Shown one piece after another: positions 1-52,874 of a stretch of 52,874 nt of DNA. The notes beneath the pieces were generated by a model, which had not been told where the DNA came from, made no database searches, and saw only the letters and a program-made list of their open reading frames with translations. This stretch comes from Clostridia bacterium (GTDB lineage: Bacteria > Bacillota > Clostridia > Christensenellales > Borkfalkiaceae). Where the stretch lies: assembly GCA_017886895.1 (NCBI GenBank), contig JAGHJD010000063.1, forward strand, positions 1 through 52,874, given 5' to 3'. How positions within the stretch are numbered: position 1 is the stretch's first letter; each line of letters opens with the position of its first letter. The position numbers and the translations under genes are program-made.

Positions 1-1
1 C

Positions 2-310
2 GTGACCCTGCCTGCGGGGCTGGAGCATATCGGCGACAACGCGTTCGCCTATTGCAGCAAACTTGCGCAGGTGAACCTCGGCGACTGCAAAGGACTTATT
101 GAGATCGGCAGCGCCGCGTTCCGCTCCTGTGCGCTCACCGCCGTCACCATTCCCGCAAGCGTGCAGACGGTGGAGGATTGCGCCTTCAACGTCAACAAAA
201 CGCTGAAAATTTACTGCGAAGCGGCGGAACAGCCGGGCGGATGGGGCTCGGACTGGAATTACTGCGGGGGAGAGTATCTTCCTGTCGAATGGGGCAGTGC
301 CGCTCCCTGA
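2..310 (+). CDS. BspA-type leucine-rich repeat surface protein, C-terminal fragment
   Basis: This is the 3' end of a gene whose start lies outside the window. The residues show the LRR_5/BspA pattern: LPAGLEHIGDNAFAYCSKL followed by LIEIGSAAFRSC and VTIPASVQTVEDCAF, that is, roughly 23-residue repeats with IG-x-xAF and L-x-x-V-x-IP signatures. In the known family these repeats form an extracellular solenoid used for adhesion or host and surface interaction. The last 35 residues are not repeats and may be a short cap. A strong terminator follows. Full length and any anchor signal cannot be judged. Confidence 0.8.
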   Translation: MTLPAGLEHIGDNAFAYCSKLAQVNLGDCKGLIEIGSAAFRSCALTAVTIPASVQTVEDCAFNVNKTLKIYCEAAEQPGGWGSDWNYCGGEYLPVEWGSAAP

Positions 311-336
311 CGAACGGGTGCTGAAAGCGGACAGGA

Positions 337-370
337 GGGCGGCGCCCCGCATTCCTGCGGGGCGCCGCCC
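337..370 (+). terminator. Rho-independent terminator-like hairpin
   Basis: A perfect 14-bp GC stem (GGGCGGCGCCCCGC with its complement) has a 6-nt loop and is followed by a T-rich stretch. It sits 27 nt after the LRR gene stop. Confidence 0.75.
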
Positions 371-390
371 TCGCTTTCTTTTCTGCCGAT

Positions 391-429
391 AAACGCGCCC
401 GCCGTGCAAATTGCACGGCGGGCGCGTTT
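391..429. terminator. Bidirectional terminator between convergent genes
   Basis: A 19-bp inverted repeat begins AAACGCGCCC and ends GGGCGCGTTT, so both strands end in a T tract. It lies between the LRR gene (plus) and the methyltransferase gene (minus) and can serve both. Confidence 0.8.
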
Positions 430-457
430 TGCGCGCTCCGAGAGGAGCGCGCGGCGT

Positions 458-1309
458 TTATTTCTTTTTCAGGAATTTATTTTTTTTGACGGCTTCGTAG
501 CAGAGCACCGTCGCCGCCACGCCCACGTTCAGCGAATCGCAGCTCCCCTCCATGGGGATGGCGATGAGCGTGTTTTTACAGCAGGAATACCATTCGCGCG
601 AAATGCCGTAGCGCTCGCTGCCCATGACGAGCGCCGTCTTTTTGCCGAACGGCTCGTCGTAGTAGAATTTTTCCGCGCGCGTATCCGCAAGGTAGACCGT
701 GAACCCGTGCTCTTCCAGCCAGCCTGCGCACTCCTCCACGCTCGCAAATTCGTAGCGGGGCACGGAGAGCACCGCCCCCTGGCTGCCCTTGATGAGCTTC
801 GGGTGCGTCAGGCGCGCCTTGCGGTTGCAGAAGAACACCGCGTCCACGCCCGCGCCGTCCGCCATGCGCAGCATGGTGCCCACGTTCCCCGGGATCTCGA
901 TGCCGTCCAGCACCAGCACGACCGCGTCGTCTGCGGGGCGGAATTTTGCAAGGTCGAAGAAGGGGAGTTTCGCCAGCGCCAGCAGCCCGTCCGGCTGTCC
1001 GCGTTCGGAGACCTTCGCGAACGTCTTTTCGGAGAGGATATAGCGGTGCGCGCAGCGCGCCGCAAGCCTCCCCGCGAGCGCCGCCGCCTCGGGCGTGCGG
1101 ATATGCGCGGGGCATAAAAACAGGCTGTCGAGCGGGGTCTGAAATTTTTCGCACAGCGAGAGCATCCAGATCCCCTCGGCAGGGAACAGCTTTTCGGGGT
1201 TTGGTTTGCTGTTCGCCGCGATCCCTTTGAGCTGTTTGATTTTCGGGTTCTGCTCGCCGATGGGCAGAAAGGCGTGCTCTCCGAGCACTCGCTCCAATTG
1301 TTCGTTCAT
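458..1309 (-). CDS. TrmH/SpoU family RNA 2'-O-methyltransferase
   Basis: The 283-residue protein has an N-terminal substrate-binding part (residues 1-110, including NPKIKQLKGIA and the ILSEK..AKVSERGQPDGLLAL segment typical of rRNA SpoU enzymes). A trefoil-knot SPOUT domain follows with the three family motifs: DGIEIPGNVGTMLRMADGAG, ALVMGSERYGIS and AIPMEGSCDSLNVGVAATV. Such enzymes transfer a methyl group from SAM to ribose 2'-OH of rRNA or tRNA; the exact target is not readable here. The frame is open further upstream, but the MNEQLERV start gives the family's normal length, whereas the upstream residues are Arg-rich and sit in a tandem repeat. Confidence 0.9.
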   Translation of the reverse strand: MNEQLERVLGEHAFLPIGEQNPKIKQLKGIAANSKPNPEKLFPAEGIWMLSLCEKFQTPLDSLFLCPAHIRTPEAAALAGRLAARCAHRYILSEKTFAKVSERGQPDGLLALAKLPFFDLAKFRPADDAVVLVLDGIEIPGNVGTMLRMADGAGVDAVFFCNRKARLTHPKLIKGSQGAVLSVPRYEFASVEECAGWLEEHGFTVYLADTRAEKFYYDEPFGKKTALVMGSERYGISREWYSCCKNTLIAIPMEGSCDSLNVGVAATVLCYEAVKKNKFLKKK

Positions 1310-1370
1310 GCCCTTTATGGTAGCAGATTTTCGCGCGCGCGTCAAGCGCTGCCCGCATTTCTCCCGAGAG

Positions 1371-1470
1371 CCGCGCCTTTTCGCGCGCACGGGGAACTTC
1401 CGCCTGAGCGTCCGCGCCTTTTCGCGCGCACGGGGAACTTCCGCCCGAGCGTCCGCGCCTTTTCGCGCGC
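1371..1470. repeat. 41-bp direct tandem repeat, 2.4 copies
   Basis: Units start CCGCGCCTTTTCGCGCGC at 1371, 1412 and 1453 (the last is partial) and differ by one base. They lie in the 334-bp gap between the divergent methyltransferase and MFS genes. Nothing else in this gap could be recognised; a clear promoter for either gene is not visible. Confidence 0.85.
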
Positions 1471-1643
1471 TTTCGTCGCTCCCGCGCCCCGCCGCCCGAA
1501 ACGGGCGGCGGGGCGTTCCGCGTTTTTCGGTTTGCGGGGCGTTCCGCGCGCTTCGCCGCAGTTCCGTTCCGTCCGTTCTCCGCACGCCCGTCCCCGCTGT
1601 CGGCATAATATGGATTGAGACTTTTTACCGCGGAAGGACGGGA

Positions 1644-2870
1644 ATGAAACACGCAGGGAACTTTGTGCGCGCGGCGCGCGCATGCCGCGCGGGGGCGGTG
1701 AACCAGGCGGTCGTGGCGAACGTCGGCGCGCTGCTCTTTGTGCCGCTCACGCGCCTGTACGGCTTTACATATCTGCAGCTCGGGCTGCTGACCGCCGTCT
1801 GCTTCTGTTCGCAGCTTCTGGCGGATACGGCGCTCATTTTTCTGATAGACCGCCTCTCCCGCCGCGCGCTCGCCGTTGCCGCGAGCGCGGCAAGCTGCAT
1901 CGGGCTGCTCTTTTTCGGCTGCGTGCCCTATGTGTTTCCCGAAGGGGGTGTGTACGGCGGTATCCTCGGCGCGGTGGCGGTCTTTGCCTGCGCGGGCGGG
2001 ATGCTCGAGGTCGTCCTCTCCAACATTGCGGACGGGCTGCCCCCGTCCGCGGGGGGCATGTACCTCCAGCGCACCGTATACGCATGGGCGCAGGCGGGGC
2101 TGGCGGCGTATCTGCTCGTGTTTTTACAGCTCTTCGGTGCGCAGTATTGGAACGTTGCCCTCTTCCCGCTTGCGGCGATCCCTGCGCTCCTGCCCGCATT
2201 CCTCGTGCGCGCGCGTCTGCCTGCGCGGGAAAAGACGGCGCCCGTGCGCTCCGCTTTCCGCTCCGTGTACCTGTTCGCCGTGCTCGCGGTGCTGTTCGGG
2301 TACGGCGCGGAGACGGCAATGAACCAGTGGATCTCCTCCTTCGCGTCGGAAGTTCCGGGCTTTGACGCGGGCGGCATGCTCGGCTGTGTGCTGTTTTGTC
2401 TCTGCCTCGGCGCGGGCGGGGCGGCGTTCGTCGCTTTGCAGCGCAGCAGGGGCGGCATGCCGTCCCTCGCGCCCGCGCTTGCCGGGCTTGCGGGCACGGC
2501 GGCGTATCTCGGCGCGGCTTTTTTTGCCTCTCCCGCGCTCGCGCTGGCGAGCGCGGTGCTGTGCGGGTTTTTCGTGGGAGTGCTCTCGCCCGGTGCGATG
2601 AGCAGCGCCTCCCGCGCCCTCCCGCATACGGGCGGCTGGATGCTTGCCTCGCTCGCGCTCGCGCAGGACGTAGGCGCCGCCGCGCTCCCGGCGCTTATGG
2701 GCGCGGCGTCCGATACGGCGGGCATGCGCACGGGCTTTTTCCTCTCCGCCGCGGCGCCCTTTCTGGCGGCGGCATTCCTCTTCGGCATGCGGCGGGGAAA
2801 AGACGTGCTCCCGCTGCGGAAGGGCGGGTGCGCCCGTCGGATTTTCCGCGCACGCTCAAAAAAAATGTAA
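1644..2870 (+). CDS. MFS transporter, 12-TM
   Basis: A 408-residue very hydrophobic protein with about 12 membrane segments. An N-terminal half (QLGLLTAVCFCSQLLADTALIFLIDRLSRRAL, the inter-helix 2/3 loop with a D-R-x-x-R pattern) and a C-terminal half with FFVGVLSPGAMSSASR match the major facilitator superfamily. The start is set by GGAAGGA just upstream of ATG 1644; the frame is open from 1206 but overlaps the methyltransferase gene. It resembles the transporter at 25855-27129 in layout and in the segment around LEVVLSN versus IEVLVSP, so the two look like distant paralogues. The substrate is unknown. The C-terminal tail is rich in Arg and Lys. Confidence 0.82.
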   Translation: MKHAGNFVRAARACRAGAVNQAVVANVGALLFVPLTRLYGFTYLQLGLLTAVCFCSQLLADTALIFLIDRLSRRALAVAASAASCIGLLFFGCVPYVFPEGGVYGGILGAVAVFACAGGMLEVVLSNIADGLPPSAGGMYLQRTVYAWAQAGLAAYLLVFLQLFGAQYWNVALFPLAAIPALLPAFLVRARLPAREKTAPVRSAFRSVYLFAVLAVLFGYGAETAMNQWISSFASEVPGFDAGGMLGCVLFCLCLGAGGAAFVALQRSRGGMPSLAPALAGLAGTAAYLGAAFFASPALALASAVLCGFFVGVLSPGAMSSASRALPHTGGWMLASLALAQDVGAAALPALMGAASDTAGMRTGFFLSAAAPFLAAAFLFGMRRGKDVLPLRKGGCARRIFRARSKKM

Positions 2871-2887
2871 ATAGCCTTGCTATTTTC

Positions 2888-2916
2888 AAGACAAACCTTC
2901 TTTTTTATGCTATAAT
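2888..2916 (+). promoter_or_regulatory. Sigma-A-type promoter
   Basis: The -35 box is AAGACA (2888-2893), followed by a 17-bp spacer and a perfect -10 box TATAAT (2911-2916). It lies 30 nt before the start of the flippase-like gene. Confidence 0.75.
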
Positions 2917-2945
2917 GGGCAAAAGCTATTGCATTGAGGATTTTT

Positions 2946-4586
2946 ATGAGCGAAACGCGCAAGCCGCCCCTTTCCGCAGAAGAGAGCGCGGAGACGGGGA
3001 AAGACTTCGATCAAAAGCCCGCAGCCGCCGCGGAAAACACCGTTCCTGCGGAGTCCTCCTCCGCGCCGCAAGCGGCGCGGGAGAACGCCGCCGGGGAGCA
3101 GGGGAATGCTGCCGGAGAGCGGGGCGGCGTGCGTGCGCAAGCGGAAGCCGACGCGGACGAAAAGAGCATGTCGGCGCGGCGCCGTTCGCGCCGCGCGGTC
3201 GCGGAGGCGCTCGTCGGGGAGGATAACTCCGCGCGCTTCACCGAGATGGACAAGAAGAAGAGTACGAAAAAGTACCTCATCTTCGGGTTCGCAACGCTCA
3301 TCATCATCGTGCTCGTCATCTGGCTGGTCGTCAGCCTCAGCCAGACGCTGATGGAGCAGGAGGGCGGGCTCGCCTCCTTCGAACAGATCTTTGCGGATAT
3401 GTTCGGCGATTGGCACAGGTGGATCTACCTCGTCATCGCCATCGTGCTGGCGGGCGTGTACTTCCTGTTCGATACGACGAAGTACACCCTCATCAACCGC
3501 GCGTATCACAACAAGCTCGGGTTCAAGAACAACGCAAAGGTCGCGCTGACGGGCAAGTATTACGAGGCGATCACGCCGCTCTCGACGGGCGGTCAGCCCA
3601 TGCAGATCTATTATCTGCACAAGAAGGGCATTTCGGGAGCGACGAGTACCTCCGTCATCTTCGTCAAATACGGCATTCAGATGCTCTCGTGGACGGTCGT
3701 CGCCGCCTTCGTCATGGGGTTCGGCGTCGGCGTCATCGCGGGCGTGCAGGCGGGCGGCGACTGGATCCGCATCGGCGGCTGGGTCGGGTTCGGCGTCAAC
3801 GCCTTTATCCCGCTGTTCGTCACCTTCGTGATCGTCTGTCCGCGCGCGATGTCGGCGTTCATCAACATGTTCGTCAAGCTCTTCTATAAAATGAAGATCA
3901 TCAAGCGCCCCGAACGCATCGAAGGGAAGATCCGCCAGTGGGTCTCCGACTTTTCGCTCGTCTCGCAGTTCATCTATAAAAAGCCGCTCAACTTCGTACT
4001 GCTCTTTTTGCTCTGCCTGACGGAGCCGCTCATTCAGCTCTCCATGCCGTATTTCGTGCTCATGGCGCTGTGCGGGGGCGACCTTTCGGTGAGCGCTTTT
4101 GCGTCGATGTCCGGCCGGGAACTGTATTGGATGTGCGTCGTCATCACGATGTACGGGCAGTATGCGGCGAGCTATATCCCCACCCCGGGCGCGTCCGGCG
4201 CGATGGAGACGCTGTTCATGTTCGGGTTTGCCGACCTTGCCGCCAACAAGATCTTCTGGGTGGTCATGGTCTGGCGGTTCCTCAACTATTACGTGTACGT
4301 CGTCTGCGGGCTGGGCATGAACGTATTCGATATAATCCGTTCCTTCTACCGCAAGCACCGCGCTAAGAAGCGGGAACTTGCCGCAGCGGGCGCGGGCGGG
4401 GACGCAGCCGTCCCTTCGCCGCAGGGCCCGCCCGAAGAGGAGAGCGGCACAGCGGAGCCGCCCGTCGCCGCAGAAAAGGCGGGGGAGAAAGGAGACGGGG
4501 ACGCCGCGCAGGGTCTGCCCGAGGACGTCGCGGGGCAGCCGGGGCAGGGCGCCGCGCGGGGCGATCCTCCCGAACAGGAGAAATAA
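2946..4586 (+). CDS. LPG synthase-type transmembrane domain (UPF0104, flippase-like) protein
   Basis: The 546-residue protein has a charged, low-complexity N-terminus (residues 1-105, Glu/Ala/Arg-rich). A membrane domain of about 8 helices follows, and the tail is acidic and Ala/Gly/Pro-rich (last 70 residues). The signature ITPLSTGGQPMQIYYLHKKG plus YIPTPGASGAMETLF is that of the lysylphosphatidylglycerol synthase TM domain (pfam03706), found alone in many Firmicutes as a proposed lipid flippase. The catalytic MprF acyltransferase domain is absent. ATG 2946 is chosen over an in-frame TTG at 2934 because GAGGA sits 5 nt before it. The substrate lipid is unknown. It appears to be a single-gene unit between a promoter and a terminator. 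Confidence 0.85.
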   Translation: MSETRKPPLSAEESAETGKDFDQKPAAAAENTVPAESSSAPQAARENAAGEQGNAAGERGGVRAQAEADADEKSMSARRRSRRAVAEALVGEDNSARFTEMDKKKSTKKYLIFGFATLIIIVLVIWLVVSLSQTLMEQEGGLASFEQIFADMFGDWHRWIYLVIAIVLAGVYFLFDTTKYTLINRAYHNKLGFKNNAKVALTGKYYEAITPLSTGGQPMQIYYLHKKGISGATSTSVIFVKYGIQMLSWTVVAAFVMGFGVGVIAGVQAGGDWIRIGGWVGFGVNAFIPLFVTFVIVCPRAMSAFINMFVKLFYKMKIIKRPERIEGKIRQWVSDFSLVSQFIYKKPLNFVLLFLLCLTEPLIQLSMPYFVLMALCGGDLSVSAFASMSGRELYWMCVVITMYGQYAASYIPTPGASGAMETLFMFGFADLAANKIFWVVMVWRFLNYYVYVVCGLGMNVFDIIRSFYRKHRAKKRELAAAGAGGDAAVPSPQGPPEEESGTAEPPVAAEKAGEKGDGDAAQGLPEDVAGQPGQGAARGDPPEQEK

Positions 4587-4599
4587 AGCAATTTTTCCG

Positions 4600-4637
4600 C
4601 CGCGCGGGGAGCGTGTACGCTCCCCGCGCGGTTTTTT
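4600..4637 (+). terminator. Rho-independent terminator
   Basis: An 11-bp stem CCGCGCGGGGA with its complement TCCCCGCGCGG, extended by inner pairs around GCGTGTACGC, is followed by GTTTTTTC. Confidence 0.9.
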
Positions 4638-5062
4638 CTCTGCCTCGCGCAGGCGTTGCGGGGCAGAGAAAAGCTGACAGGCGTGGCAAAAAACGGTAAA
4701 AAGTGCGGACGCAGCGGGCGGCGGTTTTGTGGAAAAAAGCGAGTTTTGGTGTGGTAACGTTGAGATATTTCACATAAAAAATGTAAGAAACAAAGATTTT
4801 TTTAAAAGACTTGACAATACAGAAAGTTTACTCTATAATTGAATACAGTAAATGAGTGAAGTCGGGCACGCCCGCAGCGCCGCCGTTCGGGCGGTTTTTG
4901 CCGCAGTTTGCAAGGGAGCCCGAAAACGGTTCGGTTTCAAAGCCGTCGGGGGAACAGGGCGCGGAGAGTTTCTGCGCCGCGCGTTCGGCGCGGCTTGAAA
5001 TAAATTCCAGATTGAAGGCGGTCGCCTCTGCGCTCTCCGCCTGAGAAAAAAGGGGAGGAAAC
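4638..5062 (+). promoter_or_regulatory. 425-bp non-coding region with promoter and long 5' leader of the lipoprotein gene
   Basis: A near-perfect sigma-A promoter is visible: TTGACA (4811-4816), 17 bp, TATAAT (4834-4839). Transcription would start near 4846, leaving a leader of about 215 nt before the lipoprotein ATG at 5063. The leader is GC-rich. I recognised no known riboswitch in it. The part upstream of the promoter (4740-4810) is AT-rich, as in an UP-element. Confidence 0.7.
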
Positions 5063-6394
5063 ATGAGAAAGAAGTTCCTATGGGTTCTGCTTGCCTGCGT
5101 CATGGCGTTTTCTCTCGCGGCGTTCACCGCCTGCGAAGCGGACATGACCGATGAAGACACGGTCCGCGCGACGGGCGTCACGCTGAACGAGACGTCGATC
5201 TCGCTGGCTGTCGGGGAGCAGTTCCAACTTACGGCAACGCCCACGCCCGAGAATGCGACCGATCCGATCACCTGGCGCACGGACGATACGTCTATCGCAG
5301 AGGTCACGCAGGAGGGGCTTGTCACTGCCAAGTCGGTAGGGCAGGCTACCATCACCGTGCAGATCTACACCGCAAAGGCTACCTGCGAAGTCACCGTTAC
5401 GCCTGCGCAGTCCCTTCCTGCAACATCCGTTGAACTGCCCGATACCGCATCGGTCGAGAAGGGCAGCACGACGACGCTGTCCGCGACCGTCCTGCCGCAG
5501 GGCACGACCGACGAGGTCAAATGGACGATCGTGAGCGGCGATTCGTATGTTGACATTAAGCCGAGTTCCGATGGGCTGACCTGCACGGTCGAGGGCGTCG
5601 CGGCGGGCAGTGCCGTCATTCGGGCGACGGCGGGAAATTTCAGCGATACCTGCACCGTCACCGTTACGGATAACGGGGGGGGGACGGAACCTGAGCCGCC
5701 CGCATATACGAAGTTGGTTGGTTACAGCGTGCAGGATAATGCTTTTACGGACGGCGAAACTGCTGTTTCGGGCGGCACGATTGTAAACAACGGTTTTAAG
5801 GCGGATACGGTGAACTCGGTGTATGTTGACAACCCGTATTACAATGAGACGGTCACGTCGGCAAGCATTGTCGTAGAGTTCTATATCGGCAGTGCGACAT
5901 TGGAGAATTGGGCGCCTCTCTGGGGTATCAAGGACAGCGGAAATGGATTTTTAGCGCTTGTTGTCAACGGGGACGGTCAGCTTCAGCTCTCGTACAATGC
6001 GTATTCTCCGGTCGGAACAGATAATAACTATTTCGATCAGTCCCTTGGGGCGCCGACCGTAGGCAAGCACACGCTTTTGATTAGTATTGCGGATGACGGT
6101 TCGCTGGATATATATTATGACAACGGCACTGCGCCGCTGGCATCGATAGATTTGGATGATGTATATAATGTCGCGGAGGGTGACACATATGCGGCATCGG
6201 GTGAAACAGTGGACGAGTATCTGCTGCAAGCCGAGCGCCTGTATTTCTTCGGCGGCGCTTGGGGTGAACTGAGTGTTTCCGGCGACACGTGGACTTGGAC
6301 GGGAACGCCTTGGGCAGGTAACTTCAACGGTTCAATCTTGAGCTGTGATTTCTACAGCGGGATCATTCCCGTGTCGGAAGTTTTCGGCGCATAA
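5063..6394 (+). CDS. Lipoprotein with bacterial Ig-like (BIG2) domains and LamG-like C-terminus
   Basis: A 443-residue secreted lipoprotein. Residues 1-23 are a signal peptide (MRKKFLWVLLAC...) ending in the lipobox FTAC, with Cys24 as the lipidation site. Two BIG_2 Ig-like domains follow: about 36-115 (ATGVTLNETSISLAVGEQF..., ending GQATITVQ) and about 123-203. A GGGTEPEPP linker leads to a beta-rich C-terminal domain (215-443) that looks like a concanavalin A/LamG fold, often a glycan-binding module. A strong RBS AGGGGAGGAA precedes the ATG. Base use changes near 5700: the C-terminal third has many more A/T-ending codons than the Ig part, which suggests a mosaic gene. The ligand is unknown. 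Confidence 0.83.
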   Translation: MRKKFLWVLLACVMAFSLAAFTACEADMTDEDTVRATGVTLNETSISLAVGEQFQLTATPTPENATDPITWRTDDTSIAEVTQEGLVTAKSVGQATITVQIYTAKATCEVTVTPAQSLPATSVELPDTASVEKGSTTTLSATVLPQGTTDEVKWTIVSGDSYVDIKPSSDGLTCTVEGVAAGSAVIRATAGNFSDTCTVTVTDNGGGTEPEPPAYTKLVGYSVQDNAFTDGETAVSGGTIVNNGFKADTVNSVYVDNPYYNETVTSASIVVEFYIGSATLENWAPLWGIKDSGNGFLALVVNGDGQLQLSYNAYSPVGTDNNYFDQSLGAPTVGKHTLLISIADDGSLDIYYDNGTAPLASIDLDDVYNVAEGDTYAASGETVDEYLLQAERLYFFGGAWGELSVSGDTWTWTGTPWAGNFNGSILSCDFYSGIIPVSEVFGA

Positions 6395-6426
6395 ACGCGG
6401 CTGAAACGGAAAATTTACAAAACAGA

Positions 6427-6456
6427 AGAGCGCGGGCAGACAGCCCGCGCTCTTTG
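6427..6456 (+). terminator. Rho-independent terminator-like hairpin
   Basis: A perfect 11-bp stem AGAGCGCGGGC / GCCCGCGCTCT with a 5-nt loop, followed by TTTGG and a short T run downstream. Confidence 0.75.
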
Positions 6457-6482
6457 GCAATGTTTTTGACGGTAATTTCATA

Positions 6483-6688
6483 GAGTTCCCTCGGCAGGCT
6501 CGGGATGACGGGGAACACCCCCCGATATGCTTGGGATAGCACAATGTGTCATTTCGACCGAGCGGAGCGAGCGGAGAAATCTGAGCGGAGCGCCGCGTTT
6601 GCTGTATGCAGTCTGTACGGCTCAACTGACTGCATACGGCTTACAACGCATTTGGCTCAGATCCCTCGGCTGCGCTCGGGATGACACA
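6483..6688. repeat. Foldback (MITE-like) repeat element with a partial copy beside it
   Basis: The intact element spans 6545-6688: its ends TGTGTCAT and ATGACACA are exact complements. Inside them, a CGACCGAGCGGAGCGAGC arm faces a CCTCGGCTGCGCTCGGG arm, and an inner pair GTATGCAGTC (6604-6613) / GACTGCATAC (6628-6637) completes a 144-bp hairpin. A lone right end, CCCTCGGCAGGCTCGGG plus ATGAC, lies at 6483-6509, and a further one at 19360-19386. It carries no gene. Repeats of this style are scattered between genes in many anaerobe genomes. Confidence 0.75.
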
Positions 6689-6695
6689 CGGATAA

Positions 6696-8372
6696 TTATT
6701 CCCGCACGCTTAGTTCCGCATGCGCGTTCGGCTTTACTGCTGCGGTCGTGAAATCGGTGTACACCACAAACCCCGCCCGCGCCTTGGGCGGCTTTTTCAC
6801 AAAGCGGCGTTCGCACACGTCCACGGGTACCCGCTCTTCGCTTTGCGCATCCGAATAGTACGCGCAGATCTCGGCGGCGGTCTGCAAAACGGAGGCGGGC
6901 GCCTTGCGCCCGTCCGTGCGCACGATCACGTGCGCGCTGTGGTAGCGCTGTGCGTGCAGCCATACGTCGTGCGGCGCGCTCTCGCGCAGCAGGCGGTCGT
7001 TCTGCAAGTTGTTCCTGCCCGCGAAGATGCGGAATCCCTCCGTCTCATAGGCGCGGAAGGGGCTTTGCCTTGCGGGCGCGCTCTTTCTCTTCTGCGGCGC
7101 GGGGAGCACCCCCGCCGCGCGCAGTTCCTCCTCCGTCTCGGTGAAGTCCTCGTTCTCCTCCGCGCGCAGCACTTCGGAGAGCATGCTCAGCGTGTAGTCG
7201 CGCTCCTCCTCCGCCTCCGCGATCTGCGGCTGCACGGCGGCGAGCGTGCGCTTTTGCTTTGCGTACTTTTTGAAATATTTCTGCGCGTTCTGCGCGGGGG
7301 TGAGCTGCCTGTCCAGCGCGATCTTCACGGAAGGGGAGCCCTCCTCGTACCAGTTCGCGAGCGTGCAGCTCTCCGCGCCGCGGGGGATCGCGTAGAGGTT
7401 CGCGGTGAGCAGTTCGCCGTTCACGCGGTTTTTCTCCATGTCCGCACAGCTCTGCCTGCGCTCTTCGAGCAGGGCGAGCTTTTTCTCCTCCTTTTTCAGC
7501 CGCGCGTGCAGCGCGCTTTCGAGGCGGCGCTTTCTGTCTGCAAAGTCTCGCCTGTTCTCCCGTTCGGTGTAATAGCGGTCGGCGGCATCGATCACGCTCC
7601 CGCAGCGCTCCCCGCCCGCAAAGCGCGCATGGAAGTCGACGGGCTCGCCGTTCACCCGCTCCACGGCGGGCGCGGTCTCGTCGGAAAAGATGAGCGCGCG
7701 CAAGGCGTCCGCAAGCTCCTCCGCGGCGGCGTTCTGCGGGAGCAGCGGCGCGAGCAGCGCGCAGGTGGAATACGCCAGCCCCGCCACGTTCTGCGAGAGG
7801 AACCGCGCAAGGTCGCCGCCCGAAAAGGCGGAAAGCCTCTCTGCGAGCGCGGCGCGGTCGGAAGGGTCCGCCTTGTCCTGCGCGGCGGGCGGGGCGTATT
7901 TCACGCCCGGGAAGAGCACGCGTTTGAAATTTTCCTGCAAAGAGGAAACTTTGAGCGCGCCTAAAATGACCCCGTTTTCGGTGAGTACGAGGTTGGAGTA
8001 CTTTCCCATGATCTCGGCGTACAGCACGCGCTCGGCGCGCGCAAATTCGCCCGCGCAGTCAAAGGCGAAGGCGAGGATACGTTCAAAACCGAGCTGGTTC
8101 ACCGATAAAAGCTGCGCGCCCGTCAGGTGCTTGCGCAGCAGCATGCAGAAGTTCGGCGCGACGTCCGGCGCGGTGCGCGGCTGCTGCGAGAGCAGTGCGC
8201 GCGCAAAGGACGCGTGCGTGTTCAGAAGTAGTTTCTGCGTCTTTCCGCCCGCGTAGAGGATAAGGTCGACCTCGTCGCGCGAGGGCTGTATGATCTTGTT
8301 CACTTTGCCGCCCGAAAGTGCGGCGTCGAGTTCGCGTGCGATATGGCGCAGCGTGAATGCGTCCTGCGGCAT
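6696..8372 (-). CDS. rqcH: RqcH (Rqc2/NFACT family) ribosome quality control protein
   Basis: The 558-residue protein has the NFACT family layout. The NFACT-N domain (about 1-180) contains DAFTLRHIARELDAALSGGKVNKIIQP, LLLNTHAS and the CMLLRKHL motif, followed by FERI at the place of the tRNA-contacting Asp/Glu-Arg pair. A middle HhH and coiled-coil part (Glu/Arg/Lys-rich) follows, and then a C-terminal NFACT-R domain (about 430-540) with GFRIFAGRNNLQNDRLL and DVWLHAQ..HSAHVI. In the known family RqcH binds obstructed 50S subunits and recruits tRNA-Ala to add C-terminal alanine tails. Older annotation calls it fibronectin-binding protein. The start is set by GGAGAA 5 nt before ATG 8372. Confidence 0.93.
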   Translation of the reverse strand: MPQDAFTLRHIARELDAALSGGKVNKIIQPSRDEVDLILYAGGKTQKLLLNTHASFARALLSQQPRTAPDVAPNFCMLLRKHLTGAQLLSVNQLGFERILAFAFDCAGEFARAERVLYAEIMGKYSNLVLTENGVILGALKVSSLQENFKRVLFPGVKYAPPAAQDKADPSDRAALAERLSAFSGGDLARFLSQNVAGLAYSTCALLAPLLPQNAAAEELADALRALIFSDETAPAVERVNGEPVDFHARFAGGERCGSVIDAADRYYTERENRRDFADRKRRLESALHARLKKEEKKLALLEERRQSCADMEKNRVNGELLTANLYAIPRGAESCTLANWYEEGSPSVKIALDRQLTPAQNAQKYFKKYAKQKRTLAAVQPQIAEAEEERDYTLSMLSEVLRAEENEDFTETEEELRAAGVLPAPQKRKSAPARQSPFRAYETEGFRIFAGRNNLQNDRLLRESAPHDVWLHAQRYHSAHVIVRTDGRKAPASVLQTAAEICAYYSDAQSEERVPVDVCERRFVKKPPKARAGFVVYTDFTTAAVKPNAHAELSVRE

Positions 8373-8413
8373 AGTTCTCCTTCGCGCCCCCTCAGCGTGG
8401 CGCATACGGGTCT

Positions 8414-8442
8414 ATTATACCGCCGCCGCCCGAAAAAAGCAA
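8414..8442 (-). promoter_or_regulatory. Promoter of rqcH
   Basis: Read on the minus strand: -35 TTGCTT (8442-8437), 17-bp spacer, -10 TATAAT (8419-8414). Confidence 0.75.
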
Positions 8443-8481
8443 CACCGCCGCGCAGAATTTTCCGCAGGCGGCGCAAAACGC

Positions 8482-8510
8482 TTTTCAAATCCGAACGTTT
8501 GTGGTAGAAT
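8482..8510 (+). promoter_or_regulatory. Promoter of the tig-clpP-clpX group
   Basis: -35 TTTTCA (8482-8487), 17-bp spacer, -10 TAGAAT (8505-8510), 44 nt before the tig start. It lies back to back with the rqcH promoter. Confidence 0.6.
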
Positions 8511-8554
8511 GGTATTTCGAAAAAATATCAAGATCGGACGCAGGAGAAAAAACC

Positions 8555-9940
8555 ATGCAGTACAAAACCGAACCTTCCGAAAAGAGCACCGTCAGGATCA
8601 CGATGACCTTCGACAAGGCAGAGTGGGACGAGGCGAACCAGAAAGCGTATTTGCGCACGCGCGGCAGGTATGCCGTGAACGGGTTCCGCAAGGGCAAGGC
8701 GCCCAAGCACGTCATCGAACTCAACTACGGCAAGGGCGTGTTCTATGAGGACGCGCTCACAGACCTGTTCAACGACCACTATCCCGAGGCGATCGAAAAG
8801 GAGAAGGACAACTTCACCGTCGTCGGGCAGGCGGACCTCTCCGTCGAGGACATCGGCGAGAACGGCGCCGTGCTCGTCGCGGTCGCACCCGTCAAACCCG
8901 AGGTCAAGCTCGGCGCATACAAGGGTATAAAGGTCAGGAAAGCGGAGTATAATGTTAAGGACGCGGACGTGGAGGCGGAGCTTTCCCGCCTGCAGGAGCG
9001 CAACTCCCGCCTCGCGGAGGTGGAGGGGCGCGCCGCCGAAAACGGCGACACCGCGACCATCGACTTTTCGGGCAGCGTGGACGGCGAGAAGTTCGCGGGC
9101 GGCACGGCGGAGAACTATGACCTCGTGCTGGGCAGCGGCTCCTTCATCCCCGGCTTTGAAGAGCAGGTCGTGGGCATGAACGTCGGCGAGAGCAAGGACG
9201 TGAACGTGAAGTTCCCCGATGACTACCAGGCGGAGGAGCTCAAGGGCAAGGACGCCGTGTTCGCCGTCACCCTGCACAAGCTGCGCCGCAAAGAGCTGCC
9301 CGAAGTGAACGACGAGTTCATCAAGGACGCGGCGGGCGCGGAGAGCGTCGAGGCGTATAAGAAGGAGACGCGCGAGCGCCTTGAAAAGCAGGCGAAGGAG
9401 CGCGGCGACGCGGAGACGGAGAACAACCTCGTCAAGGCGGTCACCGATAACGCGGAGGTGGAGATCCCCGACGCGATGATCGAGAGCGAGATGGACAACA
9501 TGGTGCGCTCGGCGGAGTACCGCCTCGGCATGCAGTACGGCGGCATGAAACTTGCCGACTACCTGCGCTACATGGGCACGGACGTGGCGTCCTTCCGCGA
9601 GGGCTACCGCGAACAGGCGAAAGAGAACGTGAAGGGCCGCCTCGTCGTGGAGGCGATCATCAAAGCCGAGGGGCTGAAGGCGGAGGAGAGCGACGTCGAC
9701 GCGAAGATCGAAGAGCTCGCCAAAGCCGCGGAAAAGACGGTCGAGGAGTATAAAAAGGACGTGACCGACTCGCAGCGCGAATATCTCGCGGAGGACGTGG
9801 TCATCAACAAATTGCTCGACCTTCTGAAGAAGGAGAACACGCTCGAGGTCGGGGCTGCCGAAGAGGAGAAAGCGGACGCCGAAGAGGAAAAGGCGAAGAA
9901 ACCTGCAAAAAAGACGAAGAAAGCTGAAAAAGCGGAGTGA
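8555..9940 (+). CDS. tig: Trigger factor, ribosome-bound peptidyl-prolyl isomerase chaperone
   Basis: The 461-residue protein has all three trigger factor parts. The N-terminal ribosome-binding domain carries the tail signature [13 protein letters not shown] (residues about 48-60). The FKBP-type PPIase domain (about 150-240) has [14 protein letters not shown] and [16 protein letters not shown]. The alpha-helical C-terminal chaperone domain follows ([10 protein letters not shown] onward). A Lys/Glu/Ala-rich tail of about 30 residues is an extension beyond the usual fold. It catches nascent chains at the ribosome exit. AGGAG precedes ATG 8555. The gene is followed directly by clpP, the common tig-clpP-clpX order. 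Confidence 0.96.
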
Positions 9941-9945
9941 TTGCA

Positions 9946-10542
9946 ATGAAGGATATGCAGATGAACCTCATCCCCATGGTCGTGGAACAGTCCAGCCGCG
10001 GCGAACGCTCGTACGACATCTATTCGCGGCTTTTGGAGGACCGCATCATCTTCCTCTCGGGCGAGATCAACGACGCGATGGCGAACACCATCGTGGCGCA
10101 GCTCATCTACCTCGAGGCGAAGGACATGAACAAGGCCATCAGCCTGTACATCAACAGCCCGGGAGGGAGCGTCTCGGCGGGGCTGGCGATCTACGACACG
10201 ATGCAGTATATCCGCTGCGACGTGTGCACGATCTGCATCGGGCTTGCGGCGAGCATGGGCGCGTTCATCCTCTCCAGCGGCGCGAAGGGCAAGCGCTTTG
10301 CGCTCCCCAACAGCGAGATCATGATCCATCAGCCGCTCGGCGGCGCGCAGGGGCAGGCGAGCGACATCAAGATACAGGCGGAACACATTTTAAAGACCAA
10401 AGAAAAGATGACCCGCATCCTTGCGGAGAATACGGGCAGGAATTTTGAGGAGATCGAGCGCGACACCGACCGCGACAATTATCTCTCCGCGGAAGAGGCG
10501 CGCGCCTACGGGCTCATCGACAAGGTGTATTATAAGAGGTAA
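9946..10542 (+). CDS. clpP: ATP-dependent Clp protease proteolytic subunit
   Basis: A 198-residue serine protease with the complete triad: Ser103 in GLAASMGA, His128 in MIHQP and Asp177 in DTDRDNYLS. The YINSPGGSV oxyanion motif is at about 68-76. The protein forms the tetradecameric barrel that degrades substrates unfolded by ClpX and by ClpC (encoded at 44405). ATG 9946 is preferred because GGAG (9934-9937) lies 8 nt before it; a GTG at 9937 overlapping the tig stop is the alternative. It lies 5 nt after tig, so translation is probably coupled. Confidence 0.97.
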
Positions 10543-10631
10543 CGTTCCGCTCTGCGCCGTGAGGGCAGGGCGGGAGACCGCCGCTTTTACGGCTGCGCGC
10601 GCGGGAACGCGCGCGGAAGGAGGAATAAACC

Positions 10632-11858
10632 ATGGAACACGAAGAACAGTTTTGCTCTTTCTGCGGCAAGCCCAAGAGCCGCACGAAGGCGCTTATCAGC
10701 GGACCGGACGGCGTGGCGATCTGCGACGAGTGCGTCGAGCTGTGCAGCGAAGAACTGCACGGCGCGCTCGAAGAGGCGCAGGCGCCCGCAGAGCTCGTTC
10801 CGCTCAAAAAACCCGCCGAGATCAAGGCGGAGCTGGATAAATACATCGTGGGGCAGGACAAGGCAAAGCGCGTGCTTTCCGTTGCCGTCTACAACCACTA
10901 CAAGCGTATCAACAGCGAACAGAAACAGGACGACGACGTCGAGATCGAAAAGAGCAATATCCTGCTGCTCGGCCCCACGGGCTGCGGCAAGACGTTGCTC
11001 GCGCGCACGCTCGCGCGCATCCTCAACGTGCCCTTTGCCACGACGGACGCGACCACGCTCACCGAGGCGGGCTACGTCGGCGAGGACGTCGAGAATATCC
11101 TGTTAAAGCTCATTCAGAACGCCGATTACGACATCGAAAAGGCGCAGCGCGGCATCATCTACATCGACGAGGTGGATAAGATCGCGCGCAAGGGCGAGAA
11201 CGTCTCGATCACGCGCGACGTCTCCGGCGAGGGCGTGCAGCAGGCGCTTTTGAAGATCATCGAGAGCACCGTTGCCAGCGTGCCGCCGCAGGGCGGCAGG
11301 AAGCACCCGCAGCAGGAGTGCATGCGCATCGACACGACGAACATTCTCTTCATCTGCGGCGGGGCGTTCGTGGGGCTGGATAAGATCGTGCAGGCGCGCA
11401 AAGACGACGCCTCCCTCGGGTTCGGCGGCAAGATCAAGAGCGCGGAGGAGACCGATTACCGTCTCCTCGAAGAGGTCAAGCCGCAGGATCTCACCAAGTT
11501 CGGGCTGATCCCCGAGTTCGTCGGGCGCATCCCCATCGTCGTGAGCCTGCACCCGCTGGACGAGACGGCGCTCGTCAAGATCCTCACCGAGCCGAAGAAC
11601 GCGCTTTTGAAGCAGTACGAAAAGCTCGTCGGCATGGACGGGGTGAAACTCTCCTTCGAGCCCTCCGCCGTCAGCGAGATCGCGAGCACCGCGATCAAGC
11701 TCAAGACGGGCGCGCGCGGACTGCGCACCATCATCGAGAACCTGATGACGGACGTCATGTACGAGATCCCGTCGGACGGCAACATAAGCGAAGTGCGCAT
11801 CACGCGCGACTGCGTGCTCGGCAATTCCAAGCCCGAAGTCGTCAAAAAGAGCGCATGA
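10632..11858 (+). CDS. clpX: ATP-dependent Clp protease ATP-binding subunit ClpX
   Basis: A 408-residue AAA+ unfoldase. The N-terminal zinc-binding domain uses Cys8, Cys11, Cys31 and Cys34. Walker A is GPTGCGKT (about 113-120), Walker [12 protein letters not shown], then the GYVGEDVE pore segment, sensor region IPEFVGRIP and sensor 2 GARGLR. An IGF-type ClpP docking loop is expected in the segment ASLGFGGK, where GFG replaces IGF. A strong RBS GAAGGAGGAA precedes the ATG. The 89-nt gap after clpP holds short GC-rich inverted repeats but no clear promoter. Confidence 0.97.
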
Positions 11859-11872
11859 CGGATCGCACCTTT

Positions 11873-11904
11873 CGCCGCGCGGGAGTTTTCCCGCGCGGCG
11901 TTTT
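11873..11904 (+). terminator. Rho-independent terminator after clpX
   Basis: Perfect 12-bp stem CGCCGCGCGGGA / TCCCGCGCGGCG with a GTTT loop, followed by TTTTAATC. Confidence 0.9.
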
Positions 11905-11913
11905 AATCTTTCT

Positions 11914-11978
11914 TTTACATTCCGTTTACAAACGTTTAACGGGAGGGGAACACTGCGGCAACAGTTGCGGGGTATCAT
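11914..11978 (+). promoter_or_regulatory. PhoP/PhoB-like direct-repeat operator upstream of the 12008 gene
   Basis: Three direct repeats sit one helical turn apart: TTTACA at 11914, TTTACA at 11925 and TTTAAC at 11935. A possible -10 box TATCAT lies at 11973-11978 with no good -35, as expected for an activator-dependent promoter. A matching array stands before the response regulator gene (12518-12546). Confidence 0.55.
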
Positions 11979-12007
11979 ACGGGTATCAAAACAAGGAGGT
12001 ATCCGCT

Positions 12008-12361
12008 ATGAATACGGATCGGGAGGAACAGAAAAAAGTTGCGGAGCGCATCCTGCGCTCGTATGCGCCGAAAGAGGAGAACGGCGCGGACGCGCTGCGC
12101 AGGCTGGATAAGAAGGTGCGGCTGCCCGCCACGCTGTTCGGCTGGCTGTTCGGGTGCCTTGCGGCGCTCGTCCTCGGCGTGGGCATGTGCCTTGCGATGG
12201 AGGTCATCGGCGACCTGTTCGTGCTCGGCATCGTCATCGGCTGCGTCGGCATCGCGATGGCGTGCGTCACCTATCCCATTTACAGCGCGATTCTGCGCTC
12301 GCGCAGGAAGAAGTACGCCTCTGCAGTGGAGACGCTCGGCAGGAACATTCTTTCGGAGTAA
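12008..12361 (+). CDS. Small two-helix membrane protein, paralogue of the 15346 gene
   Basis: A 117-residue protein: a charged N-terminus (1-42, with LRRLDKKVRLPA), two hydrophobic helices (about 43-66 and 70-92) and a basic C-terminal tail SRRKKYASAVETLGRNIL. It shares with the protein at 15346-15735 the pattern LDKKVRLPA..LFG..GMCLAME...RRKKYA..I..L...LLSE/NE, so the two are paralogues flanking one two-component system. No function is known to me. A perfect AAGGAGGT stands 7 nt before the ATG. The TTTACA-type repeats upstream suggest control by the adjacent response regulator. Confidence 0.8.
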   Translation: MNTDREEQKKVAERILRSYAPKEENGADALRRLDKKVRLPATLFGWLFGCLAALVLGVGMCLAMEVIGDLFVLGIVIGCVGIAMACVTYPIYSAILRSRRKKYASAVETLGRNILSE

Positions 12362-12488
12362 GGGGCGGCGCGCTCTGCCGCGCGGCACAGTCTCCGTTCG
12401 CAGCCGCGCCGCCTCCTGCACGGGCGCGGCGACTGTACGGATACGGCGGCGCAGCCCCGGCGGGCAGTTTCGCGCTGCGGCGGCAACT

Positions 12489-12520
12489 GCACGGACGCGG
12501 CGCCGCCGCGTCCGTGCTTT
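12489..12520 (+). terminator. Terminator-like hairpin between the small membrane protein and the response regulator
   Basis: Perfect 12-bp stem GCACGGACGCGG / CCGCGTCCGTGC with a 5-nt loop, followed by TTTAACAATATTTT. The tail merges with the operator repeats. Confidence 0.6.
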
Positions 12521-12572
12521 AACAATATTTTAACAAAATTTTAATAGTTTCAAAAGAGAGCGGCGGTACAAT
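12518..12572 (+). promoter_or_regulatory. PhoP/PhoB-like operator and -10 box of the two-component operon
   Basis: Three repeats with an exact 11-bp period: TTTAACAATAT (12518), TTTAACAAAAT (12529) and TTTAATA (12540). The third covers the -35 position of a -10 box TACAAT at 12567-12572. This is the geometry of an OmpR/PhoB-type activator box that replaces the -35 element. Autoregulation by the encoded response regulator is inferred. Confidence 0.65.
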
Positions 12573-12601
12573 CGGAGAAAAGAGGACGGGAGGAGAGAGG
12601 A

Positions 12602-13273
12602 ATGGTGAAGATCCTGATCGCGGAGGACGATGCGAGCCTGAACAGGCTGGTCTGCGGGCACCTGAATGCGCACGGATACGAGGCAACGGGCGTGCCGGAC
12701 GGGCGCGCGGCGCTCGAAAAGATGGAGACGGCGCACTTTGACATGCTCATCAGCGACATCATGATGCCCGTGATGGACGGGTTTTCTCTCGCGGAGACGG
12801 TCCGCGCGGCGGATAAGTCGATGCCCATTCTCTTTCTGACCGCGCGGGAGGACATCGCCTCCAAACAGCGCGGCTACGACCTCGGCATAGACGAGTATAT
12901 CGTCAAGCCCTTCGACATGGACGAGCTGCTGCTGCGCGTCCGCGCCGTGCTGCGCCGCGCGCGCATCCGCTCCGACCGCAAGCTCGTCGTGGGCAACCTC
13001 GTCATGGACAGTGACGAGCACAGCGCGTATGTGGACGGGGAGGAGCTTCCGCTCACCGTGCGCGAATTTGACATCCTCTACGGCATGCTCTCCTATCCCA
13101 AAAAGACATTCACGCGCGCGCAGATGATGGAGTCTTTCTGGGACTACGATTCGTCCGCGACCTCGCGCACGGTGGACGTGTATATGGTCAAGCTGCGCGA
13201 AAAGACGGCGAAGTGCACGGGGTTCGAGATCGTCACCGTCTACGGGCTCGGCTACAAGGCGGTGCTCAAATGA
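12602..13273 (+). CDS. OmpR/PhoB-family response regulator
   Basis: A 223-residue two-domain regulator. The receiver domain (1-118) has the acidic pocket Glu8/Asp9/Asp10, phospho-acceptor Asp52 in LISDIMMPVMDG, the switch Thr in FLTAREDI and Lys in IVKPFDMDEL. The C-terminal winged helix (about 128-222) ends in the typical SRTVDVYMVKLREK...VTVYGLGYKAV. It is expected to bind direct repeats as a dimer when phosphorylated. ATG 12602 has GGAGGAGAGGA before it. The stop overlaps the kinase start (ATGA). Confidence 0.94.
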   Translation: MVKILIAEDDASLNRLVCGHLNAHGYEATGVPDGRAALEKMETAHFDMLISDIMMPVMDGFSLAETVRAADKSMPILFLTAREDIASKQRGYDLGIDEYIVKPFDMDELLLRVRAVLRRARIRSDRKLVVGNLVMDSDEHSAYVDGEELPLTVREFDILYGMLSYPKKTFTRAQMMESFWDYDSSATSRTVDVYMVKLREKTAKCTGFEIVTVYGLGYKAVLK

Positions 13274-14322
13274 AGAACGGCGGGAAGAGGCGCGGCGTCG
13301 TCGGGCTGACGGAGTACGGCTCGCTCGCGCTGTTCGTGGTCGCGGTCGCCGCAGTCGCGGCGGCGGTATTCGGGCTCGTGTGGCATTTTGCGGGCAGGCT
13401 TGCCGTCGCGGTCGGCGTGACGGCGGCGGCAGTGCCCGTCGTGACTCTTCTCGTCTGGCTCGTGTGGCGGCTGTTCAGGCAGCGGAAGGTGGACCGCCCC
13501 GTCGCGAAGATCCTGAACGTGACCGAGCACATGGCGCGCGGAGAGTTCGATACGGACTTCACCCTCGCGCACGAATGGGGGGAATACGACGTATTCGACT
13601 TTATTCTCGAAAACCTCTCGCTGACGGCGGAGGAGCTGAAGAGGGGAGAACAGCGACGGTCGGACTTTGTGGCGAACGTCTCGCACGAACTGAAGACGCC
13701 GCTTGCGATCGTTACCAACTGCGCGGACGTTCTGCGGCAGGAAGGGCTTCCGGAAGAGCGCCGAAGGGAGTATGCGGAAATTTTGCATGCCGCGGCAGGG
13801 CGGCTTTCTGCGCTCGTCTCGAACGTGCTCAAGCTGGATAAGCTGGAGAACGGCAGCATGCCGCCCGAGGCGAAGAAGTTCGACCTCGGCGAATCGCTCG
13901 CACAGTGCGTTCTGCAATTCGAGGACGCCGCCGAGCGCAAGGGGCTGAATTTTGCCTGCGAGATAGAGGAGGGGGTGGAGCTCGTCTCGGACGAGAGCCT
14001 GCTCTCCATGATCTGGACGAATCTCCTCTCCAATGCCGTCAAGTTCACGGATGCGGGAGGCACCGTCTTTGTCACGCTGCGGCGGGAGGAGGGCGGCGCA
14101 TGCGTCGAAGTGCGCGATACGGGCTGCGGCATGAGCGCGGAGACGGGCGCGCATATCTTCGATAAATTCTATCAGGGCGACACCTCGCACGCGCAGGAAG
14201 GGAACGGGCTGGGGCTCGCGCTCGTCAAAAAGGCGATCGACCTTGTCGGCGGCGAGATCGTCGTCGAGAGCGCGCCCGGCGAGGGCAGCCGCTTTACGGT
14301 GCGGCTGCACGGAGGCGCTTAA
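13270..14322 (+). CDS. Sensor histidine kinase with a minimal extracellular loop
   Basis: A 350-residue kinase. Two membrane helices (about 17-38 and 44-68) are separated by only about five residues, so there is no real outside sensor domain; this is the layout of intramembrane-sensing kinases. A HAMP-like linker follows, then HisKA with phospho-acceptor His139 in NVSHELKTPLAIV. HATPase_c has the N box IWTNLLSNAVKF, G1 VRDTGCGMS, the F box FDKFYQGD and G2 GNGLGLALVKK. The partner is the regulator encoded just upstream with a 4-nt overlap. The signal may come from one of the neighbouring membrane proteins (inference). Confidence 0.93.
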   Translation: MKNGGKRRGVVGLTEYGSLALFVVAVAAVAAAVFGLVWHFAGRLAVAVGVTAAAVPVVTLLVWLVWRLFRQRKVDRPVAKILNVTEHMARGEFDTDFTLAHEWGEYDVFDFILENLSLTAEELKRGEQRRSDFVANVSHELKTPLAIVTNCADVLRQEGLPEERRREYAEILHAAAGRLSALVSNVLKLDKLENGSMPPEAKKFDLGESLAQCVLQFEDAAERKGLNFACEIEEGVELVSDESLLSMIWTNLLSNAVKFTDAGGTVFVTLRREEGGACVEVRDTGCGMSAETGAHIFDKFYQGDTSHAQEGNGLGLALVKKAIDLVGGEIVVESAPGEGSRFTVRLHGGA

Positions 14323-15353
14323 TGGGCAGGCGCAGGCTGCGGGAGATCCTCAGGGAACCCGGGAAGCCCCTTCTGATCGCGGTCGGCGCGCTGGCGCTGT
14401 TGTTTGTCGCGGGCGCGGTGGCGATGGTCGTGCTCGGGTACGACGGGGTATGGGCATACGTCGTCTATGCGGGCGCGGCGGTGTTCTTCGCGTACGCCGC
14501 CTATCTGCTCATCAGGTTCATTCCGCGCATCAAAGGGGCGTTTGCTCGTGCGGCGGAAAAGAGCCCCGCACTGCGCCGCGTTCTGCACGATTACGGCGCG
14601 CGCACAGTGGTTTTCGCCTCTTTTGCCTTTGCGGTGAACATCGGGTATGCCGTGTTCCAGGGTGTGATGGGCATCCTTGCGCATTCGCTCTGGTTCGGGC
14701 TGCTCGCCTGCTACTATCTTCTGCTCAGCGGGCTGCGGGGCGGCGTCCTGTTCGCCGAACACAGACTGCGCGCCGGGAGCGGAGCGGAAGAGCCGCCCGA
14801 AGGAAAGCTGAAGATCTACCGCATGTGCGGCGTCAGCCTCATCGTGCTCGACCTCGCCATGTGCGCCGCCGTCACGCAGATGGTGCTGTTCGGCAGTCCC
14901 GTGCGGTACGGATTCGTGCAGGTGCTGGTCTCGGCGATGTACACTTTTTACAAAGCGATCCTTGCCGTCGTCAACTTTGTCAAAGCCAAGCGGCTGCGCG
15001 ATCCTGTCGTGCAGTCTCTGCGCGGGGTCTGCGCGGTGGATGCGCTGATCTCGGTCGTGGCGCTGGAAACGGCGATGCTTGCGACCTTCGGCAACGGAGA
15101 AGACATGCTCGCCCTGCGCGCGGCGACGGGCTTTGCAGCCTGTGCGATCGCGATCGCGATCGGCATCACGATGACGGTGTTCGCGTGCAGGCGGCTGAAA
15201 GCGGCAAAGGCATCGCCCGCCGCGGAAGGCGCAGCGGAGGGTGCGGACGGGGCGCAGAGGAGCGCAGAGGCATTGCCCGCGCCCGAGGCGGCGCTGTTTG
15301 CGCAGCGCGAAGAGCCCGCGCCGCAGCGGGAGGAGGAACGGAGAGATGAATGA
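14322..15353 (+). CDS. Polytopic membrane protein of unknown function
   Basis: A 343-residue protein with about eight hydrophobic helices between residues 15 and 285 and an Ala/Glu-rich cytoplasmic tail (290-343). I do not recognise a family. The start overlaps the kinase stop by one base (TAATG), so the kinase and this protein are translationally coupled. A role as sensor partner or target of the two-component system is plausible but unproven. Helix 5 contains SLIVLDLAMCAAVTQMVLFG, with no transport motif that I can name. Confidence 0.75.
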   Translation: MGRRRLREILREPGKPLLIAVGALALLFVAGAVAMVVLGYDGVWAYVVYAGAAVFFAYAAYLLIRFIPRIKGAFARAAEKSPALRRVLHDYGARTVVFASFAFAVNIGYAVFQGVMGILAHSLWFGLLACYYLLLSGLRGGVLFAEHRLRAGSGAEEPPEGKLKIYRMCGVSLIVLDLAMCAAVTQMVLFGSPVRYGFVQVLVSAMYTFYKAILAVVNFVKAKRLRDPVVQSLRGVCAVDALISVVALETAMLATFGNGEDMLALRAATGFAACAIAIAIGITMTVFACRRLKAAKASPAAEGAAEGADGAQRSAEALPAPEAALFAQREEPAPQREEERRDE

Positions 15354-15735
15354 AGAGAAAAAAGAGGGATTCGAATACGGCTATTCCGCGCCGACGGCGG
15401 GGGAGCGGCGGGAGATCGAGGGCATCCGCAGCAAATATATGCCTGCGGACGAACGGCAGCAGAAGCTGGAGCGGCTGAAGGCGCTGGACAGGAAGGTCAA
15501 GCGCCCCGCCGTGCTGCTCGCCGCCGTGCTCGGCGTGTGCGGCGTGCTCCTGTTCGGGCTGGGCATGTGCATGGTGCTGGAATGGGCGCTGTACCTATGG
15601 GGCAGCCTCGTCGCGCTCGCCGGTATCGCGCTTGCCGCGCCCGCCGCGCCGCTGTACCGCCTCGTGTACGGGCGGCGCAAGAAAAAGTATGCGGAGGAGA
15701 TCCTGCGCCTCTCGGCAGAACTTCTCAACGAATAA
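15346..15735 (+). CDS. Small two-helix membrane protein, second paralogue
   Basis: A 129-residue protein: a soluble N-terminus (1-56) with YMPADERQQKLERLKALDRKVKRPA, two helices (about 57-80 and 84-104) and a basic tail GRRKKKYAEEILRLSAELLNE. The LDRKVKRPA, GLGMCMVLEW and RRKKKYA segments match the 12008 protein. It overlaps the preceding gene by 8 nt and has GGGAGGAGGAACGG as RBS. It is the last gene of the regulator-kinase-membrane protein operon. Confidence 0.8.
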   Translation: MNEEKKEGFEYGYSAPTAGERREIEGIRSKYMPADERQQKLERLKALDRKVKRPAVLLAAVLGVCGVLLFGLGMCMVLEWALYLWGSLVALAGIALAAPAAPLYRLVYGRRKKKYAEEILRLSAELLNE

Positions 15736-15836
15736 GGCGGCGGGCGTCGTTGTCGGACGGGCAGCGCCGTGCGGTAGTCGCTGCCGCCGAATGAGCGGGC
15801 GGCGGGCGGCCGTTGTTGGAAAAAGCGGAAAAATCA

Positions 15837-15879
15837 GCCGTGCTTTCCCGCAAAAATGCGGGAAGCGCGGCATTTTTTT
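15837..15879 (+). terminator. Rho-independent terminator
   Basis: Long stem GCCGTGCTTTCCCGC / GCGGGAAGCGCGGC with an AAAAAT loop and seven Ts. It ends the two-component operon. Confidence 0.9.
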
Positions 15880-15900
15880 GCCCCTGCCGCCGCAAAATAC

Positions 15901-15929
15901 TTGAAAAAATGCGCTCCGTCTATTATACT
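15901..15929 (+). promoter_or_regulatory. Promoter of nfnAB
   Basis: -35 TTGAAA (15901-15906), 17-bp spacer, -10 TATACT (15924-15929). The leader is about 45 nt. Confidence 0.75.
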
Positions 15930-15981
15930 ATATAAGCTATCGGTTTATCGGAAATTTGTATGTGCACAACAGAGGTAGGTC

Positions 15982-16824
15982 ATGTTTGAGATCGTAAAAA
16001 AGAGAGAGCTGAACCCGACCGTGACGCTGATGGAAGTGTCCGCTCCGTTCATTGCAAGGAAGGCGCAGCCGGGTCAGTTCATCATTTTGCGCGTGGACGG
16101 GGAGGGGGAGCGCATCCCGCTCACCGTCGCGGACTACGACAGGGAGAAGGGCACCGTCACCATCATCTTCCAGATCGTCGGCGGCACCACGGCGCGGCTG
16201 AACCGCCTGCATGAGGGCGACTGCATCCACGATTTCGTGGGCCCGCTGGGCGAGCCGTCCGCGGTGGAGGGGCTGAAAAAGGTCGCCGTCGTGGGCGGCG
16301 GCGTGGGCTGTGCGATCGCGTACCCCGTCGCAAAGAAACTGCACGAGCTGGGCGCGGAGGTACACGGCATCATCGGGTTCCGCAATAAGGACCTCGTCAT
16401 CCTCGAAGAGGAGTTCAGGGCGGTATGCGACGTCTTTAAGATGATGACGGACGACGGCAGCTACGGCGAAAAGGGGCTGGTCACCAACGCCCTGCGCGCG
16501 CTCATCGAGGCGGGCAATACGTATGACGAGGTCATCGCCATCGGACCCGTGCCCATGATGAAGTTCGTCTCCCTCCTCACCAAGGAGTTCGGCATCAAAA
16601 CGGTCGTGAGCATGAACCCTATCATGATCGACGGGACGGGCAGGTGCGGCTGCTGCCGCCTGACTGTCGCGGGCAAGACGAAGTTCGCCTGTGTGGACGG
16701 ACCCGATTTCGACGGGCACGAGGTGGACTACGACGAGATCATGAAACGCGCGTCCACCTATAAGGAATTTGAACAGCGCGAGCGCGAGCTTGCGTGCAAT
16801 CTCTTCAAAAAGGAGGTGCGCTGA
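15982..16824 (+). CDS. nfnA: NADH-dependent ferredoxin:NADP+ oxidoreductase, subunit A (sulfide dehydrogenase beta-like)
   Basis: A 280-residue FAD and [2Fe-2S] protein. The ferredoxin-reductase fold shows the FAD motif RIPLTVADYD and the NAD-binding loop VVGGGVGCAIAYPVAKKL. The cluster-binding C-terminal segment has GTGRCGCCRLTVAGKTKFACVDGPDFDGHEVD, with Cys residues of the pattern C-x-C-C...C. With NfnB it forms the soluble flavin-based electron-bifurcating transhydrogenase, which couples NADPH oxidation to reduction of NAD+ and ferredoxin, or the reverse. nfnB follows after 3 nt. An assignment to dihydroorotate dehydrogenase electron transfer subunit is less likely because no pyrD is nearby. 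Confidence 0.9.
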   Translation: MFEIVKKRELNPTVTLMEVSAPFIARKAQPGQFIILRVDGEGERIPLTVADYDREKGTVTIIFQIVGGTTARLNRLHEGDCIHDFVGPLGEPSAVEGLKKVAVVGGGVGCAIAYPVAKKLHELGAEVHGIIGFRNKDLVILEEEFRAVCDVFKMMTDDGSYGEKGLVTNALRALIEAGNTYDEVIAIGPVPMMKFVSLLTKEFGIKTVVSMNPIMIDGTGRCGCCRLTVAGKTKFACVDGPDFDGHEVDYDEIMKRASTYKEFEQRERELACNLFKKEVR

Positions 16825-16827
16825 GCC

Positions 16828-18219
16828 ATGCCGAATATGCGTCTTACGAAGAACGAAATGCCCGCGCAGGAGCCGAAAGAGCGCGCCAAAAACTTTTTTG
16901 AAGTGACCTTCGGCTACACCGCGGAGAGTGCGATCGACGAGGCAAAGCGCTGCCTCAACTGCAAGAACAAGCCGTGCGTCGGCGGCTGTCCCGTCCGCAT
17001 CCATATCCCCGATTTCATCGCGAAGGTCGCGGAAGGGGAGTTTGAAGAGGCGTATCAGATCATTCAGAAGACGAGCAGCCTCCCCGCCGTGTGCGGCAGA
17101 GTCTGCCCGCAGGAGTCGCAGTGCGAACAGCAGTGCGTGCGCGGCAGGAAGGGCGAGCCCGTCGCCATCGGGCGGCTGGAGCGTTTCGTCGCGGACTGGC
17201 ACAACGCAAATAGCTGCGACCTGCCCGTCAAGGCGGAGCCGAACGGGTATAAAGTCGCCGTCGTCGGCAGCGGACCCGCGGGGCTGACCTGCGCGGGGGA
17301 CCTTGCCAAGCGCGGGTACGACGTGACGGTGTTCGAGGCGCTGCACCTCGCGGGCGGCGTGCTCTCCTACGGCATCCCCGAGTTCCGCCTGCCCAAGGCG
17401 ATCGTGCAGAAGGAGATCGACAATCTGAAGGCGCTCGGTGTGAAGGTCGAGACGAACATGGTCATCGGGCGCGTCCTCTCGGTGGACGAACTTCTGGAGA
17501 GCGGGTTCGAGGCGGTGTTCGTCGGCAGCGGCGCGGGACTGCCGCGGTTCATGAATATCCCCGGCGAGAATCTGAAGAGCGTCTTTTCCGCGAACGAGTT
17601 TTTGACGCGCGTCAACCTCATGAAGGCGTATAAAGAGGACGCGCGCACGCCCGTATTCCATGCGAAGAAGGTCGCCGTCGTGGGCGGCGGCAACGTCGCG
17701 ATGGACGCGGCGCGCTGTGCGCTGCGGCTGGGCGCGGAGGAGGTCTCCGTCATCTACCGCCGCTCCAAAGAGGAGATGCCCGCGCGCGCCGAGGAGGTCG
17801 AGCATGCCGAAGAGGAGGGGATCGTGTTCCGTTTCCTCACCAACCCCACCGAAATTCTGGAGGGGGAGGGCGGCACGGTCGGCGGCATCCGCTGCGTGCG
17901 CATGGAGCTGGGCGAGCCGGACGCGTCGGGCAGGCGCCGCCCCGTCGAAGTTGCGGGGTCGGAGTTCGTCATCGGCTGTGACTGCGTCATCATGGCGATC
18001 GGCACCAGCCCCAACCCGCTCATCAAGAACACGACGGACGGGCTGGAGACGCAGCGCTGGGGCGGCATCATTGCGGACGAACACGGGCAGACCTCGCGCG
18101 AGGGCGTGTTCGCTGGCGGCGACGCCGTGACGGGCGCGGCGACCGTCATCCTCGCAATGGGCGCGGGCAAGACCGCCGCCGAGGCGATGGACGCGTATAT
18201 TCAGAAAAAGCACGCCTGA
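16828..18219 (+). CDS. nfnB: NfnB / small-subunit glutamate synthase-like flavoprotein
   Basis: A 463-residue protein with two [4Fe-4S] sites at the N-terminus: CLNCKNKPCVGGCPV and CGRVCPQESQCEQQC. An FAD-binding Rossmann segment (VAVVGSGPAGLTCAGDLAKRGYDVTVFEA) and an NADPH-binding segment (VAVVGGGNVAMDAARCALRLGA) follow. The C-terminal GVFAGGDAVTGAATVILAMGAGKTAAEAMD closes the FAD fold. The closest families are NfnB and gltA-type glutamate synthase small subunits; pairing with nfnA and the lack of a large GOGAT subunit favour NfnB. It regenerates reduced ferredoxin or NADPH for anaerobic metabolism. Confidence 0.92.
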   Translation: MPNMRLTKNEMPAQEPKERAKNFFEVTFGYTAESAIDEAKRCLNCKNKPCVGGCPVRIHIPDFIAKVAEGEFEEAYQIIQKTSSLPAVCGRVCPQESQCEQQCVRGRKGEPVAIGRLERFVADWHNANSCDLPVKAEPNGYKVAVVGSGPAGLTCAGDLAKRGYDVTVFEALHLAGGVLSYGIPEFRLPKAIVQKEIDNLKALGVKVETNMVIGRVLSVDELLESGFEAVFVGSGAGLPRFMNIPGENLKSVFSANEFLTRVNLMKAYKEDARTPVFHAKKVAVVGGGNVAMDAARCALRLGAEEVSVIYRRSKEEMPARAEEVEHAEEEGIVFRFLTNPTEILEGEGGTVGGIRCVRMELGEPDASGRRRPVEVAGSEFVIGCDCVIMAIGTSPNPLIKNTTDGLETQRWGGIIADEHGQTSREGVFAGGDAVTGAATVILAMGAGKTAAEAMDAYIQKKHA

Positions 18220-18238
18220 AACGGGCTAAGAAAGAGAT

Positions 18239-18275
18239 GGGCGGCTGCTCCCGCAGGGAGCAGCCGCCCGTTTTG
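18239..18275 (+). terminator. Rho-independent terminator after nfnB
   Basis: Perfect 14-bp stem GGGCGGCTGCTCCC / GGGAGCAGCCGCCC with a GCA loop, then GTTTTGTTTG. Confidence 0.92.
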
Positions 18276-18347
18276 TTTGTTGTTTTTTGTGCGGGAACTC
18301 GCGTCCGCGCCGCCGCAAGGGGTTGCCGCCGCAAGGGGGCGACGGGG

Positions 18348-18980
18348 TCAGCGCTTTTTGAAGGCGCTCTTCGGCTGTCCGCAGATGGGGCAGACCCAGT
18401 CATCGGGGAGCTGTTCAAAGGGAATGTTTCCGCCGTAGACGTGCCCGCAGACAGAGCACACCCATTTGCCCGTCTCGGTTTCCTCCGCGAGATAGGTCGG
18501 GGCGTTTTTCGCCGTCTTGCCCTTGATGACGCTGTGGTAGTAGGCGTACGTCATGGGCGGGTTGTCGCTCAGCTTTTCCGCGCCGACGACCTCGCCGAGA
18601 AAGACGGTGTGCGTCGCCGTGTCCATCGTCCCGATGACGCGGCAGCAGATGTAGGCGCAGGCGTCGGAGACGACGGGCATCTTATCGCGCACCGACCACG
18701 CCACGCTCTGGAACTTGTCGAAGTCCTTCCCCGAACGGAACCCGAACGTGCCGATGATGGCGGGGTCGCTGTTCTCCGCAAGGACGGAGAGCGCGAAGTG
18801 CCCGCACGCCGCGATGCACCTGTTGGTATAGTTGTCCTTGTTGATGCTGACGAGCACCGTCGCAGGGGAGGAGGTGACCTGTATCGCGCTGTTGGCGGTA
18901 CAGCCCGTCGCCCTGCCTTCGTCCCATGTCGAGACGATATACACCCCGTAGGAAAGGGTGTGGAATGCTTTTGGATCCAT
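18348..18980 (-). CDS. Flavin reductase-rubredoxin fusion (high-molecular-weight rubredoxin type)
   Basis: The 210-residue protein fuses an FMN-binding flavin reductase domain (1-160; [51 protein letters not shown]) to a short C-terminal rubredoxin (about 172-210; [12 protein letters not shown] and WVCPICGQP, two C-x-x-C iron ligand pairs). In acetogens the related Hrb passes NADH electrons to flavodiiron oxygen reductases. It is probably part of oxygen defence, in line with PerR and rubrerythrin 1.4 kb further right on the same strand. RBS GGAGG lies 6 nt before the ATG, right after a leader hairpin (18994-19033). Confidence 0.9.
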
Positions 18981-18993
18981 AAAAACCTCCGTT

Positions 18994-19033
18994 CACGAAA
19001 AAAGTTTTGAAAGAGACAAAACTTTTTTCCGTG
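18994..19033 (-). promoter_or_regulatory. Terminator-like hairpin in the leader of the flavin reductase-rubredoxin gene
   Basis: Perfect 12-bp arms AAAAAAGTTTTG (18998-19009) and CAAAACTTTTTT (19017-19028) with a 7-nt loop, extended by CACG/CGTG. Read on the minus strand, the hairpin ends in a run of six Ts and is followed directly by the RBS GGAGG. That is what a transcription attenuator or translational control hairpin would look like. It could also terminate plus-strand transcripts. Confidence 0.55.
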
Positions 19034-19832
19034 ATTTGAGAGACAACCGGCGGGCACGCCCGCTCCGCGGGCTAACCGCCGTTTTTCTCTCTGCGGCTCG
19101 GCAAAACAACGCCCGCATTGCTGCGGGTCGGCAAACGCCAACCCGCATGCGTTGCGGCATTGTTTTGCCTCTTTCCCAAAAATCTCGCAGTGCTTTCGCA
19201 CGCTGCGATTTTCGGGAACCCTGTGCAATGCTCTCCATTATAAGCGCGCCGCATTCACTCTTTTCGAATTGAGCCGCAAGTATGCGGCAAATTGAGTGCG
19301 CTTTCCGAAAAGCGTCGTTTTCGGACGCGCAGTTGAATTATTATATCCTTATTTAATAGAGATCCCTCGACAGGCTCGGGATGACAAAACAAGGCATTTA
19401 CATTTCAATAATTCTTCGCGCAAGCAAAACCACGCTTTTTCGTCGGAGCGGTCGGCTGCGCCCTCGTTTTGCCCCATGGGGCAAAACTCGCATGCGCACT
19501 CCGCTCCTCCTCTTCCCAAAAATCTCACTTTGTTGCGATTTTCGGGAACCCTTTTAGCGCACCCCAATTTGGCAACACTTTGCCTGTTGCAGGAAAGGTG
19601 AAGTTGCGGCATTTATAAATATGTGTGCTAAAACAGATGCCGCAACGAGGAAAACCTCCGCTGTCTCGAACGAAGTGAGAGCAGTGGGGTTGTCCTCAAA
19701 ATCGCAGGAATGCGGCGGCTGCGCCGCCGTCAACTTCGCCGATTTTGCATAAATGTCTGCAAACAGCCGCTTCGCAAAATCGGCTTCGTTAGCCGCAGGC
19801 AGCAGCCTGCCGAGAAATCCGCGAGCCTTTTT
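19034..19832. repeat. Hairpin-rich non-coding island, about 800 bp
   Basis: No credible gene is present. The stretch holds a chain of separate foldbacks: 19100-19169 (ends GGCAAAACAA / TTGTTTTGCC), 19175-19216 (CCC-AAAATC against GATTTT-CGGG), a perfect 22-bp palindrome at 19466-19487 centred on CCATGG, 19514-19547 (the same AAAATC/GATTTT type), 19603-19646 (GTTGCGGCAT / ATGCCGCAAC) and 19647-19697 (GAGGA...TCCTC). A lone end of the 6545 element is at 19360-19386. The base composition is more AT-rich than the genes. It probably consists of several decayed small mobile repeats. Confidence 0.7.
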
Positions 19833-20378
19833 TTAATAGTTTTCCGCTCTGAGCTGGAAGTATGCCTTCGGGTGCGCGCAGACGGGGCAGATCTCGGGCG
19901 CCTTTTTGCCGACGACGATGTGCCCGCAGTTCGAGCACTGCCAGATCATCTCTTCGTCGCGCGAAAAGACGATGCCTTCCTTCACGTTTTTCAGAAGGGC
20001 GAGGTACCGCTTTTCGTGTTCGCGCTCGATGTCGCCGACCTTCTCGAACAGGTAGGCGATGCGCTCGAATCCCTCTTCGCGTGCCTCCTTCGCAAAGGTC
20101 GCGTACATGTCCGTCCACTCATAGTTTTCGCCTGCCGCGGCGTCGGCGAGGTTCGCGTCCGTTGCGGGCACGTCGCCGCCGTGCAGCAGTTTGAACCAGA
20201 TCTTGGCATGCTCCTTTTCGTTCTTCGCCGTCTCTTCAAACAGCGCGCCGATCTGTACATACCCCTCTTTCTTTGCCTTGCTCGCATAGTAGAGGTACTT
20301 GGTGTGCGCCTGGCTCTCGCCGGCGAACGCCGTCTTCAGGTTTGCCTCCGTCTTGGTGCCTTTGAGCTGTTTTTCCAT
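19833..20378 (-). CDS. rbr: Rubrerythrin
   Basis: A 181-residue protein with the two expected modules. The ferritin-like diiron domain (1-140) carries the ligand motifs [22 protein letters not shown] and [15 protein letters not shown]. The C-terminal rubredoxin domain has WQCSNCGHI and [13 protein letters not shown] (Fe(Cys)4). It reduces hydrogen peroxide with electrons from rubredoxin or NADH chains, the standard peroxide defence of anaerobes. It lies 13 nt after perR on the same strand with RBS AAGGAGATAAGGT, so it is very likely PerR-controlled. Confidence 0.96.
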
Positions 20379-20391
20379 ACCTTATCTCCTT

Positions 20392-20769
20392 TTATTGTTT
20401 TTTATCGCACGCGGGGCACAGCCCCACGAATTCGACGTTGCAGCTCTCCACAAGGAACTCTCCCTCATGCGCGGGGGAGGGGTAGGGCTGCGGAAAGAAA
20501 GGGGCGTCGAACACCTTCCCGCACGCGCGGCAGCGGAAATGGCAGTGCCTGTATGCGTCGTGGTCGAAACGGTCCGCGCCCGCCGCCGTGCGCACCCGCC
20601 CGATCTCGCCCTCTTCGGCGAGCAGGTTCAGGTTCCTGTACACGGTCGCCTTGCTGATATTCGGCTTTTTGGCGGCGACCCGTTCGTAAACCTGTTCCGC
20701 GTCGGGGTGCATAAGCTCGCGCACGGTCTCTAAAACGAGGCGGCGCTGCGGCGTGTTTCTCCTCTCCAT
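20392..20769 (-). CDS. perR: Fur-family peroxide regulator, PerR type
   Basis: The 125-residue protein has a winged helix (HPDAEQVYERVAAKKPNISKATVYRNLNLL) and a dimerisation domain with regulatory metal ligands placed as in Bacillus PerR: the His of HPDA, the Asp of DRFDHD, the His-x-His of RHCHF and the Asp of KVFDAP. The Asp at that last place separates PerR from Fur or Zur. Structural zinc is held by CRAC and CPAC. Peroxide oxidises the iron-bound histidines and releases the DNA. It is first in an operon with rbr; a palindrome overlaps its own -10 box. Confidence 0.88.
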   Translation of the reverse strand: MERRNTPQRRLVLETVRELMHPDAEQVYERVAAKKPNISKATVYRNLNLLAEEGEIGRVRTAAGADRFDHDAYRHCHFRCRACGKVFDAPFFPQPYPSPAHEGEFLVESCNVEFVGLCPACDKKQ

Positions 20770-20793
20770 CGGCTCCTCTTTAATGAGAACTAT

Positions 20794-20832
20794 TATTATT
20801 TATAATATATCATATAAGCAGAGACTTGTCAA
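20794..20832 (-). promoter_or_regulatory. perR-rbr promoter with overlapping palindromic operator
   Basis: On the minus strand: -35 TTGACA (20832-20827), 17-bp spacer, -10 TATATT (20809-20804). An AT-rich inverted repeat TATTAT-TT-ATAATA (20794-20807) covers the -10 box and resembles the AT-rich PerR box. Autorepression is inferred. Confidence 0.65.
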
Positions 20833-20860
20833 GATTGTGCCGTAAAAATTCCCGCAGATA

Positions 20861-20890
20861 TTGACAAAGCACAGGGATTTGCCTTATAAT
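20861..20890 (+). promoter_or_regulatory. Promoter of the ATC-hydrolase-like gene
   Basis: TTGACA (20861-20866), 18-bp spacer, TATAAT (20885-20890). It diverges from the perR promoter. Confidence 0.8.
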
Positions 20891-20949
20891 AGAAGGGCAA
20901 AGCAATGGAGCGGTGCGGCAGACCCGCTCTTGCCGCGCAGACGGGGAAT

Positions 20950-21588
20950 ATGGACTACGAACAGACAGAACTTTATTTTTTGAAGCGCGACCTTCTGACG
21001 CGGTTCGGCGAAGAGGAGGGCGCAAAGATCTTCGCGGGGGCGAGCAAGCTATACACGGAGCTGTATGTCACGACGGACTACCGCGGCAGCAAGACGCTCG
21101 AAACGCAGATGAAGCGGCTCGTTTTGCCCGTCATCGCCCTGTATAAGACGCTCTGCATGCACGGATACCGCAAGGCGTCGGCGCTCGGGCTGATGCGCAC
21201 GCTGACCGAGCGCGCGGCACAGAACACGGCGGATATTCTTGCCGCGCAGATGCGCAAGATCGCCCCGTTCCGCGCCTTCCGCCGCAATATCAGGAATTTC
21301 ATGGAGTATAAGTTCCCGTCCGCGGGCGGCTGGCAGTGCGGCGGGCTGGAGACGGACGGGCGGAATATCTCCTTCCGCATTGAGAAGTGCCTGTATCGCT
21401 CCATCAGCGCGCGGTTCGGCTGTGCAGAGCTGTGCGCCGTGTTCTGCGACTACGAGCGCATCGCCTTTGCGGGGCTGCTGCCCAAGATCGAGTTCTCCTG
21501 CGGCGGCAGGCTTTCGGAGGGGCATGACTTCTGCTCGTTCTCCTTTAAAAAGGCGGTAAAACAGAAGAGCGGCGCAAAGAAAAAGTGA
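20950..21588 (+). CDS. L-2-amino-thiazoline-4-carboxylate hydrolase-like family protein
   Basis: A 212-residue soluble protein. The order of features fits the ATC hydrolase family (pfam14196): an N-terminal helical part with LYTELYVTTDYRGSKTLETQMKRLVLPVIALYKTL, then FRRNIRNFMEYKFPSAGGW and a Cys-rich half with IEKCLYRSI.RFGCAELCAVFCDYERIAF. Most members are uncharacterised, so the enzymatic activity is not assured. ATG 20950 (after ACGGGGAAT) is preferred; ATG 20905 would leave a leader of only about 8 nt. It is a single-gene unit. Confidence 0.7.
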   Translation: MDYEQTELYFLKRDLLTRFGEEEGAKIFAGASKLYTELYVTTDYRGSKTLETQMKRLVLPVIALYKTLCMHGYRKASALGLMRTLTERAAQNTADILAAQMRKIAPFRAFRRNIRNFMEYKFPSAGGWQCGGLETDGRNISFRIEKCLYRSISARFGCAELCAVFCDYERIAFAGLLPKIEFSCGGRLSEGHDFCSFSFKKAVKQKSGAKKK

Positions 21589-21608
21589 CGCGGTCTGAAA
21601 AATCACAG

Positions 21609-21715
21609 GGAACGCCCCGAACGGGGCGTTCTTTTTTGTCATCCGAAAACCCCGCCACTATGGCGGGGTTTTCGGATGACAAAAAAGGGCGCCTCCCGCG
21701 GCTGCGGGAGGCGCC
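21609..21715. terminator. Triple-hairpin convergent terminator block
   Basis: Three hairpins lie in a row between convergent genes. GAACGCCCCG / CGGGGCGTTC plus TTTTTT ends the plus-strand gene. A perfect 26-bp inverted repeat (21631-21656 and 21662-21687, 5-nt loop ACTAT) has T runs on both strands. GGCGCCTCCCGC / GCGGGAGGCGCC with a T run on the minus strand ends the aldolase gene. Confidence 0.85.
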
Positions 21716-21740
21716 TGTTCCCTGTTTCGGGAAGGAATCT

Positions 21741-22676
21741 TTATGCTTTGTCGTTGCTGCCGAGCACGTCGACGATCTTGTGCTTGACGAGCTCTTTGAC
21801 CGCCGCGCGCGCGTCGCCGAGATACTGGCGGGGGTCGAAGTGGTCGGGGTGCTCGAACATGTGCTTGCGGATCGCCGCGGTGCACGCCACGCGCAGGTCA
21901 GAGTCAATGTTGATCTTGCACACCGCCATGGACGCCGCCTTGCGGAGCATGTCCTCGGGGATGCCGATCGCGTCGGGCATCTTGCCGCCGTATTGGTTGA
22001 TGATCGCGACCCTGTCCTGCGGGACGGAGGAGGCGCCGTGCAGCACGATGGGGAACCCGGGCAGGCGCTTGCCGACCTCTTCGAGGATGTCGAACCTGAG
22101 CTGCGGTTTCTGGCCGGGCTTGAACTTGTACGCGCCGTGGCTGGTGCCGATGGCGATCGCGAGGGAGTCGCAGCCCGTCTTGGTCGTGAACTCGTACACT
22201 TCGTCGGGATGGGTAAAGCAGGCGTCCTCCGCCTTGACGTTCACCGCGTCCTCGATGCCCGCGAGCTGCCCCAGCTCCGCCTCGACGACCACGCCGCGGT
22301 CATGCGCGTAGGCGACGACCTTCTTCGTGATCTCGATGTTCTCCTCGAAGGAGTGGTGCGACGCGTCGATCATGACGGATGTGAACCCGTCGTCCACGGC
22401 GGATTTGCACGCCTCGAAATCCGCGCCGTGGTCGAGGTGCAGCACGATGGGCAGACCCGTCGTTTCGACGGCTGCCTCGACGAGGTGTTTGAGGTAGACG
22501 GGGTTCGCGTACTTGCGCGCGCCCGCCGAGACCTGCAGGATGAGCGGCGAATTGCACTCCTTGCCCGCCTCGACGATCCCCTGAATGGTCTCCATGTTGT
22601 TCACGTTGAACGCGCCGATCGCATAGCCGCCGGCATACGCTTTCTTGAACATTTCGGTCGATGTAACCAAAGGCAT
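21741..22676 (-). CDS. fba: Class II fructose-bisphosphate aldolase
   Basis: A 311-residue metal-dependent aldolase that cleaves fructose 1,6-bisphosphate to dihydroxyacetone phosphate and glyceraldehyde 3-phosphate. Visible motifs are IGAFNVNNMETIQGI, the zinc and catalytic segment VLHLDHGADFEACKSAVDDGFTSVMIDASH, VVEAELGQLAG, the zinc-binding IGTSHGAYKF, the loop VLHGASSVP and the phosphate-binding NIDSDLR. Family length is normal. It has its own promoter and faces the ATC-hydrolase gene across shared terminators. Confidence 0.96.
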   Translation of the reverse strand: MPLVTSTEMFKKAYAGGYAIGAFNVNNMETIQGIVEAGKECNSPLILQVSAGARKYANPVYLKHLVEAAVETTGLPIVLHLDHGADFEACKSAVDDGFTSVMIDASHHSFEENIEITKKVVAYAHDRGVVVEAELGQLAGIEDAVNVKAEDACFTHPDEVYEFTTKTGCDSLAIAIGTSHGAYKFKPGQKPQLRFDILEEVGKRLPGFPIVLHGASSVPQDRVAIINQYGGKMPDAIGIPEDMLRKAASMAVCKINIDSDLRVACTAAIRKHMFEHPDHFDPRQYLGDARAAVKELVKHKIVDVLGSNDKA

Positions 22677-22714
22677 AGTTCAGTTCCTCCGAGAAAGAAT
22701 TTTTTCCATAGCTT

Positions 22715-22743
22715 ATTGTACACCAATTGCCGCCAAAAAGCAA
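22715..22743 (-). promoter_or_regulatory. Promoter of fba
   Basis: Minus strand: TTGCTT (22743-22738), 17-bp spacer, TACAAT (22720-22715). Confidence 0.72.
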
Positions 22744-22771
22744 TACAATTTAAAAAATTGTGCGCATTTGC

Positions 22772-22800
22772 TTTCTATTTTTTTTGCGGCGAAGTATAAT
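22772..22800 (+). promoter_or_regulatory. Promoter of the M29 aminopeptidase gene
   Basis: -10 TATAAT (22795-22800) with a weak -35 TTTCTA (22772-22777) at 17 bp. Confidence 0.55.
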
Positions 22801-22848
22801 ATTGTTGAAAATCAGACAGAACTGCCGCAGGGCAGGGGAGGTATTTGT

Positions 22849-23964
22849 ATGCGCGATCCGAGGCTGGACAAACTTGCGGACGTACTCGTCAACTATTCCG
22901 TGAACGTGCAAAAGGGCGAGAAGGTGCTCATCGAGGCGCGGGGCATCGATGCGGAGCTCGTGAAGGCGCTCATTGAAAAGGTGTACGCCGCGGGCGGCTA
23001 TCCCTTTGCGGAGCTGGTCGACCTCTCCGTCGAGCGGGCGCTCCTTCTGGGCACGGACGAGGCGCACTGCGCGCTGCGCGCGAAATACGACAAATTCCGC
23101 ATGGAGGACATGGACTGCTATATCGGCGTGCGCGGCGGAAGCAATACCTTCGAGCTTTCGGACGTCCCGCCCGCGTGCATGCAGGCGTACGACAGGCTCT
23201 ATTCCTTCCCCGTCCACCACGAGACGCGCGTGCGCAAGACGAAGTGGGTCGTGCTCCGCTACCCGAACCCCGCCATGGCGCAGAACGCGGGCACGTCCAC
23301 CGAAGCGTTTGAAAAATTTTACTTTGACGTGTGCACCCTTGACTATTCAAAAATGGACAGGGCGATGGACGCGCTCAAAGCGCGCATGGAGCGCGCGGAC
23401 AAGGTGCGCCTGACGGGGAAGGGGACGGACCTCACCTTCTCCATAAAAGGCATCCCCGCGATCAAGTGCGCGGGGCACATGAACATCCCCGACGGCGAGG
23501 TGTACACCGCGCCCGTGAAGGACAGCGTCAACGGCGTCATCACCTACAACGCGCCCACCCTCGAGAACGGCATCCGCCACGAGAACGTGCGGCTCGTCTT
23601 TGAGAACGGGAAGATCGTCGGGGCGACTTCCTCCGATACCGCCGCGCTCAACGCCGTGCTGGATACAGACGAGGGCGCGCGCTACGTCGGCGAATTTGCG
23701 ATCGGCGTCAACCCGTACGTCACAAAGCCCATGCTGGATATTCTGTTCGACGAGAAGATCAGCGGCTCCGTTCACTTCACGCCCGGGTGCAGCTATGACG
23801 ACGCCTTCAACGGGAACAAGTCGAGCGTGCACTGGGACATGGTGCTCATCCAGACCCCCGAATGGGGCGGCGGCGAGATCTGGTTCGACGGCGAGCTCAT
23901 CCGCAGGGACGGGCTGTTTGTGACGGACGATCTGAAATGCCTCAACCCCGACGCGCTCAAATAA
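22849..23964 (+). CDS. M29-family (thermophilic) aminopeptidase
   Basis: A 371-residue peptidase of the AmpS/PepS type. Recognisable segments are the N-terminal LADVLVNYSVNVQKGEKVLIEA, LTGKGTDLTFSIKG, NIPDGEVYTAPVKDSVNGVI (metal ligand Glu), and the C-terminal EFAIGVNP and GSVHFTPGCSYDDAF.GNKSSVHWDMV with the His-x-Asp metal site. It removes N-terminal residues from peptides in the cytoplasm using two metal ions. ATG 22849 has AGGGGAGG in front; longer in-frame starts run into the promoter and are rejected. Confidence 0.93.
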   Translation: MRDPRLDKLADVLVNYSVNVQKGEKVLIEARGIDAELVKALIEKVYAAGGYPFAELVDLSVERALLLGTDEAHCALRAKYDKFRMEDMDCYIGVRGGSNTFELSDVPPACMQAYDRLYSFPVHHETRVRKTKWVVLRYPNPAMAQNAGTSTEAFEKFYFDVCTLDYSKMDRAMDALKARMERADKVRLTGKGTDLTFSIKGIPAIKCAGHMNIPDGEVYTAPVKDSVNGVITYNAPTLENGIRHENVRLVFENGKIVGATSSDTAALNAVLDTDEGARYVGEFAIGVNPYVTKPMLDILFDEKISGSVHFTPGCSYDDAFNGNKSSVHWDMVLIQTPEWGGGEIWFDGELIRRDGLFVTDDLKCLNPDALK

Positions 23965-24057
23965 GTGCGGACAGAGCATATTAAAAGTGCGGGATAGGGC
24001 ATATTTTGCAAAAAACAGGGCGTTTTGCCGAATTTTTCAAGGAATTTGCGCAAACTA

Positions 24058-24086
24058 TTGACGAATCTTTCCGGCTTTGCTATAAT
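24058..24086 (+). promoter_or_regulatory. Promoter of gap
   Basis: TTGACG (24058-24063), 17-bp spacer, TATAAT (24081-24086), with a leader of about 65 nt. Confidence 0.8.
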
Positions 24087-24160
24087 AGGGAAGGTACGAG
24101 CGGAAGGGAGAACTTCCGCACGGCGAATATCAGGAAAATTTTAACGGAGGGTTTTTTAAC

Positions 24161-25177
24161 ATGGCTAACGTAAGAGTTGCAATCAACGGTTTCGGCCGTA
24201 TCGGCCGTCTCGCATTCAGGCAGATGTTCGGCGCGAAGGGCTACGAAGTGGTCGCGATCAACGACCTCACCAGCCCCGCGATGCTCGCGCATCTTCTGAA
24301 GTACGATTCCGCGCAGGGCAGGTACGCTTTGGCGGACAAGGTCTCCTGCACGGAGAACTCCATCATCGTGGACGGCAAGGAGATCCGCATCTATGCAGAG
24401 AAGGACGCGAAGGATCTGCCTTGGGGCGAGATCGGCGTGGACGTCGTGCTCGAGTGCACGGGCTTCTACTGCTCCAAAGCCAAGAGCCAGGCGCACATCG
24501 ACGCCGGCGCGAAGAAGGTCGTCATCTCCGCTCCCGCGGGCAACGACCTGCCGACCATCGTTTACAGCGTCAACGAGAAGACGCTCAAACCCACCGATAC
24601 GATCATCTCTGCCGCTTCCTGCACGACGAACTGCCTCGCGCCCATGGCGGATACGCTGAATAAGTTCGCGAAGATCAAGAAGGGCTACATGACCACCATC
24701 CACGCGTACACGGGCGACCAGATGACGCTGGACGGGCCGCACCGCAAGGGCGATCTGCGCCGTGCGCGTGCCGCCGCGGTCAACATCACCCCGAACAGCA
24801 CGGGCGCGGCGAAGGCGATCGGCCTCGTCATCCCCGAACTCAACGGCGTTCTGGACGGCTGCGCGCAGCGCGTTCCCGTTCCCACCGGCTCCCTCACGCA
24901 GCTCGTTGCGATCGTCGAGGGCAAGGTCGACAAGGACGGCGTGAACGCGGCGATGAAGGCGGCGGCGTCCGACTCCTTCGGTTACACCGAGGACGAGATC
25001 GTTTCCTCCGACATCATCGGCATCACCTACGGCTCGCTGTTCGACGGCACGCAGACCAAGTGCATGGACATGGGCGACGGCTCCACGCTCGTGAAGGTCG
25101 TCTCCTGGTACGACAACGAGAACTCCTATACCAGCCAGATGGTCCGCACGATCAAGTATTTTGCGGAACTCAAGTAA
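24161..25177 (+). CDS. gap: Type I glyceraldehyde-3-phosphate dehydrogenase
   Basis: A 338-residue NAD-dependent enzyme of glycolysis. It has the N-terminal NAD motif [15 protein letters not shown] with the NAD-selecting Asp in VVAINDLT, catalytic Cys in [12 protein letters not shown], the base His in [10 protein letters not shown], the phosphate-binding loops [14 protein letters not shown] and RVPVPTGS, and the C-terminal [18 protein letters not shown]. It is a single gene between a strong promoter and a strong terminator, facing away from fba. Phosphoglycerate kinase is not adjacent, unlike in many Firmicutes. Confidence 0.97.
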
Positions 25178-25193
25178 TCTTCCGGATATGCTG

Positions 25194-25227
25194 CGGCGCC
25201 CCGCCTTTGCAGGCGGGGCGCCGTTTT
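25194..25227 (+). terminator. Rho-independent terminator after gap
   Basis: Perfect 12-bp stem CGGCGCCCCGCC / GGCGGGGCGCCG with a TTTGCA loop, then TTTTC. Confidence 0.92.
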
Positions 25228-25278
25228 CATGTTTTTTCGGTTTTTTTACAGACGCCGCATTTTGCTCCGTTCACGCCG

Positions 25279-25307
25279 TTGACGGGCAGGAACGGAAATG
25301 GTATAAT
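25279..25307 (+). promoter_or_regulatory. Promoter of the GNAT-MFS pair
   Basis: TTGACG (25279-25284), 17-bp spacer, TATAAT (25302-25307). Confidence 0.8.
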
Positions 25308-25359
25308 ACTGCGAAACGGGACGCAGCGTTCCGCATTTTTTATGTTCACAGGTGAAAGA

Positions 25360-25809
25360 ATGATCCGTGCATTACAGAGAAAAGACAGAGAAACGTTCCT
25401 TGCCCTCTCCGATCGGTTTTATTCCTCCGAGGCGGTGCTGCATGCCGTTCCGCGCGCCTACCACGAGGAGGCGTTCGAAGAGATCGTCGGCGGCAGCCCG
25501 TATGCGGCAGGGTACCTTCTGGAATCGGAGGGGAGAGCCGTCGGCTTCGCCCTGACCGCGACGAGCTATTCGCGCGAGTCGGGAGGGAAAATTTTGTGGC
25601 TGGAGGAGCTGTATATCCTCGAAGAGTACCGCAGCCGCGGGCTGGGGCGCGAGTTTTTCGCGTTCGCGGAGGAGTTTGCCCGCAAAAACGGGTACGCGCG
25701 CATCCGCCTCGAGGTGGAGGAAAACAATGTGCGGGCGCGGGCGCTGTACGAGCGGCTGGGGTATGAGCCGCTCGAATATGTGCAGATGATCAAACAGCTC
25801 CGCGGCTGA
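25360..25809 (+). CDS. GNAT-family N-acetyltransferase
   Basis: A 149-residue acyl-CoA-dependent transferase. Motif A is visible as LWLEELYILEEYRSRGLGREFFAFAEEFAR (the R-x-x-G-x-G pyrophosphate loop), motif B as RIRLEVEENNVRARALYERLGYEP. It most resembles small-molecule acetyltransferases with a conserved Tyr in the L-Y-x-R-x-G segment. The substrate is unknown. ATG 25360 has AGGTGA in front; an ATG at 25342 in frame would add six residues. It probably forms an operon with the MFS transporter 45 nt downstream. Confidence 0.85.
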   Translation: MIRALQRKDRETFLALSDRFYSSEAVLHAVPRAYHEEAFEEIVGGSPYAAGYLLESEGRAVGFALTATSYSRESGGKILWLEELYILEEYRSRGLGREFFAFAEEFARKNGYARIRLEVEENNVRARALYERLGYEPLEYVQMIKQLRG

Positions 25810-25854
25810 GCGGGCGGGCTGCACGAAAGGGAAAAGTGCGAGGAAAGCGGCAGT

Positions 25855-27129
25855 ATGAGGCAACTCGGCGTGCGGCACACCGTTGCCGCCTGTTATACGG
25901 GGTATATCACGCAGGCGATCATCAACAATTTCGCGCCCCTGCTCTTTGTGACGTTCAATACGGACTACGGCATTTCGCTGACGCTGATCGGCACGATGAT
26001 CACCGTCAATTTCGGCGTGCAGCTTCTGGTCGACCTGCTCTCCGCGAAGTTCGTGGATAAGATCGGGTACCGCCCCTGCATGGTTGCGGCGCACGTCTTT
26101 GCGGGCGGCGGGCTGATCCTGCTCGCGGTGCTGCCGAACGTGCTGCCCGTCCCCGTCGTCGGGTTGTTCCTCGCATCGGCTGTTTACGCGGTGGGCGGCG
26201 GGCTGATCGAGGTGCTCGTCAGCCCCGTCATAGAGGCGTGCCCGAGCAAGAACAAAAAGGCGGCGATGAGCCTTTTGCACTCCTTCTATTGCTGGGGGCA
26301 GGTGGGCGTCGTCGGGCTGTCCACCCTCTTTTTCGTGTTGGCAGGCATTGAAAATTGGTTCATCCTCGCCTGCATCTGGGCGGCGGTCCCGCTGCTGAAC
26401 GCCGTCTACTTCTGTTTCGTGCCCTTCTTCCGTCCCGTGGAAGAGGGGCAGGCGCTGCGCATCCCGCAGCTTCTGAAGACGCGCTCTTTCTGGCTGTTCG
26501 CCGTGCTCATCGCCTGTGCGGGCGCGGCGGAGCTTGCCGTGAGCCAGTGGGCGTCCGCATTCGCGGAGGAGGGGCTGGGCGTGAACAAGACGGTCGGCGA
26601 CCTGCTCGGGCCCTGTCTGTTCGCGGTGTGCATGGGGCTGGCGCGCGTGCTCTTTTCGCTCTTCGGCAAGCGCGTGCCCATCAGACCCGCACTCATGGCC
26701 GCGGCCGTCGGCTGCGTCGGCGGGTACTGCCTCTGTGCCTTCGCGCCCGCGTCGCAGCCGTGGATGGGGCTGCTCGGGTGCGGCGCGGTAGGGCTGTTCG
26801 TCGGCATCATGTGGCCCGGCACGTTCTCGTTCGCGTCCGAACGCATCCCGAAGGGCGGCACGGCGATGTTCGCGCTGCTCGCTCTGGCGGGGGATCTCGG
26901 CTGTACGGCGGGCCCCTCTGCGGTCGGCGCGCTCTCGGACGCCTTCGGCGGAAGTATCCGAACGGGGATCGCGTTCGGGCTGGCTGTGCCCGCGCTCATG
27001 TTTTTCGTGCTCCTCTTTTCGGGAGTGCAGCGGAAAAAACCGCTCGCCCCGCTCTCTGCGGGAGTAGACGGGGCTGCGGAAGAGGAAAAGGACGGGCAGG
27101 GGGACGGAACGCCCTTTTCAGAGGGATAG
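25855..27129 (+). CDS. MFS transporter, second paralogue
   Basis: A 424-residue transporter with about 12 helices. The loop after helix 2 reads AKFVDKIGYRP (the MFS D-x-x-G-x-R/K pattern), helix 5 reads HSFYCWGQVGVVG, and the second half contains GIMWPGTFSFASERIPKGG, which occurs in the sugar/fucose-permease-like MFS branch. It is a distant match for the 1644 transporter. The tail is acidic and cytoplasmic. Substrate unknown. RBS AGGAAAG lies 9 nt upstream. It is co-transcribed with the GNAT gene and ends at a hairpin. Confidence 0.85.
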   Translation: MRQLGVRHTVAACYTGYITQAIINNFAPLLFVTFNTDYGISLTLIGTMITVNFGVQLLVDLLSAKFVDKIGYRPCMVAAHVFAGGGLILLAVLPNVLPVPVVGLFLASAVYAVGGGLIEVLVSPVIEACPSKNKKAAMSLLHSFYCWGQVGVVGLSTLFFVLAGIENWFILACIWAAVPLLNAVYFCFVPFFRPVEEGQALRIPQLLKTRSFWLFAVLIACAGAAELAVSQWASAFAEEGLGVNKTVGDLLGPCLFAVCMGLARVLFSLFGKRVPIRPALMAAAVGCVGGYCLCAFAPASQPWMGLLGCGAVGLFVGIMWPGTFSFASERIPKGGTAMFALLALAGDLGCTAGPSAVGALSDAFGGSIRTGIAFGLAVPALMFFVLLFSGVQRKKPLAPLSAGVDGAAEEEKDGQGDGTPFSEG

Positions 27130-27132
27130 GAC

Positions 27133-27178
27133 TTTGCGGGCGCGCCTTCGCTTATGCGAGGGCGCGCCCGCAAAAATA
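27133..27178 (+). terminator. Rho-independent terminator
   Basis: Perfect 14-bp outer stem TTTGCGGGCGCGCC / GGCGCGCCCGCAAA. T/A runs flank it on both sides, so it could work in both directions. Confidence 0.85.
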
Positions 27179-27212
27179 TGCGGAAAAAGGAGAATAAAAA
27201 GGGCATGAACGC

Positions 27213-27241
27213 TTTACAATCGCCCTGCGCGGTGCTATAAT
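27213..27241 (+). promoter_or_regulatory. Promoter of the MATE gene
   Basis: TTTACA (27213-27218), 17-bp spacer, TATAAT (27236-27241). Confidence 0.78.
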
Positions 27242-27275
27242 TGCGCCGGAAAAATTTGCGCGGGGCGCTTTTTTT

Positions 27276-28652
27276 ATGACGACGGACCTCACGGTCGGGA
27301 AACCCTGGAAAGTTCTTTTAAAGTACATATTGCCCCTTCTGGGCAGCGCGCTGTTCCAGCAGCTCTATACGCTGGCGGATACGATCATTGCGGGGAAGAT
27401 GTCCGGCAGCGAAACGGCGCTGACCGCGATCGGCGCGTCTACCTCGATCGTCAATATCCTCATGGCGATCGCGCTGGGCGCGAACGCAGGCTGCGCGGTG
27501 CTCTGCGCCCGTTACTTCGGCGCAAAAGAGAATACAAAGGTCAAGAGCGCCGTCTATACCGCCCTCATCGCCTTTTCGGTGCTCAGCGCAGTGCTCCTCG
27601 GCGTGGGGCTGGCGAGCTGCCGCCCGCTCCTTGCGGCGATGGGCACGCCCGCGGAGGCGCTCGAAGAGAGCGTCGTCTACCTCAACATCTACTATCTCGG
27701 CGTTCCCTTCCTCATCCTGTACAACCTCGGCACGGGTATCTTTTCCGCCCTCGGGGACAGCCGCACGCCCTTCCTGTTCCTCGTCTCTTCGTCCGTCGCG
27801 AACGTCGTGCTCGACTACTTCATGGTGCAGCCGTGGGGCGTTGCGGGCGTGGCGTGGGCGACCTTCATCGCGCAGGGCGCGGCGTGCATCCTCACCCTCG
27901 TCCTGGTTCTGCGGCGCATCGTGCGCCTCTCTTCGGCGGAAAAACCGCGCGTGTTTTCGGGCGCGCTTTTAAAGCTCGTCCTTCTGCTCGCGCTGCCCGT
28001 CGTCTTACAGAACAGTTTCATCTCCGTCGGCAACCTCTTTGTGCAGGTGCGCATCAACGAGCTCGCCGCCGAGCAGGGCATCGGCATCACGAACGGCTTT
28101 ACGGCGGGGTTCAAGATCATCGTGTTTTATACGACGTGTATGTCGAACTGCGCGGCGGGGCTGACGAATTATGTTTCGCAGAATTACGGCGCGCACCGCC
28201 TGCACCGTATCCGCCGCGGCTTCGGCGCCGCCCTTGTGATCAACTCGGTCATCGCCGTCGTGTTTACCGCCGCCTTTGAAGTTTTTGCCGAGCCTTTGAT
28301 CGGCATCTTCATGCAGGAAGGGGAAAACTCCGCCTTCGCGGTGGAGATGGGTGCGCTGTTCGTGCGCATCGTGGCGCCCTTCTTCCTCATCGTCAACCTC
28401 AAGACGGATGCGGATTCCGTCGTGCGCGGCTGTAACGGCAACCTCGGGTTCATGATCAGCACCTTTTCGGATCTCATCCTGCGCGTGGCGTTCGTGTTCA
28501 TCCTCACCATTCCCTTCGGGTTCGCGGGCGTCGGCTGGGCATGGGCGGCGGGCTGGGTGCTCGGCACCGTCGTCGCGCTCGCCTTCTATTTCACGATCCC
28601 CGTGTTCCGCAAAAAGAACGTGCGGCACTATTCCGAGATCCTCGGCGGCTGA
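27276..28652 (+). CDS. MATE-family efflux transporter
   Basis: A 458-residue 12-helix antiporter. Signature segments are GKPWKVLLKYILPLLGSALFQQLYTLADTIIAGKMSG (N-terminus of NorM/DinF-type MATE proteins), the helix 3 to 4 region with CAVLCARYFGAKE, YLNIYYLGVPFLILYNLGTGIFSALGDSRTP, and the repeat of this pattern in the second half (NGFTAGFKIIVFYTTCMSNCAAGLTNYVSQNYGA). It exports drugs or metabolites with Na+ or H+. The RBS is weak (GGGGCG). Single-gene unit. Confidence 0.92.
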   Translation: MTTDLTVGKPWKVLLKYILPLLGSALFQQLYTLADTIIAGKMSGSETALTAIGASTSIVNILMAIALGANAGCAVLCARYFGAKENTKVKSAVYTALIAFSVLSAVLLGVGLASCRPLLAAMGTPAEALEESVVYLNIYYLGVPFLILYNLGTGIFSALGDSRTPFLFLVSSSVANVVLDYFMVQPWGVAGVAWATFIAQGAACILTLVLVLRRIVRLSSAEKPRVFSGALLKLVLLLALPVVLQNSFISVGNLFVQVRINELAAEQGIGITNGFTAGFKIIVFYTTCMSNCAAGLTNYVSQNYGAHRLHRIRRGFGAALVINSVIAVVFTAAFEVFAEPLIGIFMQEGENSAFAVEMGALFVRIVAPFFLIVNLKTDADSVVRGCNGNLGFMISTFSDLILRVAFVFILTIPFGFAGVGWAWAAGWVLGTVVALAFYFTIPVFRKKNVRHYSEILGG

Positions 28653-28776
28653 ACGTGCCCGCGCAGCGATGCGCCCGCCCCGCCGCGCGCCTTCGGCAGA
28701 TTGGCAAAAACTTCCCCTCTGTGCATAGTATGGAAACGGAGGAAACTCCGATCTACGTACAAGGGGAGAAGGAAAA

Positions 28777-29037
28777 ATGTCAGTATTATGTCTGCTCATC
28801 ATCGGCTGTGCCTGCTGCGGCAGTTCGTGCGCGTGCGCACGCGCCGCGCGGAGCTGCTGCAATTCGTGCAATTCCTGTAATAGCTGCAACGGTTGGAACA
28901 GTTCGGCGTTCAGTTCGTCGGGCTGCTGCAACTGCTACTGCGGCTGCACGGGGTTCGGCAGCCGTTCGGGGATCTGCTGCGATACCGCCTACTATAACAG
29001 GCAGTATGCGCTCTGCTCCTGCTGCTGCAACAACTGA
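28777..29037 (+). CDS. Small cysteine-rich protein (22 Cys in 86 residues)
   Basis: An 86-residue protein with 22 cysteines (26 percent), arranged as a short hydrophobic N-terminus MSVLCLLIIGC, a CNSCNSCNSCNGW repeat at 28-40, a CCNCYCGC cluster at 50-57 and a C-terminal CSCCC. It is rich in Asn, Ser and Gly. A strong RBS (AAGGGGAGAAGG) and an intrinsic terminator right after the stop argue that it is a real gene. I do not recognise the family. Possible roles are metal binding, a disulfide-rich surface or spore protein, or a modified peptide precursor. No maturation enzyme lies nearby. The N-terminus could also act as a membrane insertion segment. Confidence 0.7.
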   Translation: MSVLCLLIIGCACCGSSCACARAARSCCNSCNSCNSCNGWNSSAFSSSGCCNCYCGCTGFGSRSGICCDTAYYNRQYALCSCCCNN

Positions 29038-29038
29038 T

Positions 29039-29066
29039 AAAAAAGACGGCGCAAGCCGTCTTTTTT
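29039..29066 (+). terminator. Rho-independent terminator after the Cys-rich gene
   Basis: GACGGC / GCCGTC stem extended by A/T pairs, loop GCAA, then TTTTTT. Confidence 0.9.
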
Positions 29067-29111
29067 CATGCGCTGTTTTCCCGTTTTTTCCTCGTCCCGC
29101 CGCGGCTGCGC

Positions 29112-29140
29112 TTGCCTTTTCCCCGAAAATGCGGTACAAT
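29112..29140 (+). promoter_or_regulatory. Promoter of tRNA-Leu
   Basis: TTGCCT (29112-29117), 17-bp spacer, TACAAT (29135-29140), ending 9 nt before the tRNA. Confidence 0.6.
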
Positions 29141-29149
29141 AGGTACCAA

Positions 29150-29232
29150 GCGCACGTGGCGCAACTGGCAGACGCGCCGGACTTAGAATCCGGTGGGAGA
29201 CCTTGCAGGTTCAAATCCTGTCGTGCGCACCA
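29150..29232 (+). tRNA. tRNA-Leu (anticodon TAG), CCA encoded
   Basis: Acceptor arm GCGCACG (29150-29156) pairs with CGTGCGC (29222-29228), followed by A and encoded CCA. The anticodon loop is CTTAGAA, and its stem GCCGGA... is paired by TCCGG. A long variable arm (TGGGAGACCTTGC) marks a class II tRNA. The T loop is GGTTCAAATCC. It reads CUA and other CUN codons. Confidence 0.95.
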
Positions 29233-29237
29233 AGAGC

Positions 29238-29284
29238 AAAACAGCCCGAACTTCTTTTCCCGGAAAGAGCGTTCGGGCTGTTTT
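29238..29284 (+). terminator. Terminator after tRNA-Leu
   Basis: Perfect 14-bp stem AAAACAGCCCGAAC / GTTCGGGCTGTTTT with an inner TCTTTTCCCGGAAAGA hairpin loop. Confidence 0.85.
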
Positions 29285-29411
29285 GCCGTATCGGGGCTCT
29301 GAGAAGTTCCGAATATGAAAAAAGCGGGTAGGGGTGGCTTTGCTCTGCCCGCCGCATCGTTTTCCTGCGGCTCTTTCTGCCGCTGTGCGGCGGGCAGGCG
29401 CTGTCATACGG

Positions 29412-29440
29412 TTGCGTTTTTGCGCAGGAACTGTTACAAT
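29412..29440 (+). promoter_or_regulatory. Promoter of the DUF3267 gene
   Basis: TTGCGT (29412-29417), 17-bp spacer, TACAAT (29435-29440). Confidence 0.65.
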
Positions 29441-29481
29441 GGCGGAAAGGCAGGTCTTGCCTGCAAAAACGAGAGGGAGAA

Positions 29482-30105
29482 ATGAAAATGAGGCAGCAGC
29501 GGGAGCAGGGGGAGAAAAAGACCCCGAAAGAAATCTTTGAAGAACAGCGCGGGGCGCTGCTTTGCAGGGGCGGCGTCACCGAAAAGGACTGCACCGTGGG
29601 GATAGGAAAAGCCAACGTGTACGGCATCCTCACAGCGCTCCCGTTTGCGGCGGCTGCCGTCCTTGCCTTTCTCTTCGGCGGGAAAGACGCCGCGCATATC
29701 CTTTCATTTGGCTTAGACTGCATCCTCTTTGCGGCGATGCTGCTCGTCTCCGTTCCCGTGCACGAAGGGCTGCACGCACTGTTTTGGGCGCTCGCGCGCG
29801 GGAGTTTCAAAGGGATCCGATTCGGGATCGTCCTGCGGTACCTTACGCCGTATTGCGCGTGCGCCTACCCGTGCCGCCGCATACAGTATTTTGTGGGGCT
29901 GATCGCGCCCTTTGTCATTCTGGCGGTCGGGTTCACCGTGGCGGCGTGCCTGACGGGCTATTGGGCGTTCTGCGCCGCGGGTGCGGCAAACGCGCTCCTT
30001 GCGGGCGGCGATCTCTTCATCGCGTTCCGCCTGCTCTTCACAAAGGGGAAGTACGTCCTCGACCACCCCGAACGGTGCGGGTTCGTCGCCTTTATCGAAA
30101 CATAG
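29482..30105 (+). CDS. DUF3267 (putative zincin-type membrane metalloprotease) protein
   Basis: A 207-residue protein with four to five membrane helices. The motif VPVHEGLHALFW puts His94-Glu95-x-x-His98 in the second helix, the HExxH zinc signature. A second conserved loop, FGIVLRYLTPYCACAYPCRR, is followed by an IAPFVIL helix, the arrangement of the DUF3267 family, which is related to site-2-type proteases. The activity has not been shown for this family as far as I know. RBS GAGAGGGAG. The 3' end is followed by a hairpin. Confidence 0.8.
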   Translation: MKMRQQREQGEKKTPKEIFEEQRGALLCRGGVTEKDCTVGIGKANVYGILTALPFAAAAVLAFLFGGKDAAHILSFGLDCILFAAMLLVSVPVHEGLHALFWALARGSFKGIRFGIVLRYLTPYCACAYPCRRIQYFVGLIAPFVILAVGFTVAACLTGYWAFCAAGAANALLAGGDLFIAFRLLFTKGKYVLDHPERCGFVAFIET

Positions 30106-30112
30106 ACGTTCT

Positions 30113-30148
30113 GCCGCCCCGCTTGCGTTTCCGCGCAGGCGGGGCGGC
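30113..30148 (+). terminator. Terminator-like hairpin
   Basis: GCCGCCCCGC / GCGGGGCGGC stem with an internal TTGCG/CGCGCA extension; only a weak T stretch follows. Confidence 0.6.
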
Positions 30149-30201
30149 GTGTTTGTGCGCGGAAACAGCCGAAGGGCACGCAGTGGGGCGGTGCTTTTTG
30201 C

Positions 30202-30283
30202 GCGGCGGGGCAGTTCGCGGCGGCGGGGCAGGTCGCGGCGGCGGGGCAGGTCGCGGCGGCGGGGCAGGTCGCGGCGGGGCAGA
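30202..30283. repeat. 18-bp GC tandem repeat in the gap before the TetR gene
   Basis: The unit GCGGCGGCGGGGCAGGTC is repeated three times, with degenerate copies on both sides. The 338-bp gap (30106-30443) holds this repeat, the hairpin at 30113 and the TetR promoter at 30381; no gene is seen. Confidence 0.85.
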
Positions 30284-30380
30284 CAAGGAGCGGCAAAGGC
30301 AGCGTTTTCGTGTGCGGCAGCAGGCTGCTGCGGCGGCGGGAAAAAGCGAAAAAAACCGAAAGGATTTTTCGGGAAGGGGG

Positions 30381-30427
30381 TTGACAGAAAGAATATATAG
30401 TGTATAATATATAACGTATATTATACA
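30381..30427 (+). promoter_or_regulatory. Promoter and palindromic operator of the TetR operon
   Basis: TTGACA (30381-30386), 16-bp spacer, TATAAT (30403-30408). A perfect 11-bp inverted repeat, TGTATAATATA (30401-30411) and TATATTATACA (30417-30427) with a 5-nt centre TAACG, covers the -10 box and the start site. This is a typical TetR-family operator, so autorepression is inferred. Confidence 0.82.
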
Positions 30428-30443
30428 AAATAAGGAGGAGCCG

Positions 30444-31025
30444 ATGCCGCCGAGGGCGAAAGTGACGCGGGAGCAGATCGTAGACGGTGCGCTCTCCGTC
30501 GTACGGAAGAGAGGGGCGGGCGCGCTGACGGCAAAGGCGCTCTCGGAGGAGCTCTCCTGCTCCACGCAGCCCGTTTTCTGGCAGTTCGAGAGCATGGAGG
30601 AGCTGAAAAAGGAGGTTTACGCCGCCGCGCTCGCCGTGTTCGGGGTGTACCTGCGCAGGCAGGATGCGGCGCGCTCTGCCTACCTTGCGATCGGGATGAA
30701 TTATATCCGCTTTGCGACGGAGGAGCGTGAGCTGTTCCGCCTGCTGTTCATGAGCGACTTCGGGCAAACGGACGTCGTGGCTGCCCGCGTCGAGATGGAG
30801 TACATTCTCGGCGTCATCGGGGAGAGCGGGGCGGTTTCGGACGAGAACGCGCAGACCGTCTACCGCGATATGTGGCTGTTCTCGCACGGCATTGCGGCGA
30901 TGATGGCGACGGGCACGGCGAATTTCACGGAGGCAGAGGCGGAGAAGATGCTCAGCGACGTGTACCGCGGGCTGGTGCAGAATCTGGAAGGAAAAATCAA
31001 ACAAAACAGAAGGAGTGAGCGATGA
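30444..31025 (+). CDS. TetR/AcrR-family transcriptional regulator
   Basis: A 193-residue regulator. The N-terminal HTH (about 8-55) reads TREQIVDGALSVVRKRGAGALTAKALSEELSCSTQPVFWQFESMEEL, the TetR pattern; CSTQPVFWQF is the recognition helix region. The C-terminal helical ligand-binding domain (60-193) is not diagnostic of an inducer. GGAGG lies 6 nt before ATG. It overlaps the next gene by 4 nt (ATGA) and is first in a redox operon, so the inducer is probably a substrate of that pathway. Confidence 0.92.
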   Translation: MPPRAKVTREQIVDGALSVVRKRGAGALTAKALSEELSCSTQPVFWQFESMEELKKEVYAAALAVFGVYLRRQDAARSAYLAIGMNYIRFATEERELFRLLFMSDFGQTDVVAARVEMEYILGVIGESGAVSDENAQTVYRDMWLFSHGIAAMMATGTANFTEAEAEKMLSDVYRGLVQNLEGKIKQNRRSER

Positions 31026-32548
31026 GAAAGTACGATGCAGTTGTGATCGGCGCCGGGAACGGCGGGCTGGTCGCGGCGATCCGCCTGTTACAGGGCGGGG
31101 CAAAGACGCTGCTGGTCGAAAAGCACAACCTGCCCGGCGGCTTTGCGACGAGTTTCAGGCGCGGGCGGTTCGAGTTCGAGGCGTCTTTGCACGAACTGAA
31201 CGACTTCGGCACGGCGGACAATGCGGGCGACGTGCGCGAGCTGTTCGACGGGCTCGGCGTGACGGACAAGATCGAATGGACGCAGATCCCCGAGGCGTAT
31301 CGCGTGATCGCGCGTGCGGAAAAGCTGGACGCGACCATGCCCTTCGGCGTGCAGGCGTTCATCGATAAGATGGAGGGGTATGTTCCCGGCAGCCGTCCGT
31401 CCGTGGAAAAGTTTTTCGACCTTGCGGAGGAGATCCGCCTCGCACAGGCGTACAGCTCGTCCGTGAACGGCAAGACGGACTCCAAATATATGGTCAGCCA
31501 CTACGGCAACTTCGTGCGCTGCGGCTCGTATTCCGTCAACGAGGTGCTCGATTCGCTGAAGATGCCCAAAAAGGCGAGGGACATCCTCAACGCCTATTGG
31601 TGCTACCTCGGCGCGCACTGCGACGATCTGAGCTTTCTGCACTATGCGAGCATGGTCAACCGCTACATCAAACGGGGCGCGAGCATGCCGAAGGGGCGCT
31701 CGCACGAGATCTCTCTCGCGCTCACCGAGCGCATCCGCGAGCTCGGCGGCGACGTGCTGTTCAACACCGAGGCGGTGAAGCTGCTCACGGACGAAAAAGA
31801 CGGCGGCATCGCGGGCGTCGTGCTCGACGACGGCACGCGGATCGAAACGCGCCACGTCGTCGCCAACTGTGCGCCGCACCTCGTGTTCGGGAAGATGATG
31901 GATAAGGTCCCCGAGGCGGAGGTGCGCGCCGCGAACGCGCGCAAGTTCTCGGGCAGGGGCTTCACCATGTTCCTCGGGCTGGATGCGGACGCGGACGAGC
32001 TGGGCGTGGAGAACCACAACTATTTCCTGTACGATACGGCGGATTCCGTCGCACAGTACGGGCGCATGCGCACGATAGCGGAGAACGAAGTGCAGGCGAC
32101 CGTCTGCCTCAACCGCGCCTATCCCGAGTGCTCGCCGAAGGGCACCTGCATGCTGTATTTCACGACGCTGTACATGTCCGACGACTGGGGCAACGTGAAG
32201 GCGGAGGACTACTATAAGACGAAGGACTTCGTCGCAAACAAGATGATCGACCGTTTCGAGCAGGACACGGGCGCGAAACTGCGCGGGCATATCGAAGAGA
32301 TCTCCGTGGCGACGCCGATGACCTATGCGCGCTACTGCGGGCACCCGCAGGGCGTCATCTACGGGTACGAATCGCAGTATTGGGACGGGCTGATGCCCCG
32401 CCTGCAGATGATGGGCGAGGACCACAAGGTGCGCGGGCTGCGCTTTGCGGGCGGCTACGCGATGCGCCTTTCGGGCTATTCGAGCGCCTATTTCTCGGGC
32501 GACATTTCGGGACGGCAGACCGTCGGCGACATCAAAAGGGAGGGCTGA
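31022..32548 (+). CDS. FAD-dependent oxidoreductase of the phytoene desaturase / retinol saturase (CrtI-like) type
   Basis: A 508-residue flavoprotein. The N-terminal dinucleotide-binding motif is DAVVIGAGNGGLVAAIRLLQGGAKTLLVEKHNLPGGFATSFRRG, as in CrtI, CrtN and RetSat proteins. GASMPKGRSHEISLALTERIRELGGDVLFNTE is the family's mid-protein region. The C-terminal FAD closure reads GLRFAGGYAMRLSGYSSAYFSGDISGRQT, a variant of the usual G-x-Y-x-P-G ending. The substrate is not known; the family acts on polyenes, isoprenoids and similar lipids, adding or removing double bonds. Its probable electron partner is the next gene, 3 nt downstream. Confidence 0.85.
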   Translation: MRKYDAVVIGAGNGGLVAAIRLLQGGAKTLLVEKHNLPGGFATSFRRGRFEFEASLHELNDFGTADNAGDVRELFDGLGVTDKIEWTQIPEAYRVIARAEKLDATMPFGVQAFIDKMEGYVPGSRPSVEKFFDLAEEIRLAQAYSSSVNGKTDSKYMVSHYGNFVRCGSYSVNEVLDSLKMPKKARDILNAYWCYLGAHCDDLSFLHYASMVNRYIKRGASMPKGRSHEISLALTERIRELGGDVLFNTEAVKLLTDEKDGGIAGVVLDDGTRIETRHVVANCAPHLVFGKMMDKVPEAEVRAANARKFSGRGFTMFLGLDADADELGVENHNYFLYDTADSVAQYGRMRTIAENEVQATVCLNRAYPECSPKGTCMLYFTTLYMSDDWGNVKAEDYYKTKDFVANKMIDRFEQDTGAKLRGHIEEISVATPMTYARYCGHPQGVIYGYESQYWDGLMPRLQMMGEDHKVRGLRFAGGYAMRLSGYSSAYFSGDISGRQTVGDIKREG

Positions 32549-32551
32549 ACC

Positions 32552-33697
32552 ATGGCATTCACGTTCAAAAGACAGATCTTCGGATTCATGGATCTTCTGC
32601 GTTTCAAAAAGATGGTGCCCAAGCGCCGCGAAAAGCTCGCGGAGGGCTCCTCCGCGCCGCTGCCCAAGACCTACCGCGTGAACGAAACGGCAAAGATCCT
32701 GCACCCCGGGTATCAGAGCGCGAAACTTACCCGAATCGAACAGAACACCGCCGACACCAAGACGTACACCTTCGAGACGGAGCACCCCTTTTATTTCCGT
32801 GCGGGGCAGTACGTGACGCTCGGCTGCAAGGTGGGGGAGAGCGAAGTCTCCCGCCCGTACGCGATCTCCTCCGCGCCGAAGGCGGCGCTCGGCAGGCGCG
32901 TCTCGCTGACCGTCAAAAAGTGCGGGTTTTTCAGCGGGTACCTCTTCGACGAGGCAAAGGTCGGCGATGTTTTCACCCTCGGCGACCCTTCGGGCGATTT
33001 CTGCCATGAACCCGTAAAGGACGCAGAGCAGCTTGTGGGGCTTGCGGGCGGCAGCGGCGTCACGCCCTTTTACAGCATGGCGCAGGCGATCGCCGACGGC
33101 ACCATGGACTGCGCGCTCACCCTCTTTTACGGCGCAAAGACGGAGGCGGAGCTCATCTTCAAAAAAGAGCTGGACGCCCTCGTCTCGGAGAAGTTCAAAG
33201 TCGTCTATGTGCTGAGCGATGAGGAAAAGGCGGGCTACGAGCACGGCTTTATCGGCGCGGACCTCATCAAAAAGTACGTTTCGGGCGATTTCACCGCCAT
33301 GCTGTGCGGGCCCGCGGCAATGTACGCCTTTGCGGACAAAGAGCTCGCCTCCCTCGGGCTGCCCCTTCGCCGCATCAAGAAGGAGGCGAACTGCGTCGGC
33401 GTGCGCGACATTCCGCCGCAGACCTATACGCTCACCGTGCACATCGGGTTCGATACCTATACCGTTCCCGCCGACGCGCGCGAGACGGTGCTCACTGCGC
33501 TGGAGCGTGCGGGGCTGAAAGTCCCCGCAAAGTGCCGCGCGGGCGGGTGCGGGTTCTGCCACAGCAAGCTCGTTTCGGGCAGTTTTTTGGTCGCGGGCGC
33601 GGACAAGCGCAGGATCGCGGACAAAAAATTCGGGTATATCCACCCGTGCTGTTCCTATCCCGATTCGGACATGGAGCTGATCGTGCCCAAGGCATAG
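32552..33697 (+). CDS. NAD(P)H ferredoxin-reductase-like protein with C-terminal [2Fe-2S] domain
   Basis: A 381-residue protein. After a basic N-terminal extension (1-50), the FAD domain has YVTLGCKVGESEVSRPYAISSAP (R-x-Y-S-type FAD motif), and the NAD(P) domain has LVGLAGGSGVTPFYSMAQA and AMLCGPAAMY. A plant-type ferredoxin domain (about 295-381) has CRAGGCGFCHSK (C-x4-C-x2-C) and a further Cys in HPCCSYP. This is the layout of oxygenase and desaturase reductases. It can carry electrons from NAD(P)H through FAD and the cluster to the flavoenzyme encoded before it. That pairing is inferred from position. Confidence 0.88.
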   Translation: MAFTFKRQIFGFMDLLRFKKMVPKRREKLAEGSSAPLPKTYRVNETAKILHPGYQSAKLTRIEQNTADTKTYTFETEHPFYFRAGQYVTLGCKVGESEVSRPYAISSAPKAALGRRVSLTVKKCGFFSGYLFDEAKVGDVFTLGDPSGDFCHEPVKDAEQLVGLAGGSGVTPFYSMAQAIADGTMDCALTLFYGAKTEAELIFKKELDALVSEKFKVVYVLSDEEKAGYEHGFIGADLIKKYVSGDFTAMLCGPAAMYAFADKELASLGLPLRRIKKEANCVGVRDIPPQTYTLTVHIGFDTYTVPADARETVLTALERAGLKVPAKCRAGGCGFCHSKLVSGSFLVAGADKRRIADKKFGYIHPCCSYPDSDMELIVPKA

Positions 33698-33776
33698 CGC
33701 AAGGGTAGGGGATCTGCGGCGGCAGGTCCCCCTTTTAAAATCCCGCATGCGGCGCAAACTGTAAACAGGAGGCGGT

Positions 33777-35174
33777 ATGGATATTTTGGATGACGCGCGG
33801 GTCGCGCGGCTAACGGAAAAGCAGCGCGCGTTTTTTTCGGCGGGGAACACGCTGCCGCTGCGGTTCAGGCAGGAACAGCTCGCAAAACTGAAAAGCGCGG
33901 TCCTCGCGCGGGAGGAGCGGTTTGCGGATGCGCTCGCAAAAGACCTCGGCAAATGCAGGGCGGAGAGCTATTTTTCGGAGATCGGGTTCGTGCTTGCGGG
34001 CATTTCGCATGCGCAGAAAAATCTCAGAAAGTGGATGCGTCCCGTCCGCGTCCGCGCTTCCGCGACCGTGTTTCCGGCAAAAAACCATATCGTGCGGCAG
34101 CCTTACGGCTGCGCCCTGCTCATCGCGCCTTTCAATTATCCCTTCCAGCTCGCGCTCGAGCCGCTCGCCGCGGCGCTGGCGGCGGGGAACTGTGCCGTGC
34201 TCAGCCTTTCGGAGCTGACGCCGCACACTTCGGCTGCGGTGCGGGAGATGCTCGGCGAGATCTTTCCGGAAGAATACGTGTTCTGTACGGAGGGCGGCGC
34301 GGAGAACAATGCCGCATTGCTGCGCGCGCGGTTCGATACGATCTTTTTTACGGGCAGCGCAAGAGTGGGCAGGATCGTGCAGCGCGCGGCGGCGGAACAC
34401 CTCACGCCCGTCACGCTCGAACTGGGCGGGAAGAGCCCCGTCATCGTGGACGAAACGGCAAAGCTGCGCGTCGCCTGCGAGCGCATCGCTTGGGGGAAAT
34501 TCCTCAACGCGGGGCAGACCTGCGTCGCGCCCGACTATGTATTCGTGCAGGAGCGCGTATTCGCGCAGTTTATCGAGGAAATGAAGGGCGCGATCCGCCG
34601 CTTCTACGGCGAAGACGCAAGGCTTTCCCCCGATTACGGAAGGATCGTGAACGGGCGGCACACCGAGAGGCTGTGCGCGCTCCTGCGGGAGGACGGCGCG
34701 TCCGTCGTGTACGGCGGCGAGACCGATAAGGCGGAGAGGTTCATCGCGCCGACGCTTCTGTGCCCGCCCGACCCCGACGGCGCGGCGTGCATGCGCGAAG
34801 AGATATTCGGGCCTCTGCTGCCCGTGTTTCCGTATGTGCGCATCGAAGAGGCGCTCGCGTTCATCAACGCGCGGGAAAAGCCGCTGGCGCTGTATGTGTT
34901 CAGCGAGGACAAAAGAGCGGCAGAGGAGATCCTGCGGCGCACCTCTTCGGGAGGCGCCTGCATAAACGATACGGTCAGCCATATCATCGACCCGCACCTG
35001 CCCTTCGGCGGGGTGGGGGAGTCCGGAACGGGAAGTTACCACGGCGAATACGGGTTTGCGAATTTTACGCATGCGCGCAGCGTGCTTGCGCGCTCAACGC
35101 GCGTCTGCCTGCGGGCGGCGTTCCCTCCCTTTACGGAAAAGAAGCTGCGTACCGTCCGGAGATTCATGAAGTAG
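33777..35174 (+). CDS. Aldehyde dehydrogenase, class 3 (fatty/aromatic aldehyde) type
   Basis: A 465-residue NAD(P)-dependent enzyme that oxidises aldehydes to acids. Catalytic Cys249 (NAGQTCVAPDY) and base Glu215 (TLELGGKSPV) are present, as are FTGSARVGRIV and the class 3 end LPFGGVGESGTGSYHGEYGFANFTHARSV. Oddly, the cofactor loop usually written KPSE reads SLSE (residues 143-146), so the conserved Lys that contacts the NAD(P) ribose is missing. RBS AGGAGGCGG. It lies 79 nt after the reductase with a weak hairpin-free gap, so it is probably in the same TetR-controlled operon. Confidence 0.9.
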   Translation: MDILDDARVARLTEKQRAFFSAGNTLPLRFRQEQLAKLKSAVLAREERFADALAKDLGKCRAESYFSEIGFVLAGISHAQKNLRKWMRPVRVRASATVFPAKNHIVRQPYGCALLIAPFNYPFQLALEPLAAALAAGNCAVLSLSELTPHTSAAVREMLGEIFPEEYVFCTEGGAENNAALLRARFDTIFFTGSARVGRIVQRAAAEHLTPVTLELGGKSPVIVDETAKLRVACERIAWGKFLNAGQTCVAPDYVFVQERVFAQFIEEMKGAIRRFYGEDARLSPDYGRIVNGRHTERLCALLREDGASVVYGGETDKAERFIAPTLLCPPDPDGAACMREEIFGPLLPVFPYVRIEEALAFINAREKPLALYVFSEDKRAAEEILRRTSSGGACINDTVSHIIDPHLPFGGVGESGTGSYHGEYGFANFTHARSVLARSTRVCLRAAFPPFTEKKLRTVRRFMK

Positions 35175-35191
35175 GGCGCTGCCCGCTGTGC

Positions 35192-35737
35192 ATGATCGAC
35201 ATGTTCGATACGATCGGCACGCTGTACGGCGCCTGCTCGAAGGGCAACCTGCTCGATAAGAACGGGACGCCCATCCGCATGGAGCGCATGATGCTCGCCG
35301 ATGCGATCGCGACCTGCACGGGCGCAATCGCAGGCACGTCCACGGTCACGACCTTCGTCGAATCCTCCTCGGGCATCGTCGCGGGCGGCAAAACGGGCTT
35401 TACGGCGCTCGTCACGGGGCTTTGCTTCATCGTCGCAATGTTTTTAAGCCCGATCGCGCAGCTCATCCCGCGCAGCGCGACGGCGACGGCGCTCATCTGG
35501 GTGGGCGTGCTGATGATGACCTCCGTCGTCAAGGTGGACTGGGAGGACGCAGCCGACGCGATCGTCGCGTTCATGACGCTCATCGTCATGGTGCTCGGCT
35601 ACTCCATTTCCAAGGGTATCGGCGCGGGCATCATCACTTATATCGTCGTTTCGATCTTCACGGGCAAGATCAAAAAGATCTCCGTTGCAACGTGGGTCAT
35701 CGGCGTCATCTTCCTGGCGACCTTTGTCCTGACATAA
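35192..35737 (+). pseudogene. Truncated NCS2 (AzgA-type) purine permease, C-terminal part only
   Basis: The residues from MIDMFDTIGTLYGACSKGNLLDKNG through ADAIATCTGAIAGTSTVTTFVESSSGIVAGGKTGFTALVTG are the second-half signature of AzgA/GHP-type hypoxanthine-guanine permeases. They continue through four more helices to a normal C-terminus. The first 250 or so residues of the usual 430 are absent. Homology begins about 17 nt after the aldehyde dehydrogenase stop, so the 5' half was removed at the edge of the upstream operon. A start at ATG 35192 has no RBS. It is probably non-functional. Confidence 0.85.
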
Positions 35738-35754
35738 ATCTGTAAACCGAAAAA

Positions 35755-35884
35755 GCCCCCCGTTCCGCACGCGGAACGGGGGCGTAGCGTATAAAGGCGG
35801 GCGGCGCAATTCTGCGCCGCCCGCTTTTGGTCGCGGCTCAATCGATATAAAAGACGCGCCGTTCCGCATGCGGAACGGCGCGTC
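35755..35884. terminator. Three tandem hairpins after the permease remnant
   Basis: Hairpins at 35755-35783 (CCCCGTTCCGC / GCGGAACGGGG), 35797-35824 (GCGGGCGGCGCA / TGCGCCGCCCGC plus TTTT) and 35853-35884 (GACGCGCCGTTCCGC / GCGGAACGGCGCGTC). The first and third share the CGTTCCGC...GCGGAACG core. They can terminate the permease transcript and the minus-strand SLOG gene. Confidence 0.75.
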
Positions 35885-35911
35885 GGTCGCTTTGACAGCC
35901 TACGGGCAGAT

Positions 35912-36424
35912 TTACAGAAAATCATTTAGGTACAGTATCTTTAATTTTTTTCTTGATTGCCTTGCAATACATATAGTTGCATACGTGCCGCCTTTCGGAA
36001 TGCCGTTCCATGCGGCAAGCACGACGTCTGCCTGTCCGACCATATAGCGGTTTCTCTCTTTCATGCAGGTATCGGAGTATGCGGGCGAAAGAAGTGTTTG
36101 CTTGTCTGCCTTTTTTAATATTTTTCTGTACAGAGCTTTGTCCCTTTTCTGCCATTTCCGATCCTGCTCGGGGCAGGGGACGGCAACTTCCAAACGAATA
36201 TCCGGGTGGCGTTTCCGCAGTTTCAGAACGGTCAGCGCAAAGTCGGTGTCGGCACCTATTGCTCCGCCTGAAATAAAGCGGGTACAACCGCCTTCGTACA
36301 GTGTGCCGACGACATCTTTTAAGGCGCGCAAATAGGCTCTGTGCGGTTTGCTCCGTTTGCGGGCATATTTCCATGGGAAACCGTTTTTTCGGTGCCCCGT
36401 AAAGCAGCAACAGCCTGTTCCCAA
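35912..36424 (-). CDS. SLOG-fold (YpsA/DUF1273-like) nucleotide-binding domain protein
   Basis: A 170-residue protein. It begins CCCFTGHRKNGFPW (the F-T-G-H-R start of the DUF1273/YpsA family), then FISGGAIGADTDFALTVLKL (51-70; the G-G-A-x-G-A-D Rossmann loop), LEVAVPCPEQDRKW, RNRYMVGQADVVLAAWNG and GGTYAT. These are the SLOG superfamily elements that bind nucleotides or nucleotide-derived ligands. YpsA itself affects cell division in Bacillus; other SLOG proteins are sensors in defence systems. The start is TTG at 36424 with GGAGGTG in front. Codons are clearly more AT-rich than in the neighbours. It is divergent from the XRE gene and shares a palindromic operator with it. Confidence 0.82.
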   Translation of the reverse strand: MGTGCCCFTGHRKNGFPWKYARKRSKPHRAYLRALKDVVGTLYEGGCTRFISGGAIGADTDFALTVLKLRKRHPDIRLEVAVPCPEQDRKWQKRDKALYRKILKKADKQTLLSPAYSDTCMKERNRYMVGQADVVLAAWNGIPKGGTYATICIARQSRKKLKILYLNDFL

Positions 36425-36444
36425 AATTCACCTCCGATTGTATC

Positions 36445-36545
36445 ATTATACGCGCAATGGAGCAGAAAAGCAAGAGAAGTTCTATATATAGAACTAATTT
36501 TTTTAAGGATGCGCATATAATAAGGGTAGTTCTTCACATAGGACC
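36445..36545. promoter_or_regulatory. Divergent promoter region with 18-bp palindromic operator
   Basis: Minus-strand promoter for the SLOG gene: TTGCTT (36473-36468), 17 bp, TATAAT (36450-36445). Plus-strand -10 TATAAT (36516-36521) for the XRE gene, without a clear -35. The perfect palindrome AGTTCTATATATAGAACT (36478-36495) lies between them. A degenerate second copy, AGTTC...GGACCT, sits at 36528-36545 just downstream of the plus-strand -10. One regulator could control both genes. Confidence 0.8.
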
Positions 36546-36562
36546 TTTCGGGGGGCGTCAAA

Positions 36563-36796
36563 ATGCGGTTGGCGGATGCCGTGGTACACAGGCTAAGAGC
36601 CATAATGGAAGAGCGCGGGCTGAAACCCTATTACTTCCATAAAAACGGCGGGATTGCGAAATCGACGATTTCGCAATTGCTGAACGGAAAACAGCAGAAA
36701 GTAACGCTTGATTTGCTTTTTCAGTTTACTTCCACGCTCAACATATCGCTGAAAGATTTTTTTGACGACCCGATATTCGGAGAAATAACGGATTGA
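36563..36796 (+). CDS. XRE/Cro-CI-family HTH regulator
   Basis: A 77-residue single-domain DNA-binding protein. The HTH reads MRLADAVVHRLRAIMEERGLKPYYFHKNGGIAKSTISQLLNGKQQKVTLDLLFQFTSTLNISLKDFF, with helix 3 around AKSTISQLLNG as recognition helix. It is the obvious candidate to bind the palindromes at 36478 and 36528. Base composition is AT-rich like its divergent partner, which suggests joint acquisition. There is no clear SD; GGGGGGCGTCAAA precedes the ATG. Such stand-alone HTH proteins are common in plasmid, prophage and defence modules. Confidence 0.88.
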   Translation: MRLADAVVHRLRAIMEERGLKPYYFHKNGGIAKSTISQLLNGKQQKVTLDLLFQFTSTLNISLKDFFDDPIFGEITD

Positions 36797-36884
36797 AAAC
36801 GCTTTGGCGGGCTGCCGAGGCGTTTTTCGTTTCATGCGTAATATTCCGCAGAAAACGGCGCACAATAGGGGAAGGAGGTAGTTT

Positions 36885-37124
36885 ATGTTCATAGCCAATC
36901 TTGTTTCGTATATCCTCGTGCTGCTGGGCGCGGTGAATTGGGGGCTGTACGGCATCTTCAATTTCAACCTCGTGTCCGCCGTCTTTATGGGGGACCGCAC
37001 GGTCGGCGCGGTCATCGTCTATGTGCTCATCGCGCTGGCTGCGATCTGGCTGATCCTTTCGACCATCTTTTCGGGCGGCATCCTGCGGTTCCGCGCGGCG
37101 CACGAAGAGCGGGCAAAGGCATAA
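36885..37124 (+). CDS. DUF378 small membrane protein
   Basis: A 79-residue protein with two helices: 6-26 (YILVLLGAVNWGLYGIFNFNLVSAVF is the DUF378 signature, with the conserved G-A-x-N-W-G-L) and 41-62. It has a short basic tail. The function of the family is unknown. RBS AAGGAGG lies 7 nt before ATG. GC content returns to the window's normal level here, so the AT-rich insert ends between 36796 and 36885. Confidence 0.88.
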   Translation: MFIANLVSYILVLLGAVNWGLYGIFNFNLVSAVFMGDRTVGAVIVYVLIALAAIWLILSTIFSGGILRFRAAHEERAKA

Positions 37125-37142
37125 AACTTTACAGGATACGTG

Positions 37143-37172
37143 AAAGGGGAGCGGGTACTGCCGCTCCCTTTT
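37143..37172 (+). terminator. Rho-independent terminator
   Basis: GGGAGCGG / CCGCTCCC stem with a 6-nt loop, A-run before and TTTT after. Confidence 0.8.
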
Positions 37173-37531
37173 CCTGTCCGTAAGGGTCTCGCGCGCGTGC
37201 GGGAAAGCGGTGCTGCGGGCGGGGGGAGCGTGTCCCGCCGCCCGCAGCACTGCGCCCGGGTTTTTATGCCGTTCGCCGCTTTGCGCTCCCTGCGGAGGGT
37301 CTGCCCCTGCGGCGTGATTGTTCCCTCGGCGGGGCGTTTCGGCGGGCGGGAGCACGTGAAAAAATTTTCATAAATTTTAACGGTTTCTTTACCGTGCAGA
37401 TATTGACAAACGGGTATGTTTTGCATATAATAGAAGTGTAATTAGTTATCAATAGCAACTATTTTCACTATTGTCATAAAGTTTCGTGACAAGGTGAGAA
37501 AAAGCATTATTCTCGTGACAGGAGGCGGGGT
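37173..37531 (+). promoter_or_regulatory. Promoter and operator region of the ABC transporter operon
   Basis: A strong promoter is present: TTGACA (37403-37408), 17 bp, TATAAT (37426-37431). Downstream of the start site lie inverted repeats: CAATAG...CTATTG (37450-37473), a 22-bp imperfect palindrome from TTGTCA (37471) to TGACAA (37492), and GAGAA...TTCTC (37497-37515). CGTGACA occurs twice. They are candidate sites for the MarR or DtxR-type regulator encoded at the end of this operon. The first 190 bp of the gap are GC-rich and hold nothing I recognise; TTTTAACG/CTTTACCG repeats lie at 37370-37393. Confidence 0.7.
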
Positions 37532-38233
37532 ATGAGCTTTGTCGAATTTAAAGACGTGTGCAAGTTTTATACGATGGGCGAGAATGTCATCAAGGCGGCG
37601 GATCATGTGAATTTCACCATCGAAGAGGGCGAGTTCTGCGTCATCGTGGGACCCTCCGGCGCGGGAAAGACGACCGTCCTGAATATGCTCGGCGGCATGG
37701 ATAAAGTGACGGAAGGGCAGATCCTTGTGGACGGCGCGGCGGTGAACACCTTCAACGAGCGGCAGCTCACCGACTACCGCCGCTACGACGTGGGGTTCGT
37801 GTTCCAGTTCTACAACCTTATCCAGAATCTCACGGCGCTTGAAAACGTGGAGATCGCCTCGGAGATCTGCAAAGACCCGCTGGACGCTGCGGAGACGCTG
37901 CGGAAAGTGGGGCTTTCGGAGCGCATGAAGAATTTTCCCGCGCAGCTCTCGGGCGGCGAGCAGCAGCGCGTCTCCATCGCGCGCGCCATCGCGAAGAACC
38001 CGAAGCTTCTGCTGTGCGACGAGCCGACGGGCGCGCTCGACTACGAGACGGGCAAGGCGATCTTAAAACTTCTGCACGACGTATGCCGTAACGATAAAAA
38101 GACGGTCATCGTCATCACGCACAATACGGCGCTCACGCAGATGGCGGACAGGGTCATCCACATCAAGAACGGGCAGGTCTCTGCGATGGAGATCAACGAA
38201 AACCCCGCCGACGTCTCCGTCATCGAATGGTAA
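37532..38233 (+). CDS. ABC transporter ATP-binding protein, MacB/LolD type
   Basis: A 233-residue ATPase. Walker [10 protein letters not shown] (about 42-50), Q-loop [18 protein letters not shown], signature [19 protein letters not shown], Walker [13 protein letters not shown], switch His in VIVITHN. It belongs to the MacB/FtsE-like group that powers FtsX-type permeases. The permease gene follows after 36 nt. RBS GGAGGCGGGG. Members of this group work in antimicrobial peptide or lipid extrusion and signalling rather than classical import. Confidence 0.95.
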
Positions 38234-38269
38234 AAGAGAGCAAGACGGTTTTTGCGGGAGGTATGCGCC

Positions 38270-40822
38270 ATGAATAAGTACGGAAAGACCATCCTCAAAG
38301 AGTTCAAATCGGGCTTCGGGCGGTTCATCGCCATCATGGCGATCATCGCGCTCGGGGTCGGGTTCCTCATCGGCATCATGCAGGCTACGCCGGACATGGA
38401 GAACTCCATGGACGACTATTACCGTGCCGAAAACGCCTACGACGTGGATATAAAGGGCACCCTCGGGCTGACGGCAGAGGACGTCGAAGCGATCAGCGAA
38501 AGCAGCGTCGTCGAAAGCATTGCGCCCGTCATCTCCACCGACGTTACGGCGCAGGCGGGCGAAGCGGAGGTCGTCGCGCGGGTCGTCTGCATAGACAGGG
38601 CGTATGAGGGCGCGGCGGAGCTGAACAAACTCACCCTCGAGGAGGGCAGCATGCCCGCCGAGGGGCTGACGGACGCGGACGGGAACGAGATCCCGCTCGC
38701 AAAGCAGGTCGTCGTCGAACGCGCAACGCGCAATTTCACGCAGCTCTCCGTCGGCGACACGGTCACGCTCGACGCGGCGAGCGGGCAGTACGGCGACGTC
38801 TATGCGCAGACGGAGTTCACCGTCGTCGGCATCGTCTCTTCGCCCGATTATTATTACCTGGACGCGACCGAACAGACCACTTTGGGCGCGGGCGTCGTCG
38901 GGTGCGTGGTGTACGTGAACGACGGGGTGTACGACCTTTCGGGCGGGCAGTTCGCCGCGCTCGGTATGCTCGGCAGAACGACCGCTTATACCGACGTCTG
39001 GGTGAAGATCGCGGGCGCAGGGGCGTACGACTACCTTACGGATGAGTACAAGAGCTATGTGCTCGGGCAGGCGGAGACGCTCTCTTCCCTCGGCGAGGAG
39101 CGCTGCGCCGATCTCAACGATACGATCGGCGCATTCGGGTACAGCGCAAGCTGGCTCATGCTCGACCGCGCGAGCACGAACGTGAGCTACGTCAGCTTTG
39201 ACATGAACGTGGAGAAGGTCGCGGACATCGCGGGCATCTTCCCCATCTTCTTCATCGTCGTCGCGGCGCTGGTCGCCTTCACCTCCATGACGCGCATGGT
39301 CGAAGAGGACAGGATGCAGATCGGCACCCTCAAAGCGCTCGGGTACAGCCCCGCGCGCATCGTGTCGAAGTATCTCATCTATTGCAGCATCGCCTGCATC
39401 ATCGGGTGCGCGGCGGGTATCCTGATCGGCTTTTCGCTGCTGCCCTCCATCTTCTGGGCGGCGTATCAGACGCTGTACGCGCTGCCCGCGCTCAACCTCG
39501 CGTTCAGCCCGTGGTTCGCGGTCGCGGTCATCGGCATCGCGCTGGCGGCGACCATTCTCGTCACGCTCGCGGCATGCTGGTCCTCCCTGCGCGAACGCCC
39601 GTCCAACCTCATGCAGCCCAAGGCGCCGAAGGCGGGCAAGCGGGTGCTTCTGGAGCGCGTCCCGTTCGTCTGGAAGCCGCTTAAATTCAAGTGGAAGGCG
39701 ACTATCCGCAATATCTTCCGCTATAAAAAGAACATGATCCTCACGATCATCTCCGTCATGGGCTGTACGGCGCTCATCCTCGTCGGGTTCGGGCTGAACG
39801 ATTCGGTCAACGCCGCGAGCACCTACCAGTACGAGAACGTCATCCTGTACGAATCGGCGATCACGTATGAGGGCGAATGGGAAGAGGGCGGCGCGCTCGC
39901 ACAGTTTCTGAACGAATCGGACGGCTACACCTCCGTCTATGCCGACGAGAGCGCGACGCTCGTCATCCCGCAGGAGAGCGGGAACGCGACGGAGCCGGTC
40001 ACGCTCTGGCTCGTGGAGAACGACGAAACATTCAATGAATTTATTTCCTTGCATGAACGCGGCGACTCTGCTATAATAGAACTTGCGGACGACAGGGAGG
40101 GCTGGCTCGTGCTCTCGGAGAACATCGCCGTCGTCTACGGCATCGAGGCGGGTGGCGCGGTGATGCTGAACGGGCACATGGTCGGTGTGCGCGCCGTCTG
40201 CGAAGGATATACCGGCTCCAACGTGTACATGAGCAAAGGGGCGTACGAGAGCCTGTTCAACGGCGGGGCTGCGCTTGCGGCGAATACGCTGCTCGTCAAA
40301 TCGGACGTCGGGCGGGAGAACACGGAGGAGGCGACGCGCGCCCTTCTCGAAGACGGCGCGGTGGATTCCGTGGAGTTCATCTACTCTTCGCTCTCCATGT
40401 TTGAGAACCTGAGCGAGATGATGGGGTACGTCATCGCCGTGCTGGTCATCAGCGCGGGCGCGCTCGCGGCGATCGTGCTGTACAACCTGACGAACATCAA
40501 CATAGACGAGCGGCGGCGGGAGATCGCGACGCTGCGCGTGCTCGGCTACCGCAAGGCGGAGGTCGCGGGCTATATCTACCGCGAGAGCGCGATCCTTACG
40601 GTCGTGGGCACGCTGCTGGGTCTGCTGCTCGGCTGGCTGCTGCATCTGTATATCGTCACAAACGTGAACAGCATCTCGATGATGTTCGGCAGGATCATCG
40701 GCGGGCTGAGCTATCTGTGGGCGTTCCTGTTCACCATTGCCTTTGCCGTGATCGTCTATGCGTTCATGCTCATCAAACTCAATAAGATCAGCATGACCGA
40801 TTCGCTCAAATCCAACGAGTGA
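38270..40822 (+). CDS. FtsX-like ABC permease with large extracellular domains
   Basis: The 850-residue permease starts with a TM helix (GRFIAIMAIIALGVGFLIGIMQATP, about 14-38). A large extracellular domain (about 40-300) precedes the first FtsX core, IFPIFFIVVAALVAFTSMTRMVEEDRMQIGTLKALGYSPARIVSKY. The second half repeats the plan: KNMILTIISVMGCTALILVGFGL, another outside domain, and MGYVIAVLVISAGALAAIVLYNLTNINIDERRREIATLRVLGYRK. So it is a fused two-core permease, as in bacitracin/peptide-type and MacB-like systems. ATG 38270 is chosen because GGGAGGT stands 7 nt upstream. Confidence 0.92.
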   Translation: MNKYGKTILKEFKSGFGRFIAIMAIIALGVGFLIGIMQATPDMENSMDDYYRAENAYDVDIKGTLGLTAEDVEAISESSVVESIAPVISTDVTAQAGEAEVVARVVCIDRAYEGAAELNKLTLEEGSMPAEGLTDADGNEIPLAKQVVVERATRNFTQLSVGDTVTLDAASGQYGDVYAQTEFTVVGIVSSPDYYYLDATEQTTLGAGVVGCVVYVNDGVYDLSGGQFAALGMLGRTTAYTDVWVKIAGAGAYDYLTDEYKSYVLGQAETLSSLGEERCADLNDTIGAFGYSASWLMLDRASTNVSYVSFDMNVEKVADIAGIFPIFFIVVAALVAFTSMTRMVEEDRMQIGTLKALGYSPARIVSKYLIYCSIACIIGCAAGILIGFSLLPSIFWAAYQTLYALPALNLAFSPWFAVAVIGIALAATILVTLAACWSSLRERPSNLMQPKAPKAGKRVLLERVPFVWKPLKFKWKATIRNIFRYKKNMILTIISVMGCTALILVGFGLNDSVNAASTYQYENVILYESAITYEGEWEEGGALAQFLNESDGYTSVYADESATLVIPQESGNATEPVTLWLVENDETFNEFISLHERGDSAIIELADDREGWLVLSENIAVVYGIEAGGAVMLNGHMVGVRAVCEGYTGSNVYMSKGAYESLFNGGAALAANTLLVKSDVGRENTEEATRALLEDGAVDSVEFIYSSLSMFENLSEMMGYVIAVLVISAGALAAIVLYNLTNINIDERRREIATLRVLGYRKAEVAGYIYRESAILTVVGTLLGLLLGWLLHLYIVTNVNSISMMFGRIIGGLSYLWAFLFTIAFAVIVYAFMLIKLNKISMTDSLKSNE

Positions 40823-40836
40823 AAGGAGCGGAACAG

Positions 40837-41268
40837 ATGGAGAAGAAGGAACTGCGCGATGCGCTCATGCAGCAGCTTTGGCGCATGAACAAGATGGATC
40901 TGATGGTGAGCCTGCGCGAATTTCTGGAGGGCGAGAGCGCCGCGCTGCATTACCTGCATACTTGCAGAGAGGAGCGCGTGTCGCCTTCGCAGCTCAGCGA
41001 AAACATAGGCGTGAGCCGCGCGCGGACGGCGAATATCCTGCGCTCGCTGCGCACGAAGGGGTATATCGCCATGGAGATCTCGGAGAGCGACCGCCGCAGG
41101 ATGGAGGTGCGCATCACGCCCGCGGGCGAGGCGTTCTGCCGCGAAAAATACGAATTTCTCGTGCGGTACTTCGACCTGTATGTGGACGTGCTCGGCGAAG
41201 AGGACATCGCGGAGCTGACGCGGCTGATCAAAAAGACGGCGGACAACGAAGTGCTGCTGAAAAAATGA
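40837..41268 (+). CDS. MarR-family transcriptional regulator
   Basis: A 143-residue winged-helix protein: SPSQLSENIGVSRARTANILRSLRTKGYIAMEISESDRRRMEVRITPAGEAF shows the MarR HTH, the beta wing (SESDRRRMEVRIT) and the start of the dimerisation helix. It lies 14 nt after the permease with RBS AAAGGAG, in the same operon. It probably represses the operon through one of the palindromes at 37450-37515. The ligand is unknown. Confidence 0.88.
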   Translation: MEKKELRDALMQQLWRMNKMDLMVSLREFLEGESAALHYLHTCREERVSPSQLSENIGVSRARTANILRSLRTKGYIAMEISESDRRRMEVRITPAGEAFCREKYEFLVRYFDLYVDVLGEEDIAELTRLIKKTADNEVLLKK

Positions 41269-41286
41269 TCGTACGGAGGAGAGAGC

Positions 41287-41649
41287 ATGATCGAAAACGA
41301 ATCGGGCGAAGATTATCTCGAAACGGTGCTGCGCCTGCTTTCCACGGGCAACGACGTGCATGCCGTGGACGTCGCGCGGCAGCTCGGCGTCTCCAAACCC
41401 GCGGTCACGAAGGCGATGCGCATCCTGACGCAGAAGGGGTATGTCGAGATCGTCGACAACCATATCCACCTCACCCCGGCAGGGGAGGAATACGCCGTCG
41501 CCGTGTACGGAAAACACCGCATGCTGACCGAGTTTCTGATGAAACTCGGTGTGGGCGCGGAGACGGCGGAGGCGGACGCCTGCCGCATGGAGCATCTTTT
41601 GAGCGAAGAGACGCTCGGCGCGATCCGCGCGTTCAATAAAGGGAACTGA
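41287..41649 (+). CDS. DtxR/MntR-family metal-dependent regulator, short form
   Basis: A 120-residue regulator. The HTH reads ESGEDYLETVLRLLSTGNDVHAVDVARQLGVSKPAVTKAMRILTQKGYVEI. The dimerisation and metal domain follows: YGKHRMLTEFLMKLGVGAETAEADACRMEHLLSEETLGAI, with His, Glu, Cys and Glu-x-x-His ligands typical of the family (the C-R-M-E-H segment). There is no SH3 domain, as in MntR. It senses Mn2+ or Fe2+. It is unusual to see it behind a MarR gene in an FtsX-type operon; it lies 18 nt after marR. Confidence 0.9.
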   Translation: MIENESGEDYLETVLRLLSTGNDVHAVDVARQLGVSKPAVTKAMRILTQKGYVEIVDNHIHLTPAGEEYAVAVYGKHRMLTEFLMKLGVGAETAEADACRMEHLLSEETLGAIRAFNKGN

Positions 41650-41666
41650 ACAAAAGCATCTTTCAG

Positions 41667-41695
41667 CGCCCCGCGGCAAGCCGCGGGGCGTCCCT
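41667..41695 (+). terminator. Terminator-like hairpin
   Basis: Perfect 11-bp stem CGCCCCGCGGC / GCCGCGGGGCG with an AA loop, weak T tail TCCCTTT. A short direct repeat TTTGCCTGCGGCGGGGC (twice, from about 41695) follows in the gap before the sigma factor gene. Confidence 0.75.
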
Positions 41696-41944
41696 TTGCC
41701 TGCGGCGGGGCATTTTATGCTCTATGCGGGTCTTTTGCCTGCGGCGGGGCGGGGGCATGCGGGAGGCGTGCTTTCGTTTTGCCGCGCCCGCGCAAAAGGT
41801 GCGGGCGCGGCGGGAATGCGGCGGGGCGCGGGCGGCGTTTTCTGTGCGGGCGGCGGATCTCTGCCCCGCGGGGCGGGGGCGCGAATGGGTCAAGCCGTGC
41901 GGCGCATATAGTAGGGGTATCCGAAAAAAGTGGGGGATACCGCA

Positions 41945-42643
41945 TTGCTGTGGGATTTTCTTTGCGCCGTGTTCGGCAAGTTCCTGTTTTTCACCTCCGC
42001 CGTCGGCGGGAAGGGCTCCTTTCCAAAACCCCTGCCGCCCGAAGAGGAGGAGAAATACCTGCGTCTCGCCCGCGAGGGCGACCGCGCCGCGCGGGATATG
42101 CTCGTGCGGCACAACATGCGGCTCGTGGCGCACATCGTCAAAAAGTACGCGGGCGCGGCGGAGACGGACGACCTCATCTCCGTGGGCAGCATCGGGCTGC
42201 TCAAGGCGATCGAGACGTTCAAACCCTCCCGCGGCACCCGGCTTGCCACCTATACGGCGCGGTGCATCGAAAACGAGATCCTCATGCTCATCCGCAGCAA
42301 CAAAAAGCACAGGAACACCGTCTATCTCTCCGATCCCGTCGGCGTGGATAAGGAGGGGAACGAGCTGACCCTCATGGATCTGCTGTTCGAGAAGGAGGAC
42401 GGCGTGTTCAAGGAGGTGGAGAGCAGGCTCGAACACGAGAAGTTTCTGCGCATGCTGCAGGGCTGCCTCACCGAGCGCGAATATACCGTGCTCTGCCTGC
42501 GCTACGGGCTGAAGGGCGGCGCGCCCATGCCGCAGCGCGAGGTCGCGCTCTTTCTGAAAATTTCGCGCTCCTACATCTCGCGCATCGAAAAACGCGCGGT
42601 CGAGAAAGCGCGCGCGGCGCTGAACAGGGCGGACTACCTGTGA
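41945..42643 (+). CDS. sigK: Sporulation sigma factor of the SigK/SigE group
   Basis: A 232-residue sigma-70 family protein. A hydrophobic pro-region LLWDFLCAVFGKFLFFTSAV precedes GSFPKPLPPEEEEKYL, the SigK pattern. Region 2 reads VRHNMRLVAHIVKKYAG...DDLISVGSIGLLKAIETFKPSRGTRLATYTARCIENEILM, then SDPVGVDKEGNELTLMDLL, and region 4 ends REVALFLKISRSYISRIEKRAVEKA. SigK drives late mother-cell genes after pro-sequence cleavage. The gene is intact, not split by a skin element. TTG 41945 with GGGGGA 7 nt upstream is chosen; GTG 41930 is the alternative. CATATAGTA (41905-41913) fits the SigK -10 pattern, but no -35 was seen. Confidence 0.88.
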   Translation: MLWDFLCAVFGKFLFFTSAVGGKGSFPKPLPPEEEEKYLRLAREGDRAARDMLVRHNMRLVAHIVKKYAGAAETDDLISVGSIGLLKAIETFKPSRGTRLATYTARCIENEILMLIRSNKKHRNTVYLSDPVGVDKEGNELTLMDLLFEKEDGVFKEVESRLEHEKFLRMLQGCLTEREYTVLCLRYGLKGGAPMPQREVALFLKISRSYISRIEKRAVEKARAALNRADYL

Positions 42644-42693
42644 GCGTCTTGCGCTACGGCGAACAGGGCGGCGGACGCCGCTGAGCGTCTTGT

Positions 42694-42756
42694 GCGCCCG
42701 CGCAGTCTCCCTATATGCGCGCCCGCGCAGTCTCCCTGTTTGCGCGCCCGCGCGGG
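42694..42756. repeat. 25-bp GC-rich tandem repeat
   Basis: GCGCCCGCGCAGTCTCCCT occurs at 42694 and 42719, and a truncated third copy follows. It lies in the 239-bp gap between sigK and mcsA. Confidence 0.8.
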
Positions 42757-42809
42757 GACGGCGTTCCCCGCACGTGCCCCTGCGCCCGGGCAATAAATTC
42801 GGATAACGC

Positions 42810-42838
42810 TTTACACGGCGGCATATCCGTGGTATAAT
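42810..42838 (+). promoter_or_regulatory. Promoter of the mcsA-mcsB-clpC-hpf operon
   Basis: TTTACA (42810-42815), 17-bp spacer, TATAAT (42833-42838). No CtsR heptad repeat (GGTCAAA type) was seen around it. Confidence 0.78.
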
Positions 42839-42882
42839 TGAGACGAAAAGGAAAGAGTGGACAGGCCGTAAAGAGGAGAGGC

Positions 42883-43350
42883 ATGCTGTGTTCCGTTTGT
42901 AAAAAAAACGAAGGCGTCTACGCCGTTGCGGGCGAGGACGGGGAGGAAATGCTGCTCTGCGGCGACTGTTATGCGCGTCTCGGCGCGGCGGCGGAGTACG
43001 CCGCCCTTTCGGGTGCGGAAGAGGGCGGGCGCTGCCCCGCCTGCGGCAGGACGTTCGCCGATTATAAGCGCACGGGGCTGGTCGGCTGCGCGCAGTGCTA
43101 TACCGCGTTCCGCGAAGAGCTGCTGCCCGTCATCCGCCGCATGCACGGAAAGACGGTGCACATGGGCGGCCATCCCCTCGGCAACGGCAGGCTGTACGAG
43201 CTTCTGGACGAGCGCAACCGCCTGCGCGCGGAGCTGGAGAGCGCCGTCAAGCGCAAGGACATGGCGGAGGCGGAGCGGCTCAACCGCGACATCCGCGAAA
43301 TTTCCCGCGTCATTTACCGCGGCGGAACGGAGGACGGGGATGATCAGTAA
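42883..43350 (+). CDS. mcsA: McsA, activator of the protein arginine kinase
   Basis: A 155-residue zinc protein. Four C-x-x-C motifs are in order: CSVCKKNEG, CGDC, CPACGRTF and CAQCYTAF. A C-terminal coiled UVR motif follows (NRLRAELESAVKRKDMAEAERLNRDIREI, about 113-142). McsA activates McsB and in Bacillus helps mark proteins for ClpCP. ATG 42883 with AGAGGAGAGG is preferred over an upstream start in a basic stretch. It overlaps mcsB by 11 nt. Confidence 0.93.
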   Translation: MLCSVCKKNEGVYAVAGEDGEEMLLCGDCYARLGAAAEYAALSGAEEGGRCPACGRTFADYKRTGLVGCAQCYTAFREELLPVIRRMHGKTVHMGGHPLGNGRLYELLDERNRLRAELESAVKRKDMAEAERLNRDIREISRVIYRGGTEDGDDQ

Positions 43351-44368
43351 CATCGAGAGCACCGTCGTCTCCACCCGTATCCGTCTCGCCCGCAACCTTG
43401 CGGACTACTCCTTCCCCTCGGTGCTGCATTCCGCAAAACAGGCGAAGGAGATCGTGCGTGCGGTCTACGACGCGGCGAGCGGTGCGCGCGCGTTCAAGCT
43501 CTATCATATGGGCGATTTGTCCGACAACGTCGCGCAGGCGCTGTGCGACGACCATCTCATCAGCGCCGAGCTTGCGGCGAACAAAAAATACGGCGCGGCG
43601 CTCATCGACGAGAGCGGCGGGGATATGCAGGAGGGGAAGTTCTCCATCATGATCAATGAGGAGGACCACCTGCGCGAGCAGTACATTGCCGACGGGCTGT
43701 GCCTGCCGCGCGCGTACGGGCTGCTCGCCGCCTTCGACGGGGAGCTTTCGCGGCAGCTCCGCTTTGCTTTCGACGCGCAGCTCGGGTATCTCACCGCCTG
43801 CCCGACCAATCTCGGCACGGGGCTGCGCGCGTCGGTCATGCTCTTTCTCCCCGCGCTCACACGCCTCCGCAAGATGGAGCGCGTCGTCCGCGAGATCTCC
43901 CGCCTCGGGCACACCGTGCGCGGCGTGTACGGAGAGGGGAGCGCGGCGGAAGGGTTCATGTACCAGATCAGCAACGAGGTCACGCTGGGCGTGACGGAGG
44001 AGTATATCCTCTCCGAAGTCCAGCGCGCGGCGCTGGAGCTTGTCAGCCTCGAATCGCAGGCGCGCAAGAGCCTGCGCGAGGAGGACGAGACGGGCGTGCG
44101 CGACGAGTGCATGCGCGACTACGGTATCCTGCGCTACTGCGCGAAGATCTCTTTTGAGGAATTTTTGCAGCGCCTCTCGGGCGTCAAGCTGGGGGCGGCG
44201 CTCGGCTTTATCCGCGTGCGCGACTTCCGCGCGCTGGACGCGCTCGCGGCGCGGGCGCGCCCGGCGAACGTCGGGCTGCTGAGCGACGGGGCGCTCACCG
44301 CGCCCGAGCGCGACGTGCTCCGCGCGGAGCTTTGCCGCAGGGAGCTTGCGGAGAATACGGAAGGATAA
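43340..44368 (+). CDS. mcsB: Protein arginine kinase McsB
   Basis: A 342-residue phosphagen-kinase-fold enzyme that phosphorylates arginines on damaged proteins, a degradation tag for ClpC-ClpP. Motifs are VVSTRIRLARNLADYSFP (nucleotide-binding arginines), IMINEEDHLREQ (catalytic Glu), YLTACPTNLGTGLRASV (active-site Cys loop) and TVRGVYGEGSAAEGFMYQISNE. The C-terminal part carries the phospho-arginine-binding region. Start ATG 43340 is inside the mcsA gene, so translation is coupled. Confidence 0.95.
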   Translation: MISNIESTVVSTRIRLARNLADYSFPSVLHSAKQAKEIVRAVYDAASGARAFKLYHMGDLSDNVAQALCDDHLISAELAANKKYGAALIDESGGDMQEGKFSIMINEEDHLREQYIADGLCLPRAYGLLAAFDGELSRQLRFAFDAQLGYLTACPTNLGTGLRASVMLFLPALTRLRKMERVVREISRLGHTVRGVYGEGSAAEGFMYQISNEVTLGVTEEYILSEVQRAALELVSLESQARKSLREEDETGVRDECMRDYGILRYCAKISFEEFLQRLSGVKLGAALGFIRVRDFRALDALAARARPANVGLLSDGALTAPERDVLRAELCRRELAENTEG

Positions 44369-44404
44369 TAAAGTGAGGAACGCCCGTTCGGGCGGCGGAA
44401 CGAT

Positions 44405-46837
<2,433 letters not shown>

Positions 46838-46858
46838 AAGCATCGGAGGGAATCACTT

Positions 46859-47392
46859 ATGCGAATCGAGATCATTGAAAAGAACTGCAAGGCGAGCGAG
46901 AAACTGCTTGCGATCGTGAACAAAAAGACGGCCCGCCTCGAAAAATATTTCGACGAGGACGCGCTGTGCTCCGTCTACCTCAAAACGGAGAACAGGCTGT
47001 GCAAGACGGAGGTGACCATCCTCTACAAGGGGAACATGGTGCGCGCGGAGGTCACGGGCAAGAACTTTTACGACAACATCGACGCCGTGCTGCCCAAGCT
47101 CGAAAAGCAGATCTACAAGCACAAGAGCAAGCTCGAATCCAAGCTGAAACAGGGCGCGTTTGCGGAGAAACAGCTCTTCTTCAAGGGCGAAGTGCCCGCG
47201 GCGGAGGGCGAACCCGTCAAGGTCAAGACCTTTGACCTCACGCCCATGACGACGGAGGAGGCGGCGGAGCAGCTCGACCTTCTCGGGCATTCGTTCTATA
47301 TCTTCCAGGACGCGGAGACGGGCGAGGTGCGCGTGGTGTACCTGCGCGGGAACGGCGATGTGGGGCTTTTGATCCCGAAAAAGAGCAGGTGA
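46859..47392 (+). CDS. hpf: Ribosome hibernation promoting factor, long form
   Basis: A 177-residue protein with an N-terminal S30AE/YfiA domain (1-95; MRIEIIEKNCKASEKLLAIVNKKTARLEKYF, FYDNIDAVLPKLEKQIYKHKSKL), a linker, and the C-terminal dimerisation domain of long HPF (VKTFDLTPMTTEEAAEQLDLLGHSFYIFQDAETGEVRVVYLRGNGDVGLLIP). It pairs 70S ribosomes into inactive 100S dimers in stationary phase or stress. It lies 21 nt after clpC with RBS CGGAGGG, so hibernation is co-expressed with the arginine-phosphate degradation system. Confidence 0.96.
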   Translation: MRIEIIEKNCKASEKLLAIVNKKTARLEKYFDEDALCSVYLKTENRLCKTEVTILYKGNMVRAEVTGKNFYDNIDAVLPKLEKQIYKHKSKLESKLKQGAFAEKQLFFKGEVPAAEGEPVKVKTFDLTPMTTEEAAEQLDLLGHSFYIFQDAETGEVRVVYLRGNGDVGLLIPKKSR

Positions 47393-47421
47393 CGGGTGTC
47401 TGTATAGTATCGGCGCTTTCG

Positions 47422-47459
47422 GCGCACGGCGCATTTGCGCCGCGCGTTTTGCATACAAT
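47422..47459 (+). promoter_or_regulatory. Hairpin and -10 box directly before the YihY gene
   Basis: GGCGC-ATTT-GCGCC with flanking CGC/GCG pairs and TTTT (47422-47450) may terminate hpf. TACAAT (47454-47459) ends 6 nt before the ATG at 47466 and no RBS is seen, so the YihY mRNA may be leaderless. A -35 box is not evident. Confidence 0.45.
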
Positions 47460-47465
47460 ACGGGT

Positions 47466-48308
47466 ATGGAAAAGGAGAGCGCGAAAAAAAAGGAGAGAAC
47501 CGGGCGGCTGCGCGCGGCGTACGCAAAGGTGCGCGCGGCGTTTTCCTACCTCTCGGCAAAGAAATATACGACGCTCGCGGGCACGCTGACCTTCTTTCTG
47601 GTCATGTCCGTCGTGCCCTTCCTTTTCTGGCTGACGCTGCTGTTCGGCAGGCTCAACATCGACTTTGAACAGCTCCTCGACTTTTCGCTCTTCGACGAGG
47701 TGCGCGGCGTCATCCTGTACTTTCAGGAGTCCGCGCGGTCCGCGACGGCGGGCGCGTCCGTCGTGCTGCTCGCAACGACGCTGTACTCTTCGACCAATCT
47801 CTTTTTCCACATGCGCCGCAGCGGGGAGATCATCTACGAGTACAAGCGCAGGAAGGGGAGCCTCGTGCTCCGTCTCTCGGCGCTGGCGCTCATCTTCGTC
47901 GTCATGGTGCTCTTCCTCTCGGGCGTGGGGCTGTTCCTCGTGGGGAACCTGCTCGTCGAACGGCTGTTCCCCTCGTTCGTGGCGCAGATCTCCGTCTATC
48001 TGCTCGTCGCCGTCGTGGCCTATGCGTTCCTGCTCCTGATGAATCTCTATATCTGTCCGTACCGCCTGCACGTGCGCGACGCTGTCTGGGGGAGCCTTCT
48101 GTCCCTCGTTCTGGGCGGGTTCGCTTCCTTCGGGTTTTCGGTCTATACCCGCTTCAGCTCGGCGGAAAAGCTGTACGGCGCGGCAGTGTTCTTCATCCTC
48201 TTCCTGCTGTGGCTGTACATTCTGATGATCTGTTTCGTCGTGGGCGTCATCTTCAACTGCTGCCTCGCCGAGCACAGCGGGCTGCGCAAGGAGAGCAAGC
48301 GTTTTTAG
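47466..48308 (+). CDS. YihY/BrkB-family membrane protein
   Basis: A 280-residue protein with about six helices. The family signature is seen in SAKKYTTLAGTLTFFLVMSVVPFLFWLTLLFG and in the second half YTRFSSAEKLYGAAVFFILFLLWLYILMICFVVGVIFNCCLAE. The family was once called ribonuclease BN by mistake; its real function (possibly transport) is unsettled. The N-terminus is strongly basic. There is no RBS before ATG 47466, with GAAAAGG inside the coding start only. Confidence 0.88.
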   Translation: MEKESAKKKERTGRLRAAYAKVRAAFSYLSAKKYTTLAGTLTFFLVMSVVPFLFWLTLLFGRLNIDFEQLLDFSLFDEVRGVILYFQESARSATAGASVVLLATTLYSSTNLFFHMRRSGEIIYEYKRRKGSLVLRLSALALIFVVMVLFLSGVGLFLVGNLLVERLFPSFVAQISVYLLVAVVAYAFLLLMNLYICPYRLHVRDAVWGSLLSLVLGGFASFGFSVYTRFSSAEKLYGAAVFFILFLLWLYILMICFVVGVIFNCCLAEHSGLRKESKRF

Positions 48309-48361
48309 CCTTTTTTCCTCCTTTTTGTGCGCTGCGCGGAAATTTCTCCGCGCGCAAGGGC

Positions 48362-48390
48362 TTGCAAACGGCGCGCCGATATTGTATAAT
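48362..48390 (+). promoter_or_regulatory. Promoter of the DegV gene
   Basis: TTGCAA (48362-48367), 17-bp spacer, TATAAT (48385-48390). Confidence 0.78.
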
Positions 48391-48435
48391 AGGTGCAAGC
48401 CGCTTGCGGCATTCCGAACAAGAGAGGGGAGAAAG

Positions 48436-49299
48436 ATGTATCAGCTTTTTTGCGATTCCAACTGTGAATTGTGGCACACCGAGGCGAAGGAGCTGGGGCT
48501 CTGCGTCATCCGCATGCCCTACGTGCTGGACGGCGAGGAGCATGCGTACGACCTCGGCGAGAACACCGATTTCAAGCACTTCTTTGACCGCATGCGCGAG
48601 GGAGCCGTTCCCGTCACGTCCGCGATCAACGAACAGAACTATATCGATTACTTCGAGCCCGTGCTGAAAGAGGGGAAGGACATCTATTACGTGACCTTCT
48701 CGCACAAGCTCTCCGCGACCTTCGCGAGCATGGAGCGCGCGGTCGAAACGCTGAAAAAGAGCTACCCCGACCGCGTGATCCGCTGGTTCGATACCCGCTC
48801 CATCAGTCTCGGCGCGGGCTTTCAGGTGCGGCTCGCCGCTGGGAAGTGGCGCGCGGGCGCGACGATGGACGAGCTGGAGGCGTACCTGACCGAAGTCCGC
48901 GCGCATACGGCGGTGTACTTCGTGGTGAAAGACCTCAAATATCTCAAACGCGGCGGAAGGATCTCCGCGCTGACGGCGGCGGTCGGCACGCTGCTCGATA
49001 TCAAGCCGCTCATCTCCGTTATGGAGGACGGGTCGCTTGCGAGCGTGGGGAAGATCAAGGGCGCAAAGCGGGTGCTTGCGGAGTTTATCCGCATCATGCA
49101 CGAGCGCGGCTGCAACGTGAAGGATTACCCCGTCGAAGTGCTGCAGGCGGACTGCCCCGAGACGGGTGACGCGTTCGTCGCGGCGCTCAAAGAGGAGTTC
49201 GGCGCGGAGACGGTCATTCACTACCAGCCCGTGGGGCCCGTCATCGGCACCCACTGCGGCCCCGGTACGCTCGGGCTCGTATTCTATGCGGAAAACTGA
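48436..49299 (+). CDS. DegV-family fatty-acid-binding protein
   Basis: A 287-residue two-domain protein. FCDSNCELWHTEAKELGLCVIRMPYVLDGEE is the DegV start, VTFSHKLSATFASMERAVETL is the serine loop (S-x-x-L-S-x-T) that holds the fatty acid carboxylate, and VYFVVKDLKYLKRGGRIS and GPVIGTHCGPGTLGLVF end the fold. In Firmicutes, DegV/FakB proteins present fatty acids to the kinase FakA; no fakA is in the window. RBS AGAGAGGGGAG precedes ATG 48436. Confidence 0.92.
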   Translation: MYQLFCDSNCELWHTEAKELGLCVIRMPYVLDGEEHAYDLGENTDFKHFFDRMREGAVPVTSAINEQNYIDYFEPVLKEGKDIYYVTFSHKLSATFASMERAVETLKKSYPDRVIRWFDTRSISLGAGFQVRLAAGKWRAGATMDELEAYLTEVRAHTAVYFVVKDLKYLKRGGRISALTAAVGTLLDIKPLISVMEDGSLASVGKIKGAKRVLAEFIRIMHERGCNVKDYPVEVLQADCPETGDAFVAALKEEFGAETVIHYQPVGPVIGTHCGPGTLGLVFYAEN

Positions 49300-49338
49300 C
49301 GGGCGGGCGCGCGCTCTGCGCCCGTTGAGGAAGAGGAA

Positions 49339-50553
49339 TTGAAAGGAAAGAAAGTATTGGCGGTCTTTGCCGCGGCGGCGCTCGCGCTTGCGGGCGCCTT
49401 GTTCACGGGCTGCGCCGAAGAGGGCGGGTTCATCGAATACAGCCTCTCGGACGCGCTGTATGTGGACGGCGTGCGCGTCTCTTCCTCCGAATACGAGGCG
49501 CTTGCCGAAGAGGTCGGAGAGCTGCTTTCGGAGACGGAGGCGCTCTTTGACGCGGAGGCGGAGGGGAGCGATGTTTCGCGCATCAACGCCGCCGCGGCGG
49601 GCGAGACGGTTACGGTGGACGCGCGCACGTATGAACTGCTCGCGCTGTGCAAGGAGCTGCATGCGGAGACGGGCGGTGCGTTCACGCCCGCGCTCTATTC
49701 GCTGAGCGAACTGTGGGGGTTCACGCCCGCGTTCGAGGGGAGGTACTCCGACCCGCGCCCGTCCCCCTCGGAGGGGAGCATCGCCGCGGCGCTTGCGCAC
49801 TGTGACTTTTCCGCCGTGACCCTCGGCGAGGGGAATGCCGTCGTCAAGACGGACGGGGAGACGAAGATCGACCTCGGCGGCGTGGCAAAGGGGTACATGA
49901 CCGACCTCGTCGCAGAGCTGATCGCCGAGCGCTATGCGGGGCACAGCGTGGAGTATTCCGCGGAGGTCATGTCGAATTTGCTCCTTGCGGGGCAGGTGCG
50001 CGACGGCGGGACGCTGCGCGGGTACAATATCGGCATCGCGAACCCGCGCGTCACAACGACCGGCGCCGCGCAGTGCCTGTACCTTGCGGGCGTGCAGGAC
50101 GTTGCGATCAGCACGAGCTCTGACGAATACCGCTTCTACGTCTATGAGGGGAACATCTATTCGCATATCCTCGACCCCGCGACGGGTGCGCCGTCGCAGA
50201 ACGGCGTCATCAGCGTGACCGTCTGCGTGCCGCTGTCGGAAGAGAATGCGGGCGCGCGGGCGGACGCCTATTCCACGGCGGGGTTCTGCATGCCGCTCAC
50301 CGACGCGCTCGCTTTTTATGAAACGCTGTATGAGAGCCGCGGCGTGACCGCCGTCGTCATCACGGAGGATTGGCGCTATTACGCCGTCGGCGGGGAGACG
50401 GTTCTGAACCGCGAGGACTATGTGGAATATATCGGTTCGTCGCTGACCGCCGAAAACGTCTTTACCTATGCGGAAGTCTCTGCCGCGCAGGACGGGGTCG
50501 TGCGCTGTGCGCAGGAGGAGGCGTATATCGCATACGTCGCGGGGTTGGTCTGA
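49339..50553 (+). CDS. apbE: ApbE-family FAD:protein FMN transferase, lipoprotein
   Basis: The 404-residue protein has a signal peptide and lipobox FTGC (Cys25), so it acts outside the membrane. ApbE signatures are LCKELHAETGGAFTPALYSLSELWGF, TKIDLGGVAKGYMTDLV and HILDPATGAPSQNGVISVTV with GARADAYSTAGFCMPL (the D-A-x-S-T metal site). It attaches FMN to Thr/Ser of extracytoplasmic flavoproteins. The central L-G-G-N segment usual in ApbE reads SAEVMSNLLLAG here, a divergence. TTG start at 49339 after GAGGAAGAGGAA. It overlaps the next gene by one base. Confidence 0.88.
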   Translation: MKGKKVLAVFAAAALALAGALFTGCAEEGGFIEYSLSDALYVDGVRVSSSEYEALAEEVGELLSETEALFDAEAEGSDVSRINAAAAGETVTVDARTYELLALCKELHAETGGAFTPALYSLSELWGFTPAFEGRYSDPRPSPSEGSIAAALAHCDFSAVTLGEGNAVVKTDGETKIDLGGVAKGYMTDLVAELIAERYAGHSVEYSAEVMSNLLLAGQVRDGGTLRGYNIGIANPRVTTTGAAQCLYLAGVQDVAISTSSDEYRFYVYEGNIYSHILDPATGAPSQNGVISVTVCVPLSEENAGARADAYSTAGFCMPLTDALAFYETLYESRGVTAVVITEDWRYYAVGGETVLNREDYVEYIGSSLTAENVFTYAEVSAAQDGVVRCAQEEAYIAYVAGLV

Positions 50554-50990
50554 TGGACAGGGAGCAGAAAGCCGCGCTCGTGCGCGGGCAGAAATTTTTT
50601 GTGCGCGGCGACCTCATCGTGTTCGCCGTCGTGCTCGCGCTGCTCGCCGCACTGACGGCGGTCGCCTTCCTGACCCCGCGCGAGGAGGGGAACAGCTTCA
50701 CGGTCTGGTACGAGGGGCGCGCGGTGTTCACCGCGTCGCTCGAAGAGGACGCCGTCTATGTCTTTACGGTCGGCAGCGGCGCCGTGGCGCGCTATGAAGA
50801 GGGCGCGGACTATGAGGAGTACAACATTATAGAAGTTGTGAACGGAACGGTGCGCGTGCGCGAGGCGGACTGCCGCTCGCAGGACTGCGTCTACCGCGGC
50901 GCGGCGGATTGGGGCGAGATCGTCTGCCTGCCGCACGGCATGCGCATCGAAGTGAACGGGGAGGAGGCGCAGCCGCCTGCGGACTACTGA
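50553..50990 (+). CDS. NusG domain II-containing membrane-anchored protein
   Basis: A 145-residue protein with one membrane helix (about 20-42) and an outside NusG_II-type beta domain ending in READCRSQDCVYRGAADWGEIVCLPHGMRIEV, the C-x4-C...I-V-C-L-P-H/N signature. The family is frequently next to ApbE and Gx transporter genes in Clostridia. Role unknown; it may support the flavinylated or quinone-linked redox partner. One-base overlaps with both neighbours (TGATG) show tight coupling. Confidence 0.88.
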   Translation: MDREQKAALVRGQKFFVRGDLIVFAVVLALLAALTAVAFLTPREEGNSFTVWYEGRAVFTASLEEDAVYVFTVGSGAVARYEEGADYEEYNIIEVVNGTVRVREADCRSQDCVYRGAADWGEIVCLPHGMRIEVNGEEAQPPADY

Positions 50991-51511
50991 TGAAAAAATT
51001 TACCGCTAAGCGCGTCGCGGTGCTGGGCGTCCTGCTCGCCGCGGCGAGCATTGTGTTCATCGTCGAATCGCTCGTGCCGCCCCTGCTGCCCTTCGCGCCG
51101 TATGTGAAGATCGGGCTGGCGAACTGTTTCGTGCTGTTCGTGATCATCTATTTCGGGTTCGCGGAAGGGGTGATCTTTCTGGTCGTCAAAAACGCGATCT
51201 CCGCGCTCTGGTCCTTTTCGTCGTTCGTGTTCGTGTTCAACGTCGCGGGCAGTTTCGCCGCCTTTCTGGTCATGGCGCTGCTGTATCGGGTCGCCTTTCC
51301 GAAAGTGAGCCTGGTCGCGGTCAGCATTGCGGGGGCGGTGTGCAGCAATATCGCGCGCACCTGCCTTGCCTCGCTGCTCATGGAGACGCCGTCGCTGTAC
51401 GTGCAATTGCCCTTTGTGTGCGCGTTCAGCGTGCTTGCGGGCATTTTAGTAGGTGTTTTGACGGTGCTTTCTATAAAACACCTGCCCGAAAGATTGACAA
51501 AATTCAAATGA
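50990..51511 (+). CDS. Gx transporter family / heptaprenyl diphosphate synthase component I-like membrane protein
   Basis: A 173-residue protein with five to six helices. MKKFTAKRVAVLGVLLAAASIVFIVESLVPPLLPFAPYVKIGLANCFVLFVIIYFGFAEGVIFLVVKNAISAL is the Gx transporter / Hpre_diP_synt_I pattern, an ECF-S-like fold. Annotation as a prenyl synthase component is historical. With ApbE and the NusG-II protein it forms the commonly seen flavin/quinone-associated trio. The tRNA-Ser promoter begins inside its 3' end. Confidence 0.85.
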   Translation: MKKFTAKRVAVLGVLLAAASIVFIVESLVPPLLPFAPYVKIGLANCFVLFVIIYFGFAEGVIFLVVKNAISALWSFSSFVFVFNVAGSFAAFLVMALLYRVAFPKVSLVAVSIAGAVCSNIARTCLASLLMETPSLYVQLPFVCAFSVLAGILVGVLTVLSIKHLPERLTKFK

Positions 51512-51522
51512 CCCGCTATAAT
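51494..51522 (+). promoter_or_regulatory. Promoter of tRNA-Ser
   Basis: TTGACA (51494-51499), 17-bp spacer, TATAAT (51517-51522). The -35 box lies within the end of the Gx transporter gene. Confidence 0.85.
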
Positions 51523-51535
51523 AGAAAGGCTTGAT

Positions 51536-51627
51536 GCAGAGATGGCGGAGCGGTCGAACGCGCACGACTCGAAATCGTGTTTACCCCCATAAGGGTAACA
51601 AGGGTTCAAATCCCTTTCTCTGCGCCA
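51536..51627 (+). tRNA. tRNA-Ser (anticodon CGA), CCA encoded
   Basis: Acceptor GCAGAGA (51536-51542) pairs with TCTCTGC (51617-51623), followed by G and encoded CCA. The anticodon stem CACGA / TCGTG encloses the loop CTCGAAA, anticodon CGA. The long variable arm TTTACCCCCATAAGGGTAA is a class II feature. The T arm is AGGGTTCAAATCCCT. Confidence 0.96.
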
Positions 51628-51635
51628 CGCATAAG

Positions 51636-51732
51636 AAAGGATATTTTCGCAAGAAAATGTCCTTTTTTCATGCATTTTTGCCCTGTTTTTGGTCGTCTGC
51701 GGGACGGATATGCCGAAAACAGGGCGTTTTTT
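51636..51732 (+). terminator. Two hairpins after tRNA-Ser
   Basis: First: AAAGGATATTTTC-GCAA-GAAAATGTCCTTT with TTTTTT (51636-51667), the tRNA terminator. Second: GCCCTGTTTT (51680) pairs with AAAACAGGGC (51716) across a 26-nt loop, then GTTTTTTC. Confidence 0.85.
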
Positions 51733-52019
51733 CGTTAAAATTGTGGTACGATTTGGGTACGGCGCCGTAGGCGGCGGGGAGCGGCCTGCCCGAAGAGTTT
51801 GCGGAAGGGGATACGCTGCGTGCCGTTTAAGCGAGAGGGCTGCCTCCTCGTGCGCCGCTTTTGCGGAAGCAGCTTCTGCGTCCGCCGCCTGCGCGAAAAA
51901 CGGCGGTGGCAGTGCAAAAAAAGGGGGGATGATCGTCGTGCCGCAGCACGGATAGCGCGTAAACGGAGGGGGAGAGTAAGGCTGCGTGAAGAGAATCGAA
52001 AAAAAATGAGAAAAAAGGG
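51733..52019. other. Non-coding gap, nothing recognised
   Basis: Mixed composition, no convincing gene on either strand and no clear regulatory site. Several overlapping open frames here lack ribosome binding sites. Confidence 0.5.
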
Positions 52020-52139
52020 TTGACAAAATCAAAAAGCGGTAGTATACTATAATCGAAAAATGGAAACGTTTCCAAGCAATTCGGAAAGAGCCGAAGGCAA
52101 CCGCCCGCATTTTTTTGCCAACAAATGGAAACGTTTCCA
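52020..52139 (+). promoter_or_regulatory. Promoter with two identical LacI-type operators
   Basis: TTGACA (52020-52025), 17-bp spacer, TATACT (52043-52048). The perfect 14-bp palindrome TGGAAACGTTTCCA occurs at 52061-52074, just after the expected start site, and again at 52126-52139, 65 bp away. This is the form of LacI-family operators (ScrR, CcpA relatives), and the paired sites suggest looping. It controls the fructokinase gene. Confidence 0.85.
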
Positions 52140-52227
52140 AAATGTGGAACGCCGCAAGCTGTGCGGCGGCAGAGCGCGGGAAATGCAGAACAGGACGCGG
52201 CGGCGCGCGTGTGTCGGTCGGCGGCAG

Positions 52228-52363
52228 GACGGAGCGGCGAACGCACATTGGAATGCAACAGCGCGGAACGAAACGGCGAACGCGCGTCGGAATGCAACAG
52301 CACGGAACGAAACGGCGAACGCGCGTCGGAATGCAACAGCGCGGAACGAAACGGCGAACGCGC
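52228..52363 (+). repeat. 39-bp tandem repeat between operator and fructokinase
   Basis: Full units start at 52261, 52300 and, partially, 52339, with a degenerate unit before. They differ by single bases. As 39 is a multiple of three, one plus-strand frame reads the 13-residue repeat ANARRNATARNET. That frame is open from ATG 52060 to a stop at 52426-52428, overlapping the fructokinase ATG as TGATG. Confidence 0.85.
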
Positions 52364-52427
52364 ATGTGGCGGTGATTGCGCAGAGCGCTGCCGCGGTGCG
52401 CAGAAACGAGACGCAAGAGGGGTTGTG

Positions 52428-52874
52428 ATGATTCTTTGCATAGGCGAGATCCTCGCCGACATGATCGGTTCAAAAAGAGAGCAGTCGATGCGGTTCGATT
52501 GTTTTGCGGGAGGCGCGCCCTTCAACGTGGCGTGCGGCATTGCAAAGCTGGGCTGCGGCGCGGCATTTTTCGGGTGCGTCGGGAACGATGCCGTCGGCAG
52601 GTTTCTGCGGGAATACGCGGACGGCGTGAAGGGGCTGCAGAGCAGGATCTCTGTCTCCCCCGACCGCAACACGACGCTCGCGTTCGTGACCCTGAGCGAG
52701 GAGGGCGAGCGCAGCTTTTCCTTTTACCGCAGACACACGGCGGACTATGCCCTGGAGCTTTCTGCGGTGAGACCGCTGCTCGCCGATGCAGACATCGTGC
52801 ACCTCGGTTCGCTGATGCTCAGCGAAGAGGCGGGCAGGCGTTTTGCCGAAGAGGTCTGTTCGGCTGTGAAAGAG
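52428..52874 (+). CDS. PfkB-family carbohydrate kinase, probable fructokinase (5' part)
   Basis: The first 149 residues are inside the window; the gene runs off the right edge. MILCIGEILADMIG and FDCFAGGAPFNVACGIAKLGCGAAFFGCVGNDAVGRF are the PfkB signature 1 region, and the G-G-A-P-x-N-V-A form is typical of fructokinases. NTTLAFVTLSEEGERSFSFYR is the sugar-contact segment. It phosphorylates fructose to fructose 6-phosphate. RBS AGAGGGG lies before ATG 52428. Two LacI-type operators upstream suggest sugar-induced expression, probably with sucrose or fructan genes beyond the edge. Confidence 0.87.
   Translation, partial: MILCIGEILADMIGSKREQSMRFDCFAGGAPFNVACGIAKLGCGAAFFGCVGNDAVGRFLREYADGVKGLQSRISVSPDRNTTLAFVTLSEEGERSFSFYRRHTADYALELSAVRPLLADADIVHLGSLMLSEEAGRRFAEEVCSAVKE

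Follow-up and report, generated by a model that had tools for sequence, protein, structure and literature searches.

A divergent pair of a YpsA-type SLOG gene and a small XRE-type repressor gene recurs in Clostridia with conserved putative operator sites

YpsA-type SLOG proteins are common, include one whose crystal structure dates from 2006 and are given no established ligand in the literature covered. In Bacillus subtilis, excess YpsA inhibits cell division and colony formation (PMC7376506), and in the parts covered of PMC6459960 and PMC7376506 overproduction is described as toxic and the GxD/E motif as required for the formation of foci and for division inhibition, with E55D reported in the latter as an inactivating suppressor. 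Small DNA-binding regulators with a dedicated partner are described in two further settings. The RES-Xre modules join an Xre-type protein to an NAD-related partner (as cited in the portion of PMC7824862 covered), and the controllers CapH+CapP, CapK+CapS and CapW are repressor-based and movable, with a second protein in two of the three kinds (according to the portion of PMC13373217 covered).

The window analysed here is the whole stretch of 52,874 bases, which makes up the entire contig C14 of a 1.63-Mb draft host genome (87 contigs, 81% complete). As the original prediction described, it carries a SLOG gene and a gene for a 77-residue helix-turn-helix regulator that are transcribed away from each other, across an intergenic gap of 138 bp. 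Both assignments were borne out by Pfam, where the SLOG protein scored 61.7 bits against the YpsA family PF06908 (curated cut-off 27.7) and the regulator, called XRE hereafter, scored 32.9 bits against HTH_26 (cut-off 22) and 30.1 bits against HTH_3 (cut-off 23). The features of the locus are:

35192..35737, plus strand: 3' remnant of a xanthine/uracil-type permease gene, matching positions 242-387 of the 389 of PF00860 only
35912..36424, minus strand: SLOG gene of the YpsA type, 170 aa, TTG start (Pfam PF06908, AlphaFold model)
36430..36435, minus strand: ribosome-binding site of the SLOG gene, GGAGGT, read from the sequence
36445..36450, minus strand: SLOG promoter -10, TATAAT, present in 5/5 loci with a 17-bp spacer to the -35-like hexamer
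36468..36473, minus strand: SLOG promoter -35, TTGCTT; O1 starts 1-5 bp upstream of it in 5/5 loci
36478..36495, no strand: putative operator O1, an 18-bp perfect palindrome AGTTCTATATATAGAACT, conserved as GTTCTAnnnnTAGAAC in G002, G044, G037 and IMG/VR L143
36516..36521, plus strand: -10-like element of the XRE promoter, TATAAT, between O1 and O2, in the same place in 5/5 loci (TATACT in L143)
36528..36545, no strand: putative operator O2 AGTTCTTCACATAGGACC, 50 bp from O1, between the XRE -10 and the XRE start codon
36563..36796, plus strand: XRE-type repressor gene, 77 aa, HTH_26 / HTH_3 (Pfam), with orthologues 77-81% identical in G002, G044, G037 and G024
36885..37124, plus strand: DUF378 gene (Pfam PF04070), the syntenic anchor right of the cassette; congeners without the pair at this site have it close to the same ABC genes

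To the right of the cassette lie the DUF378 gene and then an ABC transporter, and to the left the last third of the permease gene. The permease had been called broken, and it is: the congener G033 has the ORF at full length, and the window fragment is 93% identical to the 3' part of it. The pair is also more AT-rich than its neighbours, as claimed: the SLOG gene has a GC content of 0.493 (GC3 0.52) and the XRE gene of 0.453 (GC3 0.55) vs 0.578-0.647 for the 14 other genes measured (GC3 0.79-0.87, with the FtsX gene left out of GC3), and the 500-base segments of lowest GC on the contig are those of the pair. Between the permease remnant and the SLOG gene there are two strong hairpins (35757-35782 and 35853-35884) with the common core GTTCCGCAyGCGGAAC, the second being a 32-bp perfect palindrome; a hairpin resembling them stands after the permease of G033, and they are possibly a genus-wide terminator or repeat. 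Elsewhere in the window, an ORF at 28777-29037 encodes an 86-residue cysteine-rich protein with CNS repeats, and a similar ORF is present in G033.

The AlphaFold model of the SLOG protein (mean pLDDT 96) has the Rossmannoid SLOG fold, and its best match in the PDB by Foldseek is YpsA (2nx2, TM 0.88), followed by ShosA (8zva, TM 0.64). In an alignment of 11 sequences including that of the window, residues T9, G10, R12, G53, G57, D59, R124, N125, Y127, M128, G145, G146 and T147 are invariant. The GxD/E ligand motif is present as G57-x-D59, which is invariant in 11/11 sequences and aligns with G53/E55 of YpsA. The elements TGxR, GxxxGxD, RNxYM and GGT of the YpsA-type site are thus all kept, and on these residues the ligand would most likely be of the adenine-nucleotide type. 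As the window protein has D at the position where B. subtilis YpsA has E, and E55D inactivates YpsA, the function of the two proteins need not be identical. The closest solved relative of the XRE profile is protein 11 of prophage Lp1 (PDB 3b7h, 78 aa, E 7e-16).

The 18-bp perfect palindrome predicted between the two genes was confirmed as O1 and is conserved in four other loci. The weaker second copy that had been predicted along with it is likewise present as O2, which repeats the O1 arms and departs from the 18-base pattern at two positions; it is more than a weaker chance copy, being a conserved putative operator. Both sites occur in 5/5 loci (the window, G002, G044, G037 and IMG/VR L143) at a spacing of 50-53 bp. 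A perfect palindrome of at least 18 bp arose in 13 of 20,000 first-order Markov copies of the intergenic region, and the whole window holds four such palindromes besides O1; it is the retention of O1 and O2 in four other loci that makes chance untenable as an explanation. The XRE promoter has no recognisable -35, the expected position of which is the edge of O1. A further palindrome, perfect over 22 bp (GTTTTGCCCCATGGGGCAAAAC), was seen at 19466-19487, in or near another low-GC stretch of the window.

The exact O1 arms GTTCTANNNNTAGAAC occur once in the 1.63-Mb host genome, though the missing part of the draft may hold a further exact site. Allowing up to two mismatches, operator-like sites in the host genome numbered 47 vs 51 for the reversed pattern, which is no excess. 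With a single exact operator in the genome there is no evident other regulon, so SLOG itself is likely the sole output of the regulator. One exception to the arrangement was found in G024, where the XRE orthologue (77%) is accompanied by a similar SLOG with a second XRE gene standing between them; no site like O1 or O2 was found across its 4.7-kb contig.

Related genomes were searched for both genes. Among 101 relatives, each of the close XRE orthologues (77-81% identity, in G002, G044, G037 and G024) has a SLOG gene of 47-50% identity nearby and divergent from it. A divergent XRE of the window family stands at 10 of the 30 SLOG loci fetched from these relatives, and these were distributed unevenly, with 9 at the 17 loci most similar to the window SLOG and 1 at the 13 least similar, so the pairing is a frequent property of this kind of SLOG and not of SLOG genes generally. 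Profile searches of 396 genomes of the order gave a divergent A2-type XRE at 22 of the best 30 SLOG loci and a divergent SLOG at 21 of the best 30 XRE loci, the XRE matches being weak at the paired loci L123 (E 3e-5), L125 (E 2e-3) and L132 (E 3e-7); no partner was detected at the remaining 8 and 9 of these loci, respectively. Regions picked only by their XRE match (n=43, that is 60 fetched minus 17 already-known pairs) contained a SLOG in 21 cases. Across 56 distinct pairs the gap between the genes had a median of 150 bp (range 103-520). Across the phylum, SLOG matches at E 1e-25 were obtained in only 4 of 169 genomes, the host counted. The two genes are conserved together well beyond the window, and a self-regulated two-gene SLOG/XRE module, as originally predicted, is supported by the many neighbouring pairs and the conserved sites, self-regulation being the probable reading of the latter. 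In L071 (G024, 1324-2199), L070 (G037, 9961-10610) and L164 (G431, 7565-8080) a single SLOG has two or three tandem XRE genes of the window family beside it, an arrangement that looks as if repressors accumulate.

The partners of the pair are exchanged between loci, the extreme cases being an XRE similarity of 0.85 with a SLOG similarity of 0.23, and a SLOG similarity of 0.87 with an XRE similarity of 0.30. We used this exchange as a natural experiment by taking the best shared intergenic 18-mer between loci (56 loci; the counts are locus pairs and not independent points). Where the XREs were alike (at least 0.65) and the SLOGs unlike (below 0.35), the 18-mers shared a mean of 15.24 identities (n=17), compared with 13.38 where the SLOGs were alike (at least 0.55) and the XREs unlike (below 0.4; n=21) and 13.21 in the background where both proteins were unlike (n=826). 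The partial correlation of the intergenic matches was 0.37 with XRE and 0.20 with SLOG, both exceeding all 2,000 permutations; as that with SLOG is also above chance, the separation of the two is incomplete. The operators follow XRE more than SLOG, and this correspondence makes XRE very probably the protein that reads the palindromic sites. By eye, several kinds of site could be told apart: TATGTAGGTATACCTACATA-like sites in L028, L178, L179, L199 and L201, ATACGG...CCGTAT-like sites in L191, L192, L198 and L203, and GTTTATnnnnATAAAC-like sites in L074, L177 and relatives, with no palindrome found by the scan of the intergenic regions of a few loci such as L121 and L032. The distances of XRE and SLOG were weakly correlated (Mantel r 0.14, p 0.008), a result that speaks against a close co-evolution of the two proteins.

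The SLOG gene is not a fixed chromosomal ypsA orthologue. A SLOG match of some kind is present in 39 of 40 genomes of the genus, whereas SLOGs like that of the window (47% or more) were found, besides the host, only in G002, G024, G034 and G037. The NCBI equivalog PRK13660 was not reached (40.9 bits against a threshold of 165), and this score together with the patchy distribution in the genus speaks against the fixed orthologue that the original prediction had named as a refuting outcome. The second SLOG of the host (on C71), of the type common in the genus, has no such XRE within 19.9 kb. In G002, G024 and G037 the pair lies on a different contig from the match to the ABC genes of the window, none of the 13 congeneric DUF378 regions contains a SLOG, and a lone, different XRE gene is present in the region of G033 alone. 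In G033 the intact permease is followed by another gene in place of the pair. As congeners are without the pair at this site and the permease of G033 is intact, the cassette most likely arrived in the host lineage, beside a permease gene that is now truncated. No integrase or transposase family was recognised among the nine window proteins scanned (33777-41649).

On balance the cassette is probably an autorepressed, mobile two-gene SLOG effector switch. The comparison of loci gives its layout, the conservation of its sites, the geometry of its promoters, the correspondence of XRE and site and the single exact site in the host genome; from these we infer repression by binding, relief by an inducing event and a SLOG protein that is both the only output and the effector. 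The XRE protein of 77 aa would bind, presumably as a dimer, to O1 and O2 on either side of its own promoter's -10, and O1 in addition adjoins the -35 of the divergent SLOG promoter. Sitting over both promoters, it would keep both genes low until a trigger relieves the repression and the SLOG protein appears as the output. SLOG would then be a conditional effector, the excess of which may be harmful as an excess of YpsA is in B. subtilis. From O1, close to the SLOG -35 on its upstream side, XRE might instead activate the gene; the lambda repressor activates at PRM. The cassette may work like a toxin-antitoxin or controller cassette, and we assign it to neither class.

A strict toxin-antitoxin module, in which SLOG would poison growth or NAD metabolism and XRE would neutralise it by binding and repression as in RES-Xre, is an unlikely form of the pair. 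The inhibition of division and colony formation by overproduced YpsA (in the covered part of PMC7376506), the degradation of NAD+ by RES-Xre modules (cited in the covered part of PMC7824862) and the matches of the XRE profile to the antitoxins HipB and HigA in the PDB are consistent with it, whereas the genes are divergent and form no operon, the exchange of partners argues against a specific protein complex and an XRE of 77 aa leaves little room beyond the HTH.

The original prediction had seen in the pair a candidate defence or stress switch. As an anti-phage controller, SLOG would sense an infection signal (a nucleotide or single-stranded DNA), lift the repression by XRE and thereby switch on a neighbouring immune operon in the manner of CapW/BrxR, CapH+CapP and CapK+CapS, and controllers that sense single-stranded DNA next to immune operons are known (from the covered part of PMC13373217). 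The pair does occur in such places. In G096 and G068 the gene immediately downstream of SLOG is cas9, and in G296 (L159, 1687-7907) XRE and SLOG stand directly before an MzaB-MzaC-MzaD operon with a gap of 144 bp between SLOG and MzaB. Besides, G198 has the candidate defence ATPase PDC-S01 next door, G367 an operon with a NERD+UvrD-like gene and G275 an island with PADLOC matches. An earlier scan of 128 neighbours, made without a control set, was apparently rich in Cas1, methyltransferase and Mza models. However, the pair is found at cas9 in only 1 (G096) of the 17 among 396 genomes that have a RuvC_III-type cas9 (that of G068 is outside the 17 and matches other Cas9 models) and at 1 of the 6 of 396 genomes with MzaC, the weak MzaC locus L299 of G096 being outside that scan. 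In the genus of G096, to which G067 also belongs, the order XRE-SLOG-cas9 of G096 has a counterpart in L309 (G067:C1, 3634-7816) with a lone divergent XRE of the window family 548 bp from cas9, apparently through gain or loss of the SLOG gene at this position.

When controls were added, the defence role was not supported. Of 72 distinct pairs, counting that of the window, 34 have a gene after SLOG on its own strand, 32 a convergent one and 6 none, so SLOG is without a standing operon partner, and the 32 convergent cases speak against a controller of the next operon. The next genes judged (n=65) comprised 28 on the same strand within 1 kb (25 scanned by PADLOC, two cas9 and MzaB, with one spurious ORF of the window left out) and 37 others, and the controls were 67 genes from these loci at a distance of over 4 kb, scanned by PADLOC. 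Defence-type genes numbered 4/65 next door (cas9 twice, MzaB and PDC-S01), and the controls matched MzaE, Csn2, DolB, PDC-M37B and mad3 models in 5 or 6/67, or 4/67 without mad3, two of these matches belonging to the same Mza and CRISPR islands as the pairs. There was thus no significant excess of defence genes next to the pair (4/65 vs 4/67, Fisher p 1.0). If all PADLOC matches at E 1e-20 are taken in, DnaG-like/RT_UG29 (one or two proteins, one of them by eye a housekeeping primase), mad3 and RTasDUF1848 join the list, giving 7 or 8/65 next door, and the comparison stays flat (about 7/65 vs 5/67, p 0.56). Restricted to same-strand genes it leans towards defence, with 4/28 vs 4/67 (p 0.23), or 4/28 vs 2/65 when same-island controls are dropped (p 0.065). 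At the window itself no immune or phage gene besides the pair was suggested by Pfam among the nine proteins at 33777-41649. An anti-phage controller is hence quite unlikely as a general account of the pair.

Divergent pairs also occur on several phage contigs. They were found on predicted viral contigs of IMG/VR at L143, L144, L334, L335 and L340; L144, whose XRE matches weakly, has an integrase-type recombinase gene nearby. Among 13 viral SLOG matches a divergent A2-type XRE was present at two (L143 and L144), and of the 8 loci obtained in a scan of viral contigs for XRE, 4 had SLOG divergent from it (L334, L335, L340 and the contig of L143). The annotated complete phages NatCom_991 and NatCom_9287 carry SLOG with a divergent XRE of another type, and in Vescimonas fastidiosa a third type of XRE accompanies a SLOG near ArdA. 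At 2530-2868 of NatCom_9287 (L325), where the minus strand encodes the XRE, the record lists a hypothetical protein on the other strand. On a Parabacteroides distasonis plasmid (L326, 156-1338) a SLOG relative stands directly behind a phosphoribosyltransferase gene, an order which we take to be that of the gene pair of a ShosTA-like module, and matches of this kind are frequent on Bacteroidales plasmids. That SLOG is a counter-signal gene of phages or other elements, degrading or soaking up NAD-derived immune signals under a lysogeny-type XRE repressor, with the chromosomal copies as remnants of prophages or other elements, would fit these viral copies and the prediction that phage YpsA-like SLOGs act on ADPr signals (in the covered part of PMC9503650), but is distinctly improbable, as 11 of the 13 viral SLOG matches are without the A2-type divergent XRE and many chromosomal pairs lie by housekeeping-like genes, with no phage genes recognised by eye in the stretches viewed.

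The self-repressed switch, our preferred reading of the locus, may belong to something larger. Speculatively, and with considerable doubt, XRE-SLOG might form an undescribed, widespread class of exchangeable sensor-effector cassettes shared by Clostridia and their phages. Sets of repressor and operator would be recombined with SLOG modules on a fixed divergent chassis, chromosomes, mobile elements and phages would turn the cassettes on each other by way of NAD- or nucleotide-type signals, and now and then a copy would serve as a switch before cas9 or Mza operons. There are many such cassettes in this order of gut Clostridia, and phages carry them too, which gives them relevance beyond one genome. 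A small conserved repressor dedicated to the SLOG gene offers a handle on this protein family, since the event that derepresses it would name the trigger and the SLOG freed from control would name the activity. The exchange of partners on a fixed divergent layout, with operators tracking the repressor, is also an instructive case of modular evolution.

Compared with the known systems, the window SLOG resembles YpsA in fold, Pfam family and GxD/E motif, and differs from it in being only 18% identical in the Foldseek alignment, in falling short of PRK13660, in facing its own repressor and in its patchy distribution in the genus. ShosA of ShosTA is the second-best match in fold and a weak PADLOC match (E 0.0026), but no phosphoribosyltransferase was found beside the window SLOG among the neighbours scanned, and its 170 aa compare with 303 in the model. 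Thoeris was rejected, as neither a TIR gene nor a SIR2-SLOG protein was found among the scanned window neighbours and in the SLOG architecture. The XRE protein is close in size and profile to the Lp1 prophage protein, and the pair shares with RES-Xre the coupling of an Xre-type protein to a partner, which in those modules is of the RES family, whereas the window pair is divergent and its partners are exchangeable. The Cap controllers are similar in logic, and CapS has two binding sites (in the covered part of PMC13373217) like the putative O1 and O2; unlike them, the cassette has a SLOG and not a protease, kinase or WYL domain, and pairs of the window type are usually without a recognised immune gene next door, none being adjacent at the window. 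No description of an XRE-SLOG pair was found in the literature searched, and the SLOG survey of Burroughs et al. 2015, which lies outside it, may mention one. The protein families of the cassette are thus known and controller cassettes of similar logic have been described (in the covered part of PMC13373217), and the pairing of XRE with SLOG is apparently new.
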